Source of the DNA: Bacteroidia bacterium
GTDB taxonomy: Bacteria; Bacteroidota; Bacteroidia; NS11-12g; UBA9320
Direction: 5' to 3'
Assembly (NCBI GenBank): GCA_020849295.1
Contig: JADLGN010000055.1
Location: forward strand, 1-64,000
DNA length: 64,000 nucleotides
Numbering within the stretch: the stretch's first letter is position 1; the number at the start of each line of letters is the position of its first letter. Position numbers and translations under genes: made by a program. The notes beneath the pieces are model-generated. The model searched no databases, had not been told where the DNA came from, and saw only the letters and a program-made list of their open reading frames with translations. Below are positions 1 to 64,000 of this stretch, piece after piece.

Positions 1-1
1 A

Positions 2-1087
2 ACCTCAGGAACTAAAACGGTAAAACTAAAAACTATTTCAGAATTTGGATGTGCAGATTCATCTACTCAAACAATTAATCTTAATGAATCTCCATTAGCA
101 GATTTTACATTTGGTGCTGTATGCAACCAAAGTAATACTGAATTTAAATTTACAGGTACCAAACCTGCAAATCCGGTATTAACTGCTTTTAATTGGGATT
201 TTGACGGTTATGGTAGTTCAACAGCAGAAAATCCAAACAAGGTGTTTAGTATAATTGGCAAAAAAACAATTACATTAACTTTAAATTCAAACAACGGATG
301 TACAGATGTAATTTCAAAAGAAATAAATGTAAAACTACAATCAAAAGCCGACTTTAGCACTGCCGATTTATGTGATGATGAAATTGCAGTATTTACAAAC
401 AAATCAACAGTTTCTTCAGGAAACTTAACTTTCCTTTGGAAATTTGGCGACGGTACTTATTCAAGTTCACATTCGCCAAGACACATTTATACAAGTAAAG
501 TATCAAAAACATATAACGTAACACTTGTAGCAATAGTTCCGGGCGGATGTTCAGATTCTATTTCTAAAGCAATAACTGTAAACGCAAATCCTAATTCAGA
601 TTTCACTTATTCAAAAAGCGGAAGATTAGTTTATTTTAAAGCAAACGAAGGAGGAAACACTTCATATCATTGGGATTTTGGAGAAGGTGGAACATCTGAA
701 TCTGCCAATACCCAATATCATTATATAAATGCATTTGAATATGGTAAATTTAATGTATGCCTTACTGTAGAAAATGCTTCTGGTTGTTTTACTCAATCTT
801 GCAAATTAATAGAAATTACAGGAGATGTTACGAAATTTTCAAAAAACAGTAGTTTTAATGTATATCCAAATCCTAGCTCAGGAAAAATAATTTTAGCATT
901 AGATAAGCCTCAAAATACAAAGAATATGGCAATATATAATTCATTGGGCGAAAAAATTTATGAACTTAGATTAAATTCTTTCCAGACAATTTATTATATA
1001 GATTTAAATATTGCTGACGGGATTTATTTATTAAAACTAATTGATGAAAATAATGTTTACACTCAAAAAATAACAATTAAAAAATAA
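2..1087 (+). CDS. PKD domain-containing protein with T9SS type A C-terminal sorting domain (5' truncated by window edge)
   Basis: Reading frame 2 is open from the window start (TSGTKTVKLKTISEFGC...). PKD-like units (FNWDFDGYG, FLWKFGDGTYSSSHSPRHIY, YHWDFGEGG). C-terminus FNVYPNPSSGKIILALD...IYNSLGEKIYELRL...GIYLLKLIDENNVYTQKITIKK is a typical T9SS sorting domain. Confidence 0.85.
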   Translation, partial: TSGTKTVKLKTISEFGCADSSTQTINLNESPLADFTFGAVCNQSNTEFKFTGTKPANPVLTAFNWDFDGYGSSTAENPNKVFSIIGKKTITLTLNSNNGCTDVISKEINVKLQSKADFSTADLCDDEIAVFTNKSTVSSGNLTFLWKFGDGTYSSSHSPRHIYTSKVSKTYNVTLVAIVPGGCSDSISKAITVNANPNSDFTYSKSGRLVYFKANEGGNTSYHWDFGEGGTSESANTQYHYINAFEYGKFNVCLTVENASGCFTQSCKLIEITGDVTKFSKNSSFNVYPNPSSGKIILALDKPQNTKNMAIYNSLGEKIYELRLNSFQTIYYIDLNIADGIYLLKLIDENNVYTQKITIKK

Positions 1088-1110
1088 TTTATATTCTAAT
1101 TCTCAATGCT

Positions 1111-1142
1111 TGATAAAACCTCCAATTAAGGAGGTTTTATCA
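1111..1142 (+). terminator. Rho-independent-like terminator hairpin downstream of the PKD/T9SS gene
   Basis: Perfect 13-bp inverted repeat TGATAAAACCTCC-AATTAA-GGAGGTTTTATCA, 24 nt after the stop codon, ending in a T-rich tract. Confidence 0.75.
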
Positions 1143-1190
1143 TTTTAGGTAATTATATCAAATGAAAAGACATAGTTCGATAATAAAAAT

Positions 1191-1198
1191 TATATTTG
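1191..1198 (+). promoter_or_regulatory. Bacteroidetes-type -7 promoter box (TAnnTTTG)
   Basis: TATATTTG, 6 nt before ATG at 1205. The ORF-track start at 1196 is the TTG inside this box. Confidence 0.5.
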
Positions 1199-1204
1199 AA
1201 AATT

Positions 1205-4200
1205 ATGACTATCAGGCAAACACTATTAGTATTTTCGATTTTATTTTACGAATTTTTAAATGCTCAAAATTTTGAATTAAAAAACTTTTCAGATCTTAAA
1301 TTCAGAAATATAGGACCATTCAGAGGGGGAAGAAGTTTAGCTGTATGTGGTCATCCTAAACTGCCAAATACATTTTACTTTGGTGCGGTAGGCGGAGGAG
1401 TATGGAAAACAGAAAACGGTGGCAGTAATTGGAAGTGTGTTTCTGATTCTACTTTTAAAAGCAGTTCTGTCGGGGCTATTACAGTAGCACCAAGCAATCC
1501 GCAAATAATATATGTAGGTATGGGAGAAACCGATATTAGAGGAAATATTAGCTTTGGAGATGGAATGTATAAAAGTACAAATGGAGGTAAAAAATGGATT
1601 AAAATTGGTTTAGAAAATACTTTTGCAATTGCAAACATAATTGTTCATCCACAAAATCCTGAAATAGCTTATGTGTCAGCCTTAGGAAATGTTTTCAAAC
1701 CTAATTCTGAAAGAGGATTATTTAAAACTTCTGATGGCGGAAAAAGCTGGCAAAAAATATTGTATGTATCCGATAGTACAGGATGTATTAATGTAGCTAT
1801 TGACCCAAACGACCCTGATATACTTTTTGCAGGAATGTGGCAAGCGTACCGAACACCTTGGAGTATGAGCAGCGGAGGAAACCAAAGTGGTTTATACAAA
1901 TCAACAGATGCAGGAAAAACATGGAAGAATATTTCTCAAAATGAAGGTTTACCAAAAGGAATACTTGGGAAAATATGTATTGCTATTTCGCCTGTAAATT
2001 CTGAAAGAATTTTTGCTATGGTAGAAAATAAAAATGGAGGTCTTTTCAGAAGTGATGATGGAGGCGAATCGTGGAAGAAAATATCTGAAGAAAAAGCAAT
2101 CAGGCAACGACCTTGGTATTTTAGCGGTGTTTATTGTCATCCTAAAAATAAAGATATTGTTTTTGTTTTAAATGTAGCATACCATAAAAGTACAGATGGA
2201 GGAAAAACATTTTCTACCGAATGGGCTCAACATGCCGATAATCATGACTTATGGATTAATCCTGAAAATCCTGAAATAATGATAATGGGTAATGATGGAG
2301 GCGGAACCGTTACACATAATGGCGGACAAAGTTGGACAAATCAAGATTTTCCAACCGGACAGTTTTATCACGTTGCAATTGATAATGATTTTCCATACAA
2401 AATATATGGAGCACAGCAAGATAATACAAGTGTGGCTATTAAAAGTAGAAGTTTTGGATGGTCTATTTCTCATTCAGATTGGTACAATTGCTCATGGGGC
2501 GAAAGCGGATATATTGCCCCTCACCCATTTAAACCAAAAGTGGCTTATGGTGGAAACTACAGCGGAGCAATATACAGGGTGGATAAAGAAACAGGCTATA
2601 CAAGTACTTTAAATGTTTACCCTGAAGATGGGCTTGGAGATGGTGCTGAAAAATTAAAATTTCGTTTTCAATGGACTTTTCCTATTGTGTTTTCAAAATA
2701 CAGCACTAAAGAAAAGACTATTTTATTTACTACTTCGCAATACATTCACCGAAGTTACGACGAAGGTTTTCACTGGGAAACAATAAGTCCAGACCTTACC
2801 AGAAATGACAAATCTAAACAAAAAGCAAGTGGCGGACCAATATCAAAAGACAATACTGGAGTAGAAACCTATAACACAATTTTTACTTTGAGTGAATCGC
2901 CCATTGAACAAGGAATAATTTGGACAGGAAGCGATGATGGACTTATACATTTAAGTAAAGACAATGGAAAAAATTGGAATAATATCACACCAAAGCAAAT
3001 TTTTGAAAATACACAAATTAGTATAATTGAAGCATCTCATTTTAATAAACAAAAAGCATATATTGCTGCTAATAGGTTTAAACTTGGAGATATGTCGCCA
3101 TTTTTGATGAAAACTGAAGATTTTGGAAAGACATGGACGAGAATTGATAAAGGATTGCCAAAAAATGCAACAACAAGGGTTATAAGAGAAGACCCATCAA
3201 AAGCAGGTTTACTTTTTTGTGGTACTGAAGTTGGGCTTTATATTTCCTTTAACGATGGTGCTACATGGCAAAGTTTTAATCAAAATATGCCATGTTCTCC
3301 AATTCACGATATTGAAATACATCCTACCGAAAATGACTTGATTATTGCAACACATGGAAGAGGTTTTTGGGTTATGGACAATATTAGTTTATTGTATAAT
3401 CTAATTGAAATCAAAAATTCTTCAAAAAATATAGTTTTTAAATGCAGACACTCTTTTAATGCTGGTGGAGGTACATACTATGATGAAAATATGAACGAAG
3501 GCGAAAATGCACCATGTGGAATGGTGATTGATTATTTTTTACCTGATACTACAAACAGCGAAATTATTATCAAAATTAAAAATCAGAATGGTGACTCTGT
3601 TGCGGCATACTCAAATTTTAAAGATAAAAATTATTTACCCGTAAATGTAAGCAATGATTTTTATAAACCTAAAATAGTAAAATCGCAAGGAATACTTACT
3701 TCAAACAAGGGTTTTAACAGATTTGTATGGGATATGAAAACGGCAGACCTTGTACAAATTGAAGGCAGCGGAAAAGTTTTATGGGGAGCTTCTTTGTCTG
3801 GTCCTATGGCGGTTCCGGCAATGTATTCAATCGAGCTTTATTTAAAAAACAAACTTATAAGTACTGATTTTTGTGAAATTATGCCAGACCCAAGATTTGA
3901 AAAACCAACAATCGAAAATTATATTGCTAAAAAGAAATTACTTGACTCTGTAATATCTAAAACAAACAAAATCCACACTACGGTTAATATTATTCGAAGC
4001 ATAAAAAAACAAATTATAGCATTTAATTCTTCACTGCAATCAGGTAATGAACGTGATTCTATGGAAAAATTTGGCAAGGCAATTATTGATTCTTTACAAA
4101 AAATAGAAGATGAACTTGTACAAACTAAAGCCGAAAATATTCAGGACTTACTCAATTTCCCGATGAAACTTAATAATAAAATTGCTGCATTAATTGATAA

Positions 4201-4372
4201 TATAGATGCATTCAGAGGTCAGGTACCTCAACAATACTTTGATGCATTTACTGACTTATCTGCTAAAGCAGATATTCAGCTTTTGAAATTTGATTTGATC
4301 AAAAATAATCAGATAATAAAGTTTAATTTAATGGCAAGCAGACTAAATGTTGATGTAATAAAAATTAAATAG
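1205..4372 (+). CDS. VPS10/sortilin-like BNR-repeat beta-propeller protein (WD40/YVTN/BNR-like glycosyl hydrolase family)
   Basis: Signal peptide followed by repeated 'GGGVWKTENGGSNW', 'GMYKSTNGGKKW', 'GLFKTSDGGKSW', 'GLYKSTDAGKTW', 'GLFRSDDGGESW' BNR/Asp-box motifs. ORF track starts at 1196 (TTG); ATG at 1205 preferred. Confidence 0.85.
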   Translation: MTIRQTLLVFSILFYEFLNAQNFELKNFSDLKFRNIGPFRGGRSLAVCGHPKLPNTFYFGAVGGGVWKTENGGSNWKCVSDSTFKSSSVGAITVAPSNPQIIYVGMGETDIRGNISFGDGMYKSTNGGKKWIKIGLENTFAIANIIVHPQNPEIAYVSALGNVFKPNSERGLFKTSDGGKSWQKILYVSDSTGCINVAIDPNDPDILFAGMWQAYRTPWSMSSGGNQSGLYKSTDAGKTWKNISQNEGLPKGILGKICIAISPVNSERIFAMVENKNGGLFRSDDGGESWKKISEEKAIRQRPWYFSGVYCHPKNKDIVFVLNVAYHKSTDGGKTFSTEWAQHADNHDLWINPENPEIMIMGNDGGGTVTHNGGQSWTNQDFPTGQFYHVAIDNDFPYKIYGAQQDNTSVAIKSRSFGWSISHSDWYNCSWGESGYIAPHPFKPKVAYGGNYSGAIYRVDKETGYTSTLNVYPEDGLGDGAEKLKFRFQWTFPIVFSKYSTKEKTILFTTSQYIHRSYDEGFHWETISPDLTRNDKSKQKASGGPISKDNTGVETYNTIFTLSESPIEQGIIWTGSDDGLIHLSKDNGKNWNNITPKQIFENTQISIIEASHFNKQKAYIAANRFKLGDMSPFLMKTEDFGKTWTRIDKGLPKNATTRVIREDPSKAGLLFCGTEVGLYISFNDGATWQSFNQNMPCSPIHDIEIHPTENDLIIATHGRGFWVMDNISLLYNLIEIKNSSKNIVFKCRHSFNAGGGTYYDENMNEGENAPCGMVIDYFLPDTTNSEIIIKIKNQNGDSVAAYSNFKDKNYLPVNVSNDFYKPKIVKSQGILTSNKGFNRFVWDMKTADLVQIEGSGKVLWGASLSGPMAVPAMYSIELYLKNKLISTDFCEIMPDPRFEKPTIENYIAKKKLLDSVISKTNKIHTTVNIIRSIKKQIIAFNSSLQSGNERDSMEKFGKAIIDSLQKIEDELVQTKAENIQDLLNFPMKLNNKIAALIDNIDAFRGQVPQQYFDAFTDLSAKADIQLLKFDLIKNNQIIKFNLMASRLNVDVIKIK

Positions 4373-5251
4373 TTAAAATTCAATGTAAGGTTCAATTTTA
4401 GTTATTGTTTCTTGTTTTAAGATAATTATTTTCTTCAAATCATCAATGTATTTATATAATCCATGTTGTTTTCTGTAATTAATTATTGCCGTTGATTCTT
4501 TCAAGTTTAAATAAGGATGATTGTTTAAAACATCAAAATTTGAAGTATTTATATTTAATTTCACTATTAGAGTTGAGTCGCAAGATATTTCAGAAATTAA
4601 TAAATCAACCGTTTCTTTTTTTATGTTGTAAATTTCATAAAGTTGTGATTTACTATAATATCCACCTAAAGCATTTCTGTATTTTATAATCTTAGAAGCC
4701 CAATATGGTCCTATTCCTTTTAATTTAACAAGCTCAAAAGAGTCTGCTATATTTATTTCTACTTTATTTTTAATTGGTATATTCCAATTTCTATTTCTGC
4801 TATTATCAGTTATATATTTTGATGAATCTATTTTTAAATATGGTTTTATTCTTTCAAACATATCTTGTTTAAGACCATAAATTTTTTGAAAGTCATTGGC
4901 TGACTTGAATTTTGCCCCTGAGTTTCTAAATTTCTCAAAATAACGAATTACATATTCTGGCAATCCAAAGTTTTTCAGGTCTATTGCTTTTACTGTGTTT
5001 GGATCAAAATAAAATGGTGCAATATTAATTTCTTTTTCTTTTGTTAAGTGTTTTTTAGTTTTGATTAAATCATTTTTTTCGCTTAACGTATCTAATAAAA
5101 TATCATCAATTTTTATTAAATCTGCTTTGTATTTAAAAACAAACTCAGGTATTATTTTAACTGCAATAAGTATAATGAGTAATGCAATTAAACCTATTTT
5201 CTGGCTTTTGTTAAAATTTAGATATTCAACAATAAATCGTCTAATTTTCAT
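4373..5251 (-). CDS. Helix-hairpin-helix (ComEA-like) domain protein with N-terminal TM helix
   Basis: Repeated HhH motifs, e.g. VEINIADSFELVKLKGIGPYWASKIIKYRNALGGYYSKSQLYEI. The stop codon abuts the convergent upstream gene. Confidence 0.8.
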   Translation of the reverse strand: MKIRRFIVEYLNFNKSQKIGLIALLIILIAVKIIPEFVFKYKADLIKIDDILLDTLSEKNDLIKTKKHLTKEKEINIAPFYFDPNTVKAIDLKNFGLPEYVIRYFEKFRNSGAKFKSANDFQKIYGLKQDMFERIKPYLKIDSSKYITDNSRNRNWNIPIKNKVEINIADSFELVKLKGIGPYWASKIIKYRNALGGYYSKSQLYEIYNIKKETVDLLISEISCDSTLIVKLNINTSNFDVLNNHPYLNLKESTAIINYRKQHGLYKYIDDLKKIIILKQETITKIEPYIEF

Positions 5252-5284
5252 TTATCATTAAGGTATTGGGAAAATAAAGAATTC

Positions 5285-5740
5285 CTATTTCACTCTTTCC
5301 CATTCAGAAGTTCTTCCCAGAAAAGGCATTCCAAGCACATAACCTCTTAATTGTAATTTATCATTATTTCCATCAAAGTAAATATAAGCATCATAAGTTT
5401 TACCATTATTAGGGTCGTATATTGTACCATTTTCCCATTTATTTTTCTTTTTGTTAAAAACAAAATTTTTCAATATAGCTAATCCCAAACGAGGAGTACT
5501 TCTCAATTTTGCATTTGGGTTATTATTATCTGTTTTAGGTTTTCCATTCTCATCATTTGGCTCTTTTAGCCATTCAATTTTACCTGCGTATTTTCCATTT
5601 TGAGCAAGAAAAATTTTAATTTTTGATGATTTTTCCTGATTCCACCATAAGTCAACAATATCATTTTCTGAATTATTGGTATTATGTTTAACAAATGATG
5701 AAGTAATAAATACAAGAGTGAATAAAACAATATTTTTCAT
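5285..5740 (-). CDS. DUF2147 family secreted protein
   Basis: DLWWNQEKSSKIKIFLAQNGKYAGKIEWL...GTIYDPNNGKTYDAYIYFDGNNDKLQLRGYVLGMPFLGRTSEWERVK matches the DUF2147 pattern. Confidence 0.8.
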   Translation of the reverse strand: MKNIVLFTLVFITSSFVKHNTNNSENDIVDLWWNQEKSSKIKIFLAQNGKYAGKIEWLKEPNDENGKPKTDNNNPNAKLRSTPRLGLAILKNFVFNKKKNKWENGTIYDPNNGKTYDAYIYFDGNNDKLQLRGYVLGMPFLGRTSEWERVK

Positions 5741-5786
5741 TATTATTCAAATTTTATAATTCAATTATAAAACAAAATTTTAATAC

Positions 5787-7622
5787 TTAAAAATAAATTT
5801 CATTATCAGAAAATTCCATTGATTGAATTGTATAATATTTATAATATAAATTCTCAGGATTTGACATAAGTTCTGTATGAGTGCCATTTTCAATAATTAT
5901 TCCTTTATCTAATACTAAAATTTTGTCAACTCCCTTAATTGTGCTCAATCGGTGAGCTATAATAATAGATGTTCGGTTTTTTAATAAATTACTAAAAGCT
6001 GATTGAACATGTTTTTCGCTTTTGCTATCGAGATTGCTTGTTGCTTCGTCAAAAATCAAAATTTCGGGATTTCTCAGAAATGCCCTTGCAATTGCAATTC
6101 GCTGTCTTTGCCCACCTGATAATTTCACTCCCCTATCTCCCACTATAGTATTATATCCATCTTTAAAATTAACTATAAATTCATGAGCAAATGCCTGTTT
6201 TGAAGCATATATAATTTCATCTTCGCTTGCATTTGGTTTTCCATAAGCAATATTTTCATGAATTGTGCCGCCAAATAATAAAATTTCCTGCGGTACAATT
6301 GCAAATAATTTTCTGTAAGCAACTGTTTCAATTTCATTTATATCAATATTGTCTAATTTTATTGTTCCCGAATTTGGCAAATAGAATTTTAATATTAAAC
6401 TTACAATTGTGGATTTGCCCATTCCGCTTGGTCCTACAATAGCTATTTTCATCCCTTTTTCAATTTTTAAATTGAAATTTTCTAACACCATTTGTTCTGC
6501 TCTTGATGGATATGCAAATTTTATATTTTTAATTTCAAGCATTTTGTCAAAAATCACCTTACCGTTTCCGCTTACATCTATTTTTATTTCAGATTCTTCT
6601 TCCAAAATTTCTTTAATTCTTAAAGTAGCACCTAATGATTTTTGAAGTTGTGTATAATTTTCGGCAAATCCGGCAAGTGAGCCAGCAATAAACATACTAA
6701 AAAACACAAATTTATTTAATGTACCAATTTCCATAGCACCGCTTTGAACTTTACCAAGACCAATCCACAATACCAATGTTATTGCTGCAAACATTAATAA
6801 CATAACTGTACCTGCAAATATCCCTCTGTAACCGGCATTTTTCACTGCATGATATACAACATTGCTAATTCCGTTTTTGTATCTTTCAATTTCATATTTT
6901 TCGTTGGTAAACGATTTAACATTACTAATTCCCTGTAATGATTCATCAACAATTACAGATGTTTGAGCTAATTTTTCCTGAGTTAATTTTGAGTTTTTCT
7001 TAATTATTTTACCAAAATACAATGCAAAAGCAATAATCAGTGGTACAACACTTAGAAACCAAAGTGACAAATCCGGAAACACAATAATGACATAAGAAAT
7101 TCCACCGACTAATATGATTGTCTGCCTAAGAATATTTGATAAAATTGTGCTTATTGTATCCTGAATTTGTGATAAATCTGCCGAAATTCGGCTATTTAAT
7201 TCTCCTATTCTGTTTTGATGGAAAAACTCAAGTGGCAGTGAAATAATTTTTTTATACAAATGAATTCTTATATCTGCTACTGACCTTTCACCGGTTTCAG
7301 CAAACCACTTAATTCTTAAAATTGCTAAAATTGAAATTATAACAATTAAAAAAATTAGTGTAAAAAAAACATTACTCAAATTAGAACCAAAGTATTTTGA
7401 TGGTTTGTTATTAACTGCAAGATTAATTAAATCGCCGAGAATTTCGGGAAAAAGCAAAGAAGCAGAACTTGTTATTCCTAACAAAAGCATACCTACAAAA
7501 AATTTTACTTTGTATGGTTTTAAAAACGAAAAAATGAATAATGAATCTTTGAGGTTTTGCGAGTTTAGTTTTATTTTTGGTAACTCTTGTTCCAATTGCG
7601 AAGCAGAATTAAATCGCGACAT
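5787..7622 (-). CDS. ABC transporter, fused permease/ATP-binding protein (MsbA/LmrA-type exporter)
   Basis: N-terminal TM domain; Walker A GPSGMGKST; signature LSGGQRQR; Walker B ILIFDEATSNLD; H-loop IIIAHRLSTI. Confidence 0.92.
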   Translation of the reverse strand: MSRFNSASQLEQELPKIKLNSQNLKDSLFIFSFLKPYKVKFFVGMLLLGITSSASLLFPEILGDLINLAVNNKPSKYFGSNLSNVFFTLIFLIVIISILAILRIKWFAETGERSVADIRIHLYKKIISLPLEFFHQNRIGELNSRISADLSQIQDTISTILSNILRQTIILVGGISYVIIVFPDLSLWFLSVVPLIIAFALYFGKIIKKNSKLTQEKLAQTSVIVDESLQGISNVKSFTNEKYEIERYKNGISNVVYHAVKNAGYRGIFAGTVMLLMFAAITLVLWIGLGKVQSGAMEIGTLNKFVFFSMFIAGSLAGFAENYTQLQKSLGATLRIKEILEEESEIKIDVSGNGKVIFDKMLEIKNIKFAYPSRAEQMVLENFNLKIEKGMKIAIVGPSGMGKSTIVSLILKFYLPNSGTIKLDNIDINEIETVAYRKLFAIVPQEILLFGGTIHENIAYGKPNASEDEIIYASKQAFAHEFIVNFKDGYNTIVGDRGVKLSGGQRQRIAIARAFLRNPEILIFDEATSNLDSKSEKHVQSAFSNLLKNRTSIIIAHRLSTIKGVDKILVLDKGIIIENGTHTELMSNPENLYYKYYTIQSMEFSDNEIYF

Positions 7623-7691
7623 TTATATTGTTTTATTTATTCAACAAATATCAAAAAATATAGTTCGTTTCTTCAAAAAATAAAAAACATT

Positions 7692-7699
7692 TACCTTTG
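7692..7699 (+). promoter_or_regulatory. -7 promoter box (TAnnTTTG)
   Basis: TACCTTTG, 24 nt upstream of ATG 7724. The ORF-track TTG start at 7697 lies in the box. Confidence 0.45.
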
Positions 7700-7723
7700 A
7701 TATTTAAAAAAAATATAATCAGT

Positions 7724-8680
7724 ATGAAAAATAAAGTTTTATTTCTCGGAACTATAATTTTTATATTTTCGGCTTGTTCGATTTCTAAATATTCTAATAA
7801 AACAAAAAAAGAAGAAACTTCAATGAATATTGCTGATGACCAAACATTTCTTGCTACTGCTTCAAACAATCAGCCTCTTGCAAGAGGTGTAAAAAGTCGT
7901 GGACTTATTACACTTGCTATGCTCGAAAAACTTACAAGCGTAGGTGCCGATGCAGTAAAAAAAATAATTGACAAAGAAAAAAAGAAATATATTGCAGAAT
8001 ATAGTGATGGTCTTTCAAACTTGTATTTTTACAGCCATCTTAGCGAAAACAATACTTGGGATCCTGAAGGAATTCAATTTAAAGAATTTACCTTTATAAG
8101 AACTTTTAAAAATAAATCAGGTAAAATAGATACAGCAATAAAAGTTACCTTTATGCTTGATACATCAAAATCTTATGAAATTTACAACAATGCAACCTTC
8201 AGGCTAAAAGTGAAAGATATTGAAATAAATTATGCCAAAGCAAAAATACCAACCAAAAAGTGGTATATGCCATGGAGTTACTTGCAAAAAGGCAAAAATG
8301 ACAAACTTGATTTAGATATTGAAGTAAATTTTTACACCACATATAACACAAAAGAAGGGACTATAAATAAAGATGTAACCCTTGGTACTTTTTACTTACT
8401 TATAAGAGATGCACCATTAAGTAAAAAAGATAAAAACTACAACAGCTACTATGACTCCTTGTCAAAAGAAGTTCTTGATGGCTACAGCTATATTGTTCCT
8501 CGGTCTTTCGGTCATTATTATGATGGTAATGAATATAAACCATGTTACAGTCAAGGTAATTATTCTATAGTAATAAAAATTACGGAGTCAGGTAAAGAAA
8601 AATTTGTTGACAAAATAATAATGAATAATTCAAATAAGTTTATTGATGTAATATCAGAACAAGTAAAAAAAATAAAGTAA
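7724..8680 (+). CDS. Hypothetical lipoprotein
   Basis: Lipobox-like signal MKNKVLFLGTIIFIFSAC; no recognised family. Confidence 0.7.
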   Translation: MKNKVLFLGTIIFIFSACSISKYSNKTKKEETSMNIADDQTFLATASNNQPLARGVKSRGLITLAMLEKLTSVGADAVKKIIDKEKKKYIAEYSDGLSNLYFYSHLSENNTWDPEGIQFKEFTFIRTFKNKSGKIDTAIKVTFMLDTSKSYEIYNNATFRLKVKDIEINYAKAKIPTKKWYMPWSYLQKGKNDKLDLDIEVNFYTTYNTKEGTINKDVTLGTFYLLIRDAPLSKKDKNYNSYYDSLSKEVLDGYSYIVPRSFGHYYDGNEYKPCYSQGNYSIVIKITESGKEKFVDKIIMNNSNKFIDVISEQVKKIK

Positions 8681-8726
8681 CATTTGGTTTTATAAAATCG
8701 TTATAATGAAATTATGCAAATTTCAT

Positions 8727-8734
8727 TACCTTTG
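8727..8734 (+). promoter_or_regulatory. -7 promoter box (TAnnTTTG) of bamD
   Basis: TACCTTTG, 9 nt before the preferred bamD ATG at 8744, and inside the ORF-track N-terminal extension. Confidence 0.5.
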
Positions 8735-8743
8735 CGGTTTTTA

Positions 8744-9571
8744 ATGCGAAATATTGTTTTAACATTTTGTACATTTATAATTCTTTCTTCTTGCAAAGAC
8801 AGCTATAATTATATATTGCGTAAAGGTAATACAGAAAAAAAATATCAGTATGCCCTAAAGTATTTCAATAAAAAAAAATACAACAAAGCTCAACCTTTAC
8901 TCGAAGATATATACCCTCAATACAGGACAAAAAAAGAATCTGAAAACATCTATTATATGCTTGCATACAGCCATTATAAGTTAAAAGATTATTTGCTTGC
9001 AAGCTATCATTTTGAAAATTTCACACAACGATATAGCCTAAGTTCAAAGGTGGAAGAATGTGCGTTTTTGCATTGTTTATGCGAATTTGAAAAGTCTTAT
9101 CCATATTATCTTGACCAAACCATTACAGAAAATGCCATAAAACAATTTCAGATTTTTATTAATAATTACCCCGATAGTAAGTATATGTATCAATGTAATG
9201 ATTATATAGACAAACTCCGTTCTAAGCTACATAAAAAAGCCTATGAAAACGCAATGTTATATTATCGTACCGAAGACTACAAAGCAGCAATTACAGCATT
9301 TGAAAATGCAGTAAAGGACTACCCTGATATACCTCAAAAAAGCGAAATAGATTTTCTGGTAGTAAAATCTTACTATCTTTATGCTAAAAAATCTATTTTA
9401 CAACTACAACCCGAAAGGTTAAAAAAAACTATTGATGAAGCAAACAATTTTCTTGATGAACATAAGCAAGACAACTCAAAATGGGTAAATGAAATGGCTA
9501 AATTAATGGCTCAAATCAAAAATGAGCTAGATTCTGCCGAAAACCAATTAAAGAAAAAAAATATCAATTAA
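8744..9571 (+). CDS. bamD: Outer membrane protein assembly factor BamD (TPR lipoprotein)
   Basis: Lipoprotein signal MRNIVLTFCTFIILSSC; TPR repeats (YALKYFNKKKYNKAQPLLEDIYPQYR...YMLAYSHYKLKDYLLASYHFENFTQRYS); followed by rpoZ-coaBC as expected in Bacteroidetes. Confidence 0.82.
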   Translation: MRNIVLTFCTFIILSSCKDSYNYILRKGNTEKKYQYALKYFNKKKYNKAQPLLEDIYPQYRTKKESENIYYMLAYSHYKLKDYLLASYHFENFTQRYSLSSKVEECAFLHCLCEFEKSYPYYLDQTITENAIKQFQIFINNYPDSKYMYQCNDYIDKLRSKLHKKAYENAMLYYRTEDYKAAITAFENAVKDYPDIPQKSEIDFLVVKSYYLYAKKSILQLQPERLKKTIDEANNFLDEHKQDNSKWVNEMAKLMAQIKNELDSAENQLKKKNIN

Positions 9572-9578
9572 AAAAATA

Positions 9579-9908
9579 ATGAAAAAAGAAGAAAAAATTT
9601 CAAACACAGCTATTTGTCGCGATACAAGACAGTTAGACAATGAAACACTTAATCTTTATGAAACTGCAGTAATTATAGCTAAGAGGTCAAACCAAATTTC
9701 ATTACAAGCAAAAGAAGAAATGCATCAAAAACTTGATGAGTTTATTGGTGACAATGATAATCTTGAAGAAATTTTTGAAAATCGCGAGCAAATAGAAATT
9801 GCAACATACTTTGAACAACAACCAAAACCAACATTAATAGCTACCGACGAATTTTTAAAAGGTAAAATTTATTACAGAAATCCTACTAAAGGGGATGCTG
9901 AAAAATAA
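9579..9908 (+). CDS. rpoZ: DNA-directed RNA polymerase omega/RPB6-like subunit
   Basis: TRQLDNETLNLYETAVIIAKRSNQIS...; position between bamD and coaBC is typical. Confidence 0.75.
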   Translation: MKKEEKISNTAICRDTRQLDNETLNLYETAVIIAKRSNQISLQAKEEMHQKLDEFIGDNDNLEEIFENREQIEIATYFEQQPKPTLIATDEFLKGKIYYRNPTKGDAEK

Positions 9909-11094
9909 AAAAATAGTATTGTGTGTAACAGGGAGTATAGCAGCATATAAATCTGCTTATATAATTCGTTTGCTTGTAAAACAAGGGGCTGAAGTAAAAG
10001 TTGTTATGACTGAAAGCGCTAAAAACTTTATAACACCTCTTACATTATCTACATTAAGTAAAAACCTTGTTTATTCTGATAATTTCGACAAAGAAACCGG
10101 CAAATGGATCAATCATGTAGAATTAGCTAAATGGGCTGATTTATTACTTATAGCTCCTGCATCAGCAAACACCATAGCTAAACTTGCCAATGGCTTATGC
10201 GACAATTTTCTTTGTGCAGTTTATTTATCGGCAAATTGCCCTATTGTAGTTTCTCCGGCTATGGACTTAGATATGTATAAACATAATGCAACTATAAAAA
10301 ACATAAAATATTTAAAAGAATCAAATTGTAAAATTATACCAGCGGAGTACGGCGAACTTGCAAGTGGATTGACAGGAGATGGGCGTATGGCTGAGCCTGA
10401 AAATATTGTTTCTTTTATTGAAGATTTGTTTGTAGAAAAAAAAAAATTAAAAAAATATAAAGTACTTGTTTCTGCAGGACCGACTCAAGAAATGATAGAC
10501 CCGGTAAGATATATAAGCAATCATTCGAGTGGCAAAATGGGTGTAAATATTGCTAATTACTTTAGCGAACTTGGTGCAGAAGTAACACTAGTTGCTGGAC
10601 CAATTGAAAAATTGGAAATTGAAAACAATATTAAAAAAATAGATGTTGTAAGTGCATTACAAATGAAAGAGCAATGTATTCTTGCTGGCAAAGAAAGTGA
10701 TATTATAGTAATGGCGGCAGCAGTAGCTGATTATACACCATCAGAGGTTTCAAAGGTAAAAATTAAGAAAAAAACTGATAAAATTTCTTTATCCCTAAAA
10801 AAAACAAGCGATATTTTATATTCACTTGGAAAAAACAAAAAAGAAAATCAAATTCTTGTAGGATTTGCACTTGAAAATTTTGACGAATTGAACAATGCAA
10901 TAGAAAAATTAAAAAATAAAAATCTTGATATGATTGTGCTTAACTCTATTAATGACAAGGGTGCGGGCTTCAAATCAGATTATAATAAAATTACAATTAT
11001 TAATAAGAATCTTAAAAAGAAAAGCTATGAATTAAAAACTAAAAAACAAGTAGCTTCAGATATTGTTGATGAAATTATTAAACTCATTAATTAA
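9895..11094 (+). CDS. coaBC: Bifunctional phosphopantothenoylcysteine decarboxylase/phosphopantothenate-cysteine ligase CoaBC
   Basis: KIVLCVTGSIAAYKSAYIIRLL..., APASANTIAKLANGLCDNFL, VSAGPTQEMIDPVRYISNHSSGKMG. Confidence 0.95.
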   Translation: MLKNKKIVLCVTGSIAAYKSAYIIRLLVKQGAEVKVVMTESAKNFITPLTLSTLSKNLVYSDNFDKETGKWINHVELAKWADLLLIAPASANTIAKLANGLCDNFLCAVYLSANCPIVVSPAMDLDMYKHNATIKNIKYLKESNCKIIPAEYGELASGLTGDGRMAEPENIVSFIEDLFVEKKKLKKYKVLVSAGPTQEMIDPVRYISNHSSGKMGVNIANYFSELGAEVTLVAGPIEKLEIENNIKKIDVVSALQMKEQCILAGKESDIIVMAAAVADYTPSEVSKVKIKKKTDKISLSLKKTSDILYSLGKNKKENQILVGFALENFDELNNAIEKLKNKNLDMIVLNSINDKGAGFKSDYNKITIINKNLKKKSYELKTKKQVASDIVDEIIKLIN

Positions 11095-11101
11095 TTAATC
11101 T

Positions 11102-12004
11102 ATGAAATTTATAAAAACACTTATTATACTTTTTGTTTTTAGTTTTAACATAAACAAACTTTATGCTCAAGACCTTAACGCAGTTGTAAAAATAATATCT
11201 ACTGAACTTTCAAATCCTGACAAGCAGCTTATAGCAGACTTGCAAATAGCAGTTACTAACTTTTTGAACAACAAAAAATGGAGCGAAGACAGAATTCAGA
11301 TAAATGAAAAAATTGACTGCATTTTTGTTTTTAATCTTAAATCTCTTGAATCTGACAATTTCACAGCAATGGTTGAAATTCAGTCAAACAGACCAATATA
11401 TGGTACTACTTATAATACAATTTTGTTTCATCATCTTGATAGATGGGAATTTAAATATTCATTAAATTTACCACTTGATTTTAATGATAATTCATATTCA
11501 AGCCAACTTACAAGCTTATTAGCTTTTTATTCATATTTAATTTTAGGTTTTGATTATGATTCTTACTCGCAAGACGGAGGCAATTATTATTTTAAGAAAG
11601 CAAAAAATATTAAAGATTTAGCAATAAATGAACCCGGTTGGAATATGAAAGATGGAAAAAACAATTTCAACAGATATTTTATGATAGAAAATCTTTTGGA
11701 CGAAAGATATAAAACAATTCATACTGCATTATACTTATATCACCTAAAAGGAATGGATGTTATGAGCAAGGATATGGACAAAGGCAGGTCTAATATAATT
11801 GATGCACTTGCCGAGCTAAAAACTATTTACAATCATTATCCTAACTCTATGACTTTGTTTCTTTTTTTTGAAGCCAAAAGCAGTGAATTGGTAAAAATAT
11901 TCGGAAAAGCTACTCCTACCCAAAAAAACAAAGTGTATGAACTACTAATTCAACTCAATCCTTATCACAAAAGCAAATACGAGGAAATTTTAAAATCTAA
12001 GTAA
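11102..12004 (+). CDS. porD: DUF4835 family protein (PorD-like, T9SS-associated)
   Basis: Signal peptide plus QDLNAVVKIISTELSNPDKQLIADLQIAVTNFLNNKKWSEDRIQINEKIDC...; directly downstream of coaBC as is usual for this family. The PorD name is from memory of family naming. Confidence 0.7.
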   Translation: MKFIKTLIILFVFSFNINKLYAQDLNAVVKIISTELSNPDKQLIADLQIAVTNFLNNKKWSEDRIQINEKIDCIFVFNLKSLESDNFTAMVEIQSNRPIYGTTYNTILFHHLDRWEFKYSLNLPLDFNDNSYSSQLTSLLAFYSYLILGFDYDSYSQDGGNYYFKKAKNIKDLAINEPGWNMKDGKNNFNRYFMIENLLDERYKTIHTALYLYHLKGMDVMSKDMDKGRSNIIDALAELKTIYNHYPNSMTLFLFFEAKSSELVKIFGKATPTQKNKVYELLIQLNPYHKSKYEEILKSK

Positions 12005-12038
12005 ATTATATTCGCTTTAAAGAATTGATAAAAATAAT

Positions 12039-12046
12039 TAAGTTTG
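12039..12046 (+). promoter_or_regulatory. -7 promoter box (TAnnTTTG) upstream of lpxD
   Basis: TAAGTTTG, 16 nt before ATG 12063. Confidence 0.35.
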
Positions 12047-12062
12047 CTGAATAAAATTATCA

Positions 12063-13091
12063 ATGCTTAAAGCCGGACAAATTTGTATAGAATTAAATGG
12101 GGAATTATCAGGAAATGCTGACCAAAATGTAAGTTCTGTTTCAAAAATTGATATGGGGGCAGAAGACAGTTTAAGTTTTCTTTCAAATCCTAAATACGAA
12201 TCATTTTTAGAAAATACAAAAGCGTCTGTTATTTTAGTTTCAAAAAACCAAAATATACCCACTAATACTGATAAAACCTTTATTAAAGTAGATGATCCAT
12301 ATAACTCATTTTGCATTATTTTGGGTAAATATTTCAATCCAAAAACTCATCCTTCAGGTATAAAAACAAATACATTTGTAAGTGAAAATGTAGTACTCCC
12401 CCAAGAAATTTATTTAGGAGAATTTTCATACATTGGCAAAAATGTAAAACTGGGGTACAATGTAAAAATATACCCTAATGTATATATTGGCGATAATAGT
12501 GAAATTGGCGAAAACACAATTTTATTTTCAGGTGTTAATATATATGACGATATGAAAATTGGCAGCAATTGCATAATTCATAGTGGAACAGTAATAGGCA
12601 GTGATGGATTCGGATTTGTGAGACAAAATGATGGAACTTATGTAAAAATTCCTCAAATTGGAAATGTAGTAATAGAAAATGATGTTGAAATAGGAGCAAA
12701 TTGCACAATTGACAGAGCAACTATGGGAAGTACAATAATAAGACAAGGAGTAAAACTTGACAACTTAATACATATTGCACACAATGTAGAAATCGGGAAA
12801 AACTCTGTAATTGCAGGGCAAACAGGAATTTCTGGCTCTGTAAGAATGGATGAAAATTGTGTAGTTGGCGGGCAAGTAGGATTTGTAGGTCATATTTACA
12901 TTGCAAAAGGAACACAAATTGGAGCACAAAGCGGAATTGTCAAATCCATAACAGAGCCAGGTCAAAAATGGATAGGGAGTCCTGCAATACATTTGCAGGA
13001 TGCTTTTAAATCACAGGTTATATATAAAAAATTACCTGAAATAGATAAAAAAATTAATGAATTGGAAAAAAAGCTTAATGTAAAGAAATGA
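12063..13091 (+). CDS. lpxD: UDP-3-O-(3-hydroxyacyl)glucosamine N-acyltransferase LpxD
   Basis: Left-handed beta-helix hexapeptide repeats; [57 protein letters not shown]. Confidence 0.95.
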
Positions 13092-14500
13092 TAGTAAAAT
13101 TTCAAACAACAATTAAAAAGCAGTTTACAATAAAAGGAAATGGTTTACATACCGGTAAAAATGTAAATCTTACATTTATTCCAGCACCAGAAAATCATGG
13201 ATATGTTTTTCAAAGAATTGACTTGCCGGGTTCACCAACAATAAAAGCTGATTGTGATCTTGTAGTTGACACTTCAAGAGGCACAACACTTGAACAAAAC
13301 GGAGCAAGAGTTTCTACTGTTGAACATGTACTCGCAGCTCTTGTAGGATTAGAAATTGATAATGTGCTTATTCAGGTAGATTCTGCCGAAATGCCCATTG
13401 CAGACGGAAGTTCAAAAGAATTTGTAAAAAAGTTAAATGAAATTGGAATTGAAGTTCAAAAAGCGGAAAGAGAGTATTTTGAAATTACCGAAAATATAGT
13501 TTATCGAGATGGCGAAAATCATGTTGAAATGATAGCCATGCCATTAAATGATTACAGACTTACGGTAATGGTAGATTATAATTCGCCCGTTCTTGGAAGT
13601 CAGCACGCATCAATATCGAGCTTGACTGAATTTGCAGACCAAATTGCAAATTGTCGTACATTTTGTTTTTTACACGAACTGGAAATGTTATTAAAAAACA
13701 ATCTTATTAAAGGTGGTGATTTGAATAATGCTATTGTAATTGTTGACAGAGTAATAAATGATGACGAACTTGAGCATCTTGCAAAGTTATTTAACAAACC
13801 AAAAGTTGAAGTAAAAAAAGAAGGAATTTTGAATAATGTAAAACTTAGATTTTCAAATGAGCCTGCACGTCACAAACTTCTCGATATGATAGGCGATTTG
13901 GCATTGATTGGCACACCAATTAAAGCACAAATTATGGCTGCAAGACCTGGTCATGGAGCTAATATAGAATTTGCAAAAAAAATAAAACATCAAATTGAAA
14001 AAGTAAAGAAAGAAAACAAATTCAAAATTGATGTTCCTCAATACGACCCGACTAAACCTCCCATTTACACATCAAAAGATATTGAAAAAATATTACCACA
14101 CAAATGGCCATTTTTATTAGTTGATAAAATTATAAAACTAAGCGAAAATGAAGTTGTGGCTATAAAAAACATAAGTGCTGACCAATATTTTTTTCAAGGT
14201 CATTTTCCTACCGAAGCTGTTTTCCCAGGTGTATTACAAATAGAAGCCCTTGCACAGGCTGGCGGAGTATTGATTTTAAGTAAAGAACCAGATCCCGAAA
14301 ATTTTAACACTTACTTCGTAAAAATTGATTATGCAAAATTTAAAGAAAAGGTTGTTCCGGGAGATACGTTAATACTTAAAATGGAACTGATTGCTCCTAT
14401 TCGAAGAGGAATGTGCCAAATGAAAGGCACTGCTTATGTCGGCAGCAAAATAGTGTGTGAAGCTGAAATGATGGCACAGGTAGCTCGTAAAAAAAACTGA
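13088..14500 (+). CDS. lpxC/fabZ: Bifunctional UDP-3-O-acyl-GlcNAc deacetylase / 3-hydroxyacyl-ACP dehydratase (LpxC-FabZ fusion)
   Basis: LpxC half: [57 protein letters not shown]. FabZ half: [38 protein letters not shown]. 4-bp ATGA overlap with lpxD. Confidence 0.95.
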
Positions 14501-14519
14501 TTTAAATTTATAAAATAAA

Positions 14520-15302
14520 ATGATTCAACCATTAGCTTATGTTAGCCCAGAGGCAAAAATAGCCAATAATGTAATGATAGATCCCTTTGTTACAATTCAT
14601 AAAAATGTGGAAATTGATGAAGGAACTTGGATAGCATCTAATGTTACAATAATGGAAGGTGCACGAATTGGGAAAAATGTAAAAATATTTCCTGGAGCTG
14701 TGATAAGTGCTATACCTCAAGATTTGAAATTTGATGGTGAACAAAGTTTATGTATAATTGGCGATAATACTACAATTCGCGAATGTGTTACATTAAACCG
14801 CGGCACAAGTTATTCGGGCAAAACTATAATAGGCAGCAATTGTTTACTTATGGCTTATGTGCATATTGCACACGATTGTGTTATTGGCAATGGATGTATT
14901 TTAGCCAATGCAGTACAACTTGCAGGTCATGTTGAAATTGGCGAAAATGCTATATTAGGTGGACTTACAGCCGTACATCAGTTTGCAAAAATCGGCAATC
15001 ATGTGATGATATCTGGCGGATCGCTTGTAAGAAAAGATGTTCCTCCTTTCTCAAAAGCAGCAAGAGAACCACTTTCCTATGAAGGTGTAAATTCAATAGG
15101 ATTGAGAAGAAGAGGTTTTTCGAGTGATAAAATTGCAGAAATACAAGAAATTTATCGCATTTTGTACTTACGTGGGCTTAATAATTCTGCTGCTTTGAAG
15201 AAAATAGAAGCCGAAATGCCTGCAACTAAAGAAAGAGATGAAATTTTAACATTTATTAAGGACTCTGATAGAGGAATAATGAAGGGTTTTTTAAGTAAAT
15301 AA
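14520..15302 (+). CDS. lpxA: Acyl-ACP-UDP-N-acetylglucosamine O-acyltransferase LpxA
   Basis: Hexapeptide repeats; VISAIPQDLKFDGE, RECVTLNRGT, YVHIAHDCVIGNGCILANAVQLAGHVEIGENAILGG. Confidence 0.95.
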   Translation: MIQPLAYVSPEAKIANNVMIDPFVTIHKNVEIDEGTWIASNVTIMEGARIGKNVKIFPGAVISAIPQDLKFDGEQSLCIIGDNTTIRECVTLNRGTSYSGKTIIGSNCLLMAYVHIAHDCVIGNGCILANAVQLAGHVEIGENAILGGLTAVHQFAKIGNHVMISGGSLVRKDVPPFSKAAREPLSYEGVNSIGLRRRGFSSDKIAEIQEIYRILYLRGLNNSAALKKIEAEMPATKERDEILTFIKDSDRGIMKGFLSK

Positions 15303-15315
15303 AAAATTTTAAAAT

Positions 15316-15936
15316 TTGCTTACATCTCTTACAATAAAAAATTTATCTAAAAGGTTTGAAAACAACATTATTTTCAATAATACTTCAATTAGTATTCAAA
15401 ACACAAATTCAATTGTATTTCTAGGTGAAAATGGCAGCGGAAAAAGTACATTACTTAAAATTTTATGCGGTTATCTATATTATGATACTGGAGAAATATT
15501 TTGGAATGAAAAAGAAAATTCAATTAATAATTTTGCTGTTTCTGCCCCTTATATAGAATTATTTGAGCAGCTTACTGTAAAGGAACATCTAAAATTTCAC
15601 TTTAATTTTCATAATAGAATACAAAACATCACAGACGACAAAATTCTTGAAATAAGCAATCTTGATCAACATAAAAACAAACAAGTAAAAAAACTTTCGT
15701 CAGGATTAAAACAAAGGCTAAAAAATGTATTAGCAATTTTTTCTGACACTCAGGTATTATTTTTTGACGAACCTTGCTCAAACCTTGATGAATACAATAT
15801 TGAACTTTATCAAAAACTTGTAAGAGAATATACTTCAGAAAAACTTCTTATAATTGCATCAAATCAAAAACATGAATATGATTATTTAAGTCCTGCAATT
15901 TTCAAAATTGAAAACTCTAAACTTATTCAGATATAA
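15316..15936 (+). CDS. Stand-alone ABC transporter ATP-binding protein (TTG start)
   Basis: Walker A LGENGSGKST, signature LSSGLKQR, Walker B VLFFDEPCSN. The expected H-loop His is Asn (LLIIASNQK). The only in-frame start after the upstream stop is TTG. Confidence 0.85.
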   Translation: MLTSLTIKNLSKRFENNIIFNNTSISIQNTNSIVFLGENGSGKSTLLKILCGYLYYDTGEIFWNEKENSINNFAVSAPYIELFEQLTVKEHLKFHFNFHNRIQNITDDKILEISNLDQHKNKQVKKLSSGLKQRLKNVLAIFSDTQVLFFDEPCSNLDEYNIELYQKLVREYTSEKLLIIASNQKHEYDYLSPAIFKIENSKLIQI

Positions 15937-15946
15937 AAACTTTTGA

Positions 15947-17545
15947 ATGAAACTTAAAAAGCTACATATTTTAATTTTCAAAACATTTGCAGGGCCATTT
16001 ATCGTTACTTTTTTTGTTTCGTTATTTTTGTTTCTGCTTCAGTTTTTATGGAAATACATTGGCGACTTGATTGGTAAAGGTTTGGAGTGGTATGTAATAC
16101 TTGAATTTGTTGGTTATTCAGCCATTCACTTAATTCCGCTTGCATTACCGCTTGCTGTTTTGCTGTCATCTATTATGGCATTTGGAAACCTTGGCGAAAA
16201 TTATGAACTGGTAGCAATGAAATCAGCAGGAATTTCTCTTATTAAAATTTTTGTTCCTATGTATGTTATTATTCTGTCAATAGCAGCATTTGCTTTTTAC
16301 TCATCTAATATTTTAATACCAAAAGCAAATCTTAGCTGGGGAGCATTATTATACGATGTAAGCAATAAAAAACCTGCTTTTAATATTAAAGAAGGGGTAT
16401 TTTTTAGAGATATTCAAGGATATGCAATAAAAATCGGTAAAAAAAACGCAGATAATAAGACTATTGAAGATATTTTAATTTACATAAACAATAGCGGCAG
16501 AGGAAATAACAATATTGTATTAGCCAAAAGTGGAATTATGCAATTGAGCAATGATGAAAAATTTTTATCATTAAAATTGTATGATGGAATAAAATATCAG
16601 GAAATGACTGAAAATACTGATTATTACAGCAATTTTCAACATAATATTATGCAGTTTAAATCTCAAGAAATATCTATAGACCTTACTGATTTACAATTTA
16701 AGCGAACAAGAAAGGAACTTTTTAAAGATGATTACAGGATGATGAATGTAAATGAACTTAAAGCTAAGATTGATTCGCTGCGAAAAATTATTGATGCAAG
16801 AAATAGCTTGACTTATGATTATATTTTACCATACTTCCATACTCATCTTGATTCTTCAAAAAAATATGTATTCGATAAAAAATTATTAAAATTAAAATAT
16901 CATCAAACTTTGGGTAATTTCAAAGAATTGAGAGACCAGTTTGAAAAAACTTATATGGCTGAAGATGTATATTCTGCCTCAAAACACAGTAATTTAACTA
17001 ATGGATTATCTGAAACAATTATAGAAAAAAGAAAATCAGATTCAAAAACTGACAGTAGTAAAAATTATAAACCCGAAATTTTAGAAAATTCAAAATTCTT
17101 TGCCAGAAACATTCTCAGTATAATAGAAACAAGTTACAAAGACGTACTTTCACAAAGAGAAAATCAACTAAAATATGAGGTTGAATTCAATAAAAAATTC
17201 AGCCTTGCAGTATCATGTATTCTATTATTTTTTATTGGAGCTCCAATGGGAGCAATAATAAGAAGAGGTGGTTTTGGATGGCCTATGGTTATATCAGTTA
17301 TTTTATTTATACTTTATTTTTCAATTAATTTAATAGGTGAAAAACTTGCACGTGGAGAAGTAGTACCTGCATACATTTCTATATGGTTAAGCACATTAAT
17401 TATTTTGCCTTTCTCTGTTTTTTTAACATACAAAGCAAACAAAGATGATAAAATATTTGAGAAAGGTGTTTCAATAAAATGGTTTGATAAATTACTAGAA
17501 AGAAAAACAAAACCTGACTTTGAGAATACTACAAGTATCAAATAG
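15947..17545 (+). CDS. LptF/LptG family permease (YjgP/YjgQ)
   Basis: FKTFAGPFIVTFFVSLFLFLLQFLWKYIGDLIGKG..., LPLALPLAVLLSSIMAFGNLGENYELVAMKSAGIS, C-terminal TM cluster GAPMGAIIRRGGFGWP. Confidence 0.92.
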   Translation: MKLKKLHILIFKTFAGPFIVTFFVSLFLFLLQFLWKYIGDLIGKGLEWYVILEFVGYSAIHLIPLALPLAVLLSSIMAFGNLGENYELVAMKSAGISLIKIFVPMYVIILSIAAFAFYSSNILIPKANLSWGALLYDVSNKKPAFNIKEGVFFRDIQGYAIKIGKKNADNKTIEDILIYINNSGRGNNNIVLAKSGIMQLSNDEKFLSLKLYDGIKYQEMTENTDYYSNFQHNIMQFKSQEISIDLTDLQFKRTRKELFKDDYRMMNVNELKAKIDSLRKIIDARNSLTYDYILPYFHTHLDSSKKYVFDKKLLKLKYHQTLGNFKELRDQFEKTYMAEDVYSASKHSNLTNGLSETIIEKRKSDSKTDSSKNYKPEILENSKFFARNILSIIETSYKDVLSQRENQLKYEVEFNKKFSLAVSCILLFFIGAPMGAIIRRGGFGWPMVISVILFILYFSINLIGEKLARGEVVPAYISIWLSTLIILPFSVFLTYKANKDDKIFEKGVSIKWFDKLLERKTKPDFENTTSIK

Positions 17546-18728
17546 AATACCCTATCCTTTGAACGAAGGTGGCACAATTGGAATTTATAATTACGTTAAA
17601 GGATTTGCCGAACATGGTATTGATGTAACTTTTGCTTCGCTTAATGCAATAAAACATAACATTAATTTGGCTGATGCCAAAAAAGAACTTGAAAAATACT
17701 GCAAACTATATATAGTAAACATAGATACAGGAATAAAAGTGCACAAGGCATTTTTTAATCTATTTACTAATAATTCGTATAATGTAGAAAGATTTTACAA
17801 CAATGAGTTTAATAATTTACTCAAAGAATTGCTTAGTAAAAATGAATTCGACATTATACAAATTGAAGGAATTTATGCTTCGATGTATATTGATGCAATT
17901 CGAAAATTTTCAAAAGCACCGGTTGTATTAAGACAGCACAATGTAGAGTTTCAGATATGGGAAAGAATGGCAGCCAATGAAAATAATATTATTAAAAAAT
18001 GGTATTTAAAATTGTTAACTCAAAGATTAAAAAAATTTGAAATAGAACAATTAAACAAATTTGATGCTGTAATTCCTGTTACAAATGATGACGCTGAAAT
18101 TTTTATAGCTTCTGGTTGCAAAAAACAAATTTTTATTTCTCCTGCTGGAATTGAAGTCGGCAATTTTTCAATTTCAGATTATGAAAATGTAAACCCATTC
18201 CATATATATCATCTTGGATCTCTTGAATGGTTGCCAAACCGCGAAGCCGTTATTTGGTTTATTGAAAATATATGGGTGAAAATTTCAAAAATCGATAAAA
18301 GATTTAAACTTTTTGTAGCAGGGAAAAACACTCCGCATTTTTTTAAAAAGTACGAATGTGAAAACATTGAAATATGTGGTGAAATCAAAGACCCTTCTGA
18401 ATTTTTGAGAGATAAGGCTATTACTGTTGTTCCCTTACTTTCAGGGAGCGGAATTAGATTAAAAATACTTGAAGCAATGGCTGTAGGAAAACTTGTAATA
18501 TCTACAACAATAGGAGCACAGGGTATTAAATATATTAATAAAAAAAATATACTTATTGCTGATGATACAGAAGGATTTTATAGAATTTTTAACAATATTT
18601 CTCAAAACCCCAATTATTATAATGAAATAATACAAAATGCCAAAACTCTTATTGAACAAGAATATTCAAATAAAACGGTAGTTGGCAAACTATTAAATTT
18701 TTATAGAGTTACATATAACATTAATTAA
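17520..18728 (+). CDS. Glycosyltransferase family 4 (GT4), TTG start overlapping the LptF/G gene
   Basis: N-terminus (M)RILQVSNRIPYPLNEGGTIGIYNY and C-terminal domain LFVAGKN...VPLLSGSGIRLKILEAMAVGKLVISTTIGAQGIKY. TTG at 17520 is the only start that gives the expected N-terminus. Confidence 0.88.
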   Translation: MRILQVSNRIPYPLNEGGTIGIYNYVKGFAEHGIDVTFASLNAIKHNINLADAKKELEKYCKLYIVNIDTGIKVHKAFFNLFTNNSYNVERFYNNEFNNLLKELLSKNEFDIIQIEGIYASMYIDAIRKFSKAPVVLRQHNVEFQIWERMAANENNIIKKWYLKLLTQRLKKFEIEQLNKFDAVIPVTNDDAEIFIASGCKKQIFISPAGIEVGNFSISDYENVNPFHIYHLGSLEWLPNREAVIWFIENIWVKISKIDKRFKLFVAGKNTPHFFKKYECENIEICGEIKDPSEFLRDKAITVVPLLSGSGIRLKILEAMAVGKLVISTTIGAQGIKYINKKNILIADDTEGFYRIFNNISQNPNYYNEIIQNAKTLIEQEYSNKTVVGKLLNFYRVTYNIN

Positions 18729-18750
18729 TTAATTAATTATTTAATTAATT
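18721..18750 (+). repeat. Short TTAA-rich quasi-palindromic tract between genes
   Basis: ttaattaattaattaattatttaattaatt, including the stop codon of the glycosyltransferase gene; can fold on itself. Confidence 0.6.
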
Positions 18751-18773
18751 GCAAAAAAAACAGGCTTCAATTT

Positions 18774-18781
18774 TATATTTG
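18774..18781 (+). promoter_or_regulatory. -7 promoter box (TAnnTTTG) of ffh
   Basis: TATATTTG, 5 nt before ATG 18787; a TTG lies 22 nt upstream of the box. Confidence 0.5.
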
Positions 18782-18786
18782 CCGAA

Positions 18787-20088
18787 ATGTTTGAAAACCT
18801 CAGTTTAAGATTAGAGAAAGCAATAAAAACCCTTAAAGGACAAGGGAAAATAACAGAAATAAATGTTGCTGAAACAGTAAAAGAAATAAGAAGAGCTCTT
18901 ATTGACGCAGACGTTAGTTACAAAATAGCCAAAGATTTTACAAACAATGTAAAAGATAAAGCAATTGGGCAAAATGTACTTACAAGTGTTTCTCCCGGAC
19001 AATTGATGACCAAAATAGTTAATGACGAAATGGTAGAATTGCTTGGAGGTACAAAATCAGAAATTAATATAAAAGGTAATCCTGCAATAATACTTGTAGC
19101 CGGTTTGCAAGGTTCTGGAAAAACCACTTTTTGTGGAAAAATTGCAAATCACCTCAAATCAAAAGGAAGAAGACCATATCTTGTAGCTTGTGATGTTTAC
19201 AGACCAGCGGCTATAGAGCAAATTAAAGTTTTAGGACAAAATATTAATGTACCTGTATATTCTGAAGACGACAACAAAAATCCGCTTCAAATTGCCGAAA
19301 ACGGTATTAAACAAGCAAAGACTCTTTCGCATGACATAGTAATAGTAGATACAGCAGGCAGATTAAGCATTGATGAGGAAATGATGAAAGAAATTTCAAA
19401 CCTCAAAACCAAACTAAGTCCATCAGAAACCTTATTTGTTGTTGATTCGATGACAGGACAGGATGCAGTAAATACAGCAAAAACTTTTAATGATAGGCTT
19501 GATTTTGATGGAGTAGTTTTAACAAAACTTGATGGTGATACAAGAGGCGGTGCTGCTTTATCAATAAAATCTGTAGTAAACAAACCTATAAAATTTGTAA
19601 GTATGGGCGAAAAGCCTGATTCACTTGATATATTTTATCCTGACCGCATGGCAAGCAGGATACTTGGCATGGGTGATATAGTTTCGTTTGTAGAAAAAGC
19701 ACAGTTTAACTATGACAAAGATGAAGCTGAAAGACTTGAGAAAAAGCTCAGAAAAAATGATTTTAATTTCGAGGATTTTCTAAAACAAATTAATCAGATT
19801 AAAAAAATGGGCAACCTAAAAGACCTAATGGGTATGATACCAGGTGTAGGCAAAGCCATAAAAGACGTTGATATTTCTGAAGATACTTTTAAGGCAACAG
19901 AGTCAATTATAAACTCAATGACACCTTATGAACGACAAAATCCAGACGTAATAGATGGCTCAAGGCGAAGAAGACTTGCAGCAGGAAGTGGAACAAATAT
20001 TACTGAAGTAAATAAATTAATTAAACAATTTGAAGAGATGAGGAAAATGATAAAATCTATGAATAAAATGAATATGTTTAAAAAATAA
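18787..20088 (+). CDS. ffh: Signal recognition particle protein Ffh
   Basis: GLQGSGKTTFCGKIANHLK, DVYRPAAIEQ, DTAGRLSIDEEMM, TKLDGDTRGGAALS, Met-rich M domain with GSRRRRLAAGSGTNITEVN. Confidence 0.97.
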   Translation: MFENLSLRLEKAIKTLKGQGKITEINVAETVKEIRRALIDADVSYKIAKDFTNNVKDKAIGQNVLTSVSPGQLMTKIVNDEMVELLGGTKSEINIKGNPAIILVAGLQGSGKTTFCGKIANHLKSKGRRPYLVACDVYRPAAIEQIKVLGQNINVPVYSEDDNKNPLQIAENGIKQAKTLSHDIVIVDTAGRLSIDEEMMKEISNLKTKLSPSETLFVVDSMTGQDAVNTAKTFNDRLDFDGVVLTKLDGDTRGGAALSIKSVVNKPIKFVSMGEKPDSLDIFYPDRMASRILGMGDIVSFVEKAQFNYDKDEAERLEKKLRKNDFNFEDFLKQINQIKKMGNLKDLMGMIPGVGKAIKDVDISEDTFKATESIINSMTPYERQNPDVIDGSRRRRLAAGSGTNITEVNKLIKQFEEMRKMIKSMNKMNMFKK

Positions 20089-20190
20089 ATACTATTCATT
20101 TATCCCTAATATAAATTTCAAAAATTTTAACAGAAAATTAAATTAAAAAAGTTGTTGATATCTGTTAAAAAATAAATTACTTCATGTTTT

Positions 20191-20198
20191 TAACTTTG
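20191..20198 (+). promoter_or_regulatory. -7 promoter box (TAnnTTTG) upstream of the helicase gene
   Basis: TAACTTTG, 17 nt before ATG 20216. Confidence 0.45.
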
Positions 20199-20215
20199 AA
20201 TAATTAAAAAACAGA

Positions 20216-22474
20216 ATGGAAGATTATTTGTCAAATTTAAACGAACCACAGAGGGAGGCAGTTACAACCATTGATGGACCTCTTATGATAATAGCCGGAG
20301 CAGGTTCGGGCAAAACAAGAGTTTTGACATATAGAATTGCACATTTGATAAATCAAGGAATTGACCCATTCAATATTATCGCACTTACATTTACTAATAA
20401 AGCAGCAAGAGAAATGCGTGAAAGAATTGAAAGTGTTGTAGGCTCAGAGGCTAAAAACCTTTGGATGGGAACTTTTCATAGCATTTTTGCAAAAATTTTA
20501 AGATTTGAAGCGGATAAACTTGGCTATCCAACTCATTTTACCATTTATGATTCTGAAGATTCAAAAAGTGTAATAAAAGGAATTTTGAGGGAAATGAATA
20601 TTGATGATAAGATATATAAGCCAAGTATGATATTAAGCCGAATATCTAATGCCAAAAACAACCTTGTTACAGCATCTGCGTATTCACAAAACGAAGAAGT
20701 GACAACTTATGATATAAAAAGCGGCAAGCCAGAAATGAGCAGAATTTATAAATCTTATGAAGACAAATGCTTTAAATCAGGAGCTATGGATTTTGACGAT
20801 TTACTGCTCAAAACATATATACTTTTTTCAAAATTTCCTTCAGCACTCAACAAATATCAGCACAAATTCAAATATATACTTGTAGATGAATATCAGGATA
20901 CAAACCATTGTCAGTTTATGATTATTAAAAAACTTGCAGCCGTTTATCAAAATATTTGTGTTGTAGGTGATGATTCTCAAAGTATATATTCATTCAGAGG
21001 TGCAACTATCAAAAATATTTTGACTTTTGAAAATGAATATCCTGAACTAAAAGTTATAAAACTTGAGCAAAACTACCGAAGCACAAAAGTAATTGTAAAC
21101 GCCTCTGATTCTATAATAAGAAAAAATAAAGAACAAATAAATAAAACTATTTGGACCGAAAACAAAGATGGAGACAAAATAAAAGTAATTAAATCTATTA
21201 ACGATAATGAAGAGGGAAGATTTGTAGCACAAGCTATTTTTGAGCAAAAAATGGAAATGAAATTGCAAAACAGCGATTTTGCTATTTTATATAGAACCAA
21301 TGCACAATCTCGTAGTTTTGAAGAGGCTTTGAGAAAGCTTAATATACCATACAGAGTTTATGGAGGTATGTCATTTTATCAGCGAAAAGAAATAAAAGAT
21401 ATTATTGCCTATCTTAGAATTATTGTAAACCCTAATGACGAAGAAGCATTAAAAAGAATTATTAATTACCCGGCAAGAAGTATAGGACAAACTACTATTG
21501 ATAAAATAATCTTTCTATCTGGCATAAACAGCATTTCATTATGGAATGTATTAGAAAATGCTTCAGTTTTTTCAGAACTTAAATCTTCGACATCAAAAAT
21601 AAACGACTTTGTATTAATGATGAAAAGTTTTATGGTTTTAAAATCAAAAAATAATGCTTACGAACTTGCACATCATGTAGCAAAACATACAGGATTATTA
21701 AAGGTATTGAATGAAGACAAAACCATAGAAGGTATAAACAGATTTGAAAATCTTACAGCTTTATTAAATGGGATAAAAGAATTTACTGAAGATGATACCA
21801 GTGAGCAAGAAAAATCAATAGATAATTATTTACAGGATATAGCACTACTAACAGATGCTGATAAAATAGATACAGACAAAAACAAAGTTTCATTAATGAC
21901 AATTCATAGTTCTAAAGGGCTTGAGTTTCCTATTGTATTTGTTGGAGGGATAGAAGAAAACCTTTTTCCTTCGCAACTCTCATTAGGAAACAGAAAGGAA
22001 CTTGAAGAAGAACGCCGATTATTTTACGTAGCTCTTACAAGAGCAAAAGAAAAAGTTTTTTTAAGCTATGCAACATCAAGATTCAGGTTTGGTTCACTTT
22101 TATACTGCGAGCCAAGCAGATTTCTAAAAGAAATTGACTCAAATTTTATTGAAACTGATAAATCATTCAATTTTGTTGAGGAAACTTCAGACAGTTACAA
22201 CAGACGTTCGGGGGAAAAATCAAATTTTTCCGATTTCAAAAAATCAATGTTTGCAAAACCTGAAACAAAACCTCTCCCCCAACCTATTGCTAACTTTGAA
22301 GCTGAAGATTGTAGTATGATAAAAGAAAACAATGTAATAGAACATATAAGATTTGGCAGAGGCTTGGTAATTTTAGTTGAAGGAAATGGCGACTCAAAAA
22401 AAGCCACAATTAAATTTGATGAATATGGCGAAAAACAATTAGTGCTAAAATTTGCTAAAATTAGATTTATTTAA
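20216..22474 (+). CDS. UvrD/PcrA-type ATP-dependent DNA helicase
   Basis: LNEPQREAVTTIDGPLMIIAGAGSGKTRVLTYRIAHLI, VDEYQDTNHCQ, VGDDSQSIYSFRGA, LEQNYRST, TIHSSKGLEFPIVFVGG, RRLFYVALTRAKE. Confidence 0.95.
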   Translation: MEDYLSNLNEPQREAVTTIDGPLMIIAGAGSGKTRVLTYRIAHLINQGIDPFNIIALTFTNKAAREMRERIESVVGSEAKNLWMGTFHSIFAKILRFEADKLGYPTHFTIYDSEDSKSVIKGILREMNIDDKIYKPSMILSRISNAKNNLVTASAYSQNEEVTTYDIKSGKPEMSRIYKSYEDKCFKSGAMDFDDLLLKTYILFSKFPSALNKYQHKFKYILVDEYQDTNHCQFMIIKKLAAVYQNICVVGDDSQSIYSFRGATIKNILTFENEYPELKVIKLEQNYRSTKVIVNASDSIIRKNKEQINKTIWTENKDGDKIKVIKSINDNEEGRFVAQAIFEQKMEMKLQNSDFAILYRTNAQSRSFEEALRKLNIPYRVYGGMSFYQRKEIKDIIAYLRIIVNPNDEEALKRIINYPARSIGQTTIDKIIFLSGINSISLWNVLENASVFSELKSSTSKINDFVLMMKSFMVLKSKNNAYELAHHVAKHTGLLKVLNEDKTIEGINRFENLTALLNGIKEFTEDDTSEQEKSIDNYLQDIALLTDADKIDTDKNKVSLMTIHSSKGLEFPIVFVGGIEENLFPSQLSLGNRKELEEERRLFYVALTRAKEKVFLSYATSRFRFGSLLYCEPSRFLKEIDSNFIETDKSFNFVEETSDSYNRRSGEKSNFSDFKKSMFAKPETKPLPQPIANFEAEDCSMIKENNVIEHIRFGRGLVILVEGNGDSKKATIKFDEYGEKQLVLKFAKIRFI

Positions 22475-22515
22475 TTTCATTTTAGTTCAAATGCTTTATA
22501 ATATATAAATCAAAT

Positions 22516-22523
22516 TAATTTTG
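22516..22523 (+). promoter_or_regulatory. -7 promoter box (TAnnTTTG) of rfbC
   Basis: TAATTTTG, 14 nt before ATG 22538. Confidence 0.45.
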
Positions 22524-22537
22524 TATTCAAATAAAAT

Positions 22538-23080
22538 ATGCAGGTAAAAAAGTTTGATATTGACGGACCATTGCTCATCATACCCCAAGTTTATAAGGAT
22601 AGCCGAGGATATTTTTATGAAAGTTTTTCCAAAAAACATTTTGTTTCAAACGGTATAAATTATGAATTTTTACAAGACAATCAAAGTCTTTCAGCAAAAA
22701 ATACTGTTAGAGGTTTGCATTTTCAGGCTCCACCTTACGAACAAGGAAAACTTGTACGAGTGGTAAATGGTTCAGTTATTGATATAATTGTAGATATAAG
22801 AAAATCATCTCATACTTATGGTAAAAGTTTAAGTATAAAATTAACAAGTGAAAATTTTTATCAGTTTTGGATACCACCAGGCTTTGCACATGGATTTTCG
22901 GTGCTAGAGGATAATACAATTTTTCAGTACAAATGCACCAATTATTACAATAAGGAATCAGAAGGTGGAATATTATTTAATGATAAATTTTTAGATTTAC
23001 AGTGGGAAGTAGATAATCCGGTAGTATCAGATAAAGACTTGTGTTTGCCTAAGTTTGAAAACTTCATATCTCCTTTTTAA
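22538..23080 (+). CDS. rfbC: dTDP-4-dehydrorhamnose 3,5-epimerase
   Basis: DIDGPLLIIPQVYKDSRGYFYESF, QDNQSLSAKNTVRGLHFQAPPYEQGKLVRVVNGSVIDIIVDIRKSS, WIPPGFAHGFSVLEDNTIFQYKCTNYYN. Confidence 0.95.
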   Translation: MQVKKFDIDGPLLIIPQVYKDSRGYFYESFSKKHFVSNGINYEFLQDNQSLSAKNTVRGLHFQAPPYEQGKLVRVVNGSVIDIIVDIRKSSHTYGKSLSIKLTSENFYQFWIPPGFAHGFSVLEDNTIFQYKCTNYYNKESEGGILFNDKFLDLQWEVDNPVVSDKDLCLPKFENFISPF

Positions 23081-23082
23081 AC

Positions 23083-23910
23083 ATGAAAAATAACCAGTTT
23101 GAAAATATATTTTATATAATAAGTATAATTATCGGAGCATTTGTTATTTCAGAAGTACTGAGATGGCTTATAAAAAGATATATAAACATAAACTCAAAAA
23201 AAATTAATGTTGACCCTACAAACTATAATTTTATAAAAAATGCAGCATCATTTATTATTTATTGTACAGCATTTTTTTTTATAATTTATTCTGTACCCAA
23301 ATTTAAAACTATTGGTACAACTCTATTTGCAAGTGCCGGTGTTTTTGCAGCAATCTTAGCACTTGCCTCACAACAAGCATTGTCAAATATAATAAGCGGA
23401 ATTTTTATAGTAGCATCTAAACCCTTTAGAGTTGGCGACTATATTGAGCTTAACCTTGAACATAAAGGTACTGTTGAAGATATAACATTAAGGCATACTA
23501 TTATCAGAGATGTTCAAAACAATAGAATTATTGTTCCAAATTCAAAAATAAATAATGAAACAATAGTTAATTACCATTTGACCGATGAACGTAAAAAGGA
23601 AAAAATTGAGTTTGTATTGGATATTAATACAGATATTGATGAAGCTATGAAAATAATTAATGAAGTAATTACATCAAATCAAACATACAAAGAGTTGATG
23701 AATAAATTCGCAGTAAAAGAAGATCTTGGAATAAAACTAAATAAAATAGAAAACGGAGCTTTAGTCTTACGGGCAATGGTAATATCAGAAGATCCCGAAA
23801 AGGCATTTGAAATGCACTGCGATATAAATTATTCAATTAAAAAGAGATTTGACCAAGCTGGGATTAAATTTGCACCAAGAGTTGGTTTTGTAAACAAACA
23901 CAATTTATAA
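23083..23910 (+). CDS. Mechanosensitive ion channel (MscS family)
   Basis: TTLFASAGVFAAILALASQQALSNIISGIFIVASKPFRVGDYIEL...TVEDITLRHTIIRDVQNNRIIVPNSKI. Confidence 0.93.
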   Translation: MKNNQFENIFYIISIIIGAFVISEVLRWLIKRYININSKKINVDPTNYNFIKNAASFIIYCTAFFFIIYSVPKFKTIGTTLFASAGVFAAILALASQQALSNIISGIFIVASKPFRVGDYIELNLEHKGTVEDITLRHTIIRDVQNNRIIVPNSKINNETIVNYHLTDERKKEKIEFVLDINTDIDEAMKIINEVITSNQTYKELMNKFAVKEDLGIKLNKIENGALVLRAMVISEDPEKAFEMHCDINYSIKKRFDQAGIKFAPRVGFVNKHNL

Positions 23911-23982
23911 TTTATTAAAATATTTTTTGGAAAATTTGAATTTTTCTTTAGTATAATTGTATGTACTTTAAATTCATAGTTT

Positions 23983-26900
23983 ATGAAAAAAATCAAATTT
24001 TCTTACATTGCTTTTATTAGTTTATTTATACTTCCGTACAGTTCTTTTTCTCAATTAAATGGCAATTACACAATAAATCCGCGACTTTCTGCCAGCAGTT
24101 CAAATTACAAGGACTGGTCATCGGCTATTAGTGATATGCTAAGTGGAACAAGAAGTGACGGTGGTGCAGCACAAGGTTCCGGTATTAGTGGACCTGTTAC
24201 TTTTACTGTATATGATACCGTTTATAATAATACTTTTATAGAACTTTCTGCCGTAAGTGGGGCTTCCTATACAAATAGAATAACTTTTAAATCTGCCGGA
24301 GGTGATAGTTCTAAATGTATTCTCAAATATGCATCGTCAACTACAAGTGCTACTGATTATGTTTTATTGCTAAATGGAGCAGATTATGTAACTTTTCAGG
24401 AAATTGGTTTTGAGAGAACCGGCTCGGCTACATATTCTACAGTTGTGCAAATAATGAATGATGCTGATAATAATAAATTTTTAAGATGCCTTATGAAAGG
24501 GTATAAAATGCCAAGCAGTTCGAGTCTTGGTTTTACTTATGGAATTGGTTCATGTATATTTTTTTCAGGTAATGGAGATAGTACTATAATTCAACAAAAC
24601 AAATTGCTGTATGGCTATAACGGCGTATTTTCTATGCAAGCATCTACAGCAAATACAATACTTATGAACCATATTGATACAAGCGGTACATCTGGAATTT
24701 ATATGACTACTCAAACTTCATTAAAAATAATTGGTAACTCAATTAATATGGGCGATTTCGGCACAGGTAAAGGACATTATGTTTCTTATGGTTTCAGAAT
24801 AGAAACTTCTCCAAGCTTAATAGCTGCATCAAATAAAGTTACAATGCTTGCAAAAAACGGACAAGTTGTACGTGCTGTAGTTATTGCAAATATTACAAGT
24901 ACAGCCACTGCTCCAACAATGATTTATAACAACTGGATAATAAATAGTGGCGGAACTAATGATTGTACAGGACTTGCTGTATATGGCTCAAATTATCTAA
25001 ACTTTTATTATAACAATGTACTAATAACAAACTCTCTTGCAAACGGAGCCGCATATTACCATTATGCTACATATACAAACACTTATATCAGACTTCAAAA
25101 TAACAATTTAATAAATAAAGGAGGCGGATATGCATACAATGTCCCCGGAACAAATACCACTGATCTTGATTCGGTAGATTACAATAATGTTTATACTTCT
25201 GGCTCATATATCGGCAATTGGTCAGGTACAAACTATACAAGTTTTTCTTCTTGGAAATCAGCATCAGGCAAAGATGTTAATTCTGTAAATGTTGACCCTG
25301 GCTATACAAGTAAGTACGACTTACATGTATCCAACATTAGCATTAATAGTAAAGCACTTGTTGATTCGAGGATAAAATATGATATTGATAATGATTCGCG
25401 AGATAACGCAAAACCTGATATTGGAGCAGATGAATTTTTCCCTGTAACACTTGATGCCGGAGTTTCAAACCTTGATAGCCCAATACTATTTTGTGCCGGA
25501 AAACAAAATGTAATAGCAAGATTTCAAAATTATGGACTCGATACATTGACAAATGTAGAAATTAACTGGCAAATAAACGGTACTACTCAAACCCCTTATT
25601 ATTGGAGTGGTAAAATAAACCCCGGAAATTCATCGGCAGGCATTAATCTGGGCAATTATACTTTTTCGGGAAATACCGCATATACATTTAAGGTGTGGAC
25701 TAAAAAGCCAAATAATTCATCAGATGGAAAAAGCCTTAATGATACTTTAAAAATTACACGAATGGCTGCTTTATCAGGAAATTATACACTTGATGATTCT
25801 ACATGGGCTAATTTCAAATCATTTAATGATGCAATTACTGCTATGACTGATAGAGGAATTTGTGGTTCGGTAAAATTTATTGTTTATCCAGGCACTTATA
25901 ATGAACAAATTACTATTGTTCAATTGCCAGGGATGAGCCAGACTAATACTGTAACATTTGAAAACGTATCAAATGACAGTACCAAAATAATAGTTACACA
26001 CGCCTCTACCGCAGCAACAGGAAACAACAACGCTGCTATACAACTTAGAGGTGCCGACTATGTAACTTTTAAGGGAATAACTTTTGAAAGAACAGGAGTA
26101 AATTCTTTTGCCCATGTTTTACATATTTTAAACGGAGCAAATTATAATTCATTTATTAATTGTAGATTTTTAGGTTTGCCATTGGTAGCAGCAAATGCTA
26201 ATGCAATGAATATTTGGTCTGACCAAACTGCTGATAATTTCAACACCTTTACTAATAATTACATCAAAAATGGAAATATGAGTATCTCTATGCATGGTAT
26301 TGCCACTTCTCACGAAACTGGCAATGTATTTCAAGGGAATTTTATTGAAGGAGCTTATACAAATGCAGTACAAATAGCTTATAATGATAAACTGACATTT
26401 AATAACAACATGCTTGGGAATGTAACAACTGCTGCAACAGGCAATTTTGATGTACAACTTCTGGATTGTGATAGTAATTTTTTTATAAATTCCAATAAAT
26501 TTGTTGATATTAATACAGAAACATCTGTACTTATTACATCATGCAACACCACATCTGCCAAGCCATCATTTATTTCAAATAATTTTATTTCAAAAAATGC
26601 TACTAAAGGTATTTCAATAGATGGGGCAGATAATTTGAACATAGTATTTAACAGTATATACTTTTACGGGACTTCTGCTACAAATTCTGCAATTTTCACA
26701 TCTACAACTACAGCATCAAATATTAATTTTAAAAACAACAATATAGTTGTAGAAAATGGAACTGTTTTTTATGTAAATACTCCATCTCACATTAATGAAA
26801 GCAACTACAATAATTTATTTTCAAAAAGTTCAACATTTGCATATTGGGGAACTAATTACAACAATTTGTCTGACTTAAAAACAGGCAGCAGTAAAGACCA

Positions 26901-28854
26901 AAAATCAATTTCAGTAAATCCTTTTTTTAATTCTGTAAATGATTTGCATATTAAAAATCCAACTATGAAAAATACAGGAGTTCCTGTTACCCAAATCAAA
27001 TATGATATTGACGGAGATATTAGAGATTCACTTAATCCTGATATTGGAGCTGATGAATTTCAGCGTGTACCTAATGACGCTGGAATGATAAATGTAACTG
27101 CTCCGGCTTCAGGCAAATGTGCAGGAATTTATGACGTAGAAGTTGTTATAAAAAATTACGGAAGGGACTCTTTAAAATCTGCAACCATTAATTGGTCAGT
27201 AAGTGGAAATTCACAAACACCATTTTTATGGAAAGGTAAACTTGCCACTAATCAAACTGACACATTTGTAATTGGAAATTATAATTTCTATTCATTAATT
27301 ACGCCCTTGTTTTTTATTAAAAGTGTAATGCCAAATGGAAATACTGATGAAATTTCATTTAACGATTCTGTAATGATTACAAAATCATTAAGAGCTTTGC
27401 CTGCTGCAAATGCAGGACCTGATATAGGTATTTGCCCTGGCGACTCCCTATACATAGGCTCCGGAAGTGGTAGCGGATTAACTTATCGCTGGACAGACAT
27501 AAACAACAATTTATTGGGAACAAACAACCTCTTATTAGTAAAACCAAAAGTTACAACTAAATATATTCTTGAAGTAACAAATACAATTTATGGTTGTAAA
27601 AAAAGCGATACAATTCAGGTAAGTATTCATAATAGCCCAAATGCCAATGCCGGTACTGACCAAACAATATGTCGCGGACAATCAGTTAAAATTGGTGAAA
27701 CATCACAGTCAGGTTATAATTACAGTTGGACTAGTTCGCCAAAAGGATATACTTCATATATAGCAAACCCAACCGTTTATCCTTACCAAACAACAAAATA
27801 TTTTCTTGAGAAAACTATAAATTCAACAGGTTGTCTAGATTATGATACCGTAGTAATTTATGTGAATGTACCTCCTACTCCTGTTATTCAAGGCACATCA
27901 AATACATGTCAAGGCAGTTCATACGTTTATTTCACTAATTACAATTCTACAAATTCTTATAATTGGAAAATTTCCGGCGGAACTATTGAAAGCGGACAAA
28001 ACACAAGTTCCATCTATGTAAAATGGACAAATCCGGGAACTGCTCAGCTAAAAGTAATAGAATCTACCCCGGCTTCTTGTATAGATAGTACAACATATAA
28101 TGTAAATATTACTCAATCAGCATTTGCAGATTTTAGCTTTAGTGACAATTGTACGGGAATTGATATAACTTTTAGTAACACTAGTACTGAAGCCGATAAT
28201 TTTATATGGACACTGGGTGATGGAAATTCATCAACTTCAAAAGATATTACTCATAAATATAGTACAGCTTCAAAATACAAGGTAACATTAATTGCAATAA
28301 ATACCTCGGGATGCAATGACACAACTGTAAAAGAAGTAAATGTTTTTCCAAATCCCAAATCTGCAATTTCATATACAAAAGGAATTGGGAATAATGTATA
28401 TTTCAAAGACTCATCAACAATATCGTCAGGAAATATTTCTGAATGGAAATGGTACTTTGGAGATGGAGACTCTTCTACAATTCAAAACCCAAATCATACA
28501 TATCCTTCAATTGGAAATTATATTGTAAAACTATGTGTAAAAACAGATAAAGGCTGCGAAGACTGTACTACCAAGCAAATAGGTTTGCTAAAATATAAAA
28601 ATGACTTAAAAAACAGAATTTCAGTATATCCAAATCCTACTAATGGTATTTTTAATATTTCATCATCAGTATTTATAAACAAAGAACAAATTGAAATTTA
28701 CGATATCCTCGGTAAGAAAATTAACTTTGAAATTTTGTCAAGTTCAACACCAAATATGTACTACATAAAATTAAATGCTAAAAATGGCATTTATTTAGTA
28801 AAACTGCAATACAACAACCTTTCTTTAATAGAATCAATTATGGTTATTGATTAA
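23983..28854 (+). CDS. Large secreted protein: two beta-helix modules, PKD domains, T9SS type A sorting domain
   Basis: Signal peptide; duplicated module ending RIKYDIDNDSRDNAKPDIGADEF and QIKYDIDGDIRDSLNPDIGADEF; PKD units (FIWTLGDGNSSTS, WKWYFGDGDSSTIQNPNHTYP); C-terminal ISVYPNPTNGIFNISS...IYDILGKKINFEI sorting domain. Confidence 0.88.
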   Translation: MKKIKFSYIAFISLFILPYSSFSQLNGNYTINPRLSASSSNYKDWSSAISDMLSGTRSDGGAAQGSGISGPVTFTVYDTVYNNTFIELSAVSGASYTNRITFKSAGGDSSKCILKYASSTTSATDYVLLLNGADYVTFQEIGFERTGSATYSTVVQIMNDADNNKFLRCLMKGYKMPSSSSLGFTYGIGSCIFFSGNGDSTIIQQNKLLYGYNGVFSMQASTANTILMNHIDTSGTSGIYMTTQTSLKIIGNSINMGDFGTGKGHYVSYGFRIETSPSLIAASNKVTMLAKNGQVVRAVVIANITSTATAPTMIYNNWIINSGGTNDCTGLAVYGSNYLNFYYNNVLITNSLANGAAYYHYATYTNTYIRLQNNNLINKGGGYAYNVPGTNTTDLDSVDYNNVYTSGSYIGNWSGTNYTSFSSWKSASGKDVNSVNVDPGYTSKYDLHVSNISINSKALVDSRIKYDIDNDSRDNAKPDIGADEFFPVTLDAGVSNLDSPILFCAGKQNVIARFQNYGLDTLTNVEINWQINGTTQTPYYWSGKINPGNSSAGINLGNYTFSGNTAYTFKVWTKKPNNSSDGKSLNDTLKITRMAALSGNYTLDDSTWANFKSFNDAITAMTDRGICGSVKFIVYPGTYNEQITIVQLPGMSQTNTVTFENVSNDSTKIIVTHASTAATGNNNAAIQLRGADYVTFKGITFERTGVNSFAHVLHILNGANYNSFINCRFLGLPLVAANANAMNIWSDQTADNFNTFTNNYIKNGNMSISMHGIATSHETGNVFQGNFIEGAYTNAVQIAYNDKLTFNNNMLGNVTTAATGNFDVQLLDCDSNFFINSNKFVDINTETSVLITSCNTTSAKPSFISNNFISKNATKGISIDGADNLNIVFNSIYFYGTSATNSAIFTSTTTASNINFKNNNIVVENGTVFYVNTPSHINESNYNNLFSKSSTFAYWGTNYNNLSDLKTGSSKDQKSISVNPFFNSVNDLHIKNPTMKNTGVPVTQIKYDIDGDIRDSLNPDIGADEFQRVPNDAGMINVTAPASGKCAGIYDVEVVIKNYGRDSLKSATINWSVSGNSQTPFLWKGKLATNQTDTFVIGNYNFYSLITPLFFIKSVMPNGNTDEISFNDSVMITKSLRALPAANAGPDIGICPGDSLYIGSGSGSGLTYRWTDINNNLLGTNNLLLVKPKVTTKYILEVTNTIYGCKKSDTIQVSIHNSPNANAGTDQTICRGQSVKIGETSQSGYNYSWTSSPKGYTSYIANPTVYPYQTTKYFLEKTINSTGCLDYDTVVIYVNVPPTPVIQGTSNTCQGSSYVYFTNYNSTNSYNWKISGGTIESGQNTSSIYVKWTNPGTAQLKVIESTPASCIDSTTYNVNITQSAFADFSFSDNCTGIDITFSNTSTEADNFIWTLGDGNSSTSKDITHKYSTASKYKVTLIAINTSGCNDTTVKEVNVFPNPKSAISYTKGIGNNVYFKDSSTISSGNISEWKWYFGDGDSSTIQNPNHTYPSIGNYIVKLCVKTDKGCEDCTTKQIGLLKYKNDLKNRISVYPNPTNGIFNISSSVFINKEQIEIYDILGKKINFEILSSSTPNMYYIKLNAKNGIYLVKLQYNNLSLIESIMVID

Positions 28855-28884
28855 AAAAACTAATGTAAATTCATTGTAATTTCA

Positions 28885-28913
28885 TTTGCTTTTTTTTAAA
28901 TATTGTAATTTTG
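28885..28913 (+). promoter_or_regulatory. Bacteroidetes promoter: TTTG (-33) - N17 - TAATTTTG (-7)
   Basis: TTTG 28885-28888, 17-nt spacer, TAATTTTG 28906-28913, ATG at 28919. The best-formed promoter I found in the window. Confidence 0.6.
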
Positions 28914-28918
28914 CTTTA

Positions 28919-29857
28919 ATGCTTAAAAAGGTTTTTTGTTTAATATTAATAACTATCTCGGTTTATTCAAAAAATGGTATTGCACAAACAGAAAAACCAA
29001 AAACATTGAAAAACCCTGTAAAAGCTATGTTTTTTCAAAGATATTTTCATATAAGCAATTTAAGCAATACTCTACATTTTGCTTTTAAAAACAAAATTTT
29101 TAAGCAATATAAAAACTATAACCCGTCTTTGAAAAAAAAAGGATGGGAATTAACTTTCAGCGACAATTTTGATTCAATTAATGTTCAAAAATGGAGACTT
29201 GGTCAGCCTTGGGGATATTTTCATCAAAATTCATTACATGAATATTATTCAACAACGCAAGTAAATATTACTAATGGTTTTCTTTATTTAACTGCCGTAA
29301 AAGAACCAAAAAACTTCAAAGTGAATGATTCTACAGTTTCTATTCCTTATGCAGTAGGACTGATAAATTCAGACATTTCATTCAAACAAAAATATGGATA
29401 CTTTGAAATAAGATGTAAAAATCCTAAAGGACCGGCTACTTGGGCTTCATTTTGGCTCACAGGCTCTACACGATGGCCTCCGGAAATTGATATTTTTGAG
29501 ATGTTTGGGAAAAAAGGAGGTAAAAGTATTAACCGTCAAGTATCTTCTATTCATTTTGGTGTTAGTAATACAAAGTCAAGGGGGACATTAGTAAGAAAAA
29601 TTATGTTATCGCAAAATACAGACTCCGTTTTTCATGTATATGCTTGCAAATGGGATAAAAGAAGTATTACTTTTTATACTGATGGTGTAAAAGTGAGAAA
29701 ACAAAGAATTAACAAAAGACTTAGAAAATATATGGAAGATGAAATGGTAGTAATTATAAGTAATGGGCTACAAGCTGAATATTTGAAATATTTACCCGAT
29801 AACTTCATAAAAAATGAATTTATAATAGATTGGGTAAGGGTTTATAAGAAAAATTAG
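28919..29857 (+). CDS. Glycoside hydrolase family 16 protein
   Basis: GH16 catalytic motif ExDxxE in WPPEIDIFEMFG; KYGYFEIRCKNPKGPATWASFWL; C-terminal FIIDWVRVYKK. ORF-track start 28886 lies in the promoter; ATG 28919 preferred. Confidence 0.9.
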   Translation: MLKKVFCLILITISVYSKNGIAQTEKPKTLKNPVKAMFFQRYFHISNLSNTLHFAFKNKIFKQYKNYNPSLKKKGWELTFSDNFDSINVQKWRLGQPWGYFHQNSLHEYYSTTQVNITNGFLYLTAVKEPKNFKVNDSTVSIPYAVGLINSDISFKQKYGYFEIRCKNPKGPATWASFWLTGSTRWPPEIDIFEMFGKKGGKSINRQVSSIHFGVSNTKSRGTLVRKIMLSQNTDSVFHVYACKWDKRSITFYTDGVKVRKQRINKRLRKYMEDEMVVIISNGLQAEYLKYLPDNFIKNEFIIDWVRVYKKN

Positions 29858-29861
29858 GTTG

Positions 29862-30707
29862 ATGATAATAAACTACTACCAAATACTTGAAATTGAAGAT
29901 TATTCTTCTGTTGAAATTGTAAAAAAATCGTTTAGAAAACTCGCTTTAATTTATCATCCTGATTTAAACCACAATATTGACACGAATGAAAAATTTAAAA
30001 ACCTTGTAAAAGCATATCAAATATTAGGCAATCCTGATTCAAAAAGAAAATATGACGAATCACTGAAAAACGGATTTGATTACTCTGATTTGTATAATTC
30101 ATTAAAAAATGCCCAAAATGAAAGAGAATCTCGAAAGTACAGGTATTACAAAATGAAAAAAGAAAAAGATGAATTAGAAGAGATTGAAAATATTGCTTCT
30201 TATGAAAAAAGTATTAAATTTTTTCCTTTCAAATTCCGTTTAATAATGATTTTATTGGCACAAGTTTCAGGTATTTTTTTTATGTTGAATGATTGGTTTG
30301 CTAAAGGAAGTTTTATTGCATTTGGAGCAATTGTATTTTTTGTTTCGGCAATTACTCTGTGGAATGAGTTATACAAGTTTTACTGGCATAAGAGTATTTT
30401 TAATAAAAATGAAAAATTAAATTCAAAATACGATAAGTCGGCTTATAGTTATTTTATTAGGATATTTATAAGTGGAATATTTATTTTAATTCTGCTTATT
30501 TATTCAAAAAAGACATGGCATTTAAATCAATTTGGAACTTATGTTTTTGCAAAGAATAATTATCAATATAAAATGTTAGTTTATGAATTGAATAACAAAC
30601 AGTATTTAAAAAAATATATATTTATTAGCGATTCTCTTAAATTCAAAGATAAAGTTTTGATAAAAGTAAGCAGTAAAGAGCCTGAAATTTGGGAGTTTGC
30701 TGATTGA
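29862..30707 (+). CDS. J-domain (DnaJ-like) protein with C-terminal transmembrane helices
   Basis: N-terminal J domain YYQILEIEDYSSVEIVKKSFRKLALIYHPDLNHN...KAYQILGNPDSKRKYDE with HPD motif; three hydrophobic segments after about residue 120. Confidence 0.88.
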   Translation: MIINYYQILEIEDYSSVEIVKKSFRKLALIYHPDLNHNIDTNEKFKNLVKAYQILGNPDSKRKYDESLKNGFDYSDLYNSLKNAQNERESRKYRYYKMKKEKDELEEIENIASYEKSIKFFPFKFRLIMILLAQVSGIFFMLNDWFAKGSFIAFGAIVFFVSAITLWNELYKFYWHKSIFNKNEKLNSKYDKSAYSYFIRIFISGIFILILLIYSKKTWHLNQFGTYVFAKNNYQYKMLVYELNNKQYLKKYIFISDSLKFKDKVLIKVSSKEPEIWEFAD

Positions 30708-30712
30708 TTTTT

Positions 30713-31459
30713 TTACAACCCAATAGTTTTGCTTAATCCGAAACCAATAGTGAATGGTTGAACTACAAAACCATCAGAACCATGGCTTCGCTGTTTATCT
30801 AACATATTAAAAGATAAACCAGAATATAAATCAATATTGATTTTTTTGGCTACAAATCTACCCACAACAAATGCCTCTCCTATTAAAAAATTTTTATTTT
30901 GCAGTTTTATTCCTTGCAAATAATTATCGTTTTTTCTTTGTGTAATTTTGTTAAACATTTCATAAGTTACTTTTGGAATAAAATAAATATGCACATGTTT
31001 GTTTGTAACAGCAAAAGTTGGCTGAATATAAGCTCTGAGGCTACGAGTATCAACATCTACTAATGAAATATTATCATCTTTACAGAATACATCTGTTCTG
31101 AAATATCCATCAGAATTTCCTAAGCCACCCTGAATCTGAAACTCCATTTTTGGTGAAATTTTATTTTTATATCCAAATCCCAACACTTGAGTAAACGAAT
31201 TATAAGTATTCTTAATTGAATTTGTTGTGTCACGATTTAACGTACTTAATACCCCATTTAAATAAGTTGTAACAAACAAATTACTGTCTATGTTGTAAGT
31301 TGCTCCAATCTGTGCTTTAGTAAAACCAATGGCAGCAGACACATTTAAACTTTTTCCAACAGGATCAGCAACAGTAGGATAAGTTGGATAATACACAAAT
31401 GTGCAAGAACCTATAAAAAGTGAAGGTATAAGTATTAAGAGATTTTTAATTTCTTTCAT
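30713..31459 (-). CDS. Hypothetical lipoprotein, probable outer-membrane beta-barrel-like
   Basis: Lipobox LLILIPSLFIGSC; alternating amphipathic strands. Confidence 0.65.
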   Translation of the reverse strand: MKEIKNLLILIPSLFIGSCTFVYYPTYPTVADPVGKSLNVSAAIGFTKAQIGATYNIDSNLFVTTYLNGVLSTLNRDTTNSIKNTYNSFTQVLGFGYKNKISPKMEFQIQGGLGNSDGYFRTDVFCKDDNISLVDVDTRSLRAYIQPTFAVTNKHVHIYFIPKVTYEMFNKITQRKNDNYLQGIKLQNKNFLIGEAFVVGRFVAKKINIDLYSGLSFNMLDKQRSHGSDGFVVQPFTIGFGLSKTIGL

Positions 31460-31483
31460 TTTGTGTTTTTTAATATTTTATAT

Positions 31484-32014
31484 TTATACTCCTTCGCCCT
31501 TAAAATGGTCTTCGTTGTTTTTAAAAAGTACATTAAAAGTAGTGAGTGAACCATAAATTCTTGTAATATATTGTTGAATATTTACTTTTTCTTCATCAGA
31601 CAAACCCTTGTGGCTGTTTATATTTTGTTCTAACACTCTCAATCTGTCTCTTACCATTACTATTTTATGAAAAAATGTTTCAATAGGTATTTCTTTTACG
31701 GCTTGGTTTTTATCTGCTGGTTCAAGTACCATCAAGCCTCCTTTCCATTTATTTCCAAGTTCTACTTTTTGTTCTGGTTCTACATATTTTTTAAGAATTC
31801 TCAATAAAGCATCTTCAACTTCATCAAATGTTACAGAATTATTTTCAGGCTCTATTGCCTCTATCAATTCTAACTCGCTATTGTTTACAGGTATTTCTTT
31901 AAATCCTTGCCCTTGAAAAGCAATTGTATAATACTCAAGTGAAATTTTTGCAAGAATTCCTTCTCCGTAGTGTTTGTGCTTTAATCTGCTGCCTATACCA
32001 AGTGATTGATTCAT
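31484..32014 (-). CDS. Conserved hypothetical protein with N-terminal CarD/Tudor-like 'GSRLKHKHYGEGIL' motif
   Basis: Complete ORF, MNQSLGIGSRLKHKHYGEGILAKISLEYYTIAFQGQGFKEIP...; function unknown. Confidence 0.7.
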   Translation of the reverse strand: MNQSLGIGSRLKHKHYGEGILAKISLEYYTIAFQGQGFKEIPVNNSELELIEAIEPENNSVTFDEVEDALLRILKKYVEPEQKVELGNKWKGGLMVLEPADKNQAVKEIPIETFFHKIVMVRDRLRVLEQNINSHKGLSDEEKVNIQQYITRIYGSLTTFNVLFKNNEDHFKGEGV

Positions 32015-32019
32015 ATTGG

Positions 32020-32027
32020 CAAATTTA
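32020..32027 (-). promoter_or_regulatory. -7 promoter box (TAnnTTTG), minus strand
   Basis: CAAATTTA on + strand = TAAATTTG on - strand, 5 nt before the ATG at 32014. Confidence 0.45.
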
Positions 32028-32037
32028 TAATAAATAA

Positions 32038-33915
32038 CTAATCAATTTCACTTAATTCAAGCCAACGCATTTCTTTTTCAGAAAGCAATGTTGTTATTTT
32101 TTCTATTTCTACCGAAATTTCATTCAATTCATTGTATGGCATATTACCTGAATTTAGTTTTGATTCAAGATTTTTCTTATCGTTTTCAAGCTTGTTAATT
32201 TCATCTGTCAAGGTTTCAAATTCAATTTTTTCTTTAAATGTTTTTTTTCTTTTTTCTTTATAGTTAATCTTATCTTTAGTACTTATCACTGTTTTATTTT
32301 TTGTTTTCAAAATATCATTTGATAATACAACTTCATTAGATTTCTGAACTAAATAATCAGAATAATTTCCTGTAAAATCAGTTATTTTTCCATCATTTTC
32401 AAAAGCAAAAATATGATCACAAATTTTGTCGAGAAAATATCTGTCGTGGCTCACTACCATTATATTTCCTTCAAAATTTACAAGAAAGTCTTCAAGTACA
32501 TTTAGTGTTTCTATATCAAAATCGTTTGTTGGTTCATCAAATATTAAAAAATTGGGCGATTTCATTAATATTTTTAAAAGTTGAAGTCTTCGTTTTTCTC
32601 CACCACTTAATTTTCCGATTGGTGTGTAATGTTGTTCTCTTTTAAACAAAAAATTTTCTAAAAACTGTGCGGCAGAAATAGTTTTACCATTGCTGAGTAG
32701 TATATTATCTGCTATTTCTCTTACGTCTTCCAATAGCCTATGTTCGGGATTTAATGGAACGCTATTTTGTGAAAAATATCCAAAAGATGTAGTTTGTCCT
32801 ACTGTTACTGTTCCTTTTTCAGGTTTAATTAATTTGCATGCAATATTAATAAGGGTTGATTTTCCAACTCCATTTTTACCAATAATGCCAATTTTCTCTT
32901 TATTTTTAAAAATGTATGAAAAATCATTTATTAATTTTACCGAATTAAAACTGTGTTCTATATGATGAAATTCTAGTATTTTACTGCCCTGTCTTGCTCC
33001 TTTTATGCTAAGTTCTAATTTTTTACTATACAATTTGATATTGGCTTTATCTTTCAATTCATAAAAGGAATCTATTCTTGATTTGCTTTTTGTACCTCTT
33101 GCCTGTGGCTGCCTTCTCATCCACTCAAGTTCTTTTAGCATAAGTTGCTTTGTTTTTGCATGCTCTGTCAATGCTACTTGTATTCTTTCGGCTTTTTTCT
33201 CTAAATAGTATGAGTAATTTCCTTTATATGTACTCAATCCTGAGGAGTCAAGTTCTATTATTTTATTACAAACTTTATCAATAAAATACCTATCGTGGCT
33301 TACCAAAAGCAGAGTTATATTTTTTCCATTTAGTAAATTTTCAAGCCATTCAATTGCTTCAATATCGAGATGGTTAGTTGGTTCGTCAAGAATAAATACA
33401 TCCGGAAGTCGCAAAAGCATAGCAGCTATTGCCAATCTTCTTTTCTGTCCTCCGCTAAGACTTGATGCGGTTTGGTTTAAATTAGTTATTCCGAGTTTGG
33501 CAAGAGTTTCTTTCACTTTGTTTTCATAATCCCATGCTTTATTAATTTCCATTTGTTCAAATAATTCAGCCATTTTATTTTCAGGAAAATTCAACGATTC
33601 TTGTGCTAATTCAAATTCTTTAACAGTTTTTGAAATAGGATTATTTTCATCAAAAATTATTTGCCATACTGTAAGTTCGTTATCTATAATTGGTTCTTGA
33701 GGCAAATAAATAACCTTTATTGAATTATTGTGGACTATCTCTCCTGTATCAGGCATTTCAGTTTTGGCGAGCAATCTAAGAAAAGTGCTTTTTCCTACAC
33801 CATTTTTACCTATAAGTGCAACTTTATCACCTTGATTTATCCCAAAATTAATATTTTTAAATAACCAATTTTCATTGTATGATTTACCGACATCTTCAAC
33901 CGAAATGCAATTCAT
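32038..33915 (-). CDS. ABC-F family ATP-binding protein (Uup-like)
   Basis: Two ABC domains (GKNGVGKST twice, LSGGQKRR and LSGGEKRR, FILDEPTNHLD and LIFDEPTNDFD), ABC-F linker, C-terminal coiled coil, no TM. Confidence 0.93.
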   Translation of the reverse strand: MNCISVEDVGKSYNENWLFKNINFGINQGDKVALIGKNGVGKSTFLRLLAKTEMPDTGEIVHNNSIKVIYLPQEPIIDNELTVWQIIFDENNPISKTVKEFELAQESLNFPENKMAELFEQMEINKAWDYENKVKETLAKLGITNLNQTASSLSGGQKRRLAIAAMLLRLPDVFILDEPTNHLDIEAIEWLENLLNGKNITLLLVSHDRYFIDKVCNKIIELDSSGLSTYKGNYSYYLEKKAERIQVALTEHAKTKQLMLKELEWMRRQPQARGTKSKSRIDSFYELKDKANIKLYSKKLELSIKGARQGSKILEFHHIEHSFNSVKLINDFSYIFKNKEKIGIIGKNGVGKSTLINIACKLIKPEKGTVTVGQTTSFGYFSQNSVPLNPEHRLLEDVREIADNILLSNGKTISAAQFLENFLFKREQHYTPIGKLSGGEKRRLQLLKILMKSPNFLIFDEPTNDFDIETLNVLEDFLVNFEGNIMVVSHDRYFLDKICDHIFAFENDGKITDFTGNYSDYLVQKSNEVVLSNDILKTKNKTVISTKDKINYKEKRKKTFKEKIEFETLTDEINKLENDKKNLESKLNSGNMPYNELNEISVEIEKITTLLSEKEMRWLELSEID

Positions 33916-33947
33916 ATTTTATTTCGCAAAACAACAATTTTGATTTA

Positions 33948-33980
33948 ATAAAAAAAACTGCTCCGTTTCCGAAGCAGTTT
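33948..33980 (-). terminator. Rho-independent terminator for the PKD gene 34011..37028 (minus strand)
   Basis: Minus strand reads AAACTGCT-TCGGAAACGG-AGCAGTTTTTTTTATT: 8-bp stem with a long T tract, starting about 30 nt after the stop. Confidence 0.85.
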
Positions 33981-34010
33981 CAATTTTGAGTGTTTAATAT
34001 TTATACTAAA

Positions 34011-37000
34011 TTATTTTTTAACAACAAGTTTTGATTTGCTGATTTTTGTATTGTTGTGAATGATGTTTACTATATAAAAACCACTTTGAACAGCTTCAAG
34101 ATTCAATATATATGAACTCAACTCGGCAGGTACATTATAACTTAATAAAACAGTTCCAACAAGATTAGTAACTTGTATATTAATATCATTTCTCATACCT
34201 GTTTCCCAGTTTAGAGTTACTTCACTTGATGCAGGATTTGGATTTATTTTTACATTGTCTATTGCATTTTCAGGTTTTACAGCTACAATTATTGAATAGG
34301 CTGATTTACCATCAAAATCTGTTTGTTTTACTCTATAATAAGTTGTGCTATTATTTGGTTTTGTATCTTGAAAAGAATAATTGGTTATTTGGCTTGTATT
34401 GCCTGAGCCTGCAACTTTGCCAATTTCTTCAAAATTTATTTTATCTATTGATTTTTCAACAGTAAAATAATCATTGTTGATTTCTGATGCTGTTGCCCAA
34501 TTAATGCTGATATTGCCACTTTTTTCTTTTACTGCTTTCACTTTAATCCAAGTTACAGGCAATGGTTCTAAGATACAAAAACACATTCTGCTTATGCCAA
34601 TATCTGATTTATAACCGCAATTATTTCCATTTGTATTTGAAAGAGTAAGAAATACTGAGTCAACCTTTGAGTTAAAACTTAAACTTAAATCATTACCTGA
34701 ATATGTATTTCCTCTGGCAACCAAACCTTTAAATTTAACTGAGTAAGCACTTGTGCTGATATTTGAAATATTATTTGAATTAAAATCAGCTACAATTTTA
34801 GAAGACGGAATCAAATCCCCATTAAAATATGCTTTAATCTCTATCATTTCATTATTGTAAGATTGCGGTTTGTCTAAATCTCTTATAGTAAAAGTTAGGT
34901 CATTTGCTGAGCGATTAAATTTGATAGAAGCTGTACTTGTTGTAGATGTTTTTTCTTTCCAAGTTATTGATGTATCTCCATTTCTTTGGAATAAGATTCC
35001 CGTATGAAATAAATCTGATTCATAAGATGGTTTATAAAGTTTTACTGTATTTCCTGAAACATCCTGATACAAGTAATTTTTTAAATTAGTATTTAATGGC
35101 ATTGTAGTATAGTCAAATCTTACACCATTACAAACAGGTTCATAAACTGTTATGGCTTTAGTTTTTGTACAACTACAACCATTTAAAGTAGTAACTAAGG
35201 TGATAGTTTGGGTTCCGGCAGAAGGGAAAAGTATTGTAACTGTATCGCCACTGCCATTTATAACTGCATCACCTGTTGCTGACCATGAATAAGTAGCTCC
35301 TGGTATTATTGTAGCTGTATAAGTCAATGCAGTATCCATAAAAATTTTAAAATCAGGAATTTTTATCTCAGCACATTCTGCTTCTGTAACATTTATTTGT
35401 TTTGTAAATGTATTTGTACAATTTCCTGAATAACATGAGCCGCAATTAAGAGTGATAGTTTTACTTCCTGTTGTAGAATAAGAAACTTCGTGTGGTCCAA
35501 TGCCAGTTGCTGTTTGTGGAGTAGCACCTGAACCAAAATTCCATGATAAAGTATTAGAACAAGAATTTGAACCTTTCAAAGTTGCAGTAATATTTACTTT
35601 TTTATTTACACAAGTTGAAGTTGGTGCTTCAATTTTATATCCGCTGCATACAGTTATTACTTTAGTAATAGTAGTAGAGCAAGAACCATTTGAAACTTTC
35701 ATTGAAATTGTTTTGGAGCCAACAGATGTATAAACAATTTTGTGGGGTCCGGGTCCTGTGCCTGTTGATGGACATGCATTGCTTCCAAAATTCCATGTGA
35801 AAGTTAGATTGTTTCCTGTTGCTGAACCCGAAACAACTAATGTATCTCCATATAAAACAGAAGATTCTGCATTAATCACCAGGTCTTTAACTCCATTTAT
35901 TTGGATTGTTTTGCTTGCAACACTTTCGCATGTTTCCAATAAATTATCTGTTACTTTTAATGAGACAGTTTTGGCTCCAGTAGTTGAATATGAAACACTG
36001 TGTGGACCTTTGCCTGTAGCTGTTGCAGGTGTGGCTCCCGAACCGAAATTCCAATTATATACAGCATTTGCACCCATATCACTTGCACAAAAAGACATTG
36101 AAGTGTTTGTGCATGATGTTTCAGGCGATGTTATTACAGCCTTTGGACAAATAGTTATTGTTTTTGTTATTTGTGTTTCACAATTGCCATTCTTTACAGT
36201 CATTGTAATTGTTTTTACTCCAATAGTTGAATAACTTACGCTTATTGGTCCTGCTCCTGTTCCTGTAGCTGGTGTAGCTCCAGAGCCGAAATTCCAACAA
36301 AAACTGTTTCCGGAACCATTTGCAGATCCTGAAATTGACACTGATTCTCCTACCAAAGCTGTACTTGGTGCATTAATCACCAGGCCTGTAGGTCCTGAAG
36401 TAATTGTAACTGTAAAACTTAAACCTGTAGCACTTGTACATCCTGTACTCGAATTGTAACTATATGCTTTGTATGTATATGTACCGGCGGTTGATTCACT
36501 TCCTGTGTAAGAATTTCCAGATCCTAAATATGTATCTCCCTTATACCATTTTATTGTTGTGCAATAAGCAGGTGTAGCAGACAAAGTAAATGACTGATTT
36601 ACACATTTTGTAATAGAAGTACAACTTGAAGTGGGTGCAGCAGGTAGAGCATTTACAGTTAAACAAATAGTGTTAGTCTTGCACCAATAACTGTAACCTT
36701 TTGCTCTTACTTTACCATAAACACTATAATTACCTGAATTTTGCAGTACAATATCTATTTGTGGTGTTGTACTTATTGATGATTGATAAATTAAAGTTGA
36801 CCCGCAATATACATAAGTAATGTATTCGAGGGTACAACCTGAATAAAGACACTTAGCACCACTATATGTATATGTAGCAGTGTCTTTCGCGCAAATTTTT
36901 GACGTACCGGAAATAGTTCCGATTGCAGTTATCCCACATTCCGTACAAGCTTTGCTTTCTATATTACTAAGTAGAATTGAAAAAAATGTAATAATAGAAA

Positions 37001-37028
37001 ATAGTAGTAGTGTAGTATTTTTTCTCAT
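34011..37028 (-). CDS. Multi-PKD/Ig-like cell-surface protein with T9SS type A sorting domain
   Basis: Signal peptide; four tandem WNFGS(G/N)A(T/C)P...YS..G.KTI PKD-like repeats; C-terminal VKINPNPASSEVTLNWE...VTNLVGTVLLSY...GFYIVNIIHNNTKISKSKLVVKK. Confidence 0.88.
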   Translation of the reverse strand: MRKNTTLLLFSIITFFSILLSNIESKACTECGITAIGTISGTSKICAKDTATYTYSGAKCLYSGCTLEYITYVYCGSTLIYQSSISTTPQIDIVLQNSGNYSVYGKVRAKGYSYWCKTNTICLTVNALPAAPTSSCTSITKCVNQSFTLSATPAYCTTIKWYKGDTYLGSGNSYTGSESTAGTYTYKAYSYNSSTGCTSATGLSFTVTITSGPTGLVINAPSTALVGESVSISGSANGSGNSFCWNFGSGATPATGTGAGPISVSYSTIGVKTITMTVKNGNCETQITKTITICPKAVITSPETSCTNTSMSFCASDMGANAVYNWNFGSGATPATATGKGPHSVSYSTTGAKTVSLKVTDNLLETCESVASKTIQINGVKDLVINAESSVLYGDTLVVSGSATGNNLTFTWNFGSNACPSTGTGPGPHKIVYTSVGSKTISMKVSNGSCSTTITKVITVCSGYKIEAPTSTCVNKKVNITATLKGSNSCSNTLSWNFGSGATPQTATGIGPHEVSYSTTGSKTITLNCGSCYSGNCTNTFTKQINVTEAECAEIKIPDFKIFMDTALTYTATIIPGATYSWSATGDAVINGSGDTVTILFPSAGTQTITLVTTLNGCSCTKTKAITVYEPVCNGVRFDYTTMPLNTNLKNYLYQDVSGNTVKLYKPSYESDLFHTGILFQRNGDTSITWKEKTSTTSTASIKFNRSANDLTFTIRDLDKPQSYNNEMIEIKAYFNGDLIPSSKIVADFNSNNISNISTSAYSVKFKGLVARGNTYSGNDLSLSFNSKVDSVFLTLSNTNGNNCGYKSDIGISRMCFCILEPLPVTWIKVKAVKEKSGNISINWATASEINNDYFTVEKSIDKINFEEIGKVAGSGNTSQITNYSFQDTKPNNSTTYYRVKQTDFDGKSAYSIIVAVKPENAIDNVKINPNPASSEVTLNWETGMRNDINIQVTNLVGTVLLSYNVPAELSSYILNLEAVQSGFYIVNIIHNNTKISKSKLVVKK

Positions 37029-37328
37029 AATAAATAGGCATTAAAACCAAAAAACCGCTTTTCAATATCCGTGCCATAAACATTTAATTTATTGCGAAAT
37101 TTTATATAAAATATACCAAAAAACTGTATATCAGCTGTTTAAATTTTTAAATTATCAAATTCAGAAATTGAATTTAAACTTCTATTTACTTTAATAAAAT
37201 CTTAAAATGGGAATTTTTATCAAATTTTTAAGAATATTTAATTAAGGGAAAAAGTTTATTTATATTATTCAAAAAAAATACCAAATATTAAAAAAATAGA
37301 CTATTAATTTGTAGTTCATTAGTTAATC

Positions 37329-40300
37329 ATGAAAATAAAAATAACTGTATTACTATTTATTTTAATGTCTTTCAAAAGTTTTGCAACACAATGGTTTGTA
37401 AACTCAAATGTAGGTGATGACATTTACGATGGTATGTCAATAATTGTATTACCCGGAAATATTGGACCTAAAAAAACAATAATGGCGGCTTACAATGGTG
37501 CTAATGCAGGAGATACAATATATATTTCTGATGGAGTATATCAAGAATTTTTAGTTTTAAATAAATCTATGGTTTTACGTGGCAATAATTGGGGAATTGA
37601 TCCTGTATCGCAAAGCAGAAATTCAGAAACAGTTATTGTACCTCCCAGCCCATCTATAGGTTTAACTATTGCAGGAAATTCTGTTATTGAAATTCAGAAT
37701 TGCTGTATTGAACTTGATGGAATTTGTGTAAGTGGAGATAATCCTAATACTTTAGTTTCTTCAAGTAAATACTACAAACAATTCGAAACTGGTTATTGTA
37801 TTGGTGCACAAGGCATGTACACTGACTTAAAATTAAATAATTTAATTGTAAGAAACTATTACTATTCAGGAATTGTCCTTAATGGAAGTTCATTAACCTG
37901 TGGAAATAACCTTATAAAACAATGTTTGATTACATGTGGCGAAAATAACTCTACTGGAATTAGCCTATCAGATAATTTTTATTGTGATATATATAATTCA
38001 AAAGTTGATTCTACAGGTACTGGTATTTTGTATAATAATTTTTATGACAAATTCTTTAAAAATGTAAATTGTTCTCAATCTGTAATCATTACTGAAAATT
38101 CAGGAATTGTATTAAGTAATTTTAACACAATGTCAGATAATTTAATGTTTGAATATATCGGTTTGAAATCTTTTGATTCTAATATAGCTTTTAATTCATT
38201 TGAATTTACAAACAATTATTCTAAAAGTACAATAGATATAAATAACACAATAGTAAACCAGTCGAAAAATGGTTTTGTCATAAATAATTGTTCTAATGAT
38301 TTTAGTTTAAAATTTACTGACAATTCTGTGTTTAACTCAAATTCAGCTTATATTTTTTATCAACCAACAGCAACACCTAACACTTCTTACAATATTAAAA
38401 ATAATAAATTTCAGGATATTGACAGTGTAGTTTTTGGCTCATATTCTGATGGGGGACTGCTTACTTTAAATTTAACAGATAATAAAATTTTAAAATCAAA
38501 ACATGGGATTATTTCAATTGGTAATTGTCTGGTAAATCCTAATAATACAAACTTTGATACAATAACAGGATATTATATTTATCTCGACTCTAGCTTAGCA
38601 GGCAAATATCCAATCAATAATATTGATGCTACCAACTGTTTATTTTCAGGCACTTTGGGAAGTACCTTAAATGGTAAAAAAGCATTTAAAACCGAAGATA
38701 AAATTCGCCATTACATGGATAATGAAAAATTAGGTTGGGTAAATATAAAAAACACATGTCTATTTGTTACAGGAAACGGAGGTAATATATTTTTAAACAG
38801 AGCCTATATTAAAGCAAATAATTATTGGAATATATTCGTTGACAGTTTTTCGAATAACGAAGAATTAACAATTAAAAAACCTATAAATTTATTTCCTCAT
38901 CGAGATGCATCAATAAGTAAAATTACTATGGATGATATTGCTGCAACATTATATATACATGGAAGATTTAGTCTTACTGAAGGTTTAATATTAAATACAG
39001 GAATAATAGAAACTACCATATTTGATACTTTAATTTGCTATAGAAATAATACAAATTCGGTTTTATCTCCCGGAAATATTACTAGTTATGTTAATGGTCC
39101 ACTTTATTTACGATATATTAATTTACCTTACGATTATCAAATTTCGGATACTGTTCCTATAGGTAACAGCACAGATTTCAGACCTATAAGCATATATAAC
39201 AAATGGAAGCAAGTAAATATTTATGAAGATATTGGTTTTAAACTTCACTCAGGGACAGCCCCTATATATGAGTTGCCAAGTAATATTACTCATATATCAA
39301 GTTTGAAATATTGGGAAATTACTAATCCGTTGAACAATTCTGGTTTGGTTATTGATAGTGTTGGGCTATCATATAGAACAAGTAATGTGAATGATTTGGT
39401 AAACAACCCGCAAAATCTTAGAGTAATTTATGACAATTATTTTAGTACATTTAATTTAAAAGGAAAAGGAAACACAAGTGGAAACGGAACAATAATCAGT
39501 AAATTTCCGGGTACGGCTTTCGGATACTACACATTTGGGAATGAAAAAGGTGGTAACAATATTTTAGACCCATTATTTCCAATAGGTTTAATAAATACAA
39601 AAGGAAATTGCATAAATGACAGCATAATGATAAGTGCTGAAAATTCACGTTCAGATAGTGCCTTAATTGTTTGGGAATGGAAAATTACAGGTCCTGCAAG
39701 CATTTCTACACCCGCAAATTCAATGAAAATATTTAAGAAATTCCCAGTTGAAGGTTTTTATACTATTTCTTTAGTTGTAAAAAATAAATTTGGCAACTCA
39801 GATACGGTATTGCAAACAATTAATATCCTCCCAAAACCTACTTTAAAATATTCTGATACAAAACCATGCTTTCCTAAACCTTTAAAACTTAACAATGAGT
39901 CGGTAATCCCCGTTGGATATACTCTAAGTAAATCTGAATGGAAAATTGATACAAACAATTTTAACGGATTGATATATAATTTTAATCCTCCCAAAGCTGG
40001 TGACTATAAAGTTTTACTAAAAACTACTTTAGACAATGGTTGTTGGGATACTTTAACATTTTTTTCTACTTCGCCTCAAGCTCCTGTTTTAAAACTTAGT
40101 CCAAGCGGAGATACATCAATATGCAATGGCGATATTATTGTAGTTAAAATAAAAAAACAAGGCTCGCTTGTAATATGGAGTGATAGCAAAAGCTACGATT
40201 CAATTATTGTTAAAAATAATTTTTATGTTAAAGGTACAATTTATAATTCTATGCAGTGTTTTATTTCTGATAGCGTAAAAGTAGGTATTTCTCCTACCCC

Positions 40301-40793
40301 ATTAGTTGATGCAGGACTAGACCATATAATTATTCCCGGAAAATTTGTAAAAATAAAAGCAACATCAGATGCAATGGTAGAATGGATTCCTGATACTTGG
40401 CTTGATGATGCGACATCATTAACACCCATAGCAAACCCATTGGTTACAACAAAATATACTCTTAGAGCCTATAATACCTTTGGTTGCGAATCTTATGACT
40501 CTATGCAAATAACTGTGAATAGTAAAAACGTAACACCTGTGCCAAATTTACTAACACCAAATGATGACGGGCTTAATGACACATGGATACTTAGTAATAT
40601 TAATGACCCCGAAAATTGTATAGTAAAAGTATTTACTCGTGAAGGCATTTTGGTTTATTCAACAGAATCGTATAATAATGACTGGGATGGAAAACGAAAC
40701 GGTAATAATTTACCAGAAGGTTATTATGTTTTTGTAATTGAACACAAAATAAGTAAAGAAGTTTACACCGGAATTTTAAACATTATTAAATAA
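37329..40793 (+). CDS. Beta-helix/PKD protein with gliding motility-type (T9SS type B) C-terminal domain
   Basis: Signal peptide; C-terminus VPNLLTPNDDGLNDTWILSNINDPENCIVKVFTREGILVYSTESYNNDWDGKRNGNNLPEGYYVFVIEHK. Confidence 0.88.
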   Translation: MKIKITVLLFILMSFKSFATQWFVNSNVGDDIYDGMSIIVLPGNIGPKKTIMAAYNGANAGDTIYISDGVYQEFLVLNKSMVLRGNNWGIDPVSQSRNSETVIVPPSPSIGLTIAGNSVIEIQNCCIELDGICVSGDNPNTLVSSSKYYKQFETGYCIGAQGMYTDLKLNNLIVRNYYYSGIVLNGSSLTCGNNLIKQCLITCGENNSTGISLSDNFYCDIYNSKVDSTGTGILYNNFYDKFFKNVNCSQSVIITENSGIVLSNFNTMSDNLMFEYIGLKSFDSNIAFNSFEFTNNYSKSTIDINNTIVNQSKNGFVINNCSNDFSLKFTDNSVFNSNSAYIFYQPTATPNTSYNIKNNKFQDIDSVVFGSYSDGGLLTLNLTDNKILKSKHGIISIGNCLVNPNNTNFDTITGYYIYLDSSLAGKYPINNIDATNCLFSGTLGSTLNGKKAFKTEDKIRHYMDNEKLGWVNIKNTCLFVTGNGGNIFLNRAYIKANNYWNIFVDSFSNNEELTIKKPINLFPHRDASISKITMDDIAATLYIHGRFSLTEGLILNTGIIETTIFDTLICYRNNTNSVLSPGNITSYVNGPLYLRYINLPYDYQISDTVPIGNSTDFRPISIYNKWKQVNIYEDIGFKLHSGTAPIYELPSNITHISSLKYWEITNPLNNSGLVIDSVGLSYRTSNVNDLVNNPQNLRVIYDNYFSTFNLKGKGNTSGNGTIISKFPGTAFGYYTFGNEKGGNNILDPLFPIGLINTKGNCINDSIMISAENSRSDSALIVWEWKITGPASISTPANSMKIFKKFPVEGFYTISLVVKNKFGNSDTVLQTINILPKPTLKYSDTKPCFPKPLKLNNESVIPVGYTLSKSEWKIDTNNFNGLIYNFNPPKAGDYKVLLKTTLDNGCWDTLTFFSTSPQAPVLKLSPSGDTSICNGDIIVVKIKKQGSLVIWSDSKSYDSIIVKNNFYVKGTIYNSMQCFISDSVKVGISPTPLVDAGLDHIIIPGKFVKIKATSDAMVEWIPDTWLDDATSLTPIANPLVTTKYTLRAYNTFGCESYDSMQITVNSKNVTPVPNLLTPNDDGLNDTWILSNINDPENCIVKVFTREGILVYSTESYNNDWDGKRNGNNLPEGYYVFVIEHKISKEVYTGILNIIK

Positions 40794-40800
40794 TTAAAAC

Positions 40801-42165
40801 ATGAAAAAGACATTAATAACACTTGCTGCAATCACTGTTTTTTTTGCAAATACATATTCACAACAAAGCCCATTATTCGGTTTTTCACCTTATTTTTTAA
40901 ATATTTCAAATCCTTCAGCTTCAAAAACAATAAATCCGGTTGATATTACCCTTGCAGGAAGAAAATATTGGACTGGAATAAATGGTAGTCCTGAAGCATA
41001 CTTGGGTTCGTTTACATTATCTCCTGAATCACACAAATCTGCATTTGGAGGTTTTTTCTGGCAAGAAAAAGCGCCAATGATAAAGAAAAACACTTTTGGT
41101 TTTAATTATGCATACAGTATCAAAGATGCAGGTGAAGAAAATAATTTCAGACTTGGACTTGGACTTGATTTTTCTACAATATCATCAAATACAAACGAAA
41201 TAATTGCAAATGATTACAATGATCCATTTTACAATTCACTATTTGGAAATTATAAATCATCTGTTGATTTAAGAACAGGGATTTCTTTTGTAAATTCTAC
41301 TGTTGATGTTGGAATTGCTATACGAAATTTATTAAGCAGCAAAAGCAATATTGGCGAATCTATTAATGGAAGTATGGAGTTTAATAATCGTTTTGCAGTA
41401 AATGGATATATGAAATACATAATTACCCAAAGCGATAATTTTAAAATCACACCACTTGTTTATTGGGAAGCTCAAAAATCTGTACCATTAAGAGTTGATT
41501 TAAATTTACTTGCTGAAAGTACAGGCAAACTATGGGGCGGAATAATGCTTCGTCCAAAAGCATCATTTGCAGTATTAGCCGGTATTTGGGCTTTACAAGA
41601 TGTAAAAGTTGGGTATTTATACGAAAAAACATTTTTCAGATCAATGTCTGCAAAAGGCAATTCACATGAAATTATGATTTCGTATGCCCCCAATCTAAAA
41701 TCTAAAAAAATCGAAGAAGTAAAACCTGAAAAGAAAGAAAAAACAGAAGTAAAACCACCTAAGATAGTTAGAGTTAGAGATACTTTAGTTATAATTAAAG
41801 AAGTAAGAATAAAAGAAAAAGAAGAACCAAAGAAATCAATTACCGAAAAGGAAACCCCTAAATACGAAAGTGACAATACAAAGCCTAAGGAACCCAAAAA
41901 AGAAGAACCTAAGAAAACAACTAAGGATAATCCTAATATGAAGTTTTATGTAGTTGTTGGGGCGTTTAGTATTGAGAATAATGCAAATAATTTAGTATCA
42001 AAATTAAAAGAAAAAGGATACAATCCGTTTATAGTTATGGATAAGGTAAAAAATCACTATAATGTATCTGTTGGCAAATTTTCAACTAGAGAAGATGCAC
42101 AAAAATATATTGCAGAAAATGCAATACCTGATTACACATTTTGGGTAAAAGAAATTTTACCATAA
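40801..42165 (+). CDS. PorP/SprF-family T9SS-associated outer-membrane protein with C-terminal SPOR domain
   Basis: N-terminal QQSPLFGFSPYFLNISNPSASKTINPVDITLAGRKYWTGINGSPEAYLGSFTLSPES; lysine/proline/glutamate-rich linker; C-terminal MKFYVVVGAFSIENNANNLVSKLKEKGYNPFIVMDKVKNHYNVSVGKFSTREDAQKYIAEN SPOR repeat. Confidence 0.82.
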   Translation: MKKTLITLAAITVFFANTYSQQSPLFGFSPYFLNISNPSASKTINPVDITLAGRKYWTGINGSPEAYLGSFTLSPESHKSAFGGFFWQEKAPMIKKNTFGFNYAYSIKDAGEENNFRLGLGLDFSTISSNTNEIIANDYNDPFYNSLFGNYKSSVDLRTGISFVNSTVDVGIAIRNLLSSKSNIGESINGSMEFNNRFAVNGYMKYIITQSDNFKITPLVYWEAQKSVPLRVDLNLLAESTGKLWGGIMLRPKASFAVLAGIWALQDVKVGYLYEKTFFRSMSAKGNSHEIMISYAPNLKSKKIEEVKPEKKEKTEVKPPKIVRVRDTLVIIKEVRIKEKEEPKKSITEKETPKYESDNTKPKEPKKEEPKKTTKDNPNMKFYVVVGAFSIENNANNLVSKLKEKGYNPFIVMDKVKNHYNVSVGKFSTREDAQKYIAENAIPDYTFWVKEILP

Positions 42166-42264
42166 AATTATTTTACTTTAAATTTAATATTTTAATTCTC
42201 TTAAATTCTAAAAAAGTTATTGTTTAACTGTTAATTTTAAAAAATTTATAGAACTATATTTTAA

Positions 42265-42272
42265 TAAATTTG
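42265..42272 (+). promoter_or_regulatory. -7 promoter box (TAnnTTTG) of the metB-like operon
   Basis: TAAATTTG, 4 nt before ATG 42277. Confidence 0.5.
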
Positions 42273-42276
42273 CAAA

Positions 42277-43422
42277 ATGAAATTTGCAACAAAACTAATA
42301 CATGCAGGCATTCATCCTGATCCTGAAACAGGGGCAATAATGACACCCATTTATCAAACATCAACTTATGTACAAAAATCACCTGGCAATCACAAAGGTT
42401 ATGAATACTCAAGAACTCACAACCCAACAAGAACACAACTTCAAAATAATCTTGCAGCAATAGAATGTGGCAAATGGGCACTGTGTTTTAGCAGTGGAAT
42501 GGGAGCGATTGATTCTATTATTAAATTATTAAACCCCGGTGATGAAATAATAGCAAGCAATGACTTGTATGGAGGAACTTACCGAATTTTTACTAAAATA
42601 TTTGAAAAATTTAATTTAAAATTTCATTTTACTGATTTAAGTAAAACTGATAACTTAAATAAATTAATAAATTCAAATACTAAAATGGTTTGGATAGAAA
42701 CTCCAACCAACCCAATGCTTAATATTTCAGATATTGAAGCATTAACAGCAATATGTAAGAAAAACAATATAATTTCTGTGGTTGACAATACTTTTGCTTC
42801 TCCATATTTGCAAAACCCATTGCTACTTGGAGCAGACCTTGTAATGCATAGTGCAACCAAATATATAAATGGTCATTCGGATGTTGTAATGGGGGCAGTT
42901 ATAGGTAATGACGATTCACTCCATGAAAAACTTGCATTTATACAAAATTCGTGTGGGGCTGTTCCTGGTCCTCAAGATTGTTTTCTTGTTTTAAGAGGGC
43001 TAAAAACATTACATGTAAGAATGGAAAGACATTGCTTTAATGGGAAAAGAATAGCCGAGTTTTTAAAAACCCATCCAAAGGTTGATAAAGTTTATTACCC
43101 CGGATTTGAAACTCACAACAATCATGAAATTGCAAAAAAACAAATGAAAGATTTTGGTGGTATGGTATCATTTACATTAAAAAATGATTCAGTTGAAAAT
43201 GCACACAGATTTTTATCAGCTACAAAATTATTTTCACTTGCTGAGTCACTTGGTGGAGTAGAATCATTGTGTGGTCATCCTGCAACTATGACGCATGCCT
43301 CTATACCAAGAGAAGAAAGAATTAAATCCGGATTGCTTGATTCATTAATACGTTTAAGTTCAGGTATTGAAGATTGCGATGATTTGATTTCTGATATTAA
43401 TTATGCATTAAATAACTCATGA
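42277..43422 (+). CDS. metB: PLP-dependent trans-sulfuration enzyme (cystathionine gamma-synthase/lyase family)
   Basis: YEYSRTHNPTRTQLQNNLAAIE, CFSSGMGAI, DLYGGTYRIF, VDNTFASPYLQNPLLLGADLVMHSATKYINGHSDVVMG (PLP Lys), SLGGVESLCGHPATMTHASI. Synthase versus lyase not resolved. Confidence 0.9.
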   Translation: MKFATKLIHAGIHPDPETGAIMTPIYQTSTYVQKSPGNHKGYEYSRTHNPTRTQLQNNLAAIECGKWALCFSSGMGAIDSIIKLLNPGDEIIASNDLYGGTYRIFTKIFEKFNLKFHFTDLSKTDNLNKLINSNTKMVWIETPTNPMLNISDIEALTAICKKNNIISVVDNTFASPYLQNPLLLGADLVMHSATKYINGHSDVVMGAVIGNDDSLHEKLAFIQNSCGAVPGPQDCFLVLRGLKTLHVRMERHCFNGKRIAEFLKTHPKVDKVYYPGFETHNNHEIAKKQMKDFGGMVSFTLKNDSVENAHRFLSATKLFSLAESLGGVESLCGHPATMTHASIPREERIKSGLLDSLIRLSSGIEDCDDLISDINYALNNS

Positions 43423-44084
43423 TTCCATTAGCAATAGCAGCTGCTCCGGTTATTTTTATATTGTTTTGGTTTTATCATAAAGATAAATTTCAAAAAGAAC
43501 CACTCAAAATGATGTTTTTTGCATTTTTTGCCGGCTGTTTAAGCATTCTTCCAGCAATAATTCTTGAAACATTATGGGCAAAATGGAATCTTGACCAAAA
43601 AGGAATTTTTGCTTTAGCAATATATTCTTATATTGTAATTGGTTTTAGCGAAGAAATCAGTAAATTTTATTTCGTAAGAAAAATAATGAGCAAATCTTAT
43701 GTTGACGAACCTTATGACGGAATTTTATATAGCGTTACTGTTTCGCTTGGTTTTGCATTTGTAGAAAATATTTTTTATGTATTTGAGCATGGTACCGGAG
43801 TAGGAATTTTAAGAGCATTTACAGCCGTTCCTGCTCATTCTACTTTTGCTGCTGTAATGGGTTATTATATGAGCAAAGCAAAATTTGAAGGAAATGTATT
43901 TTCTAATAATGTGAAAGCCATTTTTGGAGCAGTACTTTTGCATGGTTCCTATGATTATTTCTTATTTATTGAGAATATGCCTTTAATAAAGATTGGAGCA
44001 TTGGTTTCGCTGATATTAGGAATTATCATTACTCGTTATGCCATAAAAATTCATAATAATAGTTCTCCTTTCAAAAGTGTATGA
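43419..44084 (+). CDS. prsW: PrsW family intramembrane metalloprotease
   Basis: Multi-TM; GFSEEISKFYFVR, GFAFVENIFYVFE, AVPAHSTFAAVMGYYM, LLHGSYDYF motifs; ATGA overlap with preceding gene. Confidence 0.88.
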   Translation: MIPLAIAAAPVIFILFWFYHKDKFQKEPLKMMFFAFFAGCLSILPAIILETLWAKWNLDQKGIFALAIYSYIVIGFSEEISKFYFVRKIMSKSYVDEPYDGILYSVTVSLGFAFVENIFYVFEHGTGVGILRAFTAVPAHSTFAAVMGYYMSKAKFEGNVFSNNVKAIFGAVLLHGSYDYFLFIENMPLIKIGALVSLILGIIITRYAIKIHNNSSPFKSV

Positions 44085-44845
44085 ACTACCATTTATTAAA
44101 AAACTTACTCGATAAAAAAGCTGAACAATTTAATAATGTAAGTTTTATTGAAAATGATCCTATTAGTATTCCTCATAGGTTTACTAAAAAACAAGATATT
44201 GAAATTGCAGGTTTTTTTGCTTCAATTTTAGCATGGGGAAACAGAAAATCAATTATTAACAGTTGTAATCGTTTAATGAATATAATGGAAAACAATCCTT
44301 ATGATTTTATAATTAATCATACAGATTTTGAACTTAAAAATATGGCAAAATTTGTACATAGAACTTTTAATAGTACTGATTTACTGTTTTTTATCGAAGC
44401 TTTTAAAATTATTTATAAAAAATACAATTCTCTTGAACCTTTATTTATTCCTACTAATAATGAAAAAAACGTAAAAACAGGATTAATAAATTTTCATAAT
44501 TACTGTTTCGAACTTAATTTTGCACCACTAAGAAGCAAGAAACATATTTCAACTCCTGCAAGAAAATCTGCTTGCAAACGCCTTAATATGTTCTTACGAT
44601 GGATGGTTAGAAAAGACAATAAAGGTGTAGATTTTGGGATTTGGGACAAAATTAAACCATCACAATTAATATGTCCGCTTGATGTTCATGTTATACGAAA
44701 TGCCAATAATCTTAAATTGATTAATTCAGATAAAGGAAATTGGGAAAATGCAGAAAATTTAACTAATGCATTAAAATTATTTGATAAAAATGACCCGGTA
44801 AAATATGACTTTGCTCTTTTTGGAATGGGAATAGAAAATAAATAA
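44081..44845 (+). CDS. TIGR02757 (DUF2400) family protein
   Basis: DPISIPHRFTKKQDIEIAGFFASILAWGNRKSIINSCNRLM...ACKRLNMFLRWMVRKDNKGVDFGIWDKIKPSQLICPLDVHV. Confidence 0.85.
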   Translation: MNYHLLKNLLDKKAEQFNNVSFIENDPISIPHRFTKKQDIEIAGFFASILAWGNRKSIINSCNRLMNIMENNPYDFIINHTDFELKNMAKFVHRTFNSTDLLFFIEAFKIIYKKYNSLEPLFIPTNNEKNVKTGLINFHNYCFELNFAPLRSKKHISTPARKSACKRLNMFLRWMVRKDNKGVDFGIWDKIKPSQLICPLDVHVIRNANNLKLINSDKGNWENAENLTNALKLFDKNDPVKYDFALFGMGIENK

Positions 44846-44853
44846 TAATTTTG
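44846..44853 (+). promoter_or_regulatory. -7 promoter box (TAnnTTTG) of kdsB
   Basis: TAATTTTG, 6 nt before ATG 44860. Confidence 0.45.
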
Positions 44854-44859
44854 CCTTAA

Positions 44860-45609
44860 ATGTATAGTGCAGCAATAATTCCGGCAAGGTATAATTCAAG
44901 TAGATTTCCTGGCAAACCACTCGAAAAAATTGGTGGAATATCAATGATACGAAGAGTATATGAAATTGCAAGTTCTTCATCAATTGACAAAGTGTATGTA
45001 GCAACTGATGATAGTAGAATTTTTGACCATGTTAAGTCTTTTGGAGGAGAAGTAATTATGACATCTTCTAATTGCATTAATGGTACAGAGCGTGTTGCAG
45101 AAGCAATTACTCATCTTGATAATATTCCCGAAATTGTAATTAATATTCAGGGTGATGAACCATTTATAAAACCAGATCAAATAATGCAAGTAGCAAAGGC
45201 TTTGAATGACCCAGGCACCGGCATTAGTACTTTAAAGAAAAAAATTGAAACTTTAGATGATTATAATAATCAAAACATAGTAAAAGTAGTAACAGACAAT
45301 GATGATTATGCCTTATATTTCAGTCGCAGTCCAATCCCGTATATAAGAGAAAAAACATTTTCTCTAAATAATATTAATGCATTTTATAAACATCTTGGAA
45401 TTTATGGTTTTAAAACCAATATTTTGATGGATGTAGTAAAACTGCCTGAATCAAAGCTACAGTTAGTTGAAAGTTTAGAGCAATTATGCTGGCTTGAAAA
45501 TGGATTTTTAATAAAAGTTCTTGAAACCACTCATCAAAGCATAGCTATTGATGTACCCGAAGATATTGTAACAGCCGAAAATTGGCTTAAACTCAATTCC
45601 AATTCCTAA
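44860..45609 (+). CDS. kdsB: 3-deoxy-manno-octulosonate cytidylyltransferase
   Basis: AIIPARYNSSRFPGKPLEKIGGISMIRRVYE, VATDDSRIFDHVKSFGGEVIMTSSNCINGTERVAEA, NIQGDEPFI, YFSRSPIPYIRE. Confidence 0.95.
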   Translation: MYSAAIIPARYNSSRFPGKPLEKIGGISMIRRVYEIASSSSIDKVYVATDDSRIFDHVKSFGGEVIMTSSNCINGTERVAEAITHLDNIPEIVINIQGDEPFIKPDQIMQVAKALNDPGTGISTLKKKIETLDDYNNQNIVKVVTDNDDYALYFSRSPIPYIREKTFSLNNINAFYKHLGIYGFKTNILMDVVKLPESKLQLVESLEQLCWLENGFLIKVLETTHQSIAIDVPEDIVTAENWLKLNSNS

Positions 45610-46321
45610 ACCAACTGCTTATTTTTAGTTGAATTACTCCCCAAAAAGCTTCTTTAATAATTCCTTTACTCATTTTACTTACTCCTGCGGTGCGGTCAGT
45701 AAAAATTATAGGTATTTCAACTAACTTAAAACCATATTTTATTGCAGAAAATTTCATTTCAATCTGAAATGCATATCCCTTAAATTTGATTTTATCAAGA
45801 TTGATTTTTTGTAATACTTTTCGAGAGTAACAAACAAAGCCTGCCGTTGTATCCATCACTTTCATACCAGTAATTAATCTTACATACATACTTGCAAAAT
45901 AACTTAAAAGTACTCTGCCCATAGGCCAATTTACAACATTTACAAGATTGTTAACATACCGAGAACCTACTGATAAATCTGCTCCATTTTCACTACAAGT
46001 TTTCTGCAATCTTATTAAATCTTCAGGATTATGACTAAAGTCGCAATCCATTTCACAAATAAAATCATAATTTTTTTCCAGACACCATTTAAACCCCATA
46101 ATATATGCAGTTCCTAATCCTGATTTAGATTTTCTTTCAATCAAAAACAATTTGTCATTATATTTTTGTTGAAAATTTTTTACTACTGAGGCTGTTCCGT
46201 CTGGCGAACCATCATCTATTATAAGAATATCAAAAGGTAACGACAATGAAAATACCCTTTCTATCATTTCACTGATATTTTCAATCTCGTTATAGGTTGG
46301 TATTATTACAATATTCTTCAA
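45593..46321 (-). CDS. Polyprenol monophosphomannose synthase-like glycosyltransferase (GT2, Dpm1-like)
   Basis: VIIPTYNEIENISEMIERVFS, LIIDDGSPDGTASVVK, EMDCDFSHNPEDLIRL, GSRYV, TDRTAGVSKMSKGI. Tail-to-tail 17-bp overlap with kdsB. Confidence 0.92.
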   Translation of the reverse strand: MKNIVIIPTYNEIENISEMIERVFSLSLPFDILIIDDGSPDGTASVVKNFQQKYNDKLFLIERKSKSGLGTAYIMGFKWCLEKNYDFICEMDCDFSHNPEDLIRLQKTCSENGADLSVGSRYVNNLVNVVNWPMGRVLLSYFASMYVRLITGMKVMDTTAGFVCYSRKVLQKINLDKIKFKGYAFQIEMKFSAIKYGFKLVEIPIIFTDRTAGVSKMSKGIIKEAFWGVIQLKISSWFRNWN

Positions 46322-46334
46322 GTTTTTTTAATTT

Positions 46335-46991
46335 TTAAGCATTTGCTTTCTTATGGTCAGCAAGAAATTGAGCAAGCCCAATATCTGTAAGTGGGTGTTT
46401 TAGTAAGCCCATAATGGCAGAAAGCGGACAAGTAACTATATCTGCTCCGGCTTCTGCACATTTTACAATATGTAGTGAGTTTCTAATGCTTGCTGCAAGA
46501 ATTTCTGTTTTATACCCTTGAATTGCATAAATAGATGCTATCTGCTGAATAAGTTCAATTCCATCCCAATTTGTATCATCTACTCTTCCAATAAATGGCG
46601 ATAGAAATGTAGCTCCTGCTTTTGCTGCAAGTATTGCTTGTCCTGGCGAAAACACAAGTGTACAATTAGTTCTTATACCTTTTGATGAAAAATACTTAAT
46701 TGCTTTAATTCCGTCTTTAATCATTGGGATTTTTACAACAATTTTTTCATCAATTGAAGCCAGTTCATTGCCTTCTTTTATCATTCCTTCATAATCTGTA
46801 GAAATTACTTCGGCACTAACATTATCATATACTATATCGCAAATTGCTTTATAATGATTTCTGATATTTAGTTCTCCGTTAATACCTTCTTTTGCCATTA
46901 GAGAAGGGTTAGTTGTTACTCCGTCAAGCACTCCTAAATCTTGTGCTTCTTTGATTTGTGATAGATTTGCTGTATCAATAAAAAATTTCAT
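46335..46991 (-). CDS. fsa: Fructose-6-phosphate aldolase / transaldolase-like protein
   Basis: MKFFIDTANLSQIKEAQDLGVLDGVTTNPSLMAKEG, VVKIPMIKDGIKAIKYFSSKGIRTNCTLVFS, SPFIGRVDD, AASIRNSLHIVKCAEAGADIVT. Confidence 0.93.
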   Translation of the reverse strand: MKFFIDTANLSQIKEAQDLGVLDGVTTNPSLMAKEGINGELNIRNHYKAICDIVYDNVSAEVISTDYEGMIKEGNELASIDEKIVVKIPMIKDGIKAIKYFSSKGIRTNCTLVFSPGQAILAAKAGATFLSPFIGRVDDTNWDGIELIQQIASIYAIQGYKTEILAASIRNSLHIVKCAEAGADIVTCPLSAIMGLLKHPLTDIGLAQFLADHKKANA

Positions 46992-47014
46992 TTTGTGATT
47001 AAATAAAAATTATG

Positions 47015-47022
47015 CAAATGTA
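47015..47022 (-). promoter_or_regulatory. -7 promoter box (TAnnTTTG) of fsa, minus strand
   Basis: CAAATGTA on + strand = TACATTTG on - strand, 23 nt before ATG 46991. Confidence 0.4.
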
Positions 47023-47081
47023 AATATTTTAGCTCTCTGTAATAGTTTATAGCAAAATTGTTTTAAAAAAAATCTGTTTAT

Positions 47082-47966
47082 TTAAGGATTGTAAAATCTG
47101 CCAATTACTCCTAATGGTAAAAATATTCCGGTTTGACTTTTTAGTACAAGTTCGCCGGATTCAAGATTTTTTATATGTTTAAAGTTGGTCTCAATAATAT
47201 TTTTTATAATTACACTGCTTAATCCCATAGAATAAGAGTTTAAAACCAAAAAACTATTTTCTTTTTTTAAAATTTTATTAAGTAAAAACATCAATTCATC
47301 TATCATATTTTCAAGTTTCCATCTTTCGCCTTTTGCTCCTATGCCATAAGAAGGAGGATCAAGAATAATTCCATTATACAAATTCCCTCTTTTAGCTTCT
47401 CTTTCTACAAATTTAACTGCATCTTCCACCACCCACCTAATATCTCCCAAGCCAGATAATTTTTGATTTTCGTTTGCTCTATTTATTACCTGCTTTACAG
47501 AATCTACGTGGGTAACATCAGCTCCGGCAGCTTTGGCTGCAAGACTTGCTCCACCGGTATATGCAAACAGATTTAGAACTTTTACATTTTTTTCAATCTT
47601 TTTTATCTCCTTAATAGTATTGTAAATATAGTTCCAGTTTTCTGCCTGTTCAGGAAATATTCCTACATGTTTAAATGAAGTTAGGTTTAGTTTAAATTTT
47701 AATTCAGAACTAAAAAGATTGTAAGACAAATTCCATGAATCCTTAAAGTTATTTGATTTTTTCCATTCTCCGCTATGACTCCCTTTTTGAATAAATGTTG
47801 CATCTGTTTGTTTTTGCCATTCTGCTTCACTTAATTGCTTTTTCCAAATTGCCTGTGGTTCAGGACGGCGAAGTGTATATATACCGAATTTTTCTAATTT
47901 CTCAAAATTTCCGCAATCTATAAGTATATAATTCTTCCAGTTATTCGGATTAAAAATTTTTATCAT
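47082..47966 (-). CDS. Class I SAM-dependent rRNA (cytosine/guanine) methyltransferase (RlmI/RlmK-like)
   Basis: VKVLNLFAYTGGASLAAKAAGADVTHVDSVKQVINRANENQKLSGL, ILDPPSYGIGAKGERWKLE. ATG 47966 preferred to the ORF-track TTG at 47972. Confidence 0.9.
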   Translation of the reverse strand: MIKIFNPNNWKNYILIDCGNFEKLEKFGIYTLRRPEPQAIWKKQLSEAEWQKQTDATFIQKGSHSGEWKKSNNFKDSWNLSYNLFSSELKFKLNLTSFKHVGIFPEQAENWNYIYNTIKEIKKIEKNVKVLNLFAYTGGASLAAKAAGADVTHVDSVKQVINRANENQKLSGLGDIRWVVEDAVKFVEREAKRGNLYNGIILDPPSYGIGAKGERWKLENMIDELMFLLNKILKKENSFLVLNSYSMGLSSVIIKNIIETNFKHIKNLESGELVLKSQTGIFLPLGVIGRFYNP

Positions 47967-47969
47967 TTT

Positions 47970-47977
47970 CAAATTTA
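47970..47977 (-). promoter_or_regulatory. -7 promoter box (TAnnTTTG), minus strand
   Basis: CAAATTTA on + strand = TAAATTTG on - strand, 3 nt before ATG 47966. Confidence 0.45.
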
Positions 47978-47980
47978 CTT

Positions 47981-48703
47981 TTAGCTCAAATAAATTATTT
48001 CTTCATCTGTAAAATTTTGAAAACCTGCCATTTTCAATAATACTCTGGCAAGAGTTACTACATCTTTCTCGCAATATGTTTTTATTCTTTCTATCCCGTT
48101 TGGCTCATTGTAATATACTTCACATACCATACTTCCGTCAATATCATCTTTGGGTGAAGCAATACCAAAAGCTGAAGCAAGTAAATCAAGCGAAGTATAA
48201 TTTTTATAATCACCGAATTTCCACAATTCCATTGTATCAATATGTGGAACTTCCCAAGGTTTTTTTCCTGCCAAGTCAAGTGCATAAGGTAGTGGCAGTG
48301 AGTTTATCAAAATTCTTCTCGACAAGTATGGAAAGTCAAATTCTTTGCCATTATGGGCACAAAGTAATTTGCCTGTTTCCGAAAAATATTTGTTAAGTAA
48401 GTTTGAAAAATCTAATAGTAAATCTTTTTCATTTTCACCGTAAAAAGATTTTACTCTGAAATTCCAATTGTTTCCATTTTTATTTAGAAAACCTGTAGAA
48501 ATACAAATAATTTTTCCAAATTCAGCATAAATACCTGCTCGGTTATACAATTCATCAGGTGTTTCATCATTCTTAGAAATTAAAATAGATTTTTTTGACC
48601 ATAGTGCTTTCCATCTTTCTTCCAAATCATCAAATTTGCAATATTGTGGAACTGTTTCAATATCTATAAATAAAATTTTATCAATATTTAAAAAATTAAG
48701 CAT
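47981..48703 (-). CDS. PolB-type 3'-5' exonuclease (RNase H-like, DEDD superfamily)
   Basis: ILFIDIETVPQYC, KIICISTGFL, LCAHNGKEFDFPYLSRRILI, HIDTMELWKFGDYKNYTSLDLLASAFGI, YCEKDVVTLARVLLKM. Confidence 0.9.
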   Translation of the reverse strand: MLNFLNIDKILFIDIETVPQYCKFDDLEERWKALWSKKSILISKNDETPDELYNRAGIYAEFGKIICISTGFLNKNGNNWNFRVKSFYGENEKDLLLDFSNLLNKYFSETGKLLCAHNGKEFDFPYLSRRILINSLPLPYALDLAGKKPWEVPHIDTMELWKFGDYKNYTSLDLLASAFGIASPKDDIDGSMVCEVYYNEPNGIERIKTYCEKDVVTLARVLLKMAGFQNFTDEEIIYLS

Positions 48704-48724
48704 AAAGTATTTTTTTTTAAATTA

Positions 48725-49477
48725 CTACCAACTTCCTCCTGCTCCACCTCCCCCGGATGACCCTCCTCCAAAACCACCGCTCCATCCGCCACCTCCACCG
48801 CCACCAAAACCTCCCCACATTGTAGATGGACCGAATAAACCTCTACCGCCATAAGTATATGACCCGGGTCCTGAGTTCCTTGTAAACAAGATTACAAGTA
48901 TTATCACAATTAGAATAATTAACCATACTGGCGTTTTTTTACGAGGGGCTTTTTCGGTATTTTTATATTCGCCTTTTGAGCGGGAGATTATCTGGTCTAT
49001 TGCATCATTTATACCCTTTCCATACATTTTTTCTTTAAATGCAGGAGCCATTACGTCTCTTATTATACTTCCGGTTGCACCATCAGGCAAAAAACCTTCA
49101 GCACCTTTTCCAGTTGTAATCCAAATCCTACGTTTTGCTGGATCATTGTTTTCGTAAGCAATAAGTATTAATACTCCATTATCTTTTGCTTCTGTGCCTA
49201 TTCCCCAAGTATTATAAATTTTTAATCCTACATCAAATGCCTCTTCGCCATTAAGGGTTTCAAGAGTTATTACAACCAAATCTGTAGATGTGCTATCCCA
49301 ATATTTTTGAAGTTTTTGGTTTAGATAACTTTCTTCTTCGTTGCTAAGTAAATTTGCAAAATCGTTTATATAGCGAGTGTTTCCTTCTGGTTTTGGAGGA
49401 ACATCATAAGCTAATGAAAAAATAGCATTAGTGAAAAAAAATAATAAAATAGTAATCCTAACCAAAACTGATTTCAT
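48725..49477 (-). CDS. TPM domain-containing protein (YgcG-like) with Gly-rich C-terminus
   Basis: Signal peptide from M8 of the listed ORF; YINDFANLLSNEEESYLNQKLQKYWDSTSTDLVVITLETLNGEEAFDVGLKIYNTWGIGTEAKDNGVLILIA; TM; GFGGGGGGGWSGGFGGGSSGGGGAGGSW. Confidence 0.9.
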   Translation of the reverse strand: MKSVLVRITILLFFFTNAIFSLAYDVPPKPEGNTRYINDFANLLSNEEESYLNQKLQKYWDSTSTDLVVITLETLNGEEAFDVGLKIYNTWGIGTEAKDNGVLILIAYENNDPAKRRIWITTGKGAEGFLPDGATGSIIRDVMAPAFKEKMYGKGINDAIDQIISRSKGEYKNTEKAPRKKTPVWLIILIVIILVILFTRNSGPGSYTYGGRGLFGPSTMWGGFGGGGGGGWSGGFGGGSSGGGGAGGSW

Positions 49478-49889
49478 CGGGTAATTCATTTTTATCATTA
49501 TCAGATTTGGGGAAATGCTCTTTTAATTTAATACTTGCTTCTTGCAAACCAGCAACTATACCATTTACAATTTCACCATTTGAAAAATATGAAATTATTT
49601 TTTGCAGAGTACTATCCCAAAAGCCTGCCTCAACTTTTTCGTTAATACCTTTATCTCCAAATATTGCAATTTTTTTATCTTCAATAGAAATATATATTAT
49701 TACACCATTGCGAAGTTCTGTCTCATTCATTTTAAAATGAGAAAATAGATTTTTTGCTTTAAGTAAAGGGTCTGTTTTACAAAAATTGTCAATATGCACT
49801 CTTATTTCGCCTGAAGTTCCATTTTCGGCTTCGGCAATGGCATTTATAATTTTTTGCTCTTCTTCTTTTGAAAATGGACTTTTACTCAT
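49458..49889 (-). CDS. TPM domain-containing protein
   Basis: FSKEEEQKIINAIAEAENGTSGEIRVHIDNFCKTDPLLKAKNLFSHFKMNETELRNGVIIYISIEDKKIAIFGDKGINEKV. Confidence 0.88.
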   Translation of the reverse strand: MSKSPFSKEEEQKIINAIAEAENGTSGEIRVHIDNFCKTDPLLKAKNLFSHFKMNETELRNGVIIYISIEDKKIAIFGDKGINEKVEAGFWDSTLQKIISYFSNGEIVNGIVAGLQEASIKLKEHFPKSDNDKNELPDEISFG

Positions 49890-50471
49890 CTAAAATTCCA
49901 CTTTAGGGGCTTTTTCGGCTCCTTCTTCTGCGGCAAAAAATGGTTTTGTTTTGAAACCTAAAATACTAGCAAAAATAACAGAAGGAAATTTCTGACATGC
50001 ATTATTATATACTTTTACAACCTGATTGAAATTATCTCTTGCTACAGCTATTCTATTTTCAGTACCGGCTAATTCATCCTGTAATTTTAAAAAACTCTGG
50101 TCTGCTTTTAAGTTAGGATAATTTTCTACTACTGCAAGCAAACGGCTTAAAGCACTATTTACATTACCCATTTGTGCATTTATTTTTGCTATTGTAGCAT
50201 CATCAAGATTTTCTGAAGTTACATTTATACTAGTAGCTTTAGCTCTGGCATCAATTACTGCCTGCAGCGTATTTTTTTCAAAATCTGCATATCCTTTTAC
50301 TGTTTTTACGAGGTTTGGGATAAGGTCTAACCTACGTTGATACTGAGACTGAACATCAGCCCACTTGTTATCTACATCATTTCTTTTAACTACCAAATTG
50401 TTGTAAGTATTACAGCCACCCACAAACAATATGGATAATACAACTAAAGCAATAATCCAAGTACTTTTCAT
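49890..50471 (-). CDS. lemA: LemA family lipoprotein
   Basis: MKSTWIIALVVLSILFVGGCNTYNNLVVKRNDVDNKWADVQSQYQRRLDLIPNLVKTVKGYADFEKNTLQAVIDARAKA. Start moved from 50504 to ATG 50471 on signal-peptide grounds. Confidence 0.93.
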   Translation of the reverse strand: MKSTWIIALVVLSILFVGGCNTYNNLVVKRNDVDNKWADVQSQYQRRLDLIPNLVKTVKGYADFEKNTLQAVIDARAKATSINVTSENLDDATIAKINAQMGNVNSALSRLLAVVENYPNLKADQSFLKLQDELAGTENRIAVARDNFNQVVKVYNNACQKFPSVIFASILGFKTKPFFAAEEGAEKAPKVEF

Positions 50472-50573
50472 TTTTTTTTTATTTTTAAGTACAAAAGAAA
50501 ACAAATGAAATATTATTTCTAAAAATATTTTATATAATCACTTAAAATTTCTATTAAAAAAGCACATTGTAAT

Positions 50574-50581
50574 TAACTTTG
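50574..50581 (+). promoter_or_regulatory. -7 promoter box (TAnnTTTG) of hisS
   Basis: TAACTTTG; the ORF-track TTG start (50579) is inside the box. Confidence 0.5.
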
Positions 50582-50611
50582 CCGAATAAACAGATAATTT
50601 CTAAAAGAAAA

Positions 50612-51970
50612 GTGAAATATCCAAACGTAAAAGGTACCAGAGATTTTGCTCCTGATATTCTTGCAAAAAGAAAGTATATATTAAATATTATTGAATCTGT
50701 TTTTAAGAAATATGGGTTTTTAGCATTAGAAACTCCAGCATTAGAACAACTTGATACTTTGACAGGGAAATATGGAGATGAAGGAGATAAATTGCTTTTT
50801 AAAGTTTTAAATTCTGGTGATTTTGCATCAAAAGTTGATGACAATATTTGGAGTTCTAAACAATCAGAAAATATTGCCAAATTTATTAGTGAAAAAGGAT
50901 TGAGATACGATCTTACTGTGCCTCTTGCCAGATTTGTAGCTACAAACCGAAATGACATTACTTTTCCGTTCAAAAGATATCAAATGCAACCAGTGTGGAG
51001 GGCAGACAGACCTCAACGTGGCAGATATCGTGAGTTTTGGCAATGCGATGCAGATATACTTGGAAGTAATACACTAATAAATGAAGCTGAGATTTTAACT
51101 ATTGCTGTCGAAATTTTTAAAAAACTTAACATTCCAATTCAAATAAGCCTTAACAATCGAAAAATACTTGAAGCAATTGCAGAAAAATTAGGTATTTCTG
51201 AAAAGTTTAATCTGTTTACTGTACTTATAGACAAACTTGATAAAATTAATTTTGTAGATTTATCTAAGGATTTTGAAAACATAGGGCTTTCAAAGGATAA
51301 GATTGCAGAACTAAGCAAAATTCTTTCTACGCAATATTTCAATAAAGAAAGTATTAATATAATTCTTGAGAGTTTAAATAACAATGCAAATGCACAAAAA
51401 GGCTGTGATGAATTGTTAGAAATTTTATCTTTTATATCTCTAATTGAAAAATTTGATGCAAATATTAAAATTGACCTTTCGCTTGCAAGAGGACTTGATT
51501 ATTATACCGGTTGCATTATAGAGATAAAATGTTCAACTGCAAAAATGGGTAGTATAGCTGGTGGTGGAAGGTATGATAATTTAACTGGAGTGTTTGGATT
51601 GCCAGGTGTTTCGGGTATTGGTATTTCATTTGGAATTGACAGAATATATGATATTATGGAAGAAATGCAACTGTTTAATGATGTAAAAACCACTGATACA
51701 AAAATTGTTCTTTGCCAATTTGATAAAAAAGGGCAGTTATATAATTTTAAAATTGCTGCAATGTTAAGGGAAAATGGAATTTCCTGTGAAGTTTATCCAG
51801 ATTTAAAAAAAATAAATAAACAACTTGAATATGCTGAAAAAAAGGGTATTGAGTATGTTATTATAAGTGGAGAAGAAGAAATAAACTCCCAAATTTTAAG
51901 TGTTAAAAATCTTAAATCCAGGATTCAGGAAAAGATAGATGTTAAGAATATTATTAGTTATTTTAAATAG
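50612..51970 (+). CDS. hisS: Histidine-tRNA ligase (GTG start)
   Basis: (V/M)KYPNVKGTRDFAPDILAKRKYIL, class II motifs RYDLTVPLARFVA, FKRYQMQPVWRADRPQRGRYREFWQCDADI, ARGLDYYTGCIIEI, GGGRYDNL. GTG at 50612 gives the expected N-terminus. Confidence 0.94.
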   Translation: MKYPNVKGTRDFAPDILAKRKYILNIIESVFKKYGFLALETPALEQLDTLTGKYGDEGDKLLFKVLNSGDFASKVDDNIWSSKQSENIAKFISEKGLRYDLTVPLARFVATNRNDITFPFKRYQMQPVWRADRPQRGRYREFWQCDADILGSNTLINEAEILTIAVEIFKKLNIPIQISLNNRKILEAIAEKLGISEKFNLFTVLIDKLDKINFVDLSKDFENIGLSKDKIAELSKILSTQYFNKESINIILESLNNNANAQKGCDELLEILSFISLIEKFDANIKIDLSLARGLDYYTGCIIEIKCSTAKMGSIAGGGRYDNLTGVFGLPGVSGIGISFGIDRIYDIMEEMQLFNDVKTTDTKIVLCQFDKKGQLYNFKIAAMLRENGISCEVYPDLKKINKQLEYAEKKGIEYVIISGEEEINSQILSVKNLKSRIQEKIDVKNIISYFK

Positions 51971-52035
51971 AAAATTCAATCAAAAATATAAATTATAAAA
52001 TTTCAGATTTAATAATTGCCGAGGATGAAAATATT

Positions 52036-52704
52036 TTGGCATTAAACAAACCTGCCCATATTTCTACATTAGATGAAAGGGATACTGAGAAAAATTATTT
52101 GTTAAAAATTGCAAAAGGATATTTGCCCGAAGTGCAGGCGTGTCACAGGCTTGACAAAGAAACATCCGGAGTTATAATTTTCTCGAAAAACAATAAAGTT
52201 TATCGAGATATAAGTATTTTGTTTGAAAAAAGAAAAGTTACCAAAACATATCATGCAATAAGTGAAGGATGCCATAATTTTAATAATATAGAAATAAATA
52301 AACCAATCAGCATAAACTCAAAAGGATTTTCAAAAATAGATTATCATGGAGGAAAAGATTCATTAAGCTATTTTAATACTTTAAAAATATACAAGCACTA
52401 TAGTCTGATAGAATGTAAGCCTGTAACAGGGAGATTACATCAAATAAGAGTACATTTAAAATCTGCCAATGCACCTATTGCCGGCGATGTAATGTATGGA
52501 GGAAAATTGCCAATGCTATCATCATTCAAAAGAAAATATAATTTGGCAAAATATGAAGAAGAAAAGCCAATTATCAATAGGGTATCACTTCATGCTTACA
52601 GTATTTCGTTTGAATTGTATGGAAAAAAATATTTTTTTAGAGCTGAATATCCAAAGGACATTAGAGCTTTTTTAACTCTTCTCGAAAAATACGATAAAAT
52701 GTAA
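52036..52704 (+). CDS. RluA-family RNA pseudouridine synthase (N-terminus uncertain; homology extends upstream)
   Basis: ALNKPAHISTLD, EVQACHRLDKETSGVIIFSKN (HRLDxxTSG catalytic motif), PVTGRLHQIRVHLKSANAPIAGDVMYGG. In-frame upstream residues IIAEDENIL fit the family but lack an ATG/GTG/TTG. Confidence 0.85.
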   Translation: MALNKPAHISTLDERDTEKNYLLKIAKGYLPEVQACHRLDKETSGVIIFSKNNKVYRDISILFEKRKVTKTYHAISEGCHNFNNIEINKPISINSKGFSKIDYHGGKDSLSYFNTLKIYKHYSLIECKPVTGRLHQIRVHLKSANAPIAGDVMYGGKLPMLSSFKRKYNLAKYEEEKPIINRVSLHAYSISFELYGKKYFFRAEYPKDIRAFLTLLEKYDKM

Positions 52705-52711
52705 AAGTGCT

Positions 52712-53485
52712 TTAAAACCTGACTATAAAATGTTCTTTTGTCAATCTTTTTTGAATAAAAACTATTCCCATAAAAAATAAATCTATTGTAAGATTAACAT
52801 CCGTATGAGCTTTAATTTTTTCCCACGCTTTTTGCATTTCTTCTGACCAATTAATATCGTCAAAAACAAAAATTGCATTTTCTGAAGCTTTGCTAAGACA
52901 AATTTCAAAATAACTTAAAGTGGGGGCATAATGATGATTTCCATCAAAAAACACAAAATCAATTTCAGTCAGTTTATCAATTATAGGTTTGAGGGTTTGG
53001 TTAAAATCACCTTGCACAATTTTTGAATTTTCAAAATTTAATTTTTTAAGATTTTTCTTGGCAATTTCTACCAAACCAGAATTCCCTTCAAATGTATATA
53101 ATTCGCTTTTGTAATTTAATGCCTTGCATATATATAGGCTACTTATACCCAAAGAAGTTCCTAATTCAATAGAGATATGCGGATTTTTCCATTTAACTAT
53201 TCTGTAAAGCAAACGGCAGTATTTATGGCTCTTGGCAGATTTTGATATTATATTTTTTATCAATTCTGTTGATTTTTTGTTCTTTCCATAATCCCAACCT
53301 TCAACTATTGAGCTGTTTTTTTTTAATTTTAGGCGTATGTTTTCAATTTCTTCAAATTCTTCATCACTATTTTTTCCATATATAATATCCTTTATAAAAT
53401 TGAATACAAATGGCGAATGAATACCATGTAGATTATTACTTTTTATTAAATATCTGAAATAAGAAAGAATTAATTTTAAATTCAA
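52712..53485 (-). CDS. Class I SAM-dependent methyltransferase (TTG start)
   Basis: KSNNLHGIHSPFVFNFIKDII; ISIELGTSLGISSLYICKAL...LYTFEGNSGLVEIAKKNLKKLNFENSKIVQGDF; DFVFFDGNHHYAPTLSYFE. Confidence 0.85.
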   Translation of the reverse strand: MNLKLILSYFRYLIKSNNLHGIHSPFVFNFIKDIIYGKNSDEEFEEIENIRLKLKKNSSIVEGWDYGKNKKSTELIKNIISKSAKSHKYCRLLYRIVKWKNPHISIELGTSLGISSLYICKALNYKSELYTFEGNSGLVEIAKKNLKKLNFENSKIVQGDFNQTLKPIIDKLTEIDFVFFDGNHHYAPTLSYFEICLSKASENAIFVFDDINWSEEMQKAWEKIKAHTDVNLTIDLFFMGIVFIQKRLTKEHFIVRF

Positions 53486-53489
53486 TTTA

Positions 53490-54140
53490 TTACCCAGTCT
53501 TGTTTTGTTTGTTTTTTAATGTTTTCTTTTCGCGTCTGTATGTCCTTAAAACCGGTATAGCTGTAATTACAATCATTAGCACAACTACAAGCCCTAAATG
53601 ATCTTTAAGATTAGGAATAGTTTGAGCGAGATAATATGCACTTAAAGTCATTGAAGAAGTCCAAAGCAAAGAACCCACAATTGTATAAATCAAGAATTTT
53701 TTAAAATCAAATTGAATAACTCCGCTTAGAATTGGAGCAAATGTTCTTATAATTGGCAAAAATCTGCCCATAATTAATGCTTTGCCTCCGTATTTGTTGT
53801 AAAATGTACGAGTTATAAAAACATATCTTTTCTTAAATATCAACGAATCATCTCTTGTAAAAAGTTTTGGACCTACCCTCCTTCCAAAAAAATATCCAGT
53901 AAGATTTCCTGCAATTGCAGCAATATTAAGCAATGCCATAAGTGTAAAAATATCTACTGATAATGTACCAGTATAACACAAAATACCTGCAGTAAACAAC
54001 AGTGAATCTCCCGGGAGGAAAAATCCAACAAACAACCCGGTTTCTGCATAAACTATAAAAATAAGCAATCCTAATCCACCAATTTTTATCAAATTTTCGG
54101 GAACAAACAATTTCGGAATAAGTTCTATATAATCGTGCAT
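53490..54140 (-). CDS. DedA family membrane protein
   Basis: GLLIFIVYAETGLFVGFFLPGDSLLFTAGIL...NLTGYFFGRRVGPKLF...GGKALIMGRFLPIIRTFAPILSGVIQF. Confidence 0.93.
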   Translation of the reverse strand: MHDYIELIPKLFVPENLIKIGGLGLLIFIVYAETGLFVGFFLPGDSLLFTAGILCYTGTLSVDIFTLMALLNIAAIAGNLTGYFFGRRVGPKLFTRDDSLIFKKRYVFITRTFYNKYGGKALIMGRFLPIIRTFAPILSGVIQFDFKKFLIYTIVGSLLWTSSMTLSAYYLAQTIPNLKDHLGLVVVLMIVITAIPVLRTYRREKKTLKNKQNKTG

Positions 54141-54179
54141 TATTTGATTTTGCTAAAATAGCAATAATTTATTTCTAAA

Positions 54180-54200
54180 ATACATTTTTCAAAAATGTAT
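54180..54200. repeat. Perfect short palindrome
   Basis: A TACATTTTT C AAAAATGTA T: 10-bp arms with a 1-nt centre, between dedA and the preceding gene's terminator. Confidence 0.6.
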
Positions 54201-54203
54201 AAA

Positions 54204-54231
54204 AAATGAAAGGACGTTTCACAACGCCCTT
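54204..54231 (-). terminator. Rho-independent-like terminator (minus strand) for gene 54306..59159
   Basis: Minus strand AAGGGCGTT-GTGA-AACGTCCTT (9-bp stem with one G-U) then TCATTTTTT. Confidence 0.7.
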
Positions 54232-54305
54232 ACCATAAATTCTAATGCCTATGAAAAAAATCTTATAAAAAACTATATTCTTTAAAACCTATTTTTTTAA
54301 TTTAT

Positions 54306-57300
54306 CTATAGTAAATTTATATTGCCTTCTATTGAATATGAGTGATTATCGGCACCCATAGCTTTTATTTTATAAATATATACACCCGACTGTGCCTTTA
54401 CGCCTCTGTATTTTCCATCCCATTCTTCGTCAATATTATTTGTTTCAAACACAATTTCGCCCCATCTATTGTATATTCTGAAAGTAAAATTACGCCCTTT
54501 TAGTTCAGTATTATTCTCAACAAACAATGTTTTAACTCCTATTTTATCATTTATTTCATCGCCATTTGGAGTAAATGCATTTGCCATGTACATTTTTGAA
54601 GGTGATATAATGCATGTAATGTTTGAATAACTTGTATCCAACATATCATTTGAGATTGCCATTATTCTATAACAATAAGCTCCATGAATAATTTCTAATG
54701 TTTGATTATGATAATAAACACTGTCAATACTTGAACTTGAATAAATTGACTTAAAACTTCCATCTTTTTTAATTTGAAGGGTATAACCTTTTACTCCTGA
54801 TTTCCACGACTTGTATTTATTCCACAATGCTTGTGTAAAATAACTTGATGACGAAGCGTTTATTACTATATTTTTTCCGATTCCATCAGCAATACTTTTA
54901 TTGCCGCATTTATCAGTTTCTATTACAGAATAAATATAATAATTACTTGAAGTATTTACATCGTAATCTCTGTAATAGTTTGTATATAATTCATAGCTTT
55001 CAAGTTTGTTTGTTCCTACATTAATTCTGTTAAGAATATAATTTTTAAAATTTATATTTTTTGACGCATCCCATTTTACAGTAATTGAATTATCTTCATT
55101 CACACTTACATTTCTAATATCAGTATATTTTTGAGGAAATAATATTAGTGGATTGCTCATTTGTATATTGCTTTTGGATACTAATTCATTATTTTTTGCT
55201 TCAATGTAATAAGTATAAATTCTGTTGCATATACCTGAGTCTTTATAATTAAGTTTTGACGATTCTATTTCGCAAATTTTTGAATAATTAGGTTCATCAG
55301 CTGTTTTTCTGTAAACTATATATTTATCTACTTTATCCCATCCTATATATGGTGTCCAGTTTAGTTCAGTTACAAATGGTTTATTATTGGTAATTTGTAA
55401 AAATACTGTACAGTGTTTTTTACCGGCATTGCTTGTGTAGCCGCATATATCGTTAATTCTGTAATCAAAACAAACTGATGAATCTTTAGCAAATGTTTTA
55501 TTGTAAGTTACCTCTTCAATTTTTTTAGAAGTGGTATTATGAAAAGCCAAATTCAAATTTGTGTTGTATAAACTTGCCGATGCAAATCTTGAATAAACAA
55601 TAGGCATAGTAAAAATATTTACTGTATTATCAGAATTTACTGAAACAAAATTTATATCAGCAGATGGTATTTCGTCAGGGTTTGGTACATTAATATATTT
55701 TTTAATAGAACTCGAACAATTATTTATATCTGTAACTGTAAGTTCAATAGTATTTGCTCCTGAATTGTTAAATAAGTGAGAAACCACCGGTGTGTTATAT
55801 ACTGTTGAAATACCATCAGATTTTAATTCCCAATCAAATTTCTTTAAAATATAATTACTTTTTGTAGTATTATAAAATGTTACCAGCTTTTGTTTACATA
55901 TTGAGTCATAAGTTATAAATTCTACAATCGGATTAGGATTTACAATTATCTTTACTTTTAAACTGTCAATACACAAATTTGTATTTTCTACAAACTGTAC
56001 GAGCTCAAAATTTCCTTTTTCTTCAATTTTAAATAACTTTTCGTTTAACCTGATTTTTGACGAACCGTAAAGGTAAAACTCAGATTTGGTAATTGATTGC
56101 GAATTGTCTATATATGATATATCTTCAAATTGACAAACAACTGTATCGCTAACACTAAATGTTGACTTAGAAGTTTGTTTTACAATAATTGGTATATCGC
56201 TTACGTATTCTGCTTTACATCCAAGTGAATCTACTGCAAAAAGTACCGGAATATGTTCTTCAATTAAATTTTGTTTATTTTGAATAGTGTAAATATGTGT
56301 TCCAATTTCAGAATTAAGTTTAGTCCCGTCATCATAATTTATATAATGTGTGAATGCATCGTCAGAATTATCTATAAATATAACCGATAATGGCTCACAA
56401 CCTACATTATTAATCATTTCAAATTTTGGAGTAGGTCCAACAACATGTAAATAATCTATCTTGGTTAAAGTATCGCTACAGCCTTCATTACTCTTTGCAA
56501 TTAAAGAAACTTTATAGCCATTTTTAATCCCTGTATTTTTTCTGTAAATATTAGCTACAAATGAATCTGTTGTTGTAAAACTAACTGCATTTCCAAAATC
56601 CCATACTAATGAGTCGGCGTTTTTTGATTTTGATAAAAATTGAGCATAAACCGGCGAGCATTTTAAAATTGTATCAATTGCTTTAAAATCTGATTTTACA
56701 ATTATTGATTTAATAAACGAAAAAACCGTATCATAACATTTATCAAACTTTGAAGCAATAATTCCAACTTTATTTCTATTATCAATATTGTATTTAATAT
56801 TTATTTCATTTTGTGATAGATTATCTCCAGTAACAGCATCTTTTGTAAGAACCCATTTTATTGAAGTTGGCAATAAATACGACTTGTCTTTTAGTTGGAT
56901 AAGTTGATTAGGACAAACTATATTATCAGAAACAGTAAATTCAGCTTTTACTCCAACATAAATTGGTTGTGAAGTAATAATTTGCTTACATCCGCTGCTG
57001 TTAGTTATTTCGAGATATATAAAATATTCACCTGTTTTTGTAAATGTAATTTCAGGATATTGCGCTTTTGAGTCTGATATTATTGCATTTTCATTATATG
57101 AAGTACTCCATTTGTATTCTACTATATTACTTGGATTTTCAAAATGGAAATTATTTAAAATTATCGCTTTTGGTTTTACAGTTAGGGGAGTGCAACCATT
57201 AAATGTGTCTATTTTAAGTTCAGCACTAATTTCATTCACTTTAATAAGTTCATTGTTTATTATGCTGTCGCGACATCCTTTATTTATTTGGTGTACAAAT

Positions 57301-59159
57301 TTTAAATCGTATTCGCCTGCATTATTTATTCTCTCATCAAAAGCAGAAGTTTCTTTTGAAATTTCAATACCGTCATTTCTGTTTTTCAAATACCAGAAAT
57401 ATCTAAAATTAGCTCTTTTTGGATATGAGTTTCCAAATGCTATTAATTTTTCTCCTTTACAAAATATAGGTGATTCAATTTTATAATTAATTTTTGGAAT
57501 TACAATTTCTATCAGGTTTTCAATCTCAATTGAGTCTTTACAACCTATCCCGTTATCAGCAATCATTTTCACACTGTAAAACCCGGTATCATTATATGAA
57601 AATTTTGGCGATGATTCATTTGAATACCCTAAAATTTTGCTTTTGTTTTTATCATAAAATGTCCAAGTAAAATTATCAGGAGACTTGTAAGAACTTTTTG
57701 GAGTATTTTGTAAAAACTCTATTGTTTGTCCAATACATCCTACTCTCACATCTGCATCAAAAAGAGGCATTATTGGATTATTCCTGATATATTTATTTTG
57801 TTTAAATGTATCAACACAACCGTTTGCATGGCGTGTAATTAATACAACATCATATTCCCCTTGTTGTTTTATATTGAAAGTATCGTTAGTAATACTTGAA
57901 ATTCTTATTAGTTTATTATCTTTGAAATACTGCCATTGATATGTCATTCTCCCTGGTTCATACGCTTTTGAAGTATTTTTAAAATGTACTAAATGAGGTA
58001 ATTTGCAATGGTAATAATCAACAGAAGAAAATTTAGCTTCCACTCCTTTTACTCTAACGTAATTATTAATTGTTTTGCTAAGTTCGCATCCATTGTAATT
58101 ATATACAATTGTCAAATTAAAAATGCCTATTTTATCATATTTGGCTTTACATGAATAATTATCAGGAGTTAGAACAACTACGGCATCATTTGCAAACCAA
58201 CTAAATTTACCGGGTAGTGTTTTATCAATATTTTCAATAGTAATAAATCTTCCTTTACAAACAGTAGAATCTGAAAATTTTATTGACATTGAATCTATAT
58301 GGCCAAAAGCTAAATAATCGTATTTTACTTTTTGGTGAATACAACCTTTATCTGTTACTGCTTCAAACAAAATTGAATATTTGCCCGAATACTTATAAAT
58401 AAATGTATCAGGATTTTCAATAGTTTGCATGCTTGGTTCTGCACCCGGGCTTAGCCACTTATATGAAACTATTTTATTTCCGTTGTTATTAATGTATGGA
58501 ACTACTACTACCTTTTTACTTACACAGCCAGATGTATTATCTGCCACAAAATCAATTTGCATATCTTTATAAATTGTAACTGTAGAATCAAATTCCTTGA
58601 TTGCCTTACATCCATTATTATCTTCTACAATCATTGCAATTTTTTTAGAGCCTGTAGTACTAAACTGATGCTTCTGTTTTGCTGGGGCGTTATAGTAATT
58701 TGTCCCGTCTATTACCCAACTTCTTTTAGATGAATTTTTAGTATTGTCAAAATATGTTACTGTATCTGCACCATAGCAAAGTTTTTTACGTGAAATATAA
58801 AATTCTGGTTCTGGCTTTGAAAACACTTCAAGAAAATTATTTTTTGATATATTACAAATTTTACCGTTTGCGTATTTAATCTGTACATTTAAAGAAATTT
58901 TTCCCGGATTTTGTATATATGCATAAAATGTATCGAAGCCATTTTGATATCCTTTACCTACATCCCACAATAATTTTGAACCTGCGGGTACATTGGTAGC
59001 AACAATTTTAAATAGTGCAGGTTGACACAGCCCTACCTTAGGTGAAATTATTTCTTCATTAAAATTACATTGTGACTTTGCAAATAAATACAAAAAAGAA
59101 AACAATAAGCCAAAAATGGCTCTTTTAGAAAATCTTGTTGCAATTAGGTACAGCATCAT
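54306..59159 (-). CDS. Giant multi-PKD/Ig-like protein with fibronectin-like repeats and gliding motility-type (T9SS type B) C-terminal domain
   Basis: Many PKD-like units (DVGKGYQNGFDTFYAY..., YKWLSPGAEPSMQTIENPDTFIYKYSG...); C-terminus ANAFTPNGDEINDKIGVKTLFVENNTELKGRNFTFRIYNRWGEIVFETNNIDEEWDGKYRGVKAQSGVYIYKIKA. ATG 59159 preferred to TTG 59168. Confidence 0.88.
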   Translation of the reverse strand: MMLYLIATRFSKRAIFGLLFSFLYLFAKSQCNFNEEIISPKVGLCQPALFKIVATNVPAGSKLLWDVGKGYQNGFDTFYAYIQNPGKISLNVQIKYANGKICNISKNNFLEVFSKPEPEFYISRKKLCYGADTVTYFDNTKNSSKRSWVIDGTNYYNAPAKQKHQFSTTGSKKIAMIVEDNNGCKAIKEFDSTVTIYKDMQIDFVADNTSGCVSKKVVVVPYINNNGNKIVSYKWLSPGAEPSMQTIENPDTFIYKYSGKYSILFEAVTDKGCIHQKVKYDYLAFGHIDSMSIKFSDSTVCKGRFITIENIDKTLPGKFSWFANDAVVVLTPDNYSCKAKYDKIGIFNLTIVYNYNGCELSKTINNYVRVKGVEAKFSSVDYYHCKLPHLVHFKNTSKAYEPGRMTYQWQYFKDNKLIRISSITNDTFNIKQQGEYDVVLITRHANGCVDTFKQNKYIRNNPIMPLFDADVRVGCIGQTIEFLQNTPKSSYKSPDNFTWTFYDKNKSKILGYSNESSPKFSYNDTGFYSVKMIADNGIGCKDSIEIENLIEIVIPKINYKIESPIFCKGEKLIAFGNSYPKRANFRYFWYLKNRNDGIEISKETSAFDERINNAGEYDLKFVHQINKGCRDSIINNELIKVNEISAELKIDTFNGCTPLTVKPKAIILNNFHFENPSNIVEYKWSTSYNENAIISDSKAQYPEITFTKTGEYFIYLEITNSSGCKQIITSQPIYVGVKAEFTVSDNIVCPNQLIQLKDKSYLLPTSIKWVLTKDAVTGDNLSQNEINIKYNIDNRNKVGIIASKFDKCYDTVFSFIKSIIVKSDFKAIDTILKCSPVYAQFLSKSKNADSLVWDFGNAVSFTTTDSFVANIYRKNTGIKNGYKVSLIAKSNEGCSDTLTKIDYLHVVGPTPKFEMINNVGCEPLSVIFIDNSDDAFTHYINYDDGTKLNSEIGTHIYTIQNKQNLIEEHIPVLFAVDSLGCKAEYVSDIPIIVKQTSKSTFSVSDTVVCQFEDISYIDNSQSITKSEFYLYGSSKIRLNEKLFKIEEKGNFELVQFVENTNLCIDSLKVKIIVNPNPIVEFITYDSICKQKLVTFYNTTKSNYILKKFDWELKSDGISTVYNTPVVSHLFNNSGANTIELTVTDINNCSSSIKKYINVPNPDEIPSADINFVSVNSDNTVNIFTMPIVYSRFASASLYNTNLNLAFHNTTSKKIEEVTYNKTFAKDSSVCFDYRINDICGYTSNAGKKHCTVFLQITNNKPFVTELNWTPYIGWDKVDKYIVYRKTADEPNYSKICEIESSKLNYKDSGICNRIYTYYIEAKNNELVSKSNIQMSNPLILFPQKYTDIRNVSVNEDNSITVKWDASKNINFKNYILNRINVGTNKLESYELYTNYYRDYDVNTSSNYYIYSVIETDKCGNKSIADGIGKNIVINASSSSYFTQALWNKYKSWKSGVKGYTLQIKKDGSFKSIYSSSSIDSVYYHNQTLEIIHGAYCYRIMAISNDMLDTSYSNITCIISPSKMYMANAFTPNGDEINDKIGVKTLFVENNTELKGRNFTFRIYNRWGEIVFETNNIDEEWDGKYRGVKAQSGVYIYKIKAMGADNHSYSIEGNINLL

Positions 59160-59464
59160 ATATCTCAAATTTTATCTTAAACACTGATAAAAAAATAATA
59201 AATTGTCGGGATTATTTTTCTATCTTTTTTCCCTTTATACGTTTATTTTAATGGTATCTCCGTATGCGATTTCAATCTAAATTGTCAACTAAAAATCGAA
59301 ATCAGGGACGACAAATATACAATTATTTTTACAAAACCAAATATTTTTTAAAAATTTTTCCACTTTTTTTTAACAAAACCTATAAAATAGACATAAGTTT
59401 TTAAATCTGATATTTACTAAAATATATTGATTAATTTTACCAACTTAAAAATTCACGACTAAAA

Positions 59465-60157
59465 ATGACAAAATTTTATATCTTTTTTTTATCACTGCTT
59501 GTTGTTATTTCTTGCAACAAAAACAAAAACAGTATTGAAAATTCAAAAAAATTACTTGACCAAGCATTGAAATATAAAGATTATGCAACTGCCGCTTTTG
59601 CTTATAATAAATTATTACTTAAAGATTCAAACAACATTCAATATAAAGATTCTTTGGCAAGAATATATATCCGTTCAGGAAATTACGAAGGTGGAACTAT
59701 ACTTGGCGAACAGGTAATAGCAAAAAATAAAAACAACACCAAATTGCTTGAGCTTTTGGGTGTAGCTTATGAACAAACAAATAATATTGATAAATCAGTC
59801 ACTATTTTTAGTAATTTGTATAATACAACTAATGACTATATCTATTTATATAAAATTACTGCTATGTATTTTGATAATTCAAACTTTGAAAAAGCTGATA
59901 GCTTAACAGATTTGATGATATCTAAAGCTGATACCACAAAAAGCATAAATATTAATTTGCCTAACGGGCAATCGCAAGCTGTACCTATATTAGCTGCATG
60001 TTACAACATGAAAGGTGCAATTTATGCTGAAGGAAAAAGTGACTTAAAAAATGCTGTAAATTATTTTAAAAAAGCATTACATATTTCGCCGGACTTTCAA
60101 TACCCAAAAATGTATTTAGAAAGAATAGCAAGTTATATCCAACAAGGAGGAAGGTAA
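59465..60157 (+). CDS. TPR-repeat lipoprotein
   Basis: Lipobox FFLSLLVVISC; TPR units (YATAAFAYNKLLLKDSNNIQYKDSLARIYIRSGNY..., NAVNYFKKALHISPDFQYPKMYLERI). Confidence 0.78.
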   Translation: MTKFYIFFLSLLVVISCNKNKNSIENSKKLLDQALKYKDYATAAFAYNKLLLKDSNNIQYKDSLARIYIRSGNYEGGTILGEQVIAKNKNNTKLLELLGVAYEQTNNIDKSVTIFSNLYNTTNDYIYLYKITAMYFDNSNFEKADSLTDLMISKADTTKSININLPNGQSQAVPILAACYNMKGAIYAEGKSDLKNAVNYFKKALHISPDFQYPKMYLERIASYIQQGGR

Positions 60158-60160
60158 TTA

Positions 60161-61192
60161 TTATTCTTCACTTTCATTCATATAAAAACGATACGAAATT
60201 CCGGTTGAAAACTGAAATTGCGATGCTATCTGAGTTTTATTCACATACTGATAAATTGGTATTTCAGAAAGTGCAAAAACAGTGTATTTACCTTTGAATG
60301 TATAGTTTAGCTGAGGTACAATAAATATTTTTTTGCTTCCTGTTGCTGCTGGGTCATAATTTGGATAATCATATAGCAAAACATTTTTATTAATTTTCAT
60401 CTTATCTATAAATTCATATTTTACCTGTGCAGTCAATCCAAGTTTATTTACTAAAGTTTTACTAGCAAAAAAGCCTACTGACATATAATTCCCTTGCTTT
60501 TCACCTAACGAATTCCAGCCTTTTTTAATATATGTAATGTTTACAAAAGATTTAAATTTTTTAAATTCTTTAAGAAAAAAACCATATAACAAAATATCAT
60601 GCGAACCCGAACTTGGCTGCACTGCAAGAGGCATAGTGATATAATATTTTTCACCTGAAAATGGTTCAACCTTTGAAAAAGAGTCGTTGTACTTTCCTAA
60701 TGGAATTTTTACACCTAAGCCAATAGTTATTTCTGTTTTTAATTTTTTCTTAGTTTTATTATAAATATCATATCGGGGAAATAAAATTATATCTCCAAAT
60801 CCGCCTGATTTAATTACCTCGTTTGTTTTATTTACACTATCATACAAACCAATTTGCTTTTTATTGATAAAATATCCAAAATCAACAGACATTGTAAATT
60901 TTTCATTTACACCATAACCAAATCTGGTAAATAAATAATTGCTGCCGAAATAATCTAAAAAATTCTTATCAGTTTTTGTCCCGGTAAGAAATTTTTTTGT
61001 TGATATATGCTGATAATTTGTATTAATTTCAAATTGATTTTCCTGTAAAACTCCTTGAGATGCACCTCCAGCCAATGGGCTTCCACTTCCCCCGGCACAG
61101 CATTGCGATAGTGATTGATTTGCATTAGTAAATATTAAAAAAAATAAACAAACCTGAAGATTGTATTTTCTAAAAAAACAAATCATCTGCAT
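60161..61192 (-). CDS. Putative outer-membrane beta-barrel protein with N-terminal CCAGGSGSPLAGGASQG motif
   Basis: Signal peptide ending NQSLSQ, then CCAGGSGSPLAGGASQGVLQENQFEINTNYQ; alternating beta strands; C-terminal aromatic strand FSTGISYRFYMNESEE. Overlaps the upstream gene by 10 bp. Confidence 0.7.
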   Translation of the reverse strand: MQMICFFRKYNLQVCLFFLIFTNANQSLSQCCAGGSGSPLAGGASQGVLQENQFEINTNYQHISTKKFLTGTKTDKNFLDYFGSNYLFTRFGYGVNEKFTMSVDFGYFINKKQIGLYDSVNKTNEVIKSGGFGDIILFPRYDIYNKTKKKLKTEITIGLGVKIPLGKYNDSFSKVEPFSGEKYYITMPLAVQPSSGSHDILLYGFFLKEFKKFKSFVNITYIKKGWNSLGEKQGNYMSVGFFASKTLVNKLGLTAQVKYEFIDKMKINKNVLLYDYPNYDPAATGSKKIFIVPQLNYTFKGKYTVFALSEIPIYQYVNKTQIASQFQFSTGISYRFYMNESEE

Positions 61193-61965
61193 ACTAATAT
61201 TTTTATAAATTTATTTGTTTTTGAATTATAGATTTTCAAAAAGTACATACCTTTTGAAAGTTCTGAAGTATTTACATCTATATTATTAGTGCCCGCATTT
61301 AAAATTTCATCTTTAATTATGGTTTTCACGTTTTTACCAAAAATATCAATTATTTCAACACTATATTTATCAGTGTTTTTTAAGTCAATTTCGATATTGG
61401 TATTTTGATTTGCAGGATTTGGATTTACAGCAACTCTTGTTATATTAAAATTCGTTTCTTTTACTGAAAGAGTTGCAGAAACAGCAGAAATCAGGGCATT
61501 TTTGAGTTTAGTAGAATTTCCTACGTTTGAGTTATTTTCATTAAAAAATACATCATGACCTTTGCCTGCTAACACTACTGCTTTTGGCATTCCATTTGAG
61601 CCGTAATCCATCATTTTTATTAGTGAATTTGAAAACCTTATTGTATTTGGCATTCCGTTGCTATTTGCCCAACTTTCTATTGATGGACATGCAGTATTTG
61701 CATAATCATCAACTATGTACATAATAATTTTTCCAGGGTATATAGTATCAAAACTTCTTACAACATTATATGCTGTTTTTGATGGAGCAATGCAGGAAGC
61801 ACAGGGCATTACCCAATCAATAACCACTACTTTGCCTGAATCTAGATTTTTGAACAAATCATGTGAATTTCCTTTACAATCATTACAAGTAAAATTTACT
61901 GCTTTTTGAGCAAAAGCATTATTTAAAAAAAATACTAAAGCGAATATTGCGATATTTCTTATCAT
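61183..61965 (-). CDS. Secreted thioredoxin-fold protein with T9SS type A sorting domain (paralog B)
   Basis: Signal peptide; CNDC; VVVIDWVMPCASCIAPSKT (thioredoxin-like strand plus CxxC); GMPKAVVLAG (cis-Pro-like); C-terminal RVAVNPNPANQNTNIEIDL...IIDIFGKNVKTI...GMYFLKIYNSKTNKFIKILVCR. Confidence 0.78.
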   Translation of the reverse strand: MIRNIAIFALVFFLNNAFAQKAVNFTCNDCKGNSHDLFKNLDSGKVVVIDWVMPCASCIAPSKTAYNVVRSFDTIYPGKIIMYIVDDYANTACPSIESWANSNGMPNTIRFSNSLIKMMDYGSNGMPKAVVLAGKGHDVFFNENNSNVGNSTKLKNALISAVSATLSVKETNFNITRVAVNPNPANQNTNIEIDLKNTDKYSVEIIDIFGKNVKTIIKDEILNAGTNNIDVNTSELSKGMYFLKIYNSKTNKFIKILVCR

Positions 61966-61967
61966 AA

Positions 61968-62741
61968 TTAATTATTGATATTTAGTTTTAAATTTTTTTC
62001 TGTTTCTATGTTGTTTACTTTTAAGATATATATATCTTTTGGTAAATTTTCACTATTTATTTCTAATTGAGATTTACTGTTTTCAATAAAAATTTTCTCT
62101 TTTACTAATTTTTCACCTGCCAAATTAAAAATTTCAATATTAAAAATTTCAGGATTGTTTATTTTAAAATTCAAATAATGTTTTTTCTCATTATTATTAT
62201 ATGTCAGATATATATTTTTAAGTGGTTTCTTCAAATTATTGTCGTTAGCTTTTCCTGTGAGTGCATCTTTAAAAGCATTTTGAAGTTTTGGAATATCTGC
62301 AGCTTCGTAATCTGTTTCATTAAAATATACAAAATGTGATTTGTTAGCAATAATTACAATTTTTGGCATACCTGGCAATCCATAATCTTCCATTTTTATT
62401 GATGTATCAGAGAACTTAATTGTATTTGGCATTCCATTATTATCTGCCCAACTTACAACTGATGGGCAATAAGTATCTGCAAGATCATCGCATATATACA
62501 TTCTTATTTTTCCAGGGAAAGAATCTTTATAGCTTTGAATAACATTATATACGGTTTTTGATGGTCCAATACACGAAATACAAGGCATTATCCAATCCAA
62601 TACAATAATGTATCCTGAATCTAATTCGTTAAAAAGATTATGTTTGTTTCCACTACAATCATTACAATTAAAATTTTTAGCATATTGAGAAAATGAATTG
62701 TTTGTAAACAAAATAAATAATATCAGAGTTATTTTTTTCAA
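61968..62741 (-). CDS. Secreted thioredoxin-fold protein with T9SS type A-like C-terminal domain (paralog A)
   Basis: Strong end-to-end similarity to 61183..61965: NFNCNDCSGNKHNLFNELDSGYIIVLDWIMPCISCIGPSKTVYNV...GMPNTIKFSDTSIKMEDYGLPGMPKIVIIA. C-terminal sorting-like region (IEIFNLAGEKLVKE...DIYILKVNNIETEKNLKL). Confidence 0.78.
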   Translation of the reverse strand: MKKITLILFILFTNNSFSQYAKNFNCNDCSGNKHNLFNELDSGYIIVLDWIMPCISCIGPSKTVYNVIQSYKDSFPGKIRMYICDDLADTYCPSVVSWADNNGMPNTIKFSDTSIKMEDYGLPGMPKIVIIANKSHFVYFNETDYEAADIPKLQNAFKDALTGKANDNNLKKPLKNIYLTYNNNEKKHYLNFKINNPEIFNIEIFNLAGEKLVKEKIFIENSKSQLEINSENLPKDIYILKVNNIETEKNLKLNINN

Positions 62742-62753
62742 TTATAAACTATG

Positions 62754-62761
62754 CAAAAGTA
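62754..62761 (-). promoter_or_regulatory. -7 promoter box (TAnnTTTG) of the thioredoxin-like operon, minus strand
   Basis: CAAAAGTA on + strand = TACTTTTG on - strand, 12 nt before ATG 62741. Confidence 0.45.
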
Positions 62762-62805
62762 ACACAAAACTTTCTTTATATTACAAAAAATTTAATTAGA
62801 AAATT

Positions 62806-63267
62806 TCACTTCTTAAATGCCTTTTCATAGGTGTTTATCCAATCTTGCGGACTCATTTTTTTGGCAAGTTCAGCAATTAAAATGTAAGGTATTTCATCCT
62901 TGTCTTTAAATCTGATACAACTTTTCCCCATATCAGGTTTTTTATTACATATTTTTAAATACTCTTCAACAAACCAATCAAGTAATTCACGTTTAGCATA
63001 TATCCCCATGTGATATAAAGCTACAAAGTTTTTTTGTGATGCAATATTTAAAAAAGGCAAAGGCAATGCTGGTGTGCAGTGGTATCCCGCAGGATAAATA
63101 CTTTTTGGGACTACCCAACCTGGCATACCATAACTTATAATATTTTCAAATCCTTCAGGCAAATTTTGGTTTATGATGTCAAGTAATTTTTTAATTTTAA
63201 TTTTCCTGTTTTCAGGCAAATTATTCAAATATTCTTCAATGCTATTGGGCTTTTGTTTTGTTTCCAT
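62806..63267 (-). CDS. DUF1801 domain-containing protein
   Basis: IEEYLNNLPENRKIKIKKLLDIINQNLPEGFENIISYGMPGW...NFVALYHMGIY...KKPDMGKSCIRFKDKDEIPYILIAELAKKM. Confidence 0.85.
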   Translation of the reverse strand: METKQKPNSIEEYLNNLPENRKIKIKKLLDIINQNLPEGFENIISYGMPGWVVPKSIYPAGYHCTPALPLPFLNIASQKNFVALYHMGIYAKRELLDWFVEEYLKICNKKPDMGKSCIRFKDKDEIPYILIAELAKKMSPQDWINTYEKAFKK

Positions 63268-63296
63268 TTCATTCGTTATTTTAAATATTATTTATA

Positions 63297-64000
63297 TCAT
63301 TCATCAATTTTTACAATTCTTTTGAAGTGAATTATTTTATTTGAATCTGTTATTTTTAAAATATATGTCTCAGAACATTCTGTATCAAAATTTATTTTAT
63401 TTGTATTCTTAATATTCATAACTTTTTTACCATATATATCCAATATTTCAACTTCTTTAATTTTTATATTACCTTTTATTTCAAATTCGGTTTTAAATGG
63501 ATTGGGAAATACAGTTAATTCATCTTTTTTACTTTTAAAATCAGCTATTGCAAGTTTTATATTTATTAATGAATCTGCTTTATTTACATCTGGTATTCCA
63601 TACCCCATACTATCGTTGTAATTAGAATACAGATGGCAGCTTTTTCTCACTGCATCAAGAATTATTTGATTTGGCACTGTAGGAAATTTTTGTTTTAAGC
63701 AAGCTATCATTCCTGCAATCAAAGGTCCCGAAAACGATGTTCCGCTTCCTTTTCTTATTATATTATTTGTACCAATTATGGTTACATTACTACCCATAGC
63801 CATCACATCTGGCTTAACTCTTCCGTCAGCACTTGGTCCAAAAGATGAAAAACCTGATTTTTTCATATTTTCATCTACCGAGCCCACACATAGTACATCT
63901 TTTCCATCACAGGGAGCAATTATATGCTTCCATGATTTTTCTCCTTCATTGCCAGCACTGTTTGTAATAAATATTCCACGTTTGTAAGCCATTTGAGCAG
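63297..64000 (-). CDS. Subtilisin-like S8 peptidase with T9SS type A sorting domain (5' part beyond window)
   Basis: AQMAYKRGIFITNSAGNEG (Asn region), GPSADGRVKPDVMAMG, catalytic Ser GTSFSGPLIAGMIA; C-terminal LTVFPNPFKTEFEIKG...ILDIYGKKVMNI. Frame stays open to the window end. Confidence 0.9.
   Translation of the reverse strand, partial: AQMAYKRGIFITNSAGNEGEKSWKHIIAPCDGKDVLCVGSVDENMKKSGFSSFGPSADGRVKPDVMAMGSNVTIIGTNNIIRKGSGTSFSGPLIAGMIACLKQKFPTVPNQIILDAVRKSCHLYSNYNDSMGYGIPDVNKADSLINIKLAIADFKSKKDELTVFPNPFKTEFEIKGNIKIKEVEILDIYGKKVMNIKNTNKINFDTECSETYILKITDSNKIIHFKRIVKIDE

Follow-up and report, generated by a model that had tools for sequence, protein, structure and literature searches.

The TlpA-Sco/CoxB pathway and the Scs system are the described systems closest to the locus analyzed here. 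TlpA reduces copper-site cysteines before metal loading (PMC7558416), and the isomerase ScsC, which also has a thioredoxin fold, binds Cu(I) (PMC8900818). At the outer membrane, a genome survey of Bacteroidota and a copper review name TonB receptors, porins, CusC and PcoB for copper, and little has been described of how copper and other soft metals cross the outer membrane in this phylum or what meets them there. The known COG4313/PF13557 channels and FapF are tied to hydrophobic substrates or to amyloid export (PMC4493636, PMC5557850), and a COG4313 crystal structure shows the segment ahead of the first strand reaching into the lumen from the periplasm (PMC4493636). Our search for a characterized system that joins surface thioredoxins to an outer-membrane barrel headed by a Cys pair found none, and the literature searched on HYC_CC_PP, and on T9SS together with copper, held nothing relevant.

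The locus lies within a window of 64,000 nucleotides, the whole stretch of DNA that was analyzed, from a Bacteroidia genome. The original prediction described an operon of three genes with a 2-nt gap and a 10-bp overlap, all of which are present in the sequence at the coordinates given. The genes follow each other head to tail on the minus strand: gene 1 (62741-61968), with a TTG start codon and a product of 257 aa; gene 2 (61965-61183), with a product of 260 aa; and the barrel gene (61192-60161). The latter has a second in-frame ATG at 61186, which overlaps the upstream stop as ATGA, so that its product has 343 aa (ATG 61192) or 341 aa (ATG 61186); if ATG 61186 is the one used, the overlap with gene 2 may be 4 bp. 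The promoter-like TAnnTTTG box (TACTTTTG) that was said to precede the operon does lie on the same strand at 62761-62754, 12 nt upstream of the TTG of gene 1, but with 113 copies of the motif in the window, both strands counted, it carries little meaning alone, and we dropped it as evidence. Elsewhere in the window, a 1620-aa ORF with a TTG start on the minus strand (54306-59168) has a C-terminus resembling a gliding/T9SS (CHU_C-like) tail, and the genome G002 carries a similar gene at the same place. Positions 63297-63998 hold the 3′ part of a subtilisin-like protease gene, cut by the end of the window, with a GTSFSGP motif and a T9SS-like tail.

Genes 1 and 2 are paralogs, as had been claimed, with 55% identity in the core and 40% overall, and both contain the common motifs CNDC, MPCxSC, CPS and GMPK. 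Structure prediction and a fold search returned the thioredoxin fold that had been proposed for them. The AlphaFold2 model of the gene 2 protein, built with 28 aligned sequences, is a confident ResA/TlpA-type thioredoxin fold (pLDDT 90.6) whose helices and strands follow the thioredoxin order, and a Foldseek search of the PDB matched it to ResA, DsbE, DipZ and other TlpA-type thioredoxins with TM-scores by target of at most 0.79, the value reached by the best ResA match. In this model C55-x-x-C58 of the MPCxSC motif caps the active-site helix (residues 56-73), and P127 of GMPK, a putative cis-Pro, precedes the core strand 128-133, so both motifs sit where the original prediction had placed them. 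P127 is kept in all full-length family members except one, which has Gln (L088). The gene 1 protein has the CxxC as MPCISC and a putative cis-Pro in its own GMPK, along with additional conserved cysteines in DC and TYC and the His of KSH. The profiles of the AhpC-TSA, Redoxin and Thioredoxin families in Pfam and NCBIfam did not match either of the two proteins, and curated thioredoxin families gave weak matches in two of the 28 aligned members. Neither the thioredoxin core nor the barrel has an informative sequence relative in the PDB.

Beyond the active site, the family has cysteines of its own. All full-length members in which both columns are aligned have C30 and C93, and none of the TlpA-like outgroups does, so the two probably had a joint origin, as a pair or as a cluster. 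Of the two Cys in CNDC only the second (C30) is invariant, C93 sits in NTACPS, and H137 is nearly invariant. The sorting tails that had been noticed at the ends of both paralogs are also a property of the family, being found in 28 of 28 aligned thioredoxins. The tail of the gene 2 protein (residues 181-257) is clear, with 50.7 bits to the Pfam Por_Secre_tail profile (cut-off 27), while that of the gene 1 protein is marginal, with 26.7 bits, just under the same cut-off, and 24.0 bits to TIGR04183 (cut-off 23). The genome also encodes SprA (2385 bits), so the T9SS translocon of the host is present. Going by these tails, the paralogs are probably cell-surface proteins.

The product of the third gene was predicted to begin with a Cys pair and to continue as a barrel, and both parts were recovered. 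Its AlphaFold2 model has twelve long strands (pLDDT 80.7, pTM 0.78), and the best folds retrieved by Foldseek were the COG4313 channel 4rl8 (TM-score by target 0.76) and FapF (up to 0.77). The N-terminus contains SLSQCCAGGSGSPLAGGASQG, with a predicted mature start at Q-C-C, and the conserved segment QCCAGGSGSPLAG (residues 30-42; codons at 61105-61067, minus strand) lies at the predicted mature N-terminus. Q30, C31, C32, G35, G42, G47, V48 and L49 are invariant in the 28 aligned barrels. We found no curated match that would place the protein in a known unrelated transporter family; its fold, COG4313/FapF-like, is that of a channel class. PF13557 itself does not match the window barrel, although six of its 28 relatives match at E-values up to 0.1 and one distant relative (L123) passes the cut-off, with 24.4 against 22. 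The CopB families of Pfam and NCBIfam gave no match to the barrel at E-values up to 1. We also rejected a lipoprotein, as there is no lipobox: about half of the family has Gln immediately before the first Cys, and position −3 is not occupied by Leu, Val or Ile. Plasmid origin was rejected as well, with only two distant "transporter" matches, both in Candidatus Manganitrophus. In the barrel the QCC segment occupies the place of the segment that enters the lumen in COG4313, but residues 21-43 were modeled with low confidence (pLDDT below 50). On the analogy of that structure, the CC segment would be expected towards the periplasm or in the barrel lumen and not at the surface, which corrects the surface module of the original prediction.

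We scanned named GTDB genomes and obtained 28 barrel loci, every one of them in Bacteroidota. A thioredoxin gene lies directly upstream on the same strand in 27, in one of which (L076) it is broken. At the 28th locus (L079) the thioredoxin is not adjacent, and a full-length family member is found elsewhere in that genome, in an operon of HYC_CC_PP, thioredoxin and a protein with a heavy-metal-binding domain (HMBD, PF19335). Among 108 genomes of the order, seven have a close barrel and all seven have an adjoining thioredoxin gene; the two samples overlap, as six of the 28 named loci are from the genomes of six of these seven cases. When the phylum was sampled evenly (396 genomes), few close forms of the pair came up. 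A decayed thioredoxin copy with several stops remains in another genome from which the barrel is missing (G004:C6:60466-60851; L016, L062), an apparent joint loss of the two genes. The tandem duplication of the thioredoxin was seen only in the window genome and in one close relative (G002/L073), so that the predicted linkage holds in many genomes for a thioredoxin-barrel pair and in these two for the three-gene form. Conservation across genomes excludes chance for this observation: the pair is real, and it is uncharacterized.

The metal-handling half of the original prediction gained strength from the relatives, whose loci in Bacteroidota recur among genes for copper efflux and heavy-metal resistance. 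Their flanks contain CusA, CusB, CusC, HYC_CC_PP, HMA proteins, DUF6660, multicopper oxidases, a Csp1-type copper storage protein and small AraC-type regulators with a CopZ-like N-terminus (AraC-HMA); at L058 an HMA protein is encoded directly upstream. HYC_CC_PP was tested with the curated family NF047658, which has 67 matches in all in the 108 genomes of the order. It lies within about 5 kb of seven of 14 thioredoxin loci, against a chance of about 0.3% per locus, although the 14 loci share ancestry and are not 14 independent trials. The HMBD is found at the C-terminal end of ten of the 28 barrels, a distribution that the tree can explain with no fewer than three to four gains or losses. Metal-gene flanks were counted at 14 of 28 loci, as opposed to two of 20 random 17-kb stretches; the query genes were picked in part from the same loci and the "MCO2" of L085 is a probable T9SS-tail artefact, so the count is better taken as about 13 of 28, and only the HYC_CC_PP and HMBD counts are free of bias from the choice of queries. 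On the barrel tree the metal-flank label has to switch seven times or more, so these flanks are not one inherited event. Taking flank and barrel HMBD together, 18 of the 28 named loci have a metal sign and ten have none in the examined flanks or on the barrel. No metal gene lies near the operon within the window; the same genome has an HYC_CC_PP-CusA-CusB island on another contig, C9 (L148:7032-10194), where the CusA frame is split into two ORFs and adjoins HYC_CC_PP and two HMBD-bearing CusB genes. The AraC-type regulators, some 190 aa long and CopZ/HMA-like in their N-terminal part (L086:6493-7065, L087:6412-6984, L096:6470-7042, L147:1-414 and L128:1-380), are candidate metal sensors beside Cus genes or the module.

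Clustered cysteines also open the mature chain of distant barrels of the phylum (CSCAGAPL, ACCSAGTPLL, CGCCSAAFSG). Thioredoxin-fold genes adjoin three of these distant barrels (L123, L128 and L132) and, weakly, L125 and L126, and genes for DUF3179 adjoin nine of 13 by eye, two of these confirmed with Pfam. A list of selenoprotein families with a UxxC/T motif includes DUF3179 (PMC9312934). Because distant barrels share both the clustered cysteines and the thioredoxin or DUF3179 neighbors, the association of a Cys-headed barrel and a redox partner seems to be ancient. The Cys-headed barrels near DUF3179 (L124, L127-L134) are sometimes also close to DsbH/Trx_2-type thioredoxins. The T9SS thioredoxin family has a second clade, of NCGSCPPPA or SCxPC type (L063, L065, L066, L136, L146, L147). 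Its genes belong to long operons that lack the barrel and contain HYC_CC_PP, multicopper oxidases with T9SS tags and further T9SS-tagged proteins.

We consider it reasonably probable that the pair is a conserved envelope module that handles copper, possibly silver or other soft metals, by thiol chemistry. The fold, the co-occurrence and the metal neighbors are in line with the surface redox or metal module that had been proposed; the joint action of the proteins we infer. To what the computations show, from the folds and conserved cysteines to the sorting tails, the pairing and the metal association, we add the following proposed steps. T9SS would export the thioredoxin to the cell surface. 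Its four conserved cysteines may bind Cu(I), may maintain the barrel Cys-Cys in reduced form, much as TlpA does with copper-site cysteines, or both. The Cys-Cys segment, placed in the barrel lumen or at its periplasmic opening, would serve as a metal-binding, redox-sensitive plug, and the pair would move or neutralize excess copper at the outer membrane. Topology poses a difficulty: the membrane would separate a surface thioredoxin from a CC that, by analogy with COG4313, faces the periplasm, unless the thioredoxin gains access to the plug via the lumen or does its work prior to export. The more specific proposal, that the surface thioredoxin controls a Cys-plugged channel by thiol exchange or Cu(I) transfer, that is, a redox-gated copper conduit, we hold to be doubtful.

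The direction of the metal could also be the opposite one, with the thioredoxin reducing or metallating surface cupredoxins or multicopper oxidases while the barrel imports copper for acquisition or cuproprotein maturation. TonB receptors, MbnP and MbnH-like genes adjoin some relatives (L078-L080), the second thioredoxin clade adjoins T9SS-tagged multicopper oxidases (L066, L136, L146, L147) and BsSco is also among the Foldseek matches of the gene 2 model, but HMBD, Csp1, CusABC and HMA neighbors point more to excess metal, and the window thioredoxins carry CxxC where Sco has CxxxC, and give no match to SCO1-SenC (PF02630), which makes acquisition rather unlikely. Metal neighbors would be expected too if metal stress harms thiols and the thioredoxin is a general disulfide reductase or isomerase of surface proteins, with no contact between the module's proteins and metal, an explanation that draws on its fold and active site and on the pairing of distant barrels with ordinary ResA-like or DsbH-like thioredoxins. 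Fusion of the partner barrel to HMBD and the conservation of C30/C93 and H137 beyond the needs of a plain TlpA protein leave it distinctly improbable. Tight one-to-one adjacency, and FapF among the top structural matches of the barrel, would suit a pore dedicated to secreting or anchoring the thioredoxins, comparable to FapF for amyloid or PorV for T9SS cargo, with the metal link secondary. This we regard as very improbable: the thioredoxins already have complete T9SS type A tails and SprA is in the genome, the barrel was rejected as PorP/SprF or PorV for lack of a family match, one barrel locus has no adjacent thioredoxin, and the partners of distant barrels had no T9SS tail in our scans.

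Set against the known systems, the proposed copper-handling module shares with each of them only a part. The barrel resembles the COG4313/PF13557 channels (Pput2725, SphA, TcpY) and FapF in its 12 strands, similar length and extension before the first strand (PMC4493636, PMC5557850), and differs from them in the invariant CC, in the metal context and, in some relatives, in an optional C-terminal HMBD. PcoB/CopB is likewise an outer-membrane protein of copper clusters (PMC7558416), but it is partnered with a multicopper oxidase instead of a thioredoxin. ScsC, for suppressor of copper sensitivity, also links a thioredoxin fold to copper tolerance (PMC8900818, PMC5524982); unlike the window proteins, to which we saw no sequence match, it is a periplasmic trimeric isomerase for which no outer-membrane barrel partner is described. 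TlpA, ResA and DsbE, and the TlpA-Sco/CoxB pathway (PMC7558416), share the fold, the CxxC, the cis-Pro position, an extracytoplasmic location and copper-tied thiol chemistry, whereas the window proteins are T9SS-tagged and not membrane-anchored, have the extra C30 and C93 and are partnered with an outer-membrane barrel. The thioredoxin-barrel pair is a concrete candidate with clear cysteine targets, and a role is suggested for several unnamed families, the QCC barrel and the HYC_CC_PP neighbors. If the conduit proposal is true, Bacteroidota would have a redox-gated outer-membrane copper conduit without a described counterpart. On our best reading the module would follow a logic comparable to that of TlpA-Sco or Scs, at the outer membrane instead, and the pair would extend their periplasmic thioredoxin-copper chemistry to the T9SS-decorated cell surface.
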